Below, piece by piece: positions 1 to 39,125 of a DNA stretch of 39,125 bases; the stretch's first letter is position 1, and every line of letters begins with the position of its first letter. The position numbers and the translations under genes were made by a program. This DNA comes from a virus. The notes below the pieces were generated by a model. The model was not told where the DNA came from. It was given only the letters and a program-made list of their open reading frames with translations, and ran no database searches. Where the stretch lies: positions 1 to 39,125 of IMG/VR virus record IMGVR_UViG_3300046170_000167. One strand, given 5' to 3'.

Positions 1-243
1 ACAACAACAACAAGTCGAAGGTTTACTGGCTTTTTGAAATCGACATGACAATAGACCCACGGGGGTCAGATCTTGGGTGTATGAGACTCTGATCAGCACC
101 TCGGTACGGCTAAGTCACTGTAAACTAACGACATCTGTGATTGCTGACTGTCAATCAGCATGTCGTAGGGTAGCCAATCAGGTCTAGACATTAGACATTT
201 CTGAACATTGTCCGGAAGGGGCTGTAAATTGTTTATACAAATC
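1..243. repeat. Direct terminal repeat, left copy
   Basis: This stretch recurs at 38884-39125. The copies differ by one indel (near 76-81, gggtgta versus ggggta) and one substitution (catgtcg versus catggcg). It begins inside an (aca)n run and ends at tttatacaaatc. It holds a perfect 6-bp hairpin (tgctga/tcagca, 142-160) and a weaker gaccc/gggtc hairpin (54-67). No gene is visible. The length is similar to the terminal repeats of T7 and relatives. It could be a physical terminal redundancy or an overlap left from a circular contig. Lying exactly in the gap between two gene modules favours physical ends. Confidence 0.85.
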
Positions 244-419
244 GGCACTCAATGTGCTCAGACAACACATAGACACCACCCGTAACACACGGACACACAC
301 AGCACGCACCGACACACATCAATACGCACTGTTATCTATAGGTGTACACCCGTCTATATTGTGTTTACAACAGGTGCAGCACACAACATGTAGTACCCTT
401 GTAAACTACAGCATATAGC
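244..419. other. Non-coding region between replication genes and the terminus
   Basis: No plausible gene lies here. Together with the repeat at 1-243 it forms a gene-free stretch of about 420 bases. Positions 255-330 are a CA-rich tract on the plus strand (GT-rich on the transcribed strand). A copy of the GGTGTACACC palindrome element sits at 333-355. On a circular or concatemeric molecule this region lies directly upstream of the structural operon, so it is a natural place for a late promoter or terminase recognition sequences. Neither role is shown by the sequence alone. Confidence 0.6.
333..355 (-). promoter_or_regulatory. Palindrome-centred element, copy C (candidate late promoter or operator)
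   Basis: This site matches the elements at 8336-8358 and 10905-10927 at about 18 of 23 positions and keeps the GGTGTACACC core. It is the only copy between the replication module and the structural module. Its length resembles a T7-type promoter, but the dyad symmetry would also suit a dimeric regulator. The role is inferred from repetition and placement only. Confidence 0.5.
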
Positions 420-683
420 TTATACTAGTATGCCAGTGGCTGAGGGAGGCAGCCTATCGTTTGCTGCGCCCTCAGTACGCCTTGGCATGTCAAGACTGCT
501 TTCGATGACTTGGGCAATGCAAAAGTACTCTAATGCATCTCCGTATTCCATCCTTAGTTTACCAACTAATAGACCTGCATCATCATAATCAAATGCCTGT
601 CTGTATCCCTCTGCCAAGTGTGATGCCTCGTAATCATTCTCGTCCACGGTGCTGTAAGAATATCTGTAGTGAACTATATACAT
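420..683 (-). CDS. Hypothetical protein, 87 aa
   Basis: I do not recognise this family. The protein is small and acidic, with a tyrosine-rich start (MYIVHYRYSY) and a central DYDDAGLL segment, and no membrane segment. The ATG is preceded by AGGAG at a good distance, so the start is well supported. It is the last gene of the replication operon, following a 51-aa gene and the ribonucleotide reductase. A 10-bp palindrome (atactagtat) overlaps its stop codon. Its place suggests a small accessory protein of nucleotide metabolism or host takeover, but this is position-based only. Confidence 0.7.
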   Translation of the reverse strand: MYIVHYRYSYSTVDENDYEASHLAEGYRQAFDYDDAGLLVGKLRMEYGDALEYFCIAQVIESSLDMPRRTEGAANDRLPPSATGILV

Positions 684-718
684 TGCTGTCTCCTGTTTGT
701 GTTTGTGTGCTCTCAGTA

Positions 719-874
719 TTACTTATTGGTTAGCCTGAGGTTCAGACCCTTTGTCCTAGCCCAGGTCTTAAAGAACCTGCTCCTGGGCGGGATCTCCGGT
801 ATTGCCAAGAGCAGCCGAAGCCGCTCCTGGTTCTCAGTGTATGATGCTGTTGGTTGCTGTCTCTTTAGTCGCAT
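719..874 (-). CDS. Small basic hypothetical protein, 51 aa
   Basis: A short open frame starts at an ATG overlapping the last codons of the ribonucleotide reductase gene and ends 35 bases before the next gene. A purine-rich GGGGAAGAAGAC precedes the ATG. The product starts MRLKRQQPTA, is rich in Arg, Lys and Leu, and contains an AIPEIPPRSRFF segment. No family is recognised. The overlap, ribosome binding site and filling of an otherwise empty gap in a compact operon argue that it is real. Conservation in relatives would be the deciding evidence. Confidence 0.5.
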   Translation of the reverse strand: MRLKRQQPTASYTENQERLRLLLAIPEIPPRSRFFKTWARTKGLNLRLTNK

Positions 875-2602
875 GTCTTCTTCCCCGTCTCTGGGTCAAT
901 GAAGCACGCCTCAGCACCCTCAGTCACACTGTCGTCCTTGACTTCGTTAAGTACACCGTAACGCTTACCTGCAGCGCGGAAGGTTGTTATGCCTTTAGCT
1001 CCGTGCTTCCAGGCTTTCCAGTACAGCGTCTTGAACTTGTCGAAGGTGACATCATCGCTCACATTGCACGTCTTACTGACTGCGCTGTCGATGTACTTCT
1101 GCACCAGTGTCAACACAGCGACGTGGTCATCAGCTGATATCTCATTGGCTGTAAGACCTCTGACGCCCTGTCTGTACGCATAGTCATCCACACGCTCCAC
1201 AGTAGACCCATCGAACCTATTGACGGTTCTGTCGTAGTACATACTGAATGGCGGCTCGATGCCGGACGACACGTTGTCTGCGGTGAGACTGATAGTGCCT
1301 GTCGGTGCTATCGATGTCAGATGGCTGTTTCTGATGCCGTTCTTAGCGATCTTTTCCTGGATGTGTACAGGCAGCTGTTTGATGTACTCAGACTGCATGT
1401 AGTCTTCTTTACTGAACAGCGGGGAAAGCACCCTTCTCGTCAGCCAGGTCAGCTGACGTGTCGTAAGCCTTGTCGCGCAGTCCTTCCAGGACTGTGGACG
1501 TGAACGCCAGGAAATCAAGAGACGCATACGGATACCCCAGCATCTCAGCTGCATTGGCTAGACCAGTGACACCCAAGCCCATGCGTCGTTTGTTCTTGGC
1601 TTCCTGTTCTTGCTGCGGCAGCGGATAGATGGTTCTGTCGATCACATTGTCCATTGCACGGACAACGACAGTAATATCATCGTTGAACCTGTCGAAGTTG
1701 AACCGACGCATCCCAGGCTCACTGATGTGATCCTCGACATACTTCACTAGGTTGAAGCTGCCTAACAGACACGCACCGTATGGTGGCAGCGGCTGCTCAC
1801 CGCATGGGTTGGTTGCTTCCAGCGACTCACAGTACCACAGATTGTTCTTACGGTTGATGGTGTCCAGGAACAGAACGCCTGGTTCTGCCCAGTCCCATGT
1901 GTTTCTCATGATCTGATCCCAGAGTGCGACAGGGTCAACTTCCTTGTAGACCTTGCCTTCGAACCGCAGTGGGAATGGCTTACCTAAGTCCAGGTGCTCC
2001 ATGAACTCGTCAGTCACACCGACAGATATGTTGAAGCCAGTCAGCTTGTCGCTGTTCAGCTTCGCTGAGATAAACTCCTCGATGTCCGGATGATCTATCC
2101 GCAGCACACCCATCTGTGCGCCCCTGCGGTGACCGCTGGACGCGATTGTCTGGCAAATAGCGTCATAGATGCCCATGAAGCTAACAGAGCCGCTGGCGAG
2201 GCTGTCAAGGCTGACAATCCGGTCACCTTTCGGCCTGATGTTACTGAAGTCATATCCGATGCCGCCACCCCGACGCATAGTCTCTGCAGCCTCTGTAGCC
2301 TTCTGCATGATTGATCCCATGCTGTCTTCGATGACACCGGATACAAAGCAATTATATGCTGTTGTTTGGCGGGATGCACCGATGGCATTCTGCACACGTC
2401 CAGCTGGAAGAAACCTCATGTTACGAAGGATGTCTTTAAACTGTTCGAAGTGTACGTCAGTGTCTTTCAGTCCATTAGCAATACGGACAACTTTACCGTA
2501 GAAGTCCTCACCGGACTGGCGGTACTTCATGATATCAATCTCTTGACTGATGGGCATAGTCATCCCGTAGTGATCATTAGCATTATCTCTTGGCGTCATC
2601 AT
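865..2602 (-). CDS. nrdJ: Ribonucleotide reductase, class II (adenosylcobalamin-dependent), broken by one extra base
   Basis: The enzyme reduces ribonucleotides to deoxyribonucleotides, supplying DNA precursors for phage replication. Seen: AYNCFVSG (first active-site Cys, about residue 84), a GGGIGYDFSNIRP segment, NPCGEQPLPPYG with the Asn-Cys-Glu catalytic set (about residue 265), and SIAPTGTISL plus AKGITTFR in the C-terminal part. Two overlapping frames (2602-1409 and 1554-865) join if one C is removed from the CCCC run at 1421-1424, giving ...GAFP then LFSKEDY. The repaired length is about 578 aa, normal for phage B12-type enzymes. It overlaps the DUF3310 gene by 20 bases. A sequencing error is more likely than a pseudogene, because both halves retain good coding sequence. 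Confidence 0.88.
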
Positions 2603-2882
2603 TATCTCCCAATCGCTTAATTAGTTGGTCTAAATACCAGCTGGCCTTCTGTAGATCCTGGACGCCATTCTTGTAGCGATAACGCCATAGATACTTAATG
2701 ATATTGCCCTGCAGGTAGTACTCGTAACCTTCTTCGGTTGCTGCTGCTATGGCATCTATGCATTCAATTCCAGACTGGTTGTAGTGTGGTGGTCTATTGA
2801 CCATGTCGGCAGCGTCTGCTTCTTCATGCATACGCTTTAGTGCCTGTTCATATGACTCAGGGTTCATCTCTTTGGACTCCAT
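2583..2882 (-). CDS. DUF3310 protein (T7 gp1.7-like nucleotide kinase domain)
   Basis: The 99-aa protein carries the DUF3310 signature: VNRPPHYNQSGIECIDAI (about residues 28-45), then GNIIKYLWRYRYKNG and QDLQKASWYLDQLI. In T7 the same domain lies in gp1.7, a nucleotide kinase acting on dTMP and dGMP. Placed between the exonuclease and the ribonucleotide reductase, with short overlaps on both sides (19 bases upstream, 20 bases downstream), it fits a nucleotide-supply role. Only the DUF3310 part is present, so kinase activity is inferred rather than seen. Confidence 0.85.
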   Translation of the reverse strand: MESKEMNPESYEQALKRMHEEADAADMVNRPPHYNQSGIECIDAIAAATEEGYEYYLQGNIIKYLWRYRYKNGVQDLQKASWYLDQLIKRLGDNDDAKR

Positions 2883-3598
2883 AAGATTGGCTGCTGCTTC
2901 TCATCGTCCCAGTCAGACCACCGGAGTATCCGTGCCAGACGTGCCTGTTTAAGGGCGTCGTCTTCAGTTAGCTTTTGTTTCTGGTAGGCTTGAACGACCA
3001 ACGACCAGTCAGGACGTGATCCAAGAACGTCTGCAGCCCTCTTCAGACCGATGCCTGGGCATCCAGGGTAACCGTCAGCCGGATCACCCATCAGCACCTG
3101 CTTCATGAAGAACAAGTCAGCTGCACCTTTGGTGATAACGTGGTGTTCTTCTGCACCTGGTCTGTATAGGTTACATGGGATGGTCTGCATGTCCTTATCA
3201 TCAGAGATGATCAGGCTGCTTGGCATGTCGGGCTTTGTGGCTAAGATGCCCATGCAGTCATCAGCCTCAAGTCCTGGCTTACTGAAAGTCGTGTAGCTCT
3301 CAATAGCCCAGTCAACTAAAGCCCTGTAGCCTACAGGCTTTCTAGTCTTCTTCCTGTTACCCTTGTAGGTAGGGTCTATGTCTTTACGGAAGTTACGTTT
3401 GTCACTCAGACACACTGTGTATTTATCAGTGTCAAAGCGGGTAAAGAAGTCATCCATGGTGTATTTAAAGATGTCTTTAGCTTCTTTAAGATCAGTGGAT
3501 AACGACCAGATGTCGTCACCCCAGTCTATCTCTTCTTCAGCTGCAGCCGCAGCACGGTACAGATAGATGTCACCGTCAATCAGTAAGGTTAAGGACAC
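2864..3598 (-). CDS. 5'-3' exonuclease, FEN / T7 gp6 type
   Basis: At 244 aa it fits the flap-endonuclease-like exonucleases of T7-like phages, which remove RNA primers and degrade host DNA. Acidic metal-binding motifs are visible in order: LLIDGDIYLYRA near the N-terminus, LEADDCMG, IISDDKDMQ, and GDPADGYPGCPGIG, which matches the helix-3-turn-helix DNA-binding element. The gene overlaps the small gene upstream and the DUF3310 gene downstream, so the whole block reads as one operon. In T7 this protein also supports recombination and concatemer processing. Confidence 0.9.
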   Translation of the reverse strand: MSLTLLIDGDIYLYRAAAAAEEEIDWGDDIWSLSTDLKEAKDIFKYTMDDFFTRFDTDKYTVCLSDKRNFRKDIDPTYKGNRKKTRKPVGYRALVDWAIESYTTFSKPGLEADDCMGILATKPDMPSSLIISDDKDMQTIPCNLYRPGAEEHHVITKGAADLFFMKQVLMGDPADGYPGCPGIGLKRAADVLGSRPDWSLVVQAYQKQKLTEDDALKQARLARILRWSDWDDEKQQPILWSPKR

Positions 3599-3929
3599 TC
3601 TCTAGCTCCATTAAGTATTCAAAGCCGTTATCTGTCAGTGACCAGGTGTTACCCCAGGTGGTGTCAGATAGGCGGGTTGTTATGAGATCTTCTGTCGCTG
3701 CAATCGCGATAAGCGTGGCGAATTCACGGGCAAACTTACTCTTAGTCGTGAAGCCCTTTTCCATTGCATTAAACAGGGTGATGTAAAGCCCTAGAAGGGC
3801 GTGGTAGTCGGGGTCATCCTCAGTGAGTTTCTGCCCAGTTCTGCCCGACCTTGTACTCGCTTCGGATTGGGATACTGAGGTTGAACGTCTTTTGTGTTTC
3901 TTCCGCCATTCGTCCAATGAGGTCACCGA
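3576..3929 (-). CDS. Hypothetical protein, 117 aa, overlapping the DNA polymerase gene
   Basis: The frame is open from 3974, but the ATG at 3929 (MSVTSLDEWRKKHKRR) has AAGGAC upstream and is the better start. It overlaps the 3' end of the DNA polymerase gene by 110 bases in another frame, then continues alone for about 240 bases, so it cannot be a mere shadow. The N-terminal third is basic and polar; the rest looks helical and compact (HALLGLYITLFNAMEKGF, then ATEDLITTRL). No family is recognised. Its place between polymerase and exonuclease suggests a replication accessory protein. Confidence 0.65.
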   Translation of the reverse strand, partial: SVTSLDEWRKKHKRRSTSVSQSEASTRSGRTGQKLTEDDPDYHALLGLYITLFNAMEKGFTTKSKFAREFATLIAIAATEDLITTRLSDTTWGNTWSLTDNGFEYLMELESVLNLTD

Positions 3930-5571
3930 CATAATCTTCTTGTCCTTTCCGTACAGCCACCTGCACTTCGTCATGCACCCAGGCGACTATATGTGCGTCG
4001 ATGTTTTCAGCATCGAAGGCGTCCTGGATATTGATTACCCACTGCCTTGCGATAGTTGCTCCGGCAGCTTGAAGTAAAAGATTAAGTGCTGAGTGTTTGC
4101 TTCTGATTTTAATAACTCTTCCGTCTAAACCTCTGAAAGAACCAGTGTGAGATCTAACATCAACTGCGTTCTTTAACTCTTTGTACGACGGGAGATTATG
4201 CATAAACGCACCTCTGATAGCTTGACCTTCATGCATCCCACCATCGACGATCTCACCTAACCGCGTGTCACCCCCGCCATAAATTAGGCAATAAATCATG
4301 CGTTTAGCCTGGTCACGGCTTTTAAGACCAGCTACGTTCTGGTTGTATGTGTGAATGTCACCGGACTCAATTTGTTGGATGTAGTCCTTGTCATTCATGT
4401 AGTGGGCGAGGCAGCGAAGCTCTAGTCCACTCAGGTCAGCCCCCAGCAATACATACCCAGGATCAACAGTGAATAGCTCCCGGCACTCTCGTCCGTAAGG
4501 AAGCCGGACAGCTGGTACTTGACCAAGATTAGGACTGCGGTGAGCACACCTGCCACTGACCGTCGCGCTGCTCACCAGGTGGTGACGCAACTTACCGTCA
4601 TCATCCAGTTTCTTTAGCCACGCTCCGCTGCCCTCAGACAACTGACCGATGCGCTTTTGAACCATAAAGTATTTACTCAGGATTTGTGCTTCCGGGTAAT
4701 GAAGCTGTGACAGGATAGTGTCATCAATCTGGGCATGACCTTGTGCTGTTAGATACTTTGGCTTCCACCTGTATTTAACTTTAAGGCAATGCTCGATATG
4801 TCTTCGGCTGTTTGGGTTAAAGTGGACGACCTTAGTCTTTCTAAACGGCTCACCCTTGACGTATCCGATCTTACTGTTGTTGACTTTAGGCGTGAACCAC
4901 TCGTGGACTTCCCACGGATCGAACAGATCACCAAGATGATCTTTCAGATCGTCACGCATCTGGGCTAGTTCAGAATACAGTTTGATTGCTTTAGTCGTGT
5001 CAAACGTCCATCCGAACTTACCGATGCGCTCACAGATCTCTGTGCAGCGGTGTTCAGCGTCAATCGCAGACTGGTCGTGTTCCCAGGGTTTCAGCATGTT
5101 GTAGAGGTCTTTAGTGACCTTCACATCCTGAATGCAATACTTCAGCATTTCGTCATTAAAAGTATCCCAGCCACCAGTATAATCACCCTTGTGGTTAGCC
5201 ATGCGTAAGCCCCACGCTTTGAGTGAGTGGCTGCCGAAGAGACGTTTTGGGAGGATCTCGTCACCTTCGCGGCCTAGATACATATCAAAGTCTCTCAGCT
5301 TAATGTCGGGTAGTAACATCCGGCTGAGGACAAGAGTATCAGTCACCTTTTTAGGAGTAAAAGCAGGGTAGATCTTCTTGATGGCTGGGATGTCATAGCC
5401 GATGCCATTATGCCAAATGGTTTCATCAGCATCAGCTATAACCTTTATGCCAACTTCCAGGCTGTCGCCATGGAACTGCCAATTCTCATTGCTGTCTAGG
5501 TCTTCGACGCATAGACAATGAATAACATTAGGATCAAGACCGTCAGTCTCGATGTCGCATACTAATCGCAT
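3820..5571 (-). CDS. DNA polymerase, family A (T7 gp5-like)
   Basis: The 583-aa protein has a proofreading domain and a polymerase domain. Exo I is CDIETDG (residues 5-11), Exo II is WHNGIGYDIP, and Exo III is YCIQDVKVTKDLY. Polymerase motif A is GADLSGLELR (about residue 378), motif B is RDQAKRMIYCLIYGGG (about 420-435), and motif C is WVHDEVQVAV (about 534). All catalytic acidic residues are present. It is about 120 residues shorter than T7 gp5, as in many marine T7-like phages. It starts 11 bases after the primase-helicase with GGAG before the ATG. The host thioredoxin partnership known for T7 cannot be judged here. Confidence 0.97.
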   Translation of the reverse strand: MRLVCDIETDGLDPNVIHCLCVEDLDSNENWQFHGDSLEVGIKVIADADETIWHNGIGYDIPAIKKIYPAFTPKKVTDTLVLSRMLLPDIKLRDFDMYLGREGDEILPKRLFGSHSLKAWGLRMANHKGDYTGGWDTFNDEMLKYCIQDVKVTKDLYNMLKPWEHDQSAIDAEHRCTEICERIGKFGWTFDTTKAIKLYSELAQMRDDLKDHLGDLFDPWEVHEWFTPKVNNSKIGYVKGEPFRKTKVVHFNPNSRRHIEHCLKVKYRWKPKYLTAQGHAQIDDTILSQLHYPEAQILSKYFMVQKRIGQLSEGSGAWLKKLDDDGKLRHHLVSSATVSGRCAHRSPNLGQVPAVRLPYGRECRELFTVDPGYVLLGADLSGLELRCLAHYMNDKDYIQQIESGDIHTYNQNVAGLKSRDQAKRMIYCLIYGGGDTRLGEIVDGGMHEGQAIRGAFMHNLPSYKELKNAVDVRSHTGSFRGLDGRVIKIRSKHSALNLLLQAAGATIARQWVINIQDAFDAENIDAHIVAWVHDEVQVAVRKGQEDYVGDLIGRMAEETQKTFNLSIPIRSEYKVGQNWAETH

Positions 5572-5582
5572 TAGTGTCTCCT

Positions 5583-7193
5583 CTAGAAGCCGTAATCTAA
5601 GTCTGTAAGACGGCCTGTGTGTCTGTCGTAAGTGAGTGAGCCAGCCATGCCGACTTCACCTGTAAACCTGTTCTTCAGGACTACTAATCGTCGTTGGTCT
5701 GAGTCAGGTTCATCCGGCATCTTCTCGATGCCCAGTGTGATGTCACTCAGCTGTGCCAGACTGTGTGAACCTCTTAGATGTCCGATGGATACCTTCTTGC
5801 CGTCTTCATGGCCTTTGTCGCCTTCTGGCCGACGCAGGTGAGACACAAGGAAAAGACATATGTCTAGTTCTTGAACCAGTGTTCTGAGCTTGGTCATAGC
5901 CACGTCAATGAGCTTACGTTCATCAGTCGTCGCCAATCCAGACACTAAGATGCTGACGTGGTCTAAGAAGATGTACTTAACGTCCAGGGCTTTCGCCATG
6001 AACTCAATGCGCTTACAGATGATGTCAACGTCAGTAGACCCGAAGTGATCGTAGAGATAGATGGGATGCTGTTTAAACAGCTGGTCAAAGCCTTCTCTGA
6101 TGTCATCTTCTGTCACGCCTGTTCTATCAACAAGGATGTTCTTACTGAGGTGAATACCTACAAGACCAAGCAACGTCCTCTTGTTGCTCTCTTCGAGCAT
6201 GATCATCCCGATTGACTCACCGGACTGGTGCAGGTGGGTTGCTATCTCACGAATAAACGTAGACTTCCCGACCCCGCTGCCAGCGCATACTGTGACCAGT
6301 TCACTAGTCCTGATGCCTTTTGTTATTTCATTTAGACCAGGATACGGATACATAATGGATGAGACTGCATCATCCACACAGACCGCCTCACGGAGATCGG
6401 TAGCAGCCACGATGCCGTCCGGCCTGTATTCAGTGGCCTTAAAGACAGCATCGATAATCTCTCCTGTTCTGCCCTGCATAAGACACTCATTGGCGTCCTT
6501 ACAAGGCAGCGTAGCAATCTTTGCTTTGCCAACTGGCAGAAGCTCTGCAACCTCGACAGCGGCTTTCTGACCTGCATCGTCCATATCGAACATAAGGACG
6601 ATCTCAAGGAAGTTATCCAGGTATTCCCAGTTATCCTTAATGGCGCGTCTAGCACCTGCGCTGCCTTGCGGCAGACTGACAGTAGCCCACTTATGCCCTT
6701 GAACTTGACTGACTGTCATACAGTCTATCTCGCCTTCGGTGATCACCAGCTTCTTTCCGGTCTTCCATAGGTGGCTGCCGAACAAAGGTAGTTTCTTAGT
6801 GTCACCGATAAGCTGAAACCGCTTGTCTTTGAAACGCAACTTCTGTGCTAACGGCTTGCCGTTGAGCGACCTATAGGTTGCAGCTTGCACAGGCTCACCG
6901 TTGTAGACAGTCGTCAGGTATCCGAACTTTCTGCAGGTATCTTCTGTCAGCTTTCTACTGACAAGCGTTTGATAGCCGCCCTGGAGTAAACCTTTTTGCT
7001 GGGCTTCTTCCGCTGGCTGTACTTCGGGCTGCGTAAATCCTTCGCTATTGGGTTGGATCGTCGTGTCACAGCTGAAGCAGTGCGTATGTCCGTCGTTGTA
7101 TATCGCATTGGCATCGCTGCTTCCACAGTTGTCACACGCTGAATGAGCGATGAACTCTGAGTCCTCATGTTGTTGTAATACTTGTACCTGCAT
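5583..7193 (-). CDS. DNA primase-helicase (T7 gp4-like)
   Basis: The 536-aa bifunctional replisome protein has a zinc-binding start with four Cys (C20, C23, C39, C42; CDNCGSS and HCFSC), a TOPRIM primase core (LVITEGEID about residue 150, LMFDMDDAG about 197), and a RecA-like hexameric helicase domain with Walker A GSGVGKST (about 307) and IFLDHVSIL as the Walker B region. It unwinds the fork and makes primers for the family A polymerase encoded just downstream. AGGGAGAG lies before the ATG. The start overlaps the end of the endonuclease gene by 29 bases. Confidence 0.96.
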   Translation of the reverse strand: MQVQVLQQHEDSEFIAHSACDNCGSSDANAIYNDGHTHCFSCDTTIQPNSEGFTQPEVQPAEEAQQKGLLQGGYQTLVSRKLTEDTCRKFGYLTTVYNGEPVQAATYRSLNGKPLAQKLRFKDKRFQLIGDTKKLPLFGSHLWKTGKKLVITEGEIDCMTVSQVQGHKWATVSLPQGSAGARRAIKDNWEYLDNFLEIVLMFDMDDAGQKAAVEVAELLPVGKAKIATLPCKDANECLMQGRTGEIIDAVFKATEYRPDGIVAATDLREAVCVDDAVSSIMYPYPGLNEITKGIRTSELVTVCAGSGVGKSTFIREIATHLHQSGESIGMIMLEESNKRTLLGLVGIHLSKNILVDRTGVTEDDIREGFDQLFKQHPIYLYDHFGSTDVDIICKRIEFMAKALDVKYIFLDHVSILVSGLATTDERKLIDVAMTKLRTLVQELDICLFLVSHLRRPEGDKGHEDGKKVSIGHLRGSHSLAQLSDITLGIEKMPDEPDSDQRRLVVLKNRFTGEVGMAGSLTYDRHTGRLTDLDYGF

Positions 7194-7662
7194 TGATGCT
7201 CTCCCTGGCCTCGTCTAGCCATTCAACTGGTATGTGTTTGTTTGCCCAACGAAAGCCGTGCTTTTCGCACCAGCTTGAATAGGTTGTTGGTGAACCTTTG
7301 TAGATCTTGGCGTTTGCGTTACTAAAGACGAACCGGATGTCTATCTCCGGCTTCTGCTTCTTGATAAGCAGGTGCTTATGCCTGTCGGCTGTGACGAAAC
7401 GTCCTTTAGTCTCGATAAAGAAAAAGCCGCCTAATTTAGGCAGCTTAAAGTCTGGTGTGTATTTAGAATGACGGACTGGGATAAAGTATTCTATGCGCTC
7501 TCTTTCATAGATAACTTCAATCCCAGCCTCGCCAATCTGTCGTGATGCCCTGTCTTCTAGACCGGAGCGATAGCCATGCTTGATGGCTCTAGAAGTTCCA
7601 GTCTTGAGCTTCCGCAGACGCTTCTGACGTTGCACTGGCACTCTCCATTTGTTGGGCAACAT
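7165..7662 (-). CDS. Endonuclease I, Holliday-junction resolvase (T7 gp3-like)
   Basis: The core HGYRSGLEDRASRQI and the metal-binding set TPDF...FFIETKG (the PD-(D/E)xK signature) match T7 endonuclease I, which resolves branched DNA and helps degrade host DNA. Further T7-like blocks follow: HLLIKKQKPEIDIRFVFS, KIYKGSPTTYSSWCEKHG and IPVEWL. The frame is open upstream inside the SSB gene. I chose the ATG at 7662 (165 aa); a GTG at 7635 with GGAGAG in front is a good alternative and gives a size closer to T7 gp3. It overlaps SSB upstream and primase downstream. Confidence 0.92.
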   Translation of the reverse strand: MLPNKWRVPVQRQKRLRKLKTGTSRAIKHGYRSGLEDRASRQIGEAGIEVIYERERIEYFIPVRHSKYTPDFKLPKLGGFFFIETKGRFVTADRHKHLLIKKQKPEIDIRFVFSNANAKIYKGSPTTYSSWCEKHGFRWANKHIPVEWLDEARESINAGTSITTT

Positions 7663-8137
7663 AACCGCCTTCAACAGCGTCAAAGCTGTTATCTCCGCTG
7701 TTGTCACCTTCCGAAAGCTCGATGATCTGAACAGCTGATAGCTGTAAACTGACACCGATGTTACCTGCCGCGCTGTAAGGGTTCATTGATCCCTTTAAGC
7801 GGATCACGCTGCCACCCCAGACTTGGGGCTTGTTGTTGGGATCGATGACCTGACCGGATGAGTCAACCATCTTTGGTGGATACTTAGACTTGGCGTTGAA
7901 GATGATATCGCCAGTGTCTTCGTCATGTGTGAACGGCAACTTGGCCGAAGCACCCTTTTTACCGAACTCGTCCTCAGCCATCTTTCGCATGGTTGAGATC
8001 AGATGCTGGGCGGCTTCACCATCGACGCGAATGCCAGTCTTGTAAGTTCCGTCCGGATCAAACTTAGTGTCCGGCTTGTTTAACCACGGGTAGACCGCTG
8101 CGCCTTTATCGGTGATGAAAGATTGTTTTGATGCCAT
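7589..8137 (-). CDS. Single-stranded DNA-binding protein (T7 gp2.5-like)
   Basis: The 182-aa protein has the gp2.5-type layout: an OB-fold region with YPWLNKPDTKFDPDGTYKTG near the start, a central KPQVWGGSVIRLKGSMNPY, then LQLSAVQIIELSEGD and a flexible tail. The tail ends in AEAQDWNF, keeping the terminal aromatic Phe important in T7 gp2.5, although it is less acidic than in T7. The ATG is preceded by AAGGAGACAACACATC. It starts within the last 32 bases of the preceding small gene, which suggests coupled translation. Confidence 0.92.
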   Translation of the reverse strand: MASKQSFITDKGAAVYPWLNKPDTKFDPDGTYKTGIRVDGEAAQHLISTMRKMAEDEFGKKGASAKLPFTHDEDTGDIIFNAKSKYPPKMVDSSGQVIDPNNKPQVWGGSVIRLKGSMNPYSAAGNIGVSLQLSAVQIIELSEGDNSGDNSFDAVEGGYVAQQMESASATSEASAEAQDWNF

Positions 8138-8303
8138 GATGTGTTGTCTCCTTGGACGTTTGGGTTAGTTTGGTTGTTTGATCACAAAAGTCAGACAGTA
8201 AGATGCCTAGACGATCTGCTTCAGCTAGAACGTCAACAGGCAGCGGCTGGCCTAACCTTTTCAGGTAGGCAGCCTTCTGCAACAGCTGTTCTCTTGGGTG
8301 CAT
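8106..8303 (-). CDS. Hypothetical protein, 65 aa, first gene after the RNA polymerase
   Basis: TGGAGACTTAA precedes the ATG, supporting the start. The first 40 residues look like a small helical protein (MHPREQLLQKAAYLKR, then LPVDVLAEADRLGI); the last 25 are polar and overlap the SSB start. No family is recognised. It follows the palindrome element at 8336-8358 and so opens the replication operon. A small regulator or inhibitor is possible, but nothing in the sequence shows it. Confidence 0.6.
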   Translation of the reverse strand: MHPREQLLQKAAYLKRLGQPLPVDVLAEADRLGILLSDFCDQTTKLTQTSKETTHHGIKTIFHHR

Positions 8304-8335
8304 TTAAGTCTCCATGCAGGTTGCGAAGGAGATCT

Positions 8336-8358
8336 TATGCTTGGGTGTACACCCCTCT
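8336..8358 (-). promoter_or_regulatory. Palindrome-centred element, copy A (candidate phage promoter or operator)
   Basis: The 12-bp perfect palindrome GGGTGTACACCC (8343-8354) is flanked by tatgct on one side and ctct on the other. The whole 23 bases equal the element at 10905-10927 except for one position. It lies in the 63-base gap between the RNA polymerase stop and the next gene, a classic place for the first phage-polymerase promoter of the replication operon. Dyad symmetry leaves a repressor site as the alternative. Confidence 0.65.
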
Positions 8359-8366
8359 AGTTCGAC

Positions 8367-10875
8367 TTAACTAAAGCAGTATAAACTCGATCTGATCCCT
8401 TCTAGATCTAGGTTGCCCTTCGACGGGGCTTTGGGGAGTTCGATCCGTGCATGTTCTGGCAGTCTTTGAGCCTCAGAAGCCAGTATCTCTGAATAAATAC
8501 ACCGTCCGGCATACTGCTCGATGAAGGCATCTCTGACGACGTGAAACATCTTCCAGGTTTTAGATGGAGTTGTTGCAAAGCTGTCGTGAATTAACATGTA
8601 ATCCCGAATGCCGTTCATCAGTCCTGTCAGCACAGTTCCAAGCAGATGGCTGCTATCCAGACTGTGGATGATATTAGGACTTATCGAAGACCGGACACGC
8701 TTCTTGTCCAGCTTCTTTTCGTTGTCGATGGCAACATTACTGAAAGTCTTTCTTCTCGCTTTAAGTTCACGATCATAAAGAAACAGGTGTACACGCCTGA
8801 CTGACTTTGGGTGATAGCTGTTTACAACCGGAAAGCCGATGGGCGTCTTCCAAATGACAGGCAATCCGTATTCAGACATGGTATGTGCGATGTCTTTAAA
8901 GAACTGCATACCCTCAGCTGCACCTTTGACCACGTCATGTACAGCGTCCCATGTGTGATCAGCCAGGCAGCGACACGCATTGAACTCATCCTCAAAAGGA
9001 AGCTCTTTACGTTCACCCATGGTTATCTCACGCTTCATGGGTTTCATGGTGTCGTCAGCGATTTGCTGCCGGAAGCCAATCCGTGTAGCTGAGTAACCAA
9101 AGGTCATGGTTGGCCGCTTCACAACTTTACGATCAACACCGAAGTCCAGCCATTCCTTGGCCTCTTTAGATCCGTCGTCATTCATTGATGTCCGGACGAC
9201 AGATGCGACAGCTTCGTAGATATCTTCTGGCAGGTCAGTTGGTATCAGGTTCACCAGCTTACCGTCGTTTTCATTTAGACCTAAAGCTGCAAAGTGTTGA
9301 GTCCCTGAGTTAGAACCGTCGAGGTTTATAGGTAGTCCACAGATGTGGTTACCCTCGCCCTTTTCGACGTACTGTAGAAGCTCATATGCAGCCGCTAGGA
9401 AGGCAAAAGGCTTGTCTGCATCCTTCCACAGATCAAATGTGCTTTTGAAGTCTCTGCCGCACTCTAAGATCCATTCCTGGTTGTCCATTGTCCAGGCAAG
9501 TCTCTCATCGAACGACAGCTTGCTGACACGGTCACCTGCTTCATTCTTAAAGTCACCAGCGTTCGCACACTGGTAAGCGACCCACTTAGCACCCTCAACG
9601 TCTAAAGGCTCACCACGGGCTAACAAAAACATCGATCTAACGTGGTCTTCTCTGTGGTGGTTAAAGTTGGGTATAGGGTAGACACGGCCACGCCAGTCGA
9701 AGTTATGCGGCAGCCAGAAACACTCGTATTCAGACATGTTGTCGGCCACCGCTACGTCTGACTTCATGACGGTTATGTCGCTATCGACCTTGCGATTGAA
9801 GGCGACTGTCTCTGAAGCCATAAGTCTATAACGCTTCTTTTCTTTGTCTGGTAGATCAGCGTAGTCGTCAGGAAACTCGACAGCATCTCTTTTGCATTTC
9901 GACGGGAACTTATCGCCCAGGGATTTACCTTCGTCCCACGACCAGCGCACCGCCTCTAAGACATACTCATTGATGACATAAGGGGTTCTTTGGATGGCAT
10001 TGATGGCATCGAATACGTCATTAAACTCTTCGTCTTTAATAGCCTTGCGGATCATAGACCGCTGCTTGGGATTACTTTTGCGTACCAGAGGCGTGAACTT
10101 AGCCATAGCTGGATCTATGTAACATCCGCTATCAGTGTCCGACCAGCCTCTAGGCTCAGTGATCGTAGGCATCAGTATAGGGTGTGACCATGACTCCTCG
10201 AAGTCAGCATCAGCCAGCACTTCAGAGAACTCTTTAGTAAACCCTAGACGGACGATGTCCTTGCCCTTCTCAGTGGCCGTCCATGTCTCGAACATGTCAC
10301 AACCTTCCATCACAGCATTGAACAGCGGCTGAGACATCTTTGTTCTTTTCTCATTAGACCACCAAGTATACTCAAAGCCCTCTTTGGCAGCGACAGCCGA
10401 CACATAGTCTTTGCGTTGCTTTAGGCCGCTGTGACGTTTAACAGCTTCCTTTTCCAGCCTCGAATATAGCTTCTTGTCGTACTCTTTGAGTAGAATACTG
10501 TAGTATTCCATCTCGACACGCATTCCGATCCGGATCAGAAACTTGTTGCGCGGCCAATGTTGACCAACAGCTTCCATGCAGGTGGATAGCGTCAAGTACG
10601 ACAGAAGATCAATATCTAAGTCACACAGCATTTGATACCACTGAGGCTTCTGAAGATGTGGGTCTTTAGCTTCAGTATTAAGTTTATACTGCTGAAGGTA
10701 GCCACTAACAGCATCCACAGCTTCATCCATGAATCTGCTATGTGTCTTTGATATAGATAAGTTCTTTAGATCCGCTTGACGATCTAAGTAACGATCCCGA
10801 CCACTGGAAATCATTTGCTGTTCCAGCGTGATCTGATCGGCCAAGCGTGCCGACGCGCTTTGACTGTAGTTTCAT
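8367..10875 (-). CDS. Single-subunit DNA-dependent RNA polymerase (T7 gp1-like), N-terminus frameshifted
   Basis: This polymerase transcribes phage middle and late genes from phage-specific promoters. Seen: catalytic DGSNSGTQHF (Asp about residue 518), the K...Y motif KRPTMTFGYS (about 585-593), FRQQI, and IHDSFATTP with the second catalytic Asp (about 763). From the first in-frame start, a TTG at 10844, it is 825 aa. A much better start is the ATG at 10875, with GGGAGAG upstream, giving MKLQSKRVGTL; removing one G of the pair at 10841-10842 joins it in frame to ADQITLEQQ, resembling the TLAD start of T7 RNA polymerase. The repaired length is about 835 aa. The host polymerase presumably transcribes this gene from upstream. 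Confidence 0.96.
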
Positions 10876-10904
10876 ATATATCTCTCCCTGAACTCACACA
10901 GTTA

Positions 10905-10927
10905 TATGCTAGGGTGTACACCCCTCT
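10905..10927 (-). promoter_or_regulatory. Palindrome-centred element, copy B (candidate phage promoter or operator)
   Basis: This is identical to 8336-8358 at 22 of 23 positions, with GGGTGTACACCC at 10912-10923. It sits in the gap directly upstream of the RNA polymerase gene, about 30 bases before the preferred ATG. If it is a phage-polymerase promoter the polymerase would amplify its own expression; if it is an operator it would control entry into the lytic programme. Confidence 0.65.
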
Positions 10928-10952
10928 TTTTGACGGTGATATTCAGGAAGAA

Positions 10953-11222
10953 TTAGACTGTATAACCTGTTTTTGCAGGTGACCTCATCATAACGTAAAA
11001 GCCCAGGGAAAGGCTGACAAACTTTGTGAGGTAAAGTCTTCTAAGGAAGGTATTTAGGTTATAGCGGTGGATTGCCGCATAAACTCTTCTTGCGGTTTTC
11101 GTCTTCTGTGCTGTGACTTTCTTGATTGATGGCGGTGCTTGGTGCGGGTCAGACCAAGAACTAGCCTTGCGCCCGTGCGAGGACGCCTCTTTTTTAATGT
11201 ATGTTACGCTGTAGAAAAGCAT
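10953..11222 (-). CDS. Small basic hypothetical protein, 89 aa, upstream of the RNA polymerase
   Basis: The frame opens at 11261, but the ATG at 11222 (MLFYSVTYIKKEAS) has GGAG six bases before it and is the better start. The product is strongly basic in the middle (KKVTAQKTKTARRV) with a hydrophobic stretch near the end (TKFVSLSLGFYVMM). No family is recognised. Its place between integrase and RNA polymerase is where T7-like phages carry early host-takeover genes. Coding status is moderately supported. Confidence 0.55.
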   Translation of the reverse strand: MLFYSVTYIKKEASSHGRKASSWSDPHQAPPSIKKVTAQKTKTARRVYAAIHRYNLNTFLRRLYLTKFVSLSLGFYVMMRSPAKTGYTV

Positions 11223-11261
11223 GTTCATCTCCATATACTTTGTTTCATGTACACTATTCAA

Positions 11262-11339
11262 ACATTATGTTCAACCTTGCTAATTAACTACATTAATAAT
11301 AGTTACTGTAAACTTTTACAAAGTCAAACATAAATATCT
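11262..11339 (-). promoter_or_regulatory. AT-rich gap after the integrase, possible early promoter
   Basis: This gap is much richer in A and T than its surroundings. On the minus strand it holds TTGACT followed about 20 bases later by TATTAT, and a later TTGAAC. Spacing is not ideal, so a sigma-70-type promoter is only possible. A short symmetric sequence (aacattatgtt) is also present. If active, it would let the RNA polymerase gene be transcribed without the integrase promoter. Confidence 0.3.
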
Positions 11340-12170
11340 TTACAATAGTTTATCCATTGCGTCTGCAACCTTAAAGCGAGTTGACGACACCCCGTGGACA
11401 TACTTCTGGGTTGTCTTGTAGTTCCTGTGACCCAGCATATCCATGATAACTATAGTGTTAGTTTGTAGCTTGTTAGCCATGATCGTGGCGCATGTGTGGC
11501 GGCAGACGTGGAATACAAACTGCTTGTCCCCTCTGGCGATCTTATGCCGTGCTTCGCCCCACACAGTGTAAAACTTCCTTGAGTTGTAACACCGTGAGTT
11601 GTGCAGCTTGGTGGCTGACAGAAGAGCCGCAGACGACAGAGGGATATACCGCTCTCTGCCGTTCTTAGTCTTCGGTAAGTATATCGTTGGTCTATCGCTT
11701 TCCATGTCGTTTCGGAAACCTACCTCGCCCTTGATTAGCTGTACTATCTCACCCAGGCGCATACCAGTACTCAGCGACAGTGTGACCATGTCGGCCATCC
11801 AAGGGGCATCAGAATACTTTAGGAAAGTAAGCAGCTGCTCACGCTCACTATCACTGAAGAACCGCACACGGCCTTCGGCTTGCTTTCTCCAAACGAAGTC
11901 TGGCTTCTCTTTGATCTTCTTGGTGCGCTTTGCATGTTTCATCACGCTGCTAATCGTTGCACCGTACTTATCCAGCGTAGAAACAGATAGACCGTCTTCT
12001 TGTAACTTATCGAAGAATGCGTGGATCTTGTCAGCGTCTATTTTACTGAGTTCTATGTTTCCACAAAACAGAGCCAGCTTCTCAACCCTACGAAGTGAGT
12101 CACCTTGATGCTTAGACCCTTTATTCCAGATCCGGTGACGCTCTAGTTTTACAAAGTCTTCTAGTTTCAT
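11340..12170 (-). CDS. int: Tyrosine recombinase, phage integrase
   Basis: The 276-aa integrase has an N-terminal SAM-like DNA-binding region (about residues 1-95) and a complete catalytic domain: R138 in STGMRLGE, a Lys in PKTKNGRER (about 167-173), H221 and R224 in FHVCRHTCAT, H248 in MLGHRNYKTTQ, and the nucleophile Y257 in KYVHG. It would insert the phage at a host tRNA gene through the attP candidate at 12687-12735. Its ATG overlaps the stop of the previous gene (ATGA), implying coupled translation. Intact active-site residues suggest it works. Integrases upstream of the RNA polymerase are known from some marine T7-like phages. Confidence 0.95.
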   Translation of the reverse strand: MKLEDFVKLERHRIWNKGSKHQGDSLRRVEKLALFCGNIELSKIDADKIHAFFDKLQEDGLSVSTLDKYGATISSVMKHAKRTKKIKEKPDFVWRKQAEGRVRFFSDSEREQLLTFLKYSDAPWMADMVTLSLSTGMRLGEIVQLIKGEVGFRNDMESDRPTIYLPKTKNGRERYIPLSSAALLSATKLHNSRCYNSRKFYTVWGEARHKIARGDKQFVFHVCRHTCATIMANKLQTNTIVIMDMLGHRNYKTTQKYVHGVSSTRFKVADAMDKLL

Positions 12171-12418
12171 GACGCCTCTCCCACACGCTCAAAGTGATCA
12201 CTGTAAAGATGAATGACCAGATTATGTCCCTGTGCATCCTTCATCCCCAACTCGAAACCATACCTGCCATTGTTGTTAAGTTCCTCACAGACATCTAATT
12301 GGTCTATTTGAGATGCAATCCCCCCAGCCCATAAGTTTAAGACCTTGGGGTTTTTATCTTGATTTGAGTCGATCCATTGTTGGATATAATAGACGCCTTG
12401 TTTGTTAACTGTGTACAT
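12167..12418 (-). CDS. Hypothetical protein, 83 aa, coupled to the integrase
   Basis: The protein starts MYTVNKQGVYYIQQWIDS and is polar and slightly acidic, with a LYSDHFERVGE end. No helix-turn-helix or membrane segment is evident. A GAGAGGGG tract precedes its ATG. The stop overlaps the integrase start by four bases, so the two are probably made together. A recombination directionality factor is a reasonable guess from position, but its sequence does not resemble the basic excisionases I know. Confidence 0.65.
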   Translation of the reverse strand: MYTVNKQGVYYIQQWIDSNQDKNPKVLNLWAGGIASQIDQLDVCEELNNNGRYGFELGMKDAQGHNLVIHLYSDHFERVGEAS

Positions 12419-12420
12419 GA

Positions 12421-12636
12421 CTATGCCCCTCTCGTGTTTGCTGATTTTCCAGTCAGTGAAACATGCTGCATTTCGATAGCATTTGCTTCGAGATCAGCGT
12501 CGTTCATTATAGAAACGTCTTTAAGGGGGTTGTGACCGTACACGTCGATATGTGCGTTAACGTAGAGCTTCTCTATGTTTAGGCGGTCTTCTAAATCCCA
12601 GCTCGTGGGTTTTCTGTATAGATTTAGGCTTCTCAT
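12421..12636 (-). CDS. Hypothetical protein, 71 aa, first gene after attP
   Basis: The frame extends to a TTG at 12672, but the ATG at 12636 has AAAGGAG seven bases in front and is clearly preferred. The product (MRSLNLYRKPTSWDLEDRLN...) is polar with mixed charge, and I do not recognise it. It opens the attP-integrase operon. Like the next gene it is a candidate for control of integration, excision or lysogeny, by position only. Confidence 0.6.
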   Translation of the reverse strand: MRSLNLYRKPTSWDLEDRLNIEKLYVNAHIDVYGHNPLKDVSIMNDADLEANAIEMQHVSLTGKSANTRGA

Positions 12637-12686
12637 TTGTGTGCTCCTTTGTGCGTCAGTTTGTCGCAGCAAAGGGGCTAAATGGG

Positions 12687-12735
12687 TGGCGACTCCGGCA
12701 GGATTCGAACCTGCAACCTGCTGATTAGAAGTCAG
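12687..12735 (-). other. Candidate attP core: 3' half of tRNA-Arg(UCU)
   Basis: On the minus strand this 49-bp stretch reads as the anticodon arm through the CCA end of a tRNA: a 4-bp stem around loop CTTCTAA (anticodon TCT), a perfect T arm (GCAGG TTCGAAT CCTGC), then CGGAGTC, a discriminator G, and CCA. The 5' half is missing: no sequence upstream can pair with CGGAGTC and no proper D arm is present. A tRNA 3' half next to an integrase is the typical attP of tRNA-targeting phages, because integration restores the host gene. Confidence 0.88.
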
Positions 12736-12763
12736 AACAGCTAGTTAACCCCTCGCTGTACCT

Positions 12764-12794
12764 ATTATATACCACAGGTAAACACCTTTTACAA
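12764..12794 (-). promoter_or_regulatory. Candidate host sigma-70 promoter upstream of attP
   Basis: A perfect TATAAT lies at 12769-12764 on the minus strand, with TTGTAA at 12794-12789 as a possible -35 box. The 19-base spacer is longer than the ideal 17. It sits between the late terminator and attP and points through attP into the two small genes and the integrase. The spacer contains AGGTGTTTACCT, a weak relative of the palindrome element. Host transcription of the early operon probably starts here. Confidence 0.5.
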
Positions 12795-12802
12795 CCGAAA
12801 GG

Positions 12803-12838
12803 CAAAAAACACCGATAGAGCTATAGACCACTATCGGC
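12803..12838 (-). terminator. Rho-independent terminator after the holin
   Basis: On the minus strand a 7-bp stem CCGATAG/CTATCGG, with inner pairing possible in the loop, is followed by TGTTTTTT. It lies a few bases after the holin stop and closes the long structural-lysis operon. It would keep late transcription out of the attP-integrase region. Confidence 0.8.
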
Positions 12839-12846
12839 ATCTTTTA

Positions 12847-13239
12847 TTACTTGGATAAGCCTTTCGACTTTTCATATGTGCGAAGTGTCCCAAGCCCTAA
12901 TAGTCCACCCAGGACAGTTAGAAGCGACGACATATCGAACTCCGGCAGGTCAGGTATATCGACACCAAACAGAGCTACAACGAACAGCGTAATGGGGTGC
13001 AAAACAAAGTGCCACATGAACGCTATGGCACAAGTTAATCCAATCAGCGGTCTCCAACTTCGTTGCAGCCAGTTACCTTTAGCTTCGATCTTATTGACCT
13101 CGATTTGTGCCAGGGCAACCGCATGGGCTTGGCGTTCTGCCATCGTGGCTATTTCATGAGCTAGTCTGTTCTTCTCATCCGCATCAGGGATGAACTTATC
13201 AAGCAGACCTGTAACTGGTTCAATTAACATCTGCAGCAT
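12847..13239 (-). CDS. Holin, 3TM family (DUF3154-like)
   Basis: The 130-aa protein has an amphipathic start, a central NWLQRSWRPLIGLTC motif typical of the Holin_3TMs/DUF3154 family, and hydrophobic segments at about 64-92 (PLIGL...VVALFG) and 105-118 (LLTVLGGLLGLG). It would form inner-membrane lesions that release the endolysin. AAGGAG precedes the ATG. It overlaps the preceding 29-aa gene by 20 bases and is the last gene before the terminator. Confidence 0.85.
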   Translation of the reverse strand: MLQMLIEPVTGLLDKFIPDADEKNRLAHEIATMAERQAHAVALAQIEVNKIEAKGNWLQRSWRPLIGLTCAIAFMWHFVLHPITLFVVALFGVDIPDLPEFDMSSLLTVLGGLLGLGTLRTYEKSKGLSK

Positions 13240-13309
13240 TTATACGCTCCTTCATTAGTTTTATCCGGTGACGTAGTACGTCTATGACCTTCTCCCAGTC
13301 GATATCCAT
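13220..13309 (-). CDS. Micro-protein, 29 aa, in the lysis cassette
   Basis: The frame MDIDWEKVIDVLRHRIKLMK... starts at an ATG overlapping the stop of the previous gene (TGATG), with GGAGAAGG in front. It ends inside the holin start. It reads as a single charged amphipathic helix. No family is recognised. Tight coupling on both sides supports translation, and it may modulate the holin or membrane protein next to it. Confidence 0.5.
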   Translation of the reverse strand: MDIDWEKVIDVLRHRIKLMKERINAADVN

Positions 13310-13512
13310 CAGCCCTTCTCCGACCCAAGCCATAGACCGAAAGACCCTGTCATAGCCCCTGTCACGGTTGCTGTCACAGCTGTAGCCTCTACAGTCATAA
13401 GATCCGGCGGCAGTGAAATGAACCACTCGATCACTCTTATGTACATTACAGTCATAACGAACATCATGAACCGTGGGATGATCTTCCACTCTAGTATCTG
13501 TTTCGCTGACAT
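13309..13512 (-). CDS. Small membrane protein, 67 aa, lysis cassette
   Basis: This protein has two hydrophobic segments: FMMFVMTVMYIRVIEWFI (about 15-32) and a second Thr/Ala-rich one near 41-62 (VEATAVTATVTGAMTGSFGLWLG). GGAGG precedes the ATG. Placed between endolysin and holin, it is probably a second holin, antiholin or related membrane factor. The exact family is not recognised. Confidence 0.7.
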   Translation of the reverse strand: MSAKQILEWKIIPRFMMFVMTVMYIRVIEWFISLPPDLMTVEATAVTATVTGAMTGSFGLWLGSEKG

Positions 13513-13513
13513 A

Positions 13514-13930
13514 TTAACCTCCAGCTGCTCTTATCAGGTTTGCGTTGTGTGCAGCCCTGTTAGGAAGGGTTGCAGCATACCTACTGTCGAGAAGTTCTTC
13601 GGCTGCCAAAGCCCACTTACGTTCTTTCAAGTGTTTAAGTGTCTTCCGGAACTGAAGTAGCCTTGCTATGCCCATGTTGAAGCACAAGTCCATCAGTGCT
13701 TCCTGGACTTCGCCTGGCATCTCGTCCCAGAACGACAGGCTGCCCCTCAGTTCGTCTTCGCAGATGTCTAAGTCCTCGTTGAGGATAAACATGATTGCTG
13801 CGTCTGACAGCCCTCTGTCCTCGATGTTGTGTCCTACTCCGATAGTCCATTTATCAGCTGGACACTTGTACATGTTGTTTCTGTAGCCTTCGGCTTCGAT
13901 TGTCCGTTGCAGTAGACGTTCTCTGTCCAT
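13514..13930 (-). CDS. Endolysin, GH24 lysozyme (T4 lysozyme-like)
   Basis: The 138-aa enzyme hydrolyses the glycan strands of peptidoglycan at lysis. It matches the GH24 pattern: E14 in EAEGYRNNMYKC, then DKWTIGVGHN with T29. The middle catalytic position, nine residues after the Glu and six before the Thr, is normally Asp but here is Cys (C23), giving an E-C-T triad. The later LMDLCFNMG block is also typical. No signal or anchor segment is visible, so release by the holin next door is expected. The start is the ATG with GGAG eight bases upstream, not the TTG before it. Confidence 0.92.
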   Translation of the reverse strand: MDRERLLQRTIEAEGYRNNMYKCPADKWTIGVGHNIEDRGLSDAAIMFILNEDLDICEDELRGSLSFWDEMPGEVQEALMDLCFNMGIARLLQFRKTLKHLKERKWALAAEELLDSRYAATLPNRAAHNANLIRAAGG

Positions 13931-13951
13931 CAACTTGTCTCCTTTGATGCA

Positions 13952-14413
13952 TTATGTGAATGACTTCAGTGTAAATAAGAAACCAACGATAACTGCGATC
14001 ATGCCCAGGCTGGCTGCAGTACCAACAAGAAACGTAATCATCTGACGCTTTTGTTTTGCACGGTGTTCAAGCATGTTCTTGTGCATTGTGCGATGCCTGG
14101 CGATCTCAGCTGACAAGCGTTCCCACTGACCCATAGAACCATACAGCTGGACAGTCTCACGCAGCTTGTCGTATGCCTGACGCATCTCTTCCTTCTTGAA
14201 GAACTCGTCTATAGCACCTGCGTCAGATCCTTTGATTTTACTTAGGATGCTGTTCTTCTTTCTTGATGCACCATACTGCAGTTCTGCTTCTGCTTCGGCT
14301 ATCTTCTTGATCTTCGGAGCTAGTGAGCTTAGGTCTCTTCCGGCTTTTACAGCTGACGATATAGATCCGGATACAGTTGTGATGATGCTGAAAGCACTAA
14401 TTGGATCTATCAT
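13952..14413 (-). CDS. Membrane-anchored helical protein, 153 aa
   Basis: Seen: an N-terminal hydrophobic-to-helical part (MIDPISAFSIITTVSG), a long charged helical middle (IKKIAEAEAELQYG, then EFFKKEEMRQAYDKLRE), and one C-terminal membrane segment (FLVGTAASLGMIAVIVGFLF, about 129-148). I do not recognise the family. In marine podoviruses similar proteins sit beside the lysis genes. A spanin-like or holin-associated role is possible but not shown. Its end precedes the endolysin start by about 20 bases. Confidence 0.7.
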   Translation of the reverse strand: MIDPISAFSIITTVSGSISSAVKAGRDLSSLAPKIKKIAEAEAELQYGASRKKNSILSKIKGSDAGAIDEFFKKEEMRQAYDKLRETVQLYGSMGQWERLSAEIARHRTMHKNMLEHRAKQKRQMITFLVGTAASLGMIAVIVGFLFTLKSFT

Positions 14414-14643
14414 TAATACACCTTGGTTTTACTGTTGACGGTCTTTGGTATGCAATAAGTTACAACTCTGTCACGTCCATCTAAATCCATATATCGGTGA
14501 CTTGTGTATCGGTGGGAGAGCCGTTTCGCAAAGTAAGTACAATCATTAAGATCATAAAACATAAGGTTAGTAGTGACTTCACGTCTTCCATCTCCGACCC
14601 CTGTAAACATTACAAGTAAGAATACTGTTATCCATTGATCCAT
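14413..14643 (-). CDS. Small putative exported protein with two Cys, 76 aa
   Basis: A hydrophobic start (WITVFLLVMFTGVG) looks like a signal peptide or anchor. The body has a YDLNDCTYFA block and ends with VTYCIPK. The downstream neighbour (14643-14825) has the same YDL..C and terminal Cys pattern, so the two look like diverged duplicates. The genes are joined by TGATG and TAATG overlaps. The role is unknown; a periplasmic lysis or exclusion function would fit. Confidence 0.65.
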   Translation of the reverse strand: MDQWITVFLLVMFTGVGDGRREVTTNLMFYDLNDCTYFAKRLSHRYTSHRYMDLDGRDRVVTYCIPKTVNSKTKVY

Positions 14644-14825
14644 CAGACAGACTTAGGTTTATCGAAGCACTGGTAAGTCCATCCAGCTACGTCATGTTCT
14701 TGGTAGAACTGCACCATGTTACCCCTGGCTTCCTCATAGGTTGGGCAGCGGTCTAGATCATAGGGCGTAATGACAAATGTCATCTGCTTAGTAAGTACAA
14801 CAAAGATAACCAGGTACTCAGCCAT
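14643..14825 (-). CDS. Small putative exported protein with two Cys, 60 aa
   Basis: This is related in pattern to the 76-aa neighbour: a hydrophobic start (YLVIFVVL), ITPYDLDRCPTYEEAR, and a late WTYQCFDKPK. The two Cys could form a disulfide if the protein is exported. Its stop overlaps the next start. The function is unknown. Confidence 0.6.
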   Translation of the reverse strand: MAEYLVIFVVLTKQMTFVITPYDLDRCPTYEEARGNMVQFYQEHDVAGWTYQCFDKPKSV

Positions 14826-14837
14826 GTGTTACCTCCG

Positions 14838-14939
14838 TTATCTGTCATAATGTTGCGCTGTTTGTTTAAAGTCATCTTCAGTTAATCCAGGTAGTCTTGT
14901 TATAACAACGGTTATAATAGCCTGTATTAGCCTGGTCAT
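14838..14939 (-). CDS. Micro-protein, 33 aa
   Basis: The frame MTRLIQAIITVVITRLPGL... starts at an ATG overlapping the stop of the preceding gene (ATGA) and ends about 12 bases before the next ATG. The first half is hydrophobic, the second acidic. The ribosome binding site is weak, so translation would rely on coupling. It fills an otherwise empty gap in a compact operon, so a real micro-gene is plausible. Confidence 0.4.
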   Translation of the reverse strand: MTRLIQAIITVVITRLPGLTEDDFKQTAQHYDR

Positions 14940-15157
14940 TTATCGAATAGTCTTTCTATTCTATCTTCTATTCTGCGTAATGATATATATATGGTTTGCA
15001 AGTCTTCTTTTAGCTCTTCGCGTGTCGCATACTCTTCGCGTGTCCGGTTTAAAAGTATACCCAAGCGTTTTACTTCCATACTTAGTGTAGATAGAAAGTA
15101 TGCAAACCCAGCTACTATTATTGCTAGTAAAGCATCTATTATATCTGTCATGTCCAT
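14936..15157 (-). CDS. Small membrane protein with coiled coil, 73 aa
   Basis: One N-terminal membrane segment (ALLAIIVAGFAYFLSTL, about 9-25) is followed by a charged heptad-like helix (TREELKEDLQTIYISLRRIEDRIERLF). This layout is common for small phage membrane proteins near lysis genes. The start overlaps the methyltransferase-like gene stop (TAATG). No specific family is recognised. Confidence 0.65.
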   Translation of the reverse strand: MDMTDIIDALLAIIVAGFAYFLSTLSMEVKRLGILLNRTREEYATREELKEDLQTIYISLRRIEDRIERLFDK

Positions 15158-15600
15158 TAGATTACCTTTATCTTTGGGTGGCTTGGATACTGTGGATTGT
15201 AAATACGCTCAATAACAATGTCGTCTCTATTTGCACCTATATATCCCTTACCATTCATAAGGACTAAGCCTTCATCAGTCGTAGAACGAAGAAGATCGGC
15301 TATAAAACTCTTTTGCTGTGATGGCGGTATGTATGAATAAACACAACCCATAGCTATCACCAAATCAAACTGCTCTTTAGGCCATTCGTATCTAAAGTCT
15401 AACTCAGGATGTAATACCTTTGCCGCATCATGAATGTCGTAGCAGACAACAGGAAATGGTAAAAGCATTTCAACGTCACCATTACCACACCCTATAGACA
15501 AACAAGTACCACCATTATAATGCCTTCTGACTTTGTAAGCTGTACGCTTTATGTGAGCTTGATAATCATCAAAGATGTTTTCGTATGTTCTACTGATCAT
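15157..15600 (-). CDS. SAM-dependent methyltransferase-like protein, 147 aa
   Basis: The sequence has a class I methyltransferase motif I (CLSIGCGNGD, about residues 33-42), a motif II-like VVCYDIHDAAKV, and a motif IV region FDLVIAMGCVYSYI. It is shorter than most full enzymes and its target is not evident. The ATG at 15600 has AGGGA in front; an upstream ATG at 15666 would overlap the previous gene by 49 bases. It lies between fibre genes and lysis genes, so modification of a virion protein, small molecule or cell-envelope target is possible. Confidence 0.7.
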   Translation of the reverse strand: MISRTYENIFDDYQAHIKRTAYKVRRHYNGGTCLSIGCGNGDVEMLLPFPVVCYDIHDAAKVLHPELDFRYEWPKEQFDLVIAMGCVYSYIPPSQQKSFIADLLRSTTDEGLVLMNGKGYIGANRDDIVIERIYNPQYPSHPKIKVI

Positions 15601-15617
15601 ACATTCCCTAAAATCAC

Positions 15618-15992
15618 TTATACTTTCGGGTTCTCTGCTTTGATTAGTGCTACATGAGATTGCCATGCTTCCAGTCCATTCTCAGTTATGTACTCTATCT
15701 GCGACTCTATTGAGCCGTAGGCATCAATCCGATTACTGTACCATTCGGGGTCAGTGTAACTTCCGTCATGAGTTTCTAAAGGCGTTGGCAATGGGCTGGC
15801 TGTTCTTGTTTGACCAACAGTTAGAGTAAGACTTGTAGGGTTCGCCCCTATCTTAGGCTTAAATTCCCACGCAAGCGCATCTAATTCGTCTGCCGTCATG
15901 TCTGCTTTTAAAACAATCTCAGCCCAACTTTGGTCAGGATAACGAACCGTAGCTATGCCACCTTCAATCTTCTCTATTGTATAATCACTCAT
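15618..15992 (-). CDS. Putative tail fibre assembly chaperone-like protein, 124 aa
   Basis: The protein has a start with ATVRYPDQSWAEIVL, a proline-rich middle (ASPLPTPLETHDG), and a C-terminal EWYSNRIDAYGSIESQIEYI region. The last part resembles short proteins encoded directly after fibre genes (XkdW-like or tail chaperone families). Position after the adhesin and fibre genes supports an assembly role. The assignment is by pattern only. Confidence 0.5.
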   Translation of the reverse strand: MSDYTIEKIEGGIATVRYPDQSWAEIVLKADMTADELDALAWEFKPKIGANPTSLTLTVGQTRTASPLPTPLETHDGSYTDPEWYSNRIDAYGSIESQIEYITENGLEAWQSHVALIKAENPKV

Positions 15993-15993
15993 T

Positions 15994-16134
15994 TTACCAC
16001 TTCCTTATAGGACACTTTGCTGCTTTCAGTTTTACCTTTAAAGGCATAATACAACGACACTTCTTACACTGACTTATTGATGGCCTAAACCATTCGCAAG
16101 CACGACAGATTTCCATACGCTCTTCACTAGTCAT
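15994..16134 (-). CDS. Small Cys-rich zinc-ribbon-like protein, 46 aa
   Basis: The product has the pattern ERMEICRACEWF...CKKCRCIMPLK...CPIRKW, with paired Cys suited to zinc binding. Very similar small proteins occur in many marine tailed phages; their function is unknown. AGGAG lies seven bases before the second ATG (16134), which is chosen over the ATG at 16137. The gene fills the gap between the adhesin and the chaperone-like gene. Confidence 0.75.
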   Translation of the reverse strand: MTSEERMEICRACEWFRPSISQCKKCRCIMPLKVKLKAAKCPIRKW

Positions 16135-17123
16135 CATGCTGCTCCTGAAAGTGTGCCTGTGTTATTCATAGTGTAGGCCACTGTATAGATAACAGCCGCC
16201 CCAGCCGCACCGCCTGATGCACCAGCAGATCCAGCAGAACCATTAGAAGCATTACCGTTAGCACCTGTGCTACCTGTTGCACCTGTTGAACCTGATGAAC
16301 CATAAGCTCCACCACCGCCGCCTGTGCCGCCTGTGCCGCCAGTACCAGCGTTAGTTCCACCAGCCGCCCCTGCGCTACCAGCAGAACCTGTGCCAGCCGA
16401 TTGGTTGTAACCTTGGCCTACTGCTCCAGCACCACCAGCACCACCAGCACCACCAGTTGTTGAAACCGTTGCTCGACAAGTTACAGTGGCTTTGTTGTCA
16501 TCCATAGAACACATTAAACCATTGCTACAACTAACCGCTGTTTCGCCGCCAGCACAGAATTGTTGCCCACCGCCGCCACAGCCAGAAGGACACCCCCCTG
16601 ACCTAACTGTATCCTGATTAAACGAACCGTTACCGCCCTGCCCACCAGTGCCGCCAGTACCACCGCCGCCACCGCCACCAGCGATGAGGCCAGTGTTAGC
16701 GACAGTTATTCCAGAAGAAGCAATACGAATAGCATTACCACCAGCACCACCAACAGCACCACCAAAGCCGATAACACTTCCAGCATTAGTGATTGTTAGT
16801 GTGCCGCCCATACCGCTAGGGGCTGTAAGGGCATCAGATGAGCCTGTGCCGCCTATGGTTACGCCTGATGGTATGATAACTTCTTTAGGCACTGAACTTG
16901 CCCAGTCACTGCCAAATGTTGTTGAAAGGTCTACGTTTGTTGAGTTGCTCAGTGTCTGAAGAATCACACTAGTTGCACCATAAAAATCAGAAATACTTAT
17001 CTGACCAGAAGCAGGGATGCCAGCCGCCGCACCATAGTATTCGGATAGCGATATTGGTGCAGAACCACCAAACTCACCTTGAATATCACTAAGGGATATT
17101 TGTCCACTAGTTTGTAGAGCCAT
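16134..17123 (-). CDS. Glycine-rich tail adhesin, candidate receptor-binding protein
   Basis: The 329-aa protein starts with two copies of a short motif (SGQISLSDIQG and SGQISISDFYG), followed by a beta-rich segment and then a long part dominated by Gly, Ala, Ser and Thr (runs such as GAGGAGGAGAVG and GSTGATGSTGANG). Such Gly-rich repeats form stacked polyglycine helices in the gp38 adhesins of some T4-like phages. Between the Gly-rich blocks lies an insert with six Cys (about residues 177-217). It overlaps the long fibre gene by 17 bases, as expected for an adhesin or tip protein. GAGGAC precedes the start. Confidence 0.7.
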   Translation of the reverse strand: MALQTSGQISLSDIQGEFGGSAPISLSEYYGAAAGIPASGQISISDFYGATSVILQTLSNSTNVDLSTTFGSDWASSVPKEVIIPSGVTIGGTGSSDALTAPSGMGGTLTITNAGSVIGFGGAVGGAGGNAIRIASSGITVANTGLIAGGGGGGGTGGTGGQGGNGSFNQDTVRSGGCPSGCGGGGQQFCAGGETAVSCSNGLMCSMDDNKATVTCRATVSTTGGAGGAGGAGAVGQGYNQSAGTGSAGSAGAAGGTNAGTGGTGGTGGGGGAYGSSGSTGATGSTGANGNASNGSAGSAGASGGAAGAAVIYTVAYTMNNTGTLSGAA

Positions 17124-19852
17124 TCTTTAAGTCCTCTATTTCAGCCTTTAGCTCTTTAATTGCTTCTATGAGGTATCCGACTAGATTACCGTAAGCCACA
17201 GACTTATATTCTTCAGTTCTGACTAATTCTGGTGCAACCTTTTCCATTTCTTGTGCAATCACACCTGAACCAACTTTGCCATCTTTGGTGAATGTTACAC
17301 CACGCATAGCTGTAACTTTATCAAGCGCATTATTAATCGTTGTGATGTCTGATTTCAGACGTTCATCAGAGAAGGCTGTAATATCGCCTGTCGCTGTTAT
17401 TGCACCAGTTACATCTGCGCCTTGTGGGTCAAGCCTTAATATTGTGGGCAGATTGACCGCAACCCCTGCTGTTGTGCTTGAGGCTAACTCAAAGTTCATA
17501 TAGGCACTTGCCCCATCAACAGCAGCTTCTATTCTGTATGATGAGCCGTTTACATCAGGAATACCAGCATTATGATTAAAAGTTAAATTTGCATTACCAT
17601 GACCATCATTAGTTGTAAGTGCTACAGAACCTGAACCCTCACCTGATTCAATATACCCAGAAGAATTTACATTACCTGTAATAGCACACCCTGTGGCGGT
17701 GGTGGCGAATTTCTCTACGTTGTCGTAATACAGTTTTACATCGCCATTGTTAATAAACCTAGCCATAAACTCAGTAGCAGATGGGGTTGTAATGCGAACC
17801 TCACTACCGCCAGTAACAAGAAGATTTCCTGTGCCTGAGTCTTGAATCCAGCTATTCGTCCCGTCGTGATAAATCTGCAAGTCCCCAGCACCGAAGGTAG
17901 CTTTCACATTATCGCTGAAGTTTAAGTCGCCACTGGTCTTGGTATCTGCCGCATCGCTACGAAGGAATTGTGTGCTATTTACACCATCTAGGGTATCAGC
18001 AGCAAGACCACTACCAGCACCATCAACAGTCTTTATTAGAGTAAGTATCTCAGCTGCAGTCTGGTCTGCCGTAGCTCCAGCTTCAATGCCATCTAGTTTT
18101 GCACCATCAGCACTTACATCACGCCCATCGAATGTTTGACCAGCAGCAAAGGTCACTGCACCAGTCATAGTACCGCCTGATAGTGGTAACTTAGCGTCTA
18201 GTTCGGTCTGTAAACCGTCTACGTTTGAAATGATGTGATTGTGGCTATCATCAGCAATGGTTACTGCAATAGATGTTGTTCCAGAACCGCTAACGTCTCC
18301 ACTAAGAGTAATCGTTTGGTTACCAGTGATGTATCCAGCCCCATTTGTTAGCTGGTTGTTGTTACTTGGTATAGATGGAGTGCTGGTGAAGTTATTGTAG
18401 TCGAGGTAGTAACTACCTTCTTGACCATCTAATAAGTCGCCATCAAGACCACTGCCTGTACCATCGACAGACTTCACAGCCGTAAGTATCTCAGCAGCAG
18501 TCTGGTCAGCTGTAGCACCACTTTCGATGCCATCGAGCTTAGTCCCATCAGTTGATACATCTCGACCGTCTACATTGCCTGAAGTAATAAGATTAGGAAC
18601 AGTAACGTTTCCTGTAAAGGTTGCACCATTTAATGCAGCAAAACCTGTGCCTGAGATATAAGCAGCAACCCAAGCCGTTCCGTTGTATAGCTTGATTGCC
18701 CCAGCGTCAGAATTGTAATAGAGACTTCCAGCTACCAAAGCATCACCGTCATTATCTACTGTCGGTTCTGTAGCATTAGTGAATGTACCAAGGTATCTGT
18801 CATCAAAGTTATCGTAAGCAGCTAATGCACTGTCTCTCGCTGCTTCAGGCAGCGGTTTGTGCTGAAGATGCTGTGGATGCGCTTGATGCTGCAGCTGCAG
18901 CGGATGAAGCAGCAGCGAGCTTATCAGTGTTAACTATAGACTTATCTGCAGCAACAGTTGCTTTGTCTGATGCTACTGCTATTCTATCTGCAGCTGTTGA
19001 GGCTGCGTCTGCATTGGTTAGTACAACATCTGCATTTGTCGTTACTACGTCTGCTGCAGTGCTTACTGCATCTGATGCAGCTGATGAAGCACTTGATGCC
19101 GCTGCAGCTTGAGATGATGAAGCTGAAGATGCCGAAGATGCCGAATTGCTTTCGCTTGTCGAGGCATTAGAGGCAGATGTCGCGGCATTTGACGCAGAGG
19201 TCGCCGCTTCTCCAGCTTTTGTGGTCGCTATGCCAGCTTGAGTTGTCGCAGTTGAGGCAGAAGTTGACGCAGATGAAGAACTTGACGCCGCATTAGTTTC
19301 CGAAGTCGAGGCATTTGATTCAGAAGTTGCCGCCGCAGATGCACTTGCGGCACTAGCTGATGCTGATGTCGCACTATTTGATGCGCTTGTTGAGGCAGAA
19401 GATGCATAGCTAGCCGCATTAGTTTCGCTTGTAGAGGCATTAGTCTGGCTAGTTGAAGCCGAACTTGCGCTTGCCACCGCATTTGCTTCTGCTGCTTCTG
19501 CAGCAGCTTGAGCAGTCTGACTTGCAGTTTCCGAAGCGGATGCAGCTGAAGCTGATGATGCTGCAGCGTCTTTATAGGTTTCGGTTGTATTGCGATAGCT
19601 AAGAGCAGTATCTCTGGCTGCTTCTGATGCTAATTGTGCAGTTATACTTGCATCCCTAGCTGTTTCACTTGAAGTCTTTGCCGTTTCACTAAGTGTCTTG
19701 GCTGTCTCACTACCTGTTTTCGCTGTTTCACTAGCAGCTTGGGCTGCTTCTGCCGCTGCCTGGGCTGCCTCAGTTGCAACAACCTTTGTATCTATTGAGT
19801 TCTCAATCGAAACTGTAGTCCCTGATGATTTGTAAAAACTAGTGTTTGCCAT
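17107..19852 (-). CDS. Long tail fibre with S74 intramolecular chaperone, broken by one extra base
   Basis: Two frames (19852-18845 and one ending at 17107) form one fibre of about 914 aa if one base of the pair at 18848-18849 is removed: ...AQTAA runs on into EAARDSALAAYDNFDDRY. The N-terminal third is an Ala/Ser/Thr-rich helical repeat region; the middle has two copies of an about 50-aa module (DGRDVSTDGTKLDGIE and a close variant). The C-terminus has the S74 peptidase signature FSDERLKSDI (about 828) and GVIAQEMEKVAPELV. In this family the C-terminal domain trimerises the fibre and cuts itself off before the Ser. Confidence 0.88.
17980..18133 (-). repeat. Intragenic fibre repeat, copy 2
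   Basis: This encodes FDGRDVSADGAKLDGIE..., about 50 residues closely similar to the segment encoded at 18423-18576. It lies within the long tail fibre gene. The copies differ at scattered positions in DNA and protein, so this is an older duplication rather than a recent one. Confidence 0.75.
18423..18576 (-). repeat. Intragenic fibre repeat, copy 1
   Basis: This encodes VDGRDVSTDGTKLDGIE..., the partner of the segment at 17980-18133. Both contain GATADQTAAEILT and a G(S)GL..D.LDG end. Such modules often build repeated shaft segments in trimeric fibres. Confidence 0.75.
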
Positions 19853-19857
19853 GATTA

Positions 19858-20460
19858 CTAATACCTGTAGCTAGGGTTGATAACTTGAAGACTTCCGTTT
19901 AGCTCTTGGTCATTAGCCTGTTCTTGTACTTCAAGTATGAACTGGGTGAACTTCTTTTCAAACAGGTCAGACCGTTCATCTAAGAACCAGTCAGCTGCAT
20001 AAGTTAGTGCCGAATAGATCACAAGATCCGAAGCAACTTTAGCTATCTCGTTCTCATCCGTATCATTGACCATCTGCGTGAACTCCCCATGATAGTACAT
20101 CACCAGTTCACCTGACGCTGGCTGTGGATACAGAAACATCTTCTCGCCCTGTCTTGCAAAGAACTTTGGAACACCAGCGTAGATATTGCCGCTAAGTTCA
20201 CGGTATCTGTTCATCGTGATGCGCGTTAACTCTTGCGTCGTGTGATAAAGGTTTATCAATTCGATGAAGTCAGCTGGTAATGTTATATGAGGCGTTTGAC
20301 TGGTTATTGTATATTCTAAAGTTCTTTCACTCAGAGGTGACCGCAGTTGTCTCTGGATGCGGGTAATCCCCTGGTTGATGAAGGTGGCTGCCAGGGCGTC
20401 TGTCACATCACTCCGATTAAGAAGATCTTTAAAGTGTGTTTTAAGTTCACTGTAGTTCAT
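19858..20460 (-). CDS. Head-to-tail adaptor (tail tubular A-like role), 200 aa
   Basis: The protein has an N-terminal helix pair with FINQGITRIQRQLRSP (about 28-43), a middle beta part (PADFIELINLYH), and a long C-terminal helical region (DLVIYSALTYAADWFLDE). This matches the gp24-type adaptor proteins seen after the capsid gene in podoviruses unrelated to T7 in structure. It would form the ring between portal and tail. It does not resemble T7 gp11 in sequence. Confidence 0.65.
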   Translation of the reverse strand: MNYSELKTHFKDLLNRSDVTDALAATFINQGITRIQRQLRSPLSERTLEYTITSQTPHITLPADFIELINLYHTTQELTRITMNRYRELSGNIYAGVPKFFARQGEKMFLYPQPASGELVMYYHGEFTQMVNDTDENEIAKVASDLVIYSALTYAADWFLDERSDLFEKKFTQFILEVQEQANDQELNGSLQVINPSYRY

Positions 20461-20705
20461 TAGTTGGATCTCCGTGATTTAGTGCCAGAACACCGCCATT
20501 TCTTTCGGCTTAGCCTTAGAGGGCTGTTGGGGTCTTTAGCTGCTTTCGGGTGCTTCTTCATTTGACCTGCGGATCTTGAGCAATAACTATCGCCCTTCTT
20601 TGTTCCAGGCGCGATTGTGTAACCCTTTGCACCGTACCGGACTGTCTTAGTTCGACCAGTCTTCGGGTTCTTGATAGTCTTAGAGTACTTTTTACCTGCA
20701 GCCAT
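20460..20705 (-). CDS. Small basic protein, 81 aa
   Basis: The protein is rich in Lys, Arg and Ser (KKYSKTIKNPKTGRTKTVRYG, abbreviated from the start) with a GAKGYTIAPGTKKGDSYC block and a basic end. Similar small basic proteins occur in structural operons of many marine phages. The function is unknown; DNA or virion binding is plausible from charge. TAATG coupling joins it to the upstream gene. Confidence 0.7.
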   Translation of the reverse strand: MAAGKKYSKTIKNPKTGRTKTVRYGAKGYTIAPGTKKGDSYCSRSAGQMKKHPKAAKDPNSPLRLSRKKWRCSGTKSRRSN

Positions 20706-21004
20706 TAGACACTCTTATCCGTTGTGATGAAGTCCTCTAGGTTCTCAGCTTTGAGCCTTTTGATGATCTCTTGTGGCTTCTTACTACCATCGAGGATGTT
20801 AAAACCTTCGCGTATCCACTTTTCCACTACGATTACTGGAATGGATGCAACGCGCATGTATTCACCTTCTCGAACCTCAGAGCTATTGTTCTTCTCTTCT
20901 TTTAGTGAAGTGAGAAAGTCGTCAGACAGATGTTGATCCTTGCGAACAAACAAGCCGTCAGCGTTTGCGTCCCAAGCTGGGACGACATCAATCAGTTTAG
21001 TCAT
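20705..21004 (-). CDS. Hypothetical protein, 99 aa, after the capsid gene
   Basis: The frame opens at 21031, but the ATG at 21004 (MTKLIDVVPAWDANADGLF) has AAGGAG in front. It contains ASIPVIVVEKWIREGFN and a Lys/Glu-rich end. The family is not recognised. It lies just after the hairpin at 21025-21069, so it may be expressed at a lower level than the capsid. A small virion or adaptor-related protein is likely from position. Confidence 0.65.
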   Translation of the reverse strand: MTKLIDVVPAWDANADGLFVRKDQHLSDDFLTSLKEEKNNSSEVREGEYMRVASIPVIVVEKWIREGFNILDGSKKPQEIIKRLKAENLEDFITTDKSV

Positions 21005-21024
21005 GATATCTCCTTGGAAATGAA

Positions 21025-21069
21025 GATGCACAGCCAGGGAAAGGAGAGCAAAACCCCCAGCTGTGCATC
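21025..21069 (-). terminator. Strong hairpin after the major capsid gene
   Basis: A perfect 10-bp stem (GATGCACAGC/GCTGTGCATC) closes a loop of 25 bases in which GGG/CCC pairing could extend it. It lies between capsid stop and the next gene. The U tract is poor (TTCATTT), so a partial terminator or an RNA-processing or stabilising hairpin are both possible. T7 also has its main terminator just after its capsid gene. Confidence 0.7.
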
Positions 21070-21081
21070 ATTAGTTAGAAC

Positions 21082-21966
21082 TTAGGCAAGGCCAGTAATC
21101 ATACCGTCTGCGCTGAAGTTCATGTGCTTGAGTGACATTTCACCAACGACAAAGTGCTTGTCGGCATCGCCATTCTTCGCAAGCAGTGTGCGACTGAACG
21201 GACGAAGTGTGATGGAACGCCACATTGCTGGATCATACAGGAATGCATGAGTTGTCAGCTGGTGACGGTTAAGCACGACATTGTATGTACCGAATGGTGA
21301 TACATAGATATCGACTACGTTAGTCACTGTTCCGGAGTCACCGAAGTCACGGCGGCGTCCTGAAGCTGCAGCAAAGTCAGCAAGGATAGTTGCGTCTGAT
21401 GGTTTGATCATCATAACTGTTGGTTCTGAACCGTTGTCATAGCAATCTTCACCAAGCTCAAGTAACTTAGCTTCTGTCATTGCGTCAGTTGCATTAGCAC
21501 CTGCGTCAACAGAAGTTGAGATCATTTGAGTAGCTGAAGCCATCTCACGCGCAGTTGAACTGTCACCAGTAACAGCCGCATTATCGACACCAACGAAGGC
21601 ACGTTCCAGGTCACGCTTGATCTCTTTCAGTACTTTTGAAAGCTGATAAGCAGTCTCTTTTGCCCTGCCGAATGTTTTTATGGAGTCGCTTGTTGCACTC
21701 ACACTAAAAGCCTTGCTCAGGATTTGGGTGTTATTAGTGCGTGAAGTGGTAGGCGTGAGGGTTGCTAATGAGGCATCAGCACCTTCGACCTGCGCGTTGT
21801 TGGCGGCAGCAGCAAGGCTATCTTCCATCCATTCGAACACGCGAGCATGTACCTTTTCATCCTTAATGGATGTGTAAAAAGGCACATCAGTTGGTGTGAT
21901 ATCCGTAATTAAATCGGAAACGTCTTCAGCTTTGCCGACCTGATCATAAGTTGTAAAAGTTGCCAT
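21082..21966 (-). CDS. Major capsid protein, SU10 type (DUF5309-like)
   Basis: The 294-aa protein starts MATFTTYDQVGKAEDVSD with DITPTDVPFYTSI and FEWMEDSLAAA, a pattern of the SU10-type HK97-fold capsid family rather than T7 gp10. Later parts include ERAFVGVDNAAVTG, an MMIKPSDATILADFA segment, and FVVGEMSLKHMNFSADG near the end. It follows the scaffold gene with 29 bases between them. The hairpin after its stop may protect or separate its message. It is the main shell protein of the virion. Confidence 0.9.
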   Translation of the reverse strand: MATFTTYDQVGKAEDVSDLITDITPTDVPFYTSIKDEKVHARVFEWMEDSLAAAANNAQVEGADASLATLTPTTSRTNNTQILSKAFSVSATSDSIKTFGRAKETAYQLSKVLKEIKRDLERAFVGVDNAAVTGDSSTAREMASATQMISTSVDAGANATDAMTEAKLLELGEDCYDNGSEPTVMMIKPSDATILADFAAASGRRRDFGDSGTVTNVVDIYVSPFGTYNVVLNRHQLTTHAFLYDPAMWRSITLRPFSRTLLAKNGDADKHFVVGEMSLKHMNFSADGMITGLA

Positions 21967-21995
21967 TTGATTACTCCAATCTGGCTATGGGTTGA

Positions 21996-23027
21996 TTACT
22001 CTTCCCAACGACTCATGATTGCATCAGCGATATCATCCAGATCCCTAGAGTTACGAAGTTTGGCTTGGACTTCTTTTGCCTTAGCCATGCGCCTGTCAGT
22101 CTTTGTTGAAGGGGCTTTCTTACTGCGTAAAACCTTTTGTTGTTGTTTTGCAGAAGTCTTCTTCTTAACAGCAACTTTCTTACCTTGATCGAACATACGG
22201 GCTTTGTTCAATAGCTTGATCACAACTGGATCAACGTATTGATCGACTTGTTCCTGGGGTAACCCCTGGGACACGCCATAAGCTCTGATGTCGTTGTACA
22301 GGTTGTTAGACCAGTCGGGGATCTCCGTTTGAAGAACCTTAACTGCTTCTGACGCCTGTTGTTTCAAAGTCTGTTGTTGCTGTTGTTTTAATTCACCGTA
22401 AAAGGCATCAGCTTCTGATTGTAGAAACTTAATGTTCTCTTCGGCAGCCTGAGCTTCCTTTCGCAACTGTGCAAAGTCTGATGCTTCCATTGTTCTGGAA
22501 GCAACAAGCATATCCACGTCTGCATAAGGCTTGTACTGCTCTTGGGCTTTCTCTAACATCTTCTGCATAACTACATGGGTCTTTTCGATATTCGCCTCAG
22601 CGACCTTTCGTTGCTGGGCTACATCTTGAGACTTTCGGGTTAGTGACGCTTCTTGTCCGTAGAGACGCTTCAAATCAGATACGGATACTTGTAGATCTTC
22701 GCCTTCGACAGTGATGCTGACCAGCTGATCGTCTGACAACGGTTCGTTTTCAACCGTGTCATCACTTTCATCTGCGTCGTCTTCATCATCGTCGTCGGCA
22801 TCTCCAAGGTCTTCATCTTCATCGATATCGACTTCTTCGGCTTCATCGTCATCATCGAACAGTTCACCTGGACTTGTCTCGTCGTCTTCGGTGTCTGCTG
22901 CCTCAACCGTAGGTTCTGACTGATCCTCTTCAGGACGTTCTTCCCAATTGGCTAAAATGGCATCTGCAGCGTCGTCTAGGTCTTCAAGGACACGCTGCTC
23001 TTTCTGGGTTTCATTTAAGTCGCTCAT
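21996..23027 (-). CDS. Capsid scaffolding protein, acidic, 343 aa
   Basis: The first third is very acidic (FDDDDEAEEVDIDEDEDLG region), the middle is long helical and Gln-rich (AEENIKFLQSEADAF, KQQQQQTLKQ), and the last third is basic before an acidic end. It lies between portal and capsid, the standard place of scaffolds. A short motif occurs at both ends: DLDDAADAILANWEE near residues 16-30 and DLDDIADAIMSRWEE as the last 15 residues. Terminal helices of phage scaffolds commonly contact capsid protein. Confidence 0.88.
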   Translation of the reverse strand: MSDLNETQKEQRVLEDLDDAADAILANWEERPEEDQSEPTVEAADTEDDETSPGELFDDDDEAEEVDIDEDEDLGDADDDDEDDADESDDTVENEPLSDDQLVSITVEGEDLQVSVSDLKRLYGQEASLTRKSQDVAQQRKVAEANIEKTHVVMQKMLEKAQEQYKPYADVDMLVASRTMEASDFAQLRKEAQAAEENIKFLQSEADAFYGELKQQQQQTLKQQASEAVKVLQTEIPDWSNNLYNDIRAYGVSQGLPQEQVDQYVDPVVIKLLNKARMFDQGKKVAVKKKTSAKQQQKVLRSKKAPSTKTDRRMAKAKEVQAKLRNSRDLDDIADAIMSRWEE

Positions 23028-23034
23028 CGTAGAC

Positions 23035-23289
23035 TTATTTCCCTTCGCTGTTGTTGCGGTTAATGATCTCGTCCCTCACGGTCACTCGCTGTTGTAGAGT
23101 GTGGACGATATCGACCAGCGCACGGTAGAATGAATATGTCGCTTCACGACCTGCCGTGTCTTCTGGTTTACTACTGGTAAACGTACTAAACGATGACTCG
23201 ACTAGACTATTTACAGTCCGGTTAAATACATCGTCGTTGATTAAGATCTCAGCGTCGTTTCCAGCTGCGATCAGTTCTTCTTCACTCAT
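23035..23289 (-). CDS. Small acidic hypothetical protein, 84 aa
   Basis: AGGAGAG precedes the ATG. The product is MSEEELIAAGNDAEIL..., acidic and probably helical, with a C-terminal DIVHTLQQRVTVRDEI. It sits between portal and scaffold. Similar-sized unknown proteins are common at this place in podoviruses. The function is unknown; a virion or scaffold-related role is inferred from position. Confidence 0.7.
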   Translation of the reverse strand: MSEEELIAAGNDAEILINDDVFNRTVNSLVESSFSTFTSSKPEDTAGREATYSFYRALVDIVHTLQQRVTVRDEIINRNNSEGK

Positions 23290-23307
23290 TTTGCTCTCCT
23301 AAAGTTG

Positions 23308-23427
23308 TTAAGACTTACGCATCTTCTTTGATGCTTTCTTCTTGGCTTTCTGTTTGGCGGCTGCTGACTTAGCTGCTGCCATCCCCGATTTGGTGTACGG
23401 GTATTTCTTTCCGGCTACATAAGGCAT
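23308..23427 (-). CDS. Small basic protein, 39 aa
   Basis: The product is MPYVAGKKYPYTKSG followed by an Ala/Lys-rich helix. It starts five bases after the portal stop, with AGGAT upstream. Close variants of this MPY..GKK.PYTK..G protein are known next to portal or other structural genes in marine phages. The function is unknown; its charge suggests contact with DNA or the capsid lumen. Confidence 0.75.
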   Translation of the reverse strand: MPYVAGKKYPYTKSGMAAAKSAAAKQKAKKKASKKMRKS

Positions 23428-23432
23428 ATCGT

Positions 23433-25466
23433 TTATCCTGTTGGGCTGGCTATTCCACGGACATCCGTAGATGACTTCATGAGAACATCAAGTTCACCTT
23501 GGTCTATCCGTCGTTTGTGGGCGAATTGCTCTTCCTTTAGATCCATCTGGTCAGACTTCAGAGCGTGGTCTGCCTGGGCTTTCATTGCGTCTAGCTCAGA
23601 CTTCATCTGATCCATCTGCATTTCAGCTTGTGTCCGTGCTTCAGCCAGGGCTATCTGGCGTTCCTGGATCTCAAGCTGTTTCTGAGCCATCTGCATCTGC
23701 ATCATCTGACCTGGGTCAGGTTGCTGAGGCGGCAGCTGATCTGGTGGTGTAAGATACTCGTCTACGTTGAGATATCCGGATTGCTCCATCATCTTAGACA
23801 TTAGCTTATATCGGTTCTGTGGGGTGTACATCCCCTGCAACATTGGATCTTGGCTGAAGAGGTTGTGCATTGCCATGAGCTTTTGAGCTTCACGCTCTTG
23901 TTCACCATATCCCAGTTTAAGTTCAACCATAACGTCTCTTCTGTCTTCTAGAACAGATGGATCGACTGGGATAAAGTTACCTGCGATTTCAATGATACGC
24001 TCTTCTGTCTCGTTCTCGACAATAAGTCTGTATGTCTCCAGCCATAGTTTGCGAATGAAGTTGTTTGCAAAGCTACGGGCTACGATCTTCTGACGTTGCT
24101 GGGACATGGTCGCCAGCTGTTCGATCATCGCAGCACTATTCTGTTTGGACACTGCGTCTTTGTTTATGCCCTTGCTAAGTTGACTAACCCCTGTTGTATC
24201 TTCTAGGTCTTCTTCAAGCAGTTTAAGTGTTTGAAAGATGAAAGGGTTTAATGGGGCTTGAGGTAGAGGCGATATAGCATCAGCCCTGGTCGTGTTTACG
24301 ATGCCCCCGACCCTCGCATCTATTAGTTCAGATGGATTTGAAAGCCCACCTTTAACCACCATGTATCTGGGGTTGTTACTTATAACAGCGTGATCCAGAA
24401 TTGATCTGGTAAGTACTGAACGTGCATTCTGTGTGCTGATGACTTTCTCAGCAAAGTTGCTGCCGAAGAATGCATGTGGGATCGGCAACGGTACGAATGA
24501 TACGAATGGAAGGCGGTCAACCTGCTCAATGTCTAGAAGTGCATTACCGCCTTTAACAATACGGTGTAGCTCTGCTTCGCCAGTCCCGCCAACGTCTAGC
24601 ATCATGTAGACTTCGTAAACCATTACAGACCTAACTTGGTCTTGATAGCTGTCAGCGTTAAAGCCACGGTCTGCCCCAACGTCTTCATGTCGAGCCAGTA
24701 CTTCTGGGTCAGTCTCGCGTTCGACATCTTCATGGCTGCCGATGTTAGAGATAACGTCTTCGTCGTATCCCATCTGTCTTAGCTCAGTGATTGTCTTACG
24801 CATCCGGTGAGCACAGAAGTTAATATCCTTCATGTTCATCGATTTAGCTTGTGGTTCGATGACGAACTCTTCGGGGGCTATGGCCTCGACGACAACCTGG
24901 CTCGTGTCTTTCTCGACGAACAAAGTTCCTGAGATAAGACCTAGACCGTCTTCAGTTGACTCACCAAGCTCGATGCCGTCTTCCATCAAAACAACATCTA
25001 GTTCGTCCGGTGTTACGCGCTCGAACTCACGCTCAATGATTTTACTACTGTTTTGCCAGTAAACCTTACATATACCGACCCGTGAGGTTAAACCGTCGTG
25101 TATGACGCTGTTAAAGACGCTGAAAGAGTCATTCTGGCGGTATAAGACATAGTCGGTGTACTTTGTGGCTATCTCAGCCAAAGGCACGTCCTGTGGGCTT
25201 TGAGGGGCAAAACGCACTATGTTATTGCCAGCTGAGAATGTCTCTAGCAGTGAGGCTTTAAGTGACTCGACTGAGTTATAGACGTCTTGAGATACATACT
25301 TGCTGTTGCCGTCATGTGAAGGCTTAGGCATAGATGCGTTATAGTAACCAGTAACAAGCTCACGCTCTTTACTAATCTCTGAGTCATAATAACCAACAGA
25401 TCTATGGATATTATCATCAACCAGCTTTAGTATTTCGCGGTCGCTGAGTTCTTTATAACTGTCCAT
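23433..25466 (-). CDS. Portal protein (head-tail connector), 677 aa
   Basis: The protein forms the dodecameric ring through which DNA is packaged and ejected. Seen: an acidic helical start (SDREILKLVDDNIHRS), SKYVSQDVYNSVESLKASLL, the stem and wing region with YEVYMMLDVGG and LPFVSFVPLPIPHAFFG, and a C-terminal Gln/Met-rich helical part (GQMMQMQMAQKQLEIQERQ) like a barrel domain. It directly follows the terminase gene (TAA then ATG). It is larger than T7 gp8 (536 aa) and resembles the portals found with SU10-type capsids in marine podoviruses. Confidence 0.88.
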   Translation of the reverse strand: MDSYKELSDREILKLVDDNIHRSVGYYDSEISKERELVTGYYNASMPKPSHDGNSKYVSQDVYNSVESLKASLLETFSAGNNIVRFAPQSPQDVPLAEIATKYTDYVLYRQNDSFSVFNSVIHDGLTSRVGICKVYWQNSSKIIEREFERVTPDELDVVLMEDGIELGESTEDGLGLISGTLFVEKDTSQVVVEAIAPEEFVIEPQAKSMNMKDINFCAHRMRKTITELRQMGYDEDVISNIGSHEDVERETDPEVLARHEDVGADRGFNADSYQDQVRSVMVYEVYMMLDVGGTGEAELHRIVKGGNALLDIEQVDRLPFVSFVPLPIPHAFFGSNFAEKVISTQNARSVLTRSILDHAVISNNPRYMVVKGGLSNPSELIDARVGGIVNTTRADAISPLPQAPLNPFIFQTLKLLEEDLEDTTGVSQLSKGINKDAVSKQNSAAMIEQLATMSQQRQKIVARSFANNFIRKLWLETYRLIVENETEERIIEIAGNFIPVDPSVLEDRRDVMVELKLGYGEQEREAQKLMAMHNLFSQDPMLQGMYTPQNRYKLMSKMMEQSGYLNVDEYLTPPDQLPPQQPDPGQMMQMQMAQKQLEIQERQIALAEARTQAEMQMDQMKSELDAMKAQADHALKSDQMDLKEEQFAHKRRIDQGELDVLMKSSTDVRGIASPTG

Positions 25467-27038
25467 TTATATCATCTCTATGTAGTAGTCTTCATTGATT
25501 TCCACAGGCTGCCATGCCCCTTCATGGACATGATTAGCCAGTGCCAAACTCATTACGCAGTCATCGAAGCATCCGGACTCAGCTTCCATCGCGCCAGAGT
25601 TCGTCACGACGTATGTCAGCATTTCCCGAATTGTTGTTTTATCGTTGAGTTCCAGTTCTTCTTCGCGCATCGAAGCTCTTAGCTGGTCGATGATCAAAGG
25701 CTTTGTCTTAGCTGTTGTAGTGAAACCAAGCCGGACTGTTTCTTTATCCGTCAACTTGTCTACCTGAACATCAGTGAAGAAGTGTGGATAAGCCATATCC
25801 TTACCCAGGCGGGTACATGTTAATATCCCGTGTCCGTTGTTTTCGACAATGATAAACGCTTCATTGTAATAAAGACCAAGCTCGTAAAGGACTTCAGCAA
25901 AGAAGTCTGGGTGGACTTGTCCACGCCAGGTAGCAACCTGTCTTTTCTTACTGTCGAGCACCTGCGCGACGCTGAAGTCTCCATTTCTAACGCCCATTGC
26001 AACGTCAGCCCCAATGACATACTGTTCTCCTGGATCATGCGTTATATAGGTTATAAGCTCACCCCTGGCGTGGTTTCGCCACTCACCGCCTTCCAGTGCT
26101 AGACGCTCTTTAACGTCTCTACTTGATCCTAGAAGACCTTGCAGCTGGTCAGGGTTAAACACAGGACGGCCAGTAGTTAAAAAGGCTTCTTCTGGATAGC
26201 TGGGGTATTCCTGGCGAAACAGGTCATAGCCGTTTTGAGCTATCTTTCTACGACGAAACATAAGCTGCTCGTCGTCTAGGTCATACTTATCAACCAGTTC
26301 AACTTCTTCAGGTGTCCGTTCAAAGTTATCAGACACTGGCTCACGGTATGTTGGGTCAGTAAACCAGGGTATGAACACTGGTACATATCCGTTTGTGCCT
26401 TCTACTGCGCCTTTCCATAGGTCATGAAAAACACCAGACACACCATTAGCAGTACTTTCAATGAAAACGGCAGTATCTTCAGTATTTGGTACAGCTTGAG
26501 CAAGACCATTCCAGATATCTTGCTGAGTACTTTTAGGCCAAAAAGCAAGCTCTGAAGCATGAACATGAGTAAGGGTTTCACCCCGACCAACGCTATCACC
26601 GCCAGCTGTTGCAACAACATACGAACAGTCAAGGACATCAAATGTAAGTTCCCTTCGAGAGCTATATTTAGTCGATGGTTTAAGGATTTCAGGACAGTGA
26701 GTATGATAACGCCTGGTCATATCAAACAATGCCCTGGTGCTGTCAGCGTGGTGCGTTACCACCATGGCCTTTTGCGCTTTTCGCTGGCTCACTGAGAAGT
26801 ACAGATAACCGCCAACATAAGTGGACAGACCTTGCTGCCGTGCTTTCAGAATGATTATGCGGATCTTGCCTTCGGCTTCTAGTTGTTCTGTAACTGCGTC
26901 GTTTAGTATCTGTTGTGCAGGGTTCAGATCAAGTGGCGAAACTTCGCCTTTCTTAGTTCTTATCTTCAGTGCTGCTTTTGAATAAAACCCGAAGTCTTCA
27001 TACAGTCGCTGCCGGACTTCCTGAAGTTCCTTTCTCAT
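25467..27038 (-). CDS. terL: Terminase large subunit
   Basis: The 523-aa packaging motor has an ATPase domain with Walker A KARQQGLST (residues 65-73) and Walker B region THVHASELAFW, a coupling motif around IESTANGVSG, and an RNase H-like nuclease domain with IGADVAMG, IIVENNGHG, and a late DDCVMSLALA Asp pair. It cuts concatemeric DNA and pumps it through the portal encoded next. It overlaps the small subunit gene by 41 bases. It is not of the T7 gp19 type by motif context. Confidence 0.95.
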   Translation of the reverse strand: MRKELQEVRQRLYEDFGFYSKAALKIRTKKGEVSPLDLNPAQQILNDAVTEQLEAEGKIRIIILKARQQGLSTYVGGYLYFSVSQRKAQKAMVVTHHADSTRALFDMTRRYHTHCPEILKPSTKYSSRRELTFDVLDCSYVVATAGGDSVGRGETLTHVHASELAFWPKSTQQDIWNGLAQAVPNTEDTAVFIESTANGVSGVFHDLWKGAVEGTNGYVPVFIPWFTDPTYREPVSDNFERTPEEVELVDKYDLDDEQLMFRRRKIAQNGYDLFRQEYPSYPEEAFLTTGRPVFNPDQLQGLLGSSRDVKERLALEGGEWRNHARGELITYITHDPGEQYVIGADVAMGVRNGDFSVAQVLDSKKRQVATWRGQVHPDFFAEVLYELGLYYNEAFIIVENNGHGILTCTRLGKDMAYPHFFTDVQVDKLTDKETVRLGFTTTAKTKPLIIDQLRASMREEELELNDKTTIREMLTYVVTNSGAMEAESGCFDDCVMSLALANHVHEGAWQPVEINEDYYIEMI

Positions 27039-27510
27039 GTTCTATGCTCTCTTTATGATCTACAATTAGTGTCTCTAGAAACTGCTCTGCTCTGCCTATC
27101 GACAGTTCATTCTTGCTGGCTGGTTTCTGTTTTGTGAAGTCGAGCACAAGGCGGGCAGCGGCTAGTCGCTCCCTGGTTTCCCCAGGTACTCTTAGGATCT
27201 CTACAGCGGCTTCTAGTGCCTCTGTGGCGTACTTATCTTCAATACCAAACTGTTCGGTCATGACTGATACAATCTCTTTTGCGGTTTGTTTCTCACGTTC
27301 TCTGATCGGGTCTATCATGTGTTTACGATAGCCGTCAGGAACACCAACTGGGCGGCCAGTGCTTTTCTTACGCTCCCTTGCCCACTTTAGTCTTAGTGCT
27401 CTTCCCTCTGGGGTTTTGTCCAGTTCCGCGAAGTAGTTTCTCTTCGGGGCTTTTTGGGGGTGCTTTAGACCTGACCGCGCTGGTGCTTTTGGTCTTTGTC
27501 TCCGTTTCAT
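26998..27510 (-). CDS. terS: Terminase small subunit (putative), 170 aa
   Basis: Basic N-terminus (MKRRQRPKAPARSG), a GRPVGVPDGYRK block, then helices (EIVSVMTEQFG, ATEALEAAVEILRV) and a polar end. Size, basic start and overlap with the large subunit gene fit a DNA-recognising small terminase. No motif proves it. Confidence 0.7.
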   Translation of the reverse strand: MKRRQRPKAPARSGLKHPQKAPKRNYFAELDKTPEGRALRLKWARERKKSTGRPVGVPDGYRKHMIDPIREREKQTAKEIVSVMTEQFGIEDKYATEALEAAVEILRVPGETRERLAAARLVLDFTKQKPASKNELSIGRAEQFLETLIVDHKESIEHEKGTSGSPAATV

Positions 27511-27703
27511 TTATGGCCTCATCCAAGGTTCTATTAACAATACGTCTAGTCTCTTTGCTAAATCGACAAAGCTGTTCAGCTGGTAATTCTCTTATCATTT
27601 CTTCGAGAATTGCTTTCTTGTCGGAGTTATCCAGCTTTGGGTTGTCGGTGACTTTGTTAATGTTTTCCATAAACGCTACTAATTCAGTTGCGCTACTAAG
27701 CAT
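27368..27703 (-). CDS. Hypothetical protein, 111 aa, upstream of terminase
   Basis: AAGGAGAG precedes the ATG. The first 70 residues look helical and acidic (MLSSATELVAFMENINKV, ILEEMIRELPAEQLCRF); the rest is basic and low in complexity and overlaps the small terminase start by 143 bases. No family is recognised. A packaging accessory protein is possible from position. Confidence 0.6.
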   Translation of the reverse strand: MLSSATELVAFMENINKVTDNPKLDNSDKKAILEEMIRELPAEQLCRFSKETRRIVNRTLDEAINETETKTKSTSAVRSKAPPKSPEEKLLRGTGQNPRGKSTKTKVGKGA

Positions 27704-27712
27704 TTGCTCTCC

Positions 27713-30700
27713 TTATGCTGATAATGCTCCACCGCCCAGGGACAGTGCAGCTTTCTCTTCTTCGTCTTCCTTCATAGCGACAGCCATGTTTGCGATAACA
27801 CCAGCCAGAAGTACTCCCAGCGGCAGGTTAAAGAATTGAACAGTACTATTCTTTGCGAATGCCTCACGGATTAACTTAGCTGTCATAGGCATGTTCTGCT
27901 TCGCCAGCTGTGGATCAGCTAGATAATAGGCGATAGCGTCTGCAGCCATCTCTTCTGGGGATTGGAAGTAATTGGCTTCATTATCTTTCAATCGCTTTCT
28001 GTTCACAGCTTGAAGTTCAGGACTTAATTGCTCAAATGTCTTGTAACTATCTCGAATACGCATGTCAGTGCCTGGGATAAATCCCTTACGCTGCAGAGCA
28101 ACGACCTCATCGTATATTGCTTTACCGATTTCGCGTTTCTTTGAATTAGCTTTGGAATTGACTGACTGCGTACCTAGTATAGCGGTCATGATCTGACGGA
28201 AGGTATCTTCGTAGACGTTACCACCTTTTACTGCAGTACCTTTGACAGGACTGTAGTAAGACGTAGAGGAAAGAACACCGTCTTCGTCCTGTCTGTTTTT
28301 ACCAAAACGGAAGTTTGCTTCTATGGCATGTCCAAGTTCATGCAGCGCGACCCATAACTCACGGTTTTTACCACCGCCAGTCTTCTTGGGGTTCTTAGGG
28401 TTTACATAGTCTCCACTCAGAACGGCTATTGTTCCGCTGCCGCCTGGTTTACCTTGTTTTGCTTCAAACCCGCCTCTGGAGAAGCCAGAACCAAGATTGC
28501 CTCTAAAAGACTTGCTAAGCTGTGCGCTGTTCTTGGCAATGATGAACACATGGTGGAAGGCTTCGACGACAGACCGAACAGTCCGGATGTCTTTAATACC
28601 GTTCTCAAACGGTGACCCTGGCTTGCCTACCTCGAAGATAGCTCTGACTACTCCGTCAGCTTCACGCAGTTCAGCTGGATTGGCTGGTCTGCTTCCGGCT
28701 ACGGAAGTATTAGGTTCGGATCGTTGAGTATCCCCTTCGGGTTGTCCGTTATCGGCTCTGTCAAGGGCTGGCTCTTGGCTTTGGACTGTCCCTTCGCTTT
28801 CGGCAGCTTGCTGAAGTACTCCGGCAGTTCCGCTAGTAACTCCGCGTCCATCTGATCCAGAGGGGTCATTAAGAACTCCTCGCCCATCAGTGCTAGGTAA
28901 GACTCCTGGTTGATTGGTATCCCCGATCTGTCCAGGGACTGCAGTGTCGAGTCTTGGGCTGCTTCCTTCCCAAGCCGCTTTATTAATGCCGCCAGCGATG
29001 CCATCTATTTCTCCATAAACTTGTTCTAATGTTATATCACCGTCGTCGTATCTTTGCCAGATTTCTTTTACTTTGGCTTTATTAGCTTTAGTCTTAAAAC
29101 CAGATGTGAATAAGCCTCTGATGGCTTCCCAGGTGATAGACTGCATCTCTCTTGGTAAGACACCAACTTCTGCAGCTGCTTCACGATATGCGTCAGCATA
29201 GACCCCGTAAGATCCCATAGTTCCCGATAGCTTAGACCCTTCACCAGCTGTGCCTAAGTTATAGCTGACTTCTATATCAGAACCAGCTAAAGGCCGTAGA
29301 AGACCAGCTGCGACAGCGTGGGTATCGATAGTGACATCACCCTTGTCGCTGAATGGGTTCAGTATGTTATTATAGAAACTTCTGACCTTGTGTCTTGTTC
29401 CAAGGTTAATATGAACAGTCTCACGGCTGCCGTTATTGATTATGTTAATGGCTTTCTCAACCATGCCAAAGCCGTTAAAACGTATGCTAGAAGGTGTTAC
29501 ACCGTCTTCATTCATTCTAGTTCCAACTAGCTCACCTTCAGGGCTAATAACCTGATGGCTGCCGCCATTAGGATTGTTTGCAGCATCCCAGAAACGAACA
29601 AACATTGCCTGTTCTTTCAAAGGTAAGTCTTTCAGCTTCTTACCACTTATCTCTTGTAACTTAATCTTATAACTTACTAAAGACGGTGCTGTTGCCGGAT
29701 CTTTACCTTCATTAATTAGCCTAGCTTCAGTTTCATCAATCATCTTCTGAAAGGCGGCTTGCTCTGCTTCACCGAATACAGCGTCTTGCTGGTTAAGGTA
29801 TGTATCGATAACACGGACACCGATGTCGTAATTCATGTACCAGTCTTGCTGTGGAGACAGGACTGCCATAACGCCAGCTACTTGAGGCGTAGTTAGCCCA
29901 AATCTCTCACCTACAGCCTTGGATAGACGATTAGCACCCGCATACCACTTCCTGGCTCTTTCACGATACTCAGGCGTCACTGAGTTATAGAGATGCAGTA
30001 GGTTTCTTTTTACTAACTCAATGAACTGTCTGTCACTTGGTATGGAATTACTGCCACGGTTGTCACGGCTGAACCCCTTCATGCCTACATATGCATTTAG
30101 TTTATCAAGCATACGCTCGAATACAGTGCCGTTCTTATTACCAGGAGAAGACTTAATTGCCTCTACGCTTACCTGCAAGTCTTCAGTAAGTGGATCAGCA
30201 AGGGCGTTCTTTCCTGCAGGAACTCTTGTAGACACGCGCATTGGATCGTTTTCAATAGGCTGGTCTAGTCTAGGCTCTTGACTCTGATTGATCTCAGGAA
30301 ACTGACCTAAGATGCTACCATCGTCGTCTGGCTGTGCTGGGGCTTCTTGCTGTTGCTGCTCTGGAGCAGCGTTAGCCTGGGCTTCTACACGCTGGACATA
30401 CGGCAGTAAGTATGTGTCAGCAATGGATCTAGCACTAAGGTTAGCCGTTGCTTCGTCTAGAATACTCCGGACACGACCAGCTGGGTCTGCGCCCAGGTTC
30501 TTACGCATAGCCATTAGTGCTGTCTTTACGACAGACTTATCACCAGGCGATAGAGTGTCGTCAGCGTCTGCAGCTGCAACAAGCTCGTCTACAGCTGCCT
30601 GGTTGTCTCTAATGCCGCGCTCGTAGTTTGCGCCTTTAGGGTCTGTAGTTCCTCTAGGCTGTGCTTGTACGCCTTCTGGGTTGAAATCGCGGATAGGTTC

Positions 30701-32677
30701 TCTAACTCTAGTGACTCCAAGATCCGGCACGTTGTCTAGACGCTTATTGATTTCCTGAATTAACAAGCTCATATCTTTGACTTCAGGAACAACAGTCTTA
30801 CCTGAGATTGCATTCTCAGCGGCCTGGTTAGCTGCGCGTTTCAAGACTGGATTTGTAGCTGTTCTGCTTATGATTGATAATATACGCATCAATCCATTTG
30901 TATCCAAACCAGTGGACTGCTCCATCACGTCCTGTGGGCTGCTTGGTGTTGCTCTTGCACCTGTGAGAAACAGGTTAGTGCTTAACTCTTGAGAGTCTCT
31001 CTGCTCCTGTTCACGTCTCCGCTGCTCTTGCTCTTGCTGCATCTGAGCAGTCAATTCACGCTGTCTAGCCTGTTCACGGACTGACGGTGCGTCAGTGGCT
31101 TGGACGCCTTGGTTATTGATGTTGCCCTGGATATACCGCTGAACCTTATTACGTCTTCCGGTGATGCGGTCTATAATCCGACCAGCACCGACTGCAGCTG
31201 CCTGTCCTACAGGTATCAGCGGATTGATAGTTGCAGCACCCATGGTGGCGATAGGACGCGCCAGGCGTTCAAATGATGCCTGACCTTTGTCGTATCCAAT
31301 AGTCGATCCAAGCGGTGAGAAGCTGTCTGTAATACGGCTAACACCGCCCTGGTAGCCACCGTTGTGAAGTCCTGTTAGCTCGTTCATCCGACGCATAATT
31401 GACGCCAGCTGTTGACCTTCGGCAGTGTCGCCTGTCAAATCCATGACAGCTTGCATCTCTTCGTTACCGACACTGGACTTGGTTTTGTTTCTGGCTTCGC
31501 GATAAGCAACCTTGGCTAGTATCTTTTTAAGCACCAGATCTCTGGGATCTCCGTCCTTGATCTGCAGACGTTCGCGAAGATCTTTGATGAGTTGTTTCAT
31601 CTCTTCGTCATACCGGATATGCAGATTGTCTACAGCTTGACGGACACCGCCTGTAGACTGCTTGTCTAGATCGTTAATATCAAGGTCATTGACCTCTATC
31701 ATATTCTGTAGATCTCTAGCAAAGTCTGCGGCTGCAGCTTCGTCATTGCCTACAATCTTAGAAGATGTGTTAACGCCTGATACAACATTGCCAGCTAGGT
31801 TTGCAGCACCTTTGGCAGTATCAACTGCAACACTAGTTCCACCGCCCATAGTGCCGCCTAGTGCAGCGGCTTCAAAAGCTCTAGATCCTAGTTGCTGGGG
31901 CGTATACTGGCCGCCTTGTGCGACACCACCTGCAACAACTAGTCCTTCTTGTCCGGCTTCGGTGACACCCTCTATTCCAGCGTTCTTAGCTGCGCGTTTT
32001 GCTACTTCTACTGCAGCTGTGCCGTAACCCTTTTTAGTAAGCTCTTCTGTCAGCTCGCCTAGTGTCATCTTTGCTAGTCTGTCTTTAGGTATAACCTTAC
32101 CAGCACCAAACTTATCAAGCAGACCAATCAAAGCACCCAGGCTTGCAGCCTGTGCTGGGTCATAAGCTCCTGATACTTCTTCTTGTTCCATGGCTACTTC
32201 GCCAGCACCCATCAGACCTGTGCCGATTGCCGTCGTTCCACCAATCACAGCGGCAGCTGGTGCGCTGTAAATTGACGCTACGGCAGCTGCGGCTGTACCT
32301 GCCAATGCAGCCCCGCCAGAAGGTGCTGTTTCCAGGGTCTTTTCCCATAACGCACCGAAGAAATCACCTGATCCGACATACTCACTCAAAGGTTTGTTGT
32401 AAGTCGGGATGTAGCCGCCCTGCGCGATGTCCTTCTGTTGCTGTTGGACAACGCTTGTTCCGTAGTCTGCGATAGTATCACTGCCCGTCAGGTTACCGAA
32501 GACTTCAACACCCTTACCCAACATCATCTGCGCTTGGTCAACACCGTAACCAAGTGCGCCTTGACGTTCTGCGATGCCTTCGTTGTAGGATAGTTCAACA
32601 AGTGTTTGATCTAACTGCTCAGGTGTGAGGTTGTCGGGGATCTCGTAGATGCTTTGACCTACCTGATATCGAGCCAT
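27713..32677 (-). CDS. Large polyvalent internal (ejected) protein with zinc-protease motif, 1654 aa
   Basis: At 1654 aa this is the largest gene. The first 300 residues are Ala/Gly-rich with hydrophobic stretches (GGAALAGTAAAAVASI, AAAVIGGTTAIGTGLMG) that could cross membranes. A long helical Gln/Arg-rich part follows (QQEQEQRRREQEQ). Residues about 860-1210 form a conserved-looking domain with GVMAVLSPQQDW (about 939) and VTIDTHAVAAG (about 1120). A linker (about 1225-1330) precedes a C-terminal zincin signature, WVALHELGHAIE (HExxH, about 1445). Place and size match the internal virion proteins that leave the head first and carry enzymes into the host. Confidence 0.75.
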   Translation of the reverse strand: MARYQVGQSIYEIPDNLTPEQLDQTLVELSYNEGIAERQGALGYGVDQAQMMLGKGVEVFGNLTGSDTIADYGTSVVQQQQKDIAQGGYIPTYNKPLSEYVGSGDFFGALWEKTLETAPSGGAALAGTAAAAVASIYSAPAAAVIGGTTAIGTGLMGAGEVAMEQEEVSGAYDPAQAASLGALIGLLDKFGAGKVIPKDRLAKMTLGELTEELTKKGYGTAAVEVAKRAAKNAGIEGVTEAGQEGLVVAGGVAQGGQYTPQQLGSRAFEAAALGGTMGGGTSVAVDTAKGAANLAGNVVSGVNTSSKIVGNDEAAAADFARDLQNMIEVNDLDINDLDKQSTGGVRQAVDNLHIRYDEEMKQLIKDLRERLQIKDGDPRDLVLKKILAKVAYREARNKTKSSVGNEEMQAVMDLTGDTAEGQQLASIMRRMNELTGLHNGGYQGGVSRITDSFSPLGSTIGYDKGQASFERLARPIATMGAATINPLIPVGQAAAVGAGRIIDRITGRRNKVQRYIQGNINNQGVQATDAPSVREQARQRELTAQMQQEQEQRRREQEQRDSQELSTNLFLTGARATPSSPQDVMEQSTGLDTNGLMRILSIISRTATNPVLKRAANQAAENAISGKTVVPEVKDMSLLIQEINKRLDNVPDLGVTRVREPIRDFNPEGVQAQPRGTTDPKGANYERGIRDNQAAVDELVAAADADDTLSPGDKSVVKTALMAMRKNLGADPAGRVRSILDEATANLSARSIADTYLLPYVQRVEAQANAAPEQQQQEAPAQPDDDGSILGQFPEINQSQEPRLDQPIENDPMRVSTRVPAGKNALADPLTEDLQVSVEAIKSSPGNKNGTVFERMLDKLNAYVGMKGFSRDNRGSNSIPSDRQFIELVKRNLLHLYNSVTPEYRERARKWYAGANRLSKAVGERFGLTTPQVAGVMAVLSPQQDWYMNYDIGVRVIDTYLNQQDAVFGEAEQAAFQKMIDETEARLINEGKDPATAPSLVSYKIKLQEISGKKLKDLPLKEQAMFVRFWDAANNPNGGSHQVISPEGELVGTRMNEDGVTPSSIRFNGFGMVEKAINIINNGSRETVHINLGTRHKVRSFYNNILNPFSDKGDVTIDTHAVAAGLLRPLAGSDIEVSYNLGTAGEGSKLSGTMGSYGVYADAYREAAAEVGVLPREMQSITWEAIRGLFTSGFKTKANKAKVKEIWQRYDDGDITLEQVYGEIDGIAGGINKAAWEGSSPRLDTAVPGQIGDTNQPGVLPSTDGRGVLNDPSGSDGRGVTSGTAGVLQQAAESEGTVQSQEPALDRADNGQPEGDTQRSEPNTSVAGSRPANPAELREADGVVRAIFEVGKPGSPFENGIKDIRTVRSVVEAFHHVFIIAKNSAQLSKSFRGNLGSGFSRGGFEAKQGKPGGSGTIAVLSGDYVNPKNPKKTGGGKNRELWVALHELGHAIEANFRFGKNRQDEDGVLSSTSYYSPVKGTAVKGGNVYEDTFRQIMTAILGTQSVNSKANSKKREIGKAIYDEVVALQRKGFIPGTDMRIRDSYKTFEQLSPELQAVNRKRLKDNEANYFQSPEEMAADAIAYYLADPQLAKQNMPMTAKLIREAFAKNSTVQFFNLPLGVLLAGVIANMAVAMKEDEEEKAALSLGGGALSA
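28699..29004 (-). CDS. Nested gene inside the polyvalent protein gene, 101 aa (candidate)
   Basis: A second frame within the 1654-aa gene starts at an ATG with a textbook GGAG six bases before it and runs 101 codons. The product looks like a real helical protein: MASLAALIKRLGKEAAQD, then EEFLMTPLDQMDAELLAELP and a basic, proline-containing end. In the main frame the same DNA encodes a low-complexity Gly/Ser/Asp/Pro linker between two domains, where overprinting is easiest. The family is not recognised. Confidence 0.5.
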   Translation of the reverse strand: MASLAALIKRLGKEAAQDSTLQSLDRSGIPINQESYLALMGEEFLMTPLDQMDAELLAELPEYFSKLPKAKGQSKAKSQPLTEPITDNPKGILNDPNLILP

Positions 32678-32684
32678 GATATAC

Positions 32685-34454
32685 CTATACTTTACCTAAA
32701 TTAATGACAGTTGAGCCATTAGATAGCGTCTGTGGAGTTCCAGTGTATTGTGATACCTGGTTAGATGTTGCAGCTTCGCTATCGTTTAGTGATATGCCCT
32801 GTGCAAGTCTGCTTCTGACATTTCGGATGGCTTGCATACGATCATTGATCCACCCTATCCAAACCTGTTCATCTTCAAGTTCGCTAGGTGCAGGAGATAA
32901 GAACAACTTCATTTCATTGTTTGAGATTGCACCTTTGGTCTGTGCAACACGCAGAAGTGCATCATCTACTCTTAGTTTTCTTAGAAGCAAACGTGTATTA
33001 GCACCAGGGTTACCCATGAAACTATCCCATGTAGCCCCAATAGTACCCTGAAGAAGACCTGTAACGCCCCCCTGCTCAAGTAATCCAATCGCTTTATTCA
33101 TGTCGAATAGCGTCTGATCCATACCTGCTATTCTCTCACGAACTTCTGCATCATCTTTACCGTTCGGCTTTGCAGACAAAGAAGCCTGGTATGCTGCAAG
33201 GGCATCACTGCGCTGCATATCCATAAGATTGCCGTATTCAGTACCAGCCGCTGACATCATTGCCAGGCCGCCATTCTGAGCTTGCCCTAGACCAGCTGAC
33301 CCCATACGGATCATCATTTCGTTGATATCCATTGCTTTAGGGGCAGACATAGAAAGTGCTGAGTTGTATCTATTACCAGTAGTCAACGCACCGCCTTGTG
33401 TTGTCGGCACGTTTTCTATCTTTGTAACATCTGGTGCGTTCATCTTGTTGTAAGCATCCAGAACACCCTGGCTACTAGGCACTTTTTTAACTAGTTCATT
33501 GTTTGGTAAGTTATTAAGTGCAGTCTTTCCAACTTCATCAAGTAGCGCAGGGACAGGAGCAGTCATGCCCTGCATAGTGACTGTGCCATCATCCATATAT
33601 TGAAAGAATGGTGATCCTTTGACCGCACCTAAAATAGCGTTTCCTAGTCCACCAGATGCACTAGGCTGCGGGTTTAACTGTTGCGACCCATTTTGAGGAA
33701 TCTGGTTTAAAGGCACAACAGCATTAGGATTTGGGGGTGTATTAGTTGCATTTGGGTAAACAACAGCATTAGGATTTGGGGGTGTATTAGTTGCATTTGG
33801 GTAAACAAGAGATGGATTTGGAATATTGCCGCCAAACATCATATTCACACCTGCCTGGGTGTTATTCATAGCTTGCATCAATGCATTCATGTTATTCTGC
33901 TGTTGATTTGGTTGAGCCATACTACTGTTACCTTGTGTCTGCTGCTGAGGCTGCATCTGCGAGAAGTTCGCCATCATGCCGCCAGCGTTATTAAACTGTT
34001 CTGGGTTTCTTTCGATATAACGTGATGCTCTCAATAGGTATTGCTTAGTCTCGTTTGGAAGATCATTCCAATCACCGCCCGATGCTTTCCACTTTGAGTA
34101 TGCGTTTGCACCCATGTTGTAAGCGGCTAAAGAGTCCTGGATGGTTTCAAACCCGTGGTGATTACGGTATCCATTGATGTAGTTATGCGCGATCTGACGC
34201 GCTGCGACAGGATCTCTGGCTTCCTGGACAGTGATGTTTGGTCTTACACCGTAGCCCATGTCGTGGAGATTATCTTGCTTCAGCTGGTATGCACCGATAG
34301 CACCTTTTGATGACGTGGCTTGATTAGCTTTATCAGGCGACAAGTGACCAGTCTCAGCAAACCTTATAGCGTCTAGAAGGAGTGGGCTTGACATCCCTGG
34401 GCGTGAGAGGATGCCCTCATAAGCGACGGGGTAAGGTATCAGCTGAGATGACAT
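32685..34454 (-). CDS. Internal virion protein with lytic transglycosylase domain, 589 aa
   Basis: The N-terminal 150 residues match an SLT fold: catalytic Glu in RFAETGHLS (E34), GAIGAYQLK, and SLAAYNMGANAY. This would open the peptidoglycan during DNA entry, like the transglycosylase part of T7 gp16. A Gln/Asn/Pro-rich middle contains two copies of a 15-residue unit (33721-33810). The C-terminal half is helical (ALLDEVGKTALNNLPNNEL, MDQTLFDMNKAIGLLEQGG). It lies next to two other ejected-protein candidates. Confidence 0.85.
   Translation of the reverse strand: MSSQLIPYPVAYEGILSRPGMSSPLLLDAIRFAETGHLSPDKANQATSSKGAIGAYQLKQDNLHDMGYGVRPNITVQEARDPVAARQIAHNYINGYRNHHGFETIQDSLAAYNMGANAYSKWKASGGDWNDLPNETKQYLLRASRYIERNPEQFNNAGGMMANFSQMQPQQQTQGNSSMAQPNQQQNNMNALMQAMNNTQAGVNMMFGGNIPNPSLVYPNATNTPPNPNAVVYPNATNTPPNPNAVVPLNQIPQNGSQQLNPQPSASGGLGNAILGAVKGSPFFQYMDDGTVTMQGMTAPVPALLDEVGKTALNNLPNNELVKKVPSSQGVLDAYNKMNAPDVTKIENVPTTQGGALTTGNRYNSALSMSAPKAMDINEMMIRMGSAGLGQAQNGGLAMMSAAGTEYGNLMDMQRSDALAAYQASLSAKPNGKDDAEVRERIAGMDQTLFDMNKAIGLLEQGGVTGLLQGTIGATWDSFMGNPGANTRLLLRKLRVDDALLRVAQTKGAISNNEMKLFLSPAPSELEDEQVWIGWINDRMQAIRNVRSRLAQGISLNDSEAATSNQVSQYTGTPQTLSNGSTVINLGKV
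33721..33810 (-). repeat. 45-bp tandem repeat, two copies
   Basis: Units at 33721-33765 and 33766-33810 differ at one base. They encode two copies of a YPNATNTPPNPNAVV-type unit within the linker of the transglycosylase protein. Near identity shows a recent duplication; the frame is kept. Confidence 0.95.
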
Positions 34455-34456
34455 GC

Positions 34457-35527
34457 TTACCTAATACCATTATACACATTTGCATTACCAAAGCTGTCGT
34501 ATCCACCAAACCCAGCATTACTTACCGGAGCAACTGTAGGTGAGCTAAACAGATCACTGAAGCTGAAGCCACTGTCAGCTAGCTTGCCGCCAGCACCAAA
34601 GCCCTGCATAGCACCCATCATGCCACTCATCATTGGGTCATAGTAATTAGCCTTAGCACTCATTCCTGGTGACATAGGTGCGCGGTTTAAGATACCAGCA
34701 CCGAAGTTCTGGTAAGCATTCATATCGAAGTCACGCTGACCCTCGAACATCTGACGTGCTGCGTCTAGTTCCATCTGTTGATCTGACTGAAGTATGCCCT
34801 CGCCTCTTCCAATCATGCCAAGTGCTGCTGGAGTCATGTTGAACCCAACACCGTAGGTGGTCTTCAGGGCGTCATTGGCTGCCTGTTGGTTTCTCAGATC
34901 GCTATTAAATTGCGACAGGCTTCTACCCATCAGCTGGTCTTGAACATTAGCTGTAACGTCAGAAAGTCTGTCGTCATACGCACGTTGTGCTACTGCATCA
35001 GCAACACCTGCACGGCTAGAATTGACGTTGCCGGACATAGACGCTTGTCTGTTGATGCCTGGAAGTGTCTGCTCTTGAAGCTGCCTGGTGCTGTCGCGCA
35101 TAGCAGCCTGGACTAAAGGATCAGAGTTATTCAGGGCGTAGTCCTGTGCTGCACTCATGCCGCCTGTAGACGCCCTATTGAAGATATCAGCGTAGTTCTG
35201 CCCAAAGCCTCTGGATTGATCCATAAGTCTCTGGCCTTCACCTGCGTTAGCTTGACCAAAAGCTGTCAGTCCTCTAGCTGCTTGTTCTTGTATAGGATTA
35301 AGGCCAGCGTAAGTCGCGCCTGTATAATAACCTTTATCCAGGATGTTGTCTAAGCCAGCTGCACCGCCTTCGTACATACGCTTGATGTACGGCTTGGCTA
35401 ACTCAAAGCCTTCACGGTTCAAGCGGTTCATCTCGTTCATAGCGTTTGAGTTGTTTCTTGCTCCACGCCCTCCTAGCAGTCCACCTGCTATAGAACCAAA
35501 TGCCTGTAATGCAGCTGCTTCACCCAT
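34457..35527 (-). CDS. Putative internal or ejection protein, 356 aa
   Basis: The Gly/Ala-rich start (LQAFGSIAGGLLGGRGA) is followed by helical, Gln/Asn-rich sequence (LNPIQEQAARGLTAFGQ, NRQASMSGNVNSSRAG) and a Met/Gly-rich end (MMSGMMGAMQGFGAGG). This composition matches small ejected proteins of podoviruses, which are flexible and insert into the host envelope. It precedes the transglycosylase gene by two bases. No catalytic motif is seen. Confidence 0.6.
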   Translation of the reverse strand: MGEAAALQAFGSIAGGLLGGRGARNNSNAMNEMNRLNREGFELAKPYIKRMYEGGAAGLDNILDKGYYTGATYAGLNPIQEQAARGLTAFGQANAGEGQRLMDQSRGFGQNYADIFNRASTGGMSAAQDYALNNSDPLVQAAMRDSTRQLQEQTLPGINRQASMSGNVNSSRAGVADAVAQRAYDDRLSDVTANVQDQLMGRSLSQFNSDLRNQQAANDALKTTYGVGFNMTPAALGMIGRGEGILQSDQQMELDAARQMFEGQRDFDMNAYQNFGAGILNRAPMSPGMSAKANYYDPMMSGMMGAMQGFGAGGKLADSGFSFSDLFSSPTVAPVSNAGFGGYDSFGNANVYNGIR

Positions 35528-35530
35528 TTT

Positions 35531-35815
35531 CTACTCCAATACGAACAACGACTTGGCTTCCGGCAAGTCTATCTCGTGTACAAATCCAAACATGATAAGG
35601 AACTTTAGATGCTTAGTATCTCCAACGTCATGCAGCGCGTAGGCAGGCATTTTAGTTAGGGATCTAAGTGTCTCGAAGTCCTCTTTGAGTGCTCTCTTTA
35701 TCCGTGGTGACCACCGCTTAACATCGCAGTGTACAAACACATGTAAAGAATCATCCATACTGACTGGTTCATACCAGAGGATATAATCTTCTTTAACAAT
35801 GACAGGCGTCTTCAT
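35531..35815 (-). CDS. GNAT-like short virion-associated protein (T7 gp13-like), 94 aa
   Basis: The segment ALHDVGDTKHLKFLIMFGFV followed by HEIDLPEAKSLFVLE resembles the end of the acetyltransferase-like fold of T7 gp13 (VGNTSHIRFLKTIGA in T7). The protein is short and lacks the first half of a full GNAT domain. T7 gp13 is needed for correct virion assembly of internal proteins. Position just before the internal-protein genes supports the same role. Confidence 0.5.
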   Translation of the reverse strand: MKTPVIVKEDYILWYEPVSMDDSLHVFVHCDVKRWSPRIKRALKEDFETLRSLTKMPAYALHDVGDTKHLKFLIMFGFVHEIDLPEAKSLFVLE

Positions 35816-36090
35816 ACAGCCACCCAGGCCGTGCCGTTATAAACGACAAGCCCCTCACTTGAGTTGCCCAGGGCATCCCACGGGCTTTTGTTATACCTAA
35901 CCATCCCTTTTTGGGGGTTCTCAGGCTCACGGTCTGCAACCTGTATTGCAGCGTTTGTAAGAGAGTTGATGCTATTCTGTAGCCGCTGAAGCTCGTCTAG
36001 CAGGTACTTAGCCATGTCGTTGTTAACTACAGGACGCTGGCTTCTTGAATACTCTAAAACGGTCAATTCTGTTTTATTATTGATAGCCAT
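35812..36090 (-). CDS. Small structural protein with trimerisation-like helix, 92 aa
   Basis: The first half is helical (AKYLLDELQRLQNSINSLTN) with heptad spacing. The second half (KGMVRYNKSPWD then EGLVVYNGTAWVAV) matches short tail or fibre surface repeats of the YNGTAWV type, also found in the long fibre. It is probably a small tail-associated protein. ATGA-type overlap joins it to the next gene. Confidence 0.55.
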   Translation of the reverse strand: MAINNKTELTVLEYSRSQRPVVNNDMAKYLLDELQRLQNSINSLTNAAIQVADREPENPQKGMVRYNKSPWDALGNSSEGLVVYNGTAWVAV

Positions 36091-36093
36091 GAC

Positions 36094-37710
36094 TTACCGC
36101 CTACCTGTTGCTGTTACATCCAAGTCAAAACCGCTAAACTCAACGTCCTTATTGTCGCTGAAGATAAGCCTGTAGCTCAGGTATCTGCCACTGACACGAC
36201 TGTCGATCTTGTAGTCAGACGAAATGTCGTAAGTTCTAGTCTCACTGAACGTCGGAGTATTCTGAGGGATGTCAGACGCACCGAACTCGAAAGTCACGGT
36301 GGTTAACTCAGTGTTTTGTGTCTGCATTTGCGGGTAAATAGCATTAACTACTTTATAACCGGACAAACGCTCCTTGATCTCGTCCATATCCATACCGATG
36401 CGCTCTAGAAGCACTGGTTTTGTAGCCTCATTGTCAATCTCGAAGGTCATCCGGCCATTATCAGCTGTATCTAGGCCGTAAACCTTGGATGACGTGATGC
36501 CGTCTGTTGTATCCGTCTCACCAACCATGACTGACTGCCTGTTAAAGCTGTCTTCCTGGTCGTAATAGCTGCCGCCAACACCGTCGTAGGTGATCAAAGT
36601 TGACTCAGAGTAGGTCTTGACGTTGTTTACGTTGATAACAGCTGAAGCAGATACGTTAGGCAGATCCATGATCGACCAGGTGTTGTTTCTGTAGTTGTAA
36701 ACAGCTGACCTGTTACATCTGTCGGCATTCGGGAAGTAAGCGTCAGGGTCACCTGACTGAAAACAGAAGTGTACTTCGTTCAACACTGGGTCGTGGTGTA
36801 CAAAATAGCGGTCTACGTTCTTCGCGTTGATGTTCTTGAAGATGAACTCGCGGATGCGGTTGTCACATATGGACTCTTTGGATGTTCCGTCGTGTACATA
36901 TATGTCTGACTTAGCAAAACAGTAGTGTCTGCCCTCGACTTCGACGACGCAGTTACTATTGATTAATCCAGCATCGTTAAACAGCTTGCGGAAGTTAAAC
37001 AGAAACGTCCCGCCTACGAACTCCATCTGCATCACTTCAGACTGTGTGTATATCATGAAGTTCGACTGGAGTGCTAAACCGTCTAGGATCGGGTCTTTGA
37101 GATCCACCAGGTCGTTAAAACCAGCTGACTTTGTTGTGTCTGTGTCATCCCAGCTGGATGGAACATTGTTAGCCAGAGCGATGTCACTAAACCGCACTCT
37201 GGTTGGGAAGTTGACTAATGCTTCTGTCGTGTTCAAAGCAACCAAGAAGTCACCGTATGCCCTCAGCGACTTACATCTGTGGTCTGAAGGCCAGTTAAGA
37301 AGGTCAGCGTAGTTAGTGCCATTAGCTGTCCGGTAGACAGGCACACGGTCTTCTCTGTTGATGTAACTGATATTAGCCAGGGTAGTACTCGTGAACGGCC
37401 TTGGGTCTGTAGATCCAGAGATAGAACCTGATCTGTCTAAGTATGTGCCGTTGATAAGCTCTTTGATTGACCAGGCGTCAGAAACACATACAAGTGTATC
37501 AAAACCACTGGTCGGGGTATTAGCGACAGCAGCCCTGGGTAAGAAGCCGCTGTTATCAACTATGGTGCGAAAGACTGATGATCTCTTAACCTTGCCTTCA
37601 TCAAACCGCACATTAAACGCCTTACTGTATGCATTCAGCGGCAGGTTATAAGGTGATACGTCGGTTATGAGTCCAGTTGCACCTAAGTCACGTACCGGAA
37701 GCATAACCAT
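36094..37710 (-). CDS. Putative tail (stabilisation/hub) protein, 538 aa
   Basis: The protein starts LPVRDLGATGLITDVSPYNL with PLNAYSKAFNVRFDEGKVKR, a pattern of podoviral tail proteins with a beta-propeller-like body. Repeated aromatic-rich strands follow (RVPVYRTANGTNY, GRHYCFAKSDIYVHDG, RSAVYNYRNNTWSIMDLP). The C-terminus is beta-rich. It probably forms the tail tube below the adaptor, like T7 gp12 or P22 gp10 in role; sequence family is not assigned with confidence. Confidence 0.6.
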   Translation of the reverse strand: MVMLPVRDLGATGLITDVSPYNLPLNAYSKAFNVRFDEGKVKRSSVFRTIVDNSGFLPRAAVANTPTSGFDTLVCVSDAWSIKELINGTYLDRSGSISGSTDPRPFTSTTLANISYINREDRVPVYRTANGTNYADLLNWPSDHRCKSLRAYGDFLVALNTTEALVNFPTRVRFSDIALANNVPSSWDDTDTTKSAGFNDLVDLKDPILDGLALQSNFMIYTQSEVMQMEFVGGTFLFNFRKLFNDAGLINSNCVVEVEGRHYCFAKSDIYVHDGTSKESICDNRIREFIFKNINAKNVDRYFVHHDPVLNEVHFCFQSGDPDAYFPNADRCNRSAVYNYRNNTWSIMDLPNVSASAVINVNNVKTYSESTLITYDGVGGSYYDQEDSFNRQSVMVGETDTTDGITSSKVYGLDTADNGRMTFEIDNEATKPVLLERIGMDMDEIKERLSGYKVVNAIYPQMQTQNTELTTVTFEFGASDIPQNTPTFSETRTYDISSDYKIDSRVSGRYLSYRLIFSDNKDVEFSGFDLDVTATGRR

Positions 37711-37719
37711 GGGTTTGTC

Positions 37720-38697
37720 CTATGTCTTAATGATGTAGTTTAGGATAGCTGTAGGCTGGACGTTACTGTGTGAGCTTGACGCATCCTGGGTGGTGTTACT
37801 ATTAGACACTTCTGATCTGGTTGTTTGCGTAGAAGCTATTGGATCTTGTCCGGAAGCACCCAGGCTTGTGTGGTAGTAACCAGTCTTAGCGGAGTTAGAA
37901 CCACTGCCAGTATTCACAGTCACAAGGTCAGTTGTATGCGTATGTGCAGGTAGACCTGACTGTGCAGCTGTAAGCGTAACATCCTCAGTACCGCCAGTTG
38001 CACCTAGAGTATCACCGTTAAGAGCAGACGTGAGCCTGTTGGCTGACGCGCCGCCCATGTCATCCTGTCCGGCGATTACGCGACCACGGAGATCCGGCAG
38101 CGCGAAGGTAGTCGATCCGTCACCGACACCGTAAGTAGTGCCGATAGCAGTGTAGAGGTCTGCGTAGGTTACCCTGGATACTTCCTGTCCGTAACACAAT
38201 AGCCAGCCTGTAGGTGCTCCAGCTGATCCAGCGTAAGGCATGACCATGCCGGATGAGAAAGATACGTCAGCTGATATCTTAGAAGCTGAGATAGCACCAG
38301 CTGCAATCTTGTCGTTAGTGACCGACCCGTTGATCAGGTTCGCTGTGGATACCACTGCGTCACCCAGGGAAGCCGTGGTGACTACGTCGTCTCTTAGCGT
38401 CATCCCTGCGTTTATATAGGTGATTAGGTCACTAAGTGCCACTTGAACCATAGTCCCACCGTCGTTGACGACGACAGTGTCTGCGTCCACTAGGGTGACT
38501 GAAGTAGCTGATGTAGATCCGTCGATGATGTTAAGTTCACCGTTGGTTACAGTAACAGCACCAGCTAGGTTAGGAAACGTATTGACCAGGACAGACTTGA
38601 TGAGACGAAGGTGGTCATCAGCCTGGGCTAATGCATCAGTTGCTGTAGGATTGCTGGTTACTAAGCTGTTTAAGTATGTTCCTGACTCTAAAGCCAT
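37720..38697 (-). CDS. Tail fibre/collar protein with phage collar domain, 325 aa
   Basis: N-terminal part has DDHLRLIKSVLVNTFP, a common fibre start. The middle holds the collar domain (GMVMPYAGSAGAPTGWLLC, then TTFALPDLRGRVIAGQDDMGG). The end has LPAHTHTT, a Gly/Ser-rich loop, and SSSHSNVQPTAILNYIIKT, as in T4 gp12-type fibres where His residues bind metal. It is probably a short fibre that contacts the cell. GAGG precedes its ATG. Confidence 0.88.
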   Translation of the reverse strand: MALESGTYLNSLVTSNPTATDALAQADDHLRLIKSVLVNTFPNLAGAVTVTNGELNIIDGSTSATSVTLVDADTVVVNDGGTMVQVALSDLITYINAGMTLRDDVVTTASLGDAVVSTANLINGSVTNDKIAAGAISASKISADVSFSSGMVMPYAGSAGAPTGWLLCYGQEVSRVTYADLYTAIGTTYGVGDGSTTFALPDLRGRVIAGQDDMGGASANRLTSALNGDTLGATGGTEDVTLTAAQSGLPAHTHTTDLVTVNTGSGSNSAKTGYYHTSLGASGQDPIASTQTTRSEVSNSNTTQDASSSHSNVQPTAILNYIIKT

Positions 38698-38702
38698 CTG
38701 TG

Positions 38703-38855
38703 TTACCTCTTCTTGGCTGTCTTAGCAGCCGCTTTGAATGCCTTAGCCGACGGTGCGCCCTTAGTCCCAGGCTTACGCATCTTCTCACCTGATCCAGCTG
38801 CTATACGACGACGCTTGGCTGCGATGTTGGCATATAGACCCTTTGGTTTCTTCAT
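38703..38855 (-). CDS. Small basic protein, 50 aa, first gene of the structural operon
   Basis: AAAGGAG precedes the ATG. The product, MKKPKGLYANIAAKRRR with later MRKPGTKGAPSAKAFKAAAK, matches a very common small basic protein of marine phages whose function is unknown. It ends two codons before the collar fibre start region. It is the first gene after the right terminal repeat. Confidence 0.8.
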   Translation of the reverse strand: MKKPKGLYANIAAKRRRIAAGSGEKMRKPGTKGAPSAKAFKAAAKTAKKR

Positions 38856-38883
38856 TTGGGACTCCTTTAACAAAAGCCTAACA

Positions 38884-39125
38884 ACAACAACAACAAGTCG
38901 AAGGTTTACTGGCTTTTTGAAATCGACATGACAATAGACCCACGGGGGTCAGATCTTGGGGTATGAGACTCTGATCAGCACCTCGGTACGGCTAAGTCAC
39001 TGTAAACTAACGACATCTGTGATTGCTGACTGTCAATCAGCATGGCGTAGGGTAGCCAATCAGGTCTAGACATTAGACATTTCTGAACATTGTCCGGAAG
39101 GGGCTGTAAATTGTTTATACAAATC
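38884..39125. repeat. Direct terminal repeat, right copy
   Basis: This copy matches 1-243 with one indel and one substitution. It carries one extra aca unit just before the shared start (38881-38883). The hairpin tgctga/tcagca lies at 39024-39042. The repeat is placed 28 bases upstream of the first structural gene and holds no copy of the palindrome element. Confidence 0.85.

Follow-up and report, generated by a model that had tools for sequence, protein, structure and literature searches.

What keeps the polymerase silent in T7-like temperate phages, which for the most part have no CI-type repressor? The question is posed by a viral sequence of 39,125 nt (the window, by which the whole stretch of DNA analysed is meant) that encodes a T7-type RNA polymerase (RNAP) and a tyrosine integrase (int), both on the minus strand, and that is a marine temperate podovirus with an alphaproteobacterial host, probably SAR116. 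The terminator, TATAAT promoter, attP made of half a tRNA, two small genes, int and RNAP of the original prediction are all present on the minus strand, in the order terminator, candidate promoter P, attP, ORF71, ORF83, int and RNAP (Table 1), and the same order of parts is kept in a related phage, L003, whose integrase and RNAP are 78% and 86% identical to those of the window. Relative to L003, the RNAP gene of the window carries a 1-bp frameshift near 10845-10860 that puts the ATG at 10875 one base out of frame, probably through a sequencing error within 10845-10875.

Table 1. Features of the window that bear on integration and transcription.
Feature	Position	Strand	Evidence
Intrinsic terminator closing the late (structural-lysis) transcription unit	12803..12838	-	Fold -17.8 kcal/mol, z -4.2; conserved in L003
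Candidate host-type promoter P, TTGTAA-19-TATAAT	12764..12794	-	Top sigma70-like site of the minus strand; -10 block identical in L003
attP core, 3' half of tRNA-Arg(TCT), 49 bp	12687..12735	-	46 bp identical in host tRNA genes; also in L003
Conserved leader between attP and ORF71 (ACAAACTGACGCAC at 12664-12651, SD, ATG)	12634..12665	-	31/31 identical in L003
ORF71, small conserved protein	12421..12636	-	66% identical in L003; differences mainly at third codon positions
ORF83	12167..12418	-	Absent from L003
Tyrosine integrase (int)	11340..12170	-	PF00589, E 3e-21
Candidate phage-RNAP promoter phi1, 46-bp block AAAAAGAGGGGTGTACACCC..., containing palindrome GGGTGTACACCC	10886..10931	-	Identical in L003; recurs at homologous places
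T7-type RNA polymerase (RNAP), probable start ATG 10875, open frame from 10844	8367..10875	-	PF00940, E 3e-84; phrog_414
Candidate phage promoter phi2, ahead of the replication genes	8333..8357	-	Motif recurrence
Candidate phage promoter phi3, directed across the terminal repeat towards the structural unit	331..354	-	Motif recurrence

The 46-bp core pattern of attP was found at seven loci on genome contigs, all of them from MAGs labelled Alphaproteobacteria, Proteobacteria or SAR116. Six of the seven are intact tRNA-Arg(TCT) genes, and the seventh (L012) is an attR-type fragment from the same MAG as locus L009, where the tRNA is followed by a distantly related integrase in the same orientation, so that this MAG looks occupied at tRNA-Arg by another element. 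Rfam at a relaxed threshold returned only sub-threshold tRNA matches, at the attP of the window and at that of HTVC021P.

Upstream of attP, none of 200 shuffled sequences folds as well as the terminator, and its homologue in L003 has a z of -4.9. P is composed of TTGTAA at 12794, a 19-bp spacer and TATAAT at 12769-12764, and has weak points in its long spacer and poor -35. Because a strict 9/12 consensus promoter scan did not pick P, a PWM of our own was substituted, by which P outscores every other sigma70-like site on the window's minus strand. Its -10 block, TGTGGTATATAATAGG (12776-12761), is identical in L003, with flanks that are only 38-57% identical; the L003 counterpart of P scores 7.4 by the PWM, not clearly above shuffles, and in L079, whose RNAP is 42% identical to that of the window, a TTGACA site just upstream of attP has a score inside the shuffle range. 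A scan of viral contigs with TGTGGTATATAATAGG gave 17 matches, and besides the known relative some of these contigs encode phage replication genes. That conservation with L003 covers the -10 region only, with no -35, and that the block lies ~25 bp from the attP core would also suit a recombination site (an Int, Xis or IHF arm) in place of a promoter, but we consider this quite improbable, as the block is the top-scoring sigma70-like site of its strand and sits between a terminator and the int genes, and a second copy on the other arm was not found. Furthermore, no promoter above shuffles was found in the window between the attP core and ORF71 (12687-12636), nor between int and RNAP, two stretches that cover the positions (12687-12636 and 11262-11339) where, according to the original prediction, a strong promoter would have spoken against it.

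If P is a promoter, host RNA polymerase in the free phage would start there and read via attP into ORF71, ORF83 and int, and RNAP expression would depend on P, with read-through beyond int reaching the RNAP gene. The phage polymerase would amplify its own gene from phi1 and fire phi2 (replication) and phi3 (structure and lysis), and late transcripts would end at the terminator just ahead of P. After integration at tRNA-Arg(TCT), the far junction would carry the terminator and P, now pointing into host DNA, and the restored host tRNA gene would be followed directly by ORF71-ORF83-int-phi1-RNAP, the early promoter being cut off from int and RNAP until excision rejoined them; RNAP in the lysogen is predicted to be low. 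Integration is thus likely to be a promoter exchange, because P moves to the far junction and the cassette stays behind the host tRNA gene. For the model as a whole, free phage and prophage together, the balance tips slightly in its favour.

Int lies upstream of RNAP on the same strand. The label "int-polymerase operon" that had been proposed is only partly right, because the two genes are separated by a 465-bp gap with a conserved 46-bp element, phi1, ahead of RNAP. The window has no strong terminator in this gap; L003 has a hairpin there, and a related prophage in genome G085 has a strong-looking terminator after int (GGGGCTATCGATTGATTTCGGTAGCCCC followed by T8, as judged by eye). The sequence GGGTGTACACC flanks RNAP immediately on both sides and is found again ahead of the structural unit, both in the window and in G001, and in G085 the same three positions carry a different motif, CACGACTGCCAACCTA, which resembles the T7 promoter. 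Position and recurrence indicate that the phi sites are probably phage promoters.

All three phi sites of the window, and G001, also contain the near-perfect palindrome GGGTGTACACCC, which would provide a target for a repressor acting in trans on the phi promoters, either ORF71 or a protein not recognised here, like the MarR proposed in LUZ100, in which case the position of attP would be incidental and inherited with the int module. A MarR gene is annotated before int in most of the related phages fetched. The palindrome is, however, absent from the phi sites of G085, and no MarR-like or other HTH protein was recognised among the window proteins scanned with Pfam; nor was a CI-like one, in agreement with the earlier remark that no such repressor is visible. 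Neither ORF71 nor ORF83 has a significant Pfam match, and the AF2 model of ORF71, two helices at low confidence, is too poor to use. Such a repressor is possible, although we lean against it.

Returning to promoter exchange, the original prediction went further and held that integration could silence or rewire the lytic programme. Rewiring, in the form of the exchange itself, is upheld, but silencing is not supported, since in an integrated window the cassette would follow the host tRNA promoter without an intervening terminator, and candidate phi1 would still precede RNAP. The low integrase expression by tRNA read-through that was also put forward is a conjecture. Integration need not lower RNAP, because transcription of the cassette from the host tRNA promoter may equal that from P. 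The T7-like cyanophages S-TIP37 and P-SSP7, whose attP lies downstream of int, do integrate, yet neither gave stable lysogens, nor was a known repressor identified (PMC8776855), and the position of attP alone therefore cannot be the whole switch. For these two reasons, the replacement of P by a host tRNA promoter and the cyanophages without stable lysogens, the splitting of P from the cassette by integration is rated secure as architecture, whereas promoter exchange as a lysogeny switch is rated plausible.

The cyanophages also raise the prospect that integration of the window phage is transient, with no durable lysogen and no regulatory role for the layout, which we think unlikely because relatives do persist in chromosomes: G083 holds a prophage remnant, and one of 136 SAR116-order genomes, G085 (which we take to be Candidatus Puniceispirillum marinum IMCC1322), carries on a contig of 2,753,527 bp a whole prophage collinear with nearly the entire window. 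The edges of the G085 prophage are marked by a 50-bp repeat of the 5' half of tRNA-Lys. At one junction, int and RNAP adjoin a truncated tRNA-Lys copy, with the host upstream (tRNA promoter) region before them, and at the other, the lysis genes (the late end) lie at the intact tRNA-Lys. The search for integrated relatives thus returned the junction order expected of a crossover at attP that detaches P and the terminator and puts the cassette behind the host tRNA gene, but with a different tRNA half. No clear sigma70 site was found between the lysis genes and the far junction, and G085 was accordingly no longer taken to prove that integration leaves a promoter at that junction. The leader 14-mer ACAAACTGACGCAC recurs exactly between int and RNAP of this prophage (L052 11317).

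Among temperate T7-like phages (pelagiphages such as HTVC019P, LUZ100, the cyanophages P-SSP7 and S-TIP37, and Pasto), the window has in common an int before a T7-type RNAP, an attP in a tRNA gene, and an att located after early genes and ahead of RNAP; with LUZ100 it also shares a phi1 ahead of RNAP, as a candidate in the window. Unlike most of them, it has attP upstream of int and not between int and RNAP (the usual though not universal place) and no recognised MarR gene before int, and its structural module is not T7-like, whereas theirs is of T7 type. In 13 phages and prophages with a locatable att, which are related by descent and so do not represent independent events, att is upstream of RNAP without exception. 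It lies upstream of int in the window, L003, L079 and G085, and tRNA genes, tRNA fragments or att repeats are found between int and RNAP in HTVC109P, HTVC021P, HTVC201P, S35-C6, S-CBP1, ProddE, Pasto, YIMV22061 and prophage G445, with the whole tRNA genes of YIMV22061 and Pasto perhaps being replacements rather than attP itself. More weakly, short anticodon-arm fragments after int suggest an att between int and RNAP in LUZ100, HTVC119P and HTVC019P; att was not located in roseophages CRP-361, -125, -113 and -114, nor in BB8. LUZ100 and HTVC119P each have a whole tRNA-Leu before int (L073 2658-2743 and L110 2905-2990) and a tRNA-Leu anticodon fragment after it (~3910 and 4088, respectively), which suggests that the tRNA-Leu is a replacement for the broken host gene and not a remnant of imprecise excision.

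Only LUZ100 has mapped early promoters. In its transcriptome, int is expressed from a host promoter and followed by a terminator, phi1 lies at RNAP, and the authors propose read-through past int together with MarR repression (PMC10134795). If the early promoter is split from RNAP at attP, such read-through would be impossible in the prophage, and the question thereby becomes testable with attP, attL and attR reporters; no statement of this separation in the prophage was found in the literature searched. It is doubtful that attP acts as a circuit-breaker throughout the temperate phages that encode a T7-type polymerase, such that integration, whatever the position of attP, always severs the early host promoters from RNAP, until excision rejoins them, and is the main cause of prophage silence rather than a classical repressor.

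The nearest logics to the layout of the window are those of ICEclc Pcirc and of mycobacteriophage integration-dependent immunity. Pcirc drives int in the circular form of ICEclc and is not known to do so in the integrated form. The architecture fits that of the window, although ICEclc is a conjugative element with no polymerase gene downstream. Located at the far end of ICEclc, Pcirc is constitutive, faces outward and is given as the promoter of intB13 (PMC2892462, PMC9286271). In mycobacteriophage BPs, the position of attP likewise ties gene expression to integration (PMC4557955), but the attP of BPs is internal to the repressor gene and integration alters the protein, whereas that of the window is intergenic, integration detaches a promoter, and no repressor is recognised.

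Outside this locus, the virion module (12847-38697) has a gene order that is not T7-like, with terminase preceding portal, and the best matches of the portal, at 26-30% identity, are Pseudomonas phages tf, SCYZ1 and others. With a virion order unlike that of T7 and a portal nearest to those of Pseudomonas phages such as tf, the genome is thus a chimera with T7-like replication genes. A 243-bp direct terminal repeat (1-243 and 38883-39125; 241 of 243 positions identical, with one indel) separates the replication and ribonucleotide reductase genes from the structural module; the repeats are probably the genome ends, and their mismatches sequencing errors. The ribonucleotide reductase large subunit occupies two frames at 865-2602 of the window and a single open frame of 573 aa in prophage G085, and the gene adjoining the tail fibre gene (16134-17123) encodes glycine-rich repeats (GGTGGTGCTGG and similar).

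Follow-up and report, generated by a model that had tools for sequence, protein, structure and literature searches.

We found that a 101-codon open reading frame (ORF) nested in the +1 frame of a large phage gene is very probably a protein-coding gene, held under selection at the protein level and tied to the module of the Pfam family DUF7178 that the large gene encodes. The small protein belongs to a family that is missed by annotation programs, and separate, slightly overlapping and fully embedded states are found within this one homologous family, which makes the question of how genes become embedded testable. The family points to a so far unrecognised partner for the enzyme module DUF7178 where this forms part of giant phage proteins, and also to a predicted glycosylase-like fold for this module. 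The window referred to below is the whole stretch of DNA analysed, that is, the 39,125 nucleotides of the virus record IMGVR_UViG_3300046170_000167.

The nested ORF and its host gene

The large gene (27713..32677, minus strand) encodes a multi-domain protein of 1654 residues, which by its context is of the virion or ejection type, its neighbours in the window being terminase, portal, tail and DNA-ejection genes. The C-terminal domain carries a zincin-type motif, HELGH (residues 1446-1450; 28328..28342, minus strand); it gave no profile match to a peptidase, and is assigned as a zincin from this motif alone. The multi-domain build with an HExxH motif fits the polyvalent proteins described in the available part of PMC5512222, and the genomic context suggests that the large protein may enter the host along with the DNA of the phage. 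In BFVD, an ART-PolyVal-like domain protein is among the structural matches of the DUF7178 module.

The nested gene (28699..29004, minus strand) encodes 101 residues plus a stop, in the +1 frame of the large gene. Its ATG (29004-29002) follows a Shine-Dalgarno sequence, GGAG (29011..29014), with a spacer of 6 nt, and is the first possible start, since an in-frame TAG (29005..29007) immediately 5' of it closes the nested frame upstream. This start sits just ahead of the natural C-terminal end of the DUF7178 module, which occupies 28970..30070 (minus strand) in the main frame and ends at a conserved GGI..(A/P).W motif. The first-pass annotation had described a 101-codon frame opened by an ATG with a GGAG(N6) ribosome-binding site, overlying a Gly/Ser/Pro/Asp linker of the main frame; the frame is confirmed as real, and the main frame over it is indeed rich in these four residues and relaxed.

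The product had also been said to read like a folded helical protein, which holds for its greater part. AlphaFold2, run with an alignment of 73 rows, predicts helices over approximately residues 3-66 (mean pLDDT of 73-87 per block), in line with a conserved core of about residues 1-69, and a disordered tail over about residues 70-101, where pLDDT is mostly <50; the whole model has moderate confidence (pLDDT 70.8, pTM 0.51). The window product has no cysteines, and no structural match to the small protein was found among viral models. The small proteins are acidic, with a median pI of 4.41 (n=112).

Members of the family and linkage to the DUF7178 module

We scanned with the large protein and obtained 80 loci. 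Their large genes again contain a +1 ORF in this position, immediately 3' of the DUF7178 module, and the family shares the core pattern D..l..L....(L/I)P.T(R/Q)E.YL.lAYPe......E.eaeLP. Starting from the module, the small gene lies directly 3' of it in all 77 testable loci of 80, the three left out being two that end within 150 nt past the module and one (L012) with no type-A module. Starting from the viral side with the small protein alone as query, for which 80 loci were kept out of 157, the module lies at most 400 nt upstream in 79 of them and further up in the same ORF in the remaining one (L070), so that all 80 have the module when this locus is counted. In cellular genomes four small-protein loci were found, of which one (L177, from an Opitutae bin) has the module; the other three relatives (L178-L180), from bacterial genome bins, have no DUF7178 module nearby. 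Among annotated phages, Rhodobacteraceae phage LS06-2018-MD07 carries a nested member of the family.

The pairing is not absolute, because it is broken by phages zth2-2 and CRP-738, which have a full module with no detectable small gene, and by three of the four cellular loci. No small-gene match was found in any of the six cases Janus gp73, SIO1 gp9, Cece 22, zth2-2, CRP-738 and Rctr197k. The small protein thus accompanies the module within large phage proteins, and not the enzyme everywhere.

The window product had no family match in Pfam, NCBIfam, PADLOC or PHROGs; a hit to the Pfam SicP-binding family (E 0.18) is at chance level and was rejected. For the family as a whole, which Pfam, NCBIfam and PADLOC also miss, five of 29 members touch phrog_15504 (best E 0.011) and ten further members do no better than E 0.22, so that no PHROG match has confidence. 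A tblastn search of the window product against annotated phages returned, in the best 20 of 50 matches, DNA polymerase only (E 1-2), which we regard as chance, and other family members gave no match in searches of phages or plasmids. The search against phage proteins suggested in the first-pass annotation yielded only chance-level matches for the window product by itself. Built with the window left out, the family profile recovers the window ORF with E 8.9e-14, as the sole match among 826 window frames.

Selection on the two frames

The length of the ORF was dropped as evidence for a gene, since a +1 ATG-ORF of at least 101 aa arises in 209 of 2000 synonymous-codon shuffles of the large gene; the probability of finding no stops over exactly this linker is 0.028. 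What places the nested ORF beyond chance is the leave-one-out homology given above, together with frame-specific selection in its relatives. The latter was measured in three gapless sets of relatives: set A of nine polyprotein loci with an ORF of 61 codons, one of six loci (65 codons) and one of 15 loci (62 codons). The window copy itself lies outside the sets, its nearest type-A relatives having nested identities of 31-46%, too distant for a frame test.

In the overlap, changes at main-frame positions 1/2/3 amount to.367/.131/.107,.321/.124/.127 and.294/.122/.168 in the sets of nine, six and 15, respectively, whereas upstream of the overlap set A gives.085/.065/.398. The peak of substitutions in the overlap thus falls on main position 1, which is nested position 3, in the three sets. 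Correspondingly, the nested dNN/dNS is 0.36 (interval 0.22-0.52), 0.31 (0.18-0.50) and 0.49 (0.32-0.72), compared with 0.90-1.14 upstream, and the main dNN/dSN in the overlap is 1.39, 0.83 and 0.81, each with an interval spanning 1, compared with 0.12-0.37 upstream. Minimum-change counts in the overlap and upstream also differ (chi-square p of 2.8e-15, 1.2e-8 and 1.6e-7). When 16 type-A loci are compared pairwise, the nested product has the higher identity of the two readings in 119 of 120 pairs, in an alignment made on the nested protein, which favours that frame. The excess conservation of the nested frame among relatives, which had been proposed as a check, is thus present: in the relatives tested the second frame is under purifying selection in the overlap, and the main frame there has a ratio not distinguishable from 1.

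Conservation of this kind could in principle come from an RNA structure or a DNA element, such as a recombination site, and not from a protein, and a low-divergence block shared by two relatives of the window (L003 and L086) is what recombination would leave. However, the three-base rhythm in the nested phase is seen in three independent sets and again in a set of type-B ORFs (see below), and we consider this explanation highly improbable. Least probable of all is a chance open frame with no gene, for which speak the synonymous shuffles that yield an ORF as long and the two closest relatives (again L003 and L086) that hold another ORF at that place, as it is already contradicted by the leave-one-out match and by the purifying selection on the nested frame in relatives.

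Arrangements of the small gene and direction of origin

At 112 distinct loci the small gene is nested in 103, always in the +1 frame (103/103). In 66 of the 112 the large frame ends at most 400 nt further on, and in 37 the small gene is embedded in a frame that continues or runs off the contig; six loci were classed as separate (overlap of up to 60 nt) and three as partial. A Shine-Dalgarno sequence of at least 4 nt precedes 97 of the 103 nested starts, and these ORFs contain 3203 further +1 ATGs, of which 17.9% have one; the start was chosen for the best Shine-Dalgarno among candidate ATGs, which favours the first figure. All six loci of the separate class have a Shine-Dalgarno of their own, a damaged one (L023) among them. 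This locus was then dropped as a separate form, as the lost stretch breaks both frames: compared with L008 it has a deletion (L023:8300-8312), which may be a real mutation or an assembly fault.

At six loci (L177, L167, L072, L170, L073 and L068) the DUF7178 frame ends no more than 14 codons past the GGI..P.W motif, and the small gene overlaps the module frame by just 20-74 nt. In the nested forms, the main frame continues past GGI..P.W into sequence rich in Gly, Ser and Pro. One partial locus (L150) has the main-frame stop inside the overlap with the small frame intact, and L070 has a different C-terminus and no overlap. Since the separate forms stop just past this motif and the nested forms read on, it is the Gly/Ser/Pro linker that looks like the newcomer. 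In a tree of 110 modules the arrangements are scattered, the separate label requiring five changes, four of them forced by starred branches; this tree includes L023, its root is unsure, its two outgroup rows do not group, and the counts do not distinguish gain from loss.

We therefore consider that the large gene probably lost its stop and then extended over an existing neighbour. The small gene would have started as an ordinary downstream neighbour of a DUF7178 gene; once the DUF7178 stop was lost, the upstream frame would have continued across the small gene, which would have become embedded as further domains were fused on. The small protein is most likely made by internal initiation at its own Shine-Dalgarno and ATG, perhaps aided by ribosomes already translating the large gene. 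In the overlap it is this protein on which selection acts, the main frame being simply kept open.

The first-pass annotation had the opposite direction, with the small gene as a newcomer that overprinted a relaxed linker. The nested gene and the relaxed linker of that proposal are supported, but the newcomer status of the small gene is not, as the small protein is conserved over all phage lineages examined and the linker is the poorly conserved reading. True overprinting, in which a long gene came first, the small gene arose within its linker and the separate forms are later truncations, appears unlikely to us. It would agree with the nested form being far commoner (103/112), and the tree leaves the direction of change unfixed, but random truncation of an extension of 60-100 codons would scatter the stops, whereas six separate or partial forms stop within 14 codons past GGI..P.W and L150 has the sole mid-linker stop. 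The absence of detectable constraint on the main frame within the overlap and the presence of the small protein in L178-L180 without a nearby module also argue against it. Stop-codon loss in the large gene is thus the reading that we retain. Very improbable, in turn, is ribosomal frameshifting into the +1 frame, which would give an alternative C-terminus and no separate small protein: the constant +1 frame is what it would produce, but of the 103 nested loci 97 conserve the Shine-Dalgarno and ATG, the nested ATG of the window follows immediately upon an in-frame stop, and the stand-alone forms have their own Shine-Dalgarno (6/6 of the separate class, including the damaged one).

Predicted fold of the DUF7178 module

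We found no paper that mentions DUF7178, a Pfam family of unknown function. The AlphaFold2 model of the module (residues 870-1250 of the large protein) has a pLDDT of 90.1. Foldseek of this model against the PDB gave nothing below E 0.16, and a sequence search of the PDB with the module gave a best E of 0.29, which was rejected as chance. Upon structural realignment the top match is the 8-oxoguanine glycosylase Tm1821 (Z 9.3 over 185 residues), followed by AGOG (Z 7.9), a queuine salvage enzyme, EndoIII and MUTYH. Fifteen rows have Z >4.5, and 13 of them are HhH-GPD glycosylases as judged by title or known identity, among them 1xg7, which we take to be one; the first plainly unrelated row has Z 4.1 over 48 residues. 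From this one model, with a Z of 9.3 at best, the module is predicted to have the HhH-GPD fold of an 8-oxoguanine DNA glycosylase.

Two residues of the module, Lys1097 and Asp1118 (in HKV...TIDTHA; 29324..29389, minus strand), form a candidate catalytic pair, with a role suggested by analogy. They correspond to K228 and D249 of the model, are invariant in 33 of 33 rows, and presumably match the catalytic residues of OGG and EndoIII, an equivalence that we assume by motif. Free-standing relatives of the module, of about 200 aa, occur in isolate phages: SIO1 gp9 (L183), Janus gp73 (L181) and Cece 22 (L184). The Lys and Asp motif is kept, by eye, in these distant proteins, and Cece 22 was annotated by its depositors as a glycosylase.

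Exchange of modules in the closest relatives

A scan with the window product gave two viral contigs, which match residues 47-101 only. These two, L003 and L002 (the latter the same contig as L086), are the closest relatives of the window in the C-terminal part of the large gene, and both L003 and L086 have another central module and another nested +1 ORF with its own start. They share with the window ORF, in DNA, just the last ~30 codons, a near-identical 3' tail that the alignment places at 28699..28794 (minus strand), with an approximate boundary. Stops or loss of the ATG in close relatives had been named in the first-pass annotation among the observations that would count against it; these two do lack the ORF, yet a different nested ORF takes its place, which speaks against too simple a history.

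Comparison of the window with L003 (713-6148) indicates that the central module, about residues 800-1330, was swapped, which leaves the N-terminal ~800 residues and the zincin-like C-terminus and has linker motifs of the SQEP.LD type at its flanks; the core of the nested ORF was swapped along with it. We call type B the nested +1 ORFs that begin with MSK.KKHSP.. or MTKRQTTQTQ.., present at L003:4902-5159 and L086:1086-1343 and in L088, L089, L091, L092 and L094. They follow another module, with an invariant K...D pair of its own. Type-A and type-B modules do not match each other by hhalign, and the Pfam DUF7178 profile touches five of the seven type-B members, with a best E of 0.0009, one such member being below the curated cut-off. 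In three type-B sequences the substitutions show the same rhythm (.271/.179/.133, against.167/.096/.424 upstream). Between L003 and L086, codons 1336-1490 of L003 have very low synonymous divergence, which suggests recent recombination; this dip is real, but it was rejected as evidence for the frame, as it begins ~60 codons before the nested ORF.

Possible function

The strict linkage, the acidity, and the fact that type A and type B differ in the small core and the module alike, as if both were exchanged together, lead us to propose, tentatively, that the small acidic protein could be a dedicated partner of a virion-type enzyme, possibly an inhibitor that would restrain the enzyme until ejection. 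Somewhat less probable is a role as a helper in virion assembly or packaging of the giant ejection-type protein, and not as a regulator of its glycosylase-like domain. This would suit the free-standing DUF7178-like enzymes (Janus gp73, SIO1 gp9, Cece 22), which have no small gene nearby, and the L177 locus, where the small gene is followed by a gene with a match to a family of internal virion proteins, but it does not agree with the swapping of the small-protein core along with the module in a large protein that is otherwise retained. A dedicated partner of the enzyme is thus the function that we favour. In its most extended form, of which we are doubtful, the members of this widespread and unannotated family would each inhibit or escort a cognate DNA-glycosylase effector carried in the virion, and would have been repeatedly enclosed through loss of the stop codon of the effector gene, with enzyme and partner inherited and exchanged as one two-frame block and entire modules swapping among giant phage proteins with their own nested partners.

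Comparison with known systems

The module resembles the HhH-GPD glycosylases (Tm1821 Ogg, AGOG, EndoIII and MutY) in its predicted fold and in its Lys/Asp pair, which is invariant, has a spacing of 21 residues and comes with a D.H motif. It differs from them in forming 381 residues inside a giant protein and in having no sequence-level match in the PDB. The large protein resembles the polyvalent proteins, as far as these are described in the available part of PMC5512222, in its giant size, its several domains, among them a zincin domain with HExxH, and its enzyme modules that can be exchanged; that part of the text reports no DUF7178 module or nested partner gene, and the words 'overlapping' and 'glycosylase' are absent from it.

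As small acidic phage proteins linked to a DNA glycosylase, the phage inhibitors of uracil-DNA glycosylase, Ugi and p56, offer an analogy in idea, and we claim no relation of fold or sequence to the small protein. The family differs from them in that its genes accompany a glycosylase-like domain of the phage itself and are not aimed at an enzyme of the host. The small protein is acidic, as a DNA mimic of the Ugi kind would be, which is a weak criterion.

To our knowledge, the embedded genes described in double-stranded DNA phages are mainly those of spanins. Among papers on small genes that overlap phage virion genes or lie within them, none was found on this family, as judged from titles and the beginnings of abstracts. 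The Rz/Rz1 pair of lambda is alike in having a small +1 gene that lies wholly within a larger phage gene, toward its 3' end, and is usually unannotated (PMC6139136, in its available part). The window product is not a lysis protein: it has no lipobox and, lacking cysteine, was rejected as an o-spanin of the Rz1 type, and no sequence relation is claimed. In the part of the spanin survey available, loss of the upstream stop codon is discussed as a possible route from separate to embedded genes, and no family is described in which embedded genes occur alongside separated or overlapped ones (PMC6139136). The route to embedding has so far been argued there without one family that shows the stages, whereas here separate, overlapped and embedded forms occur together in a single homologous family.
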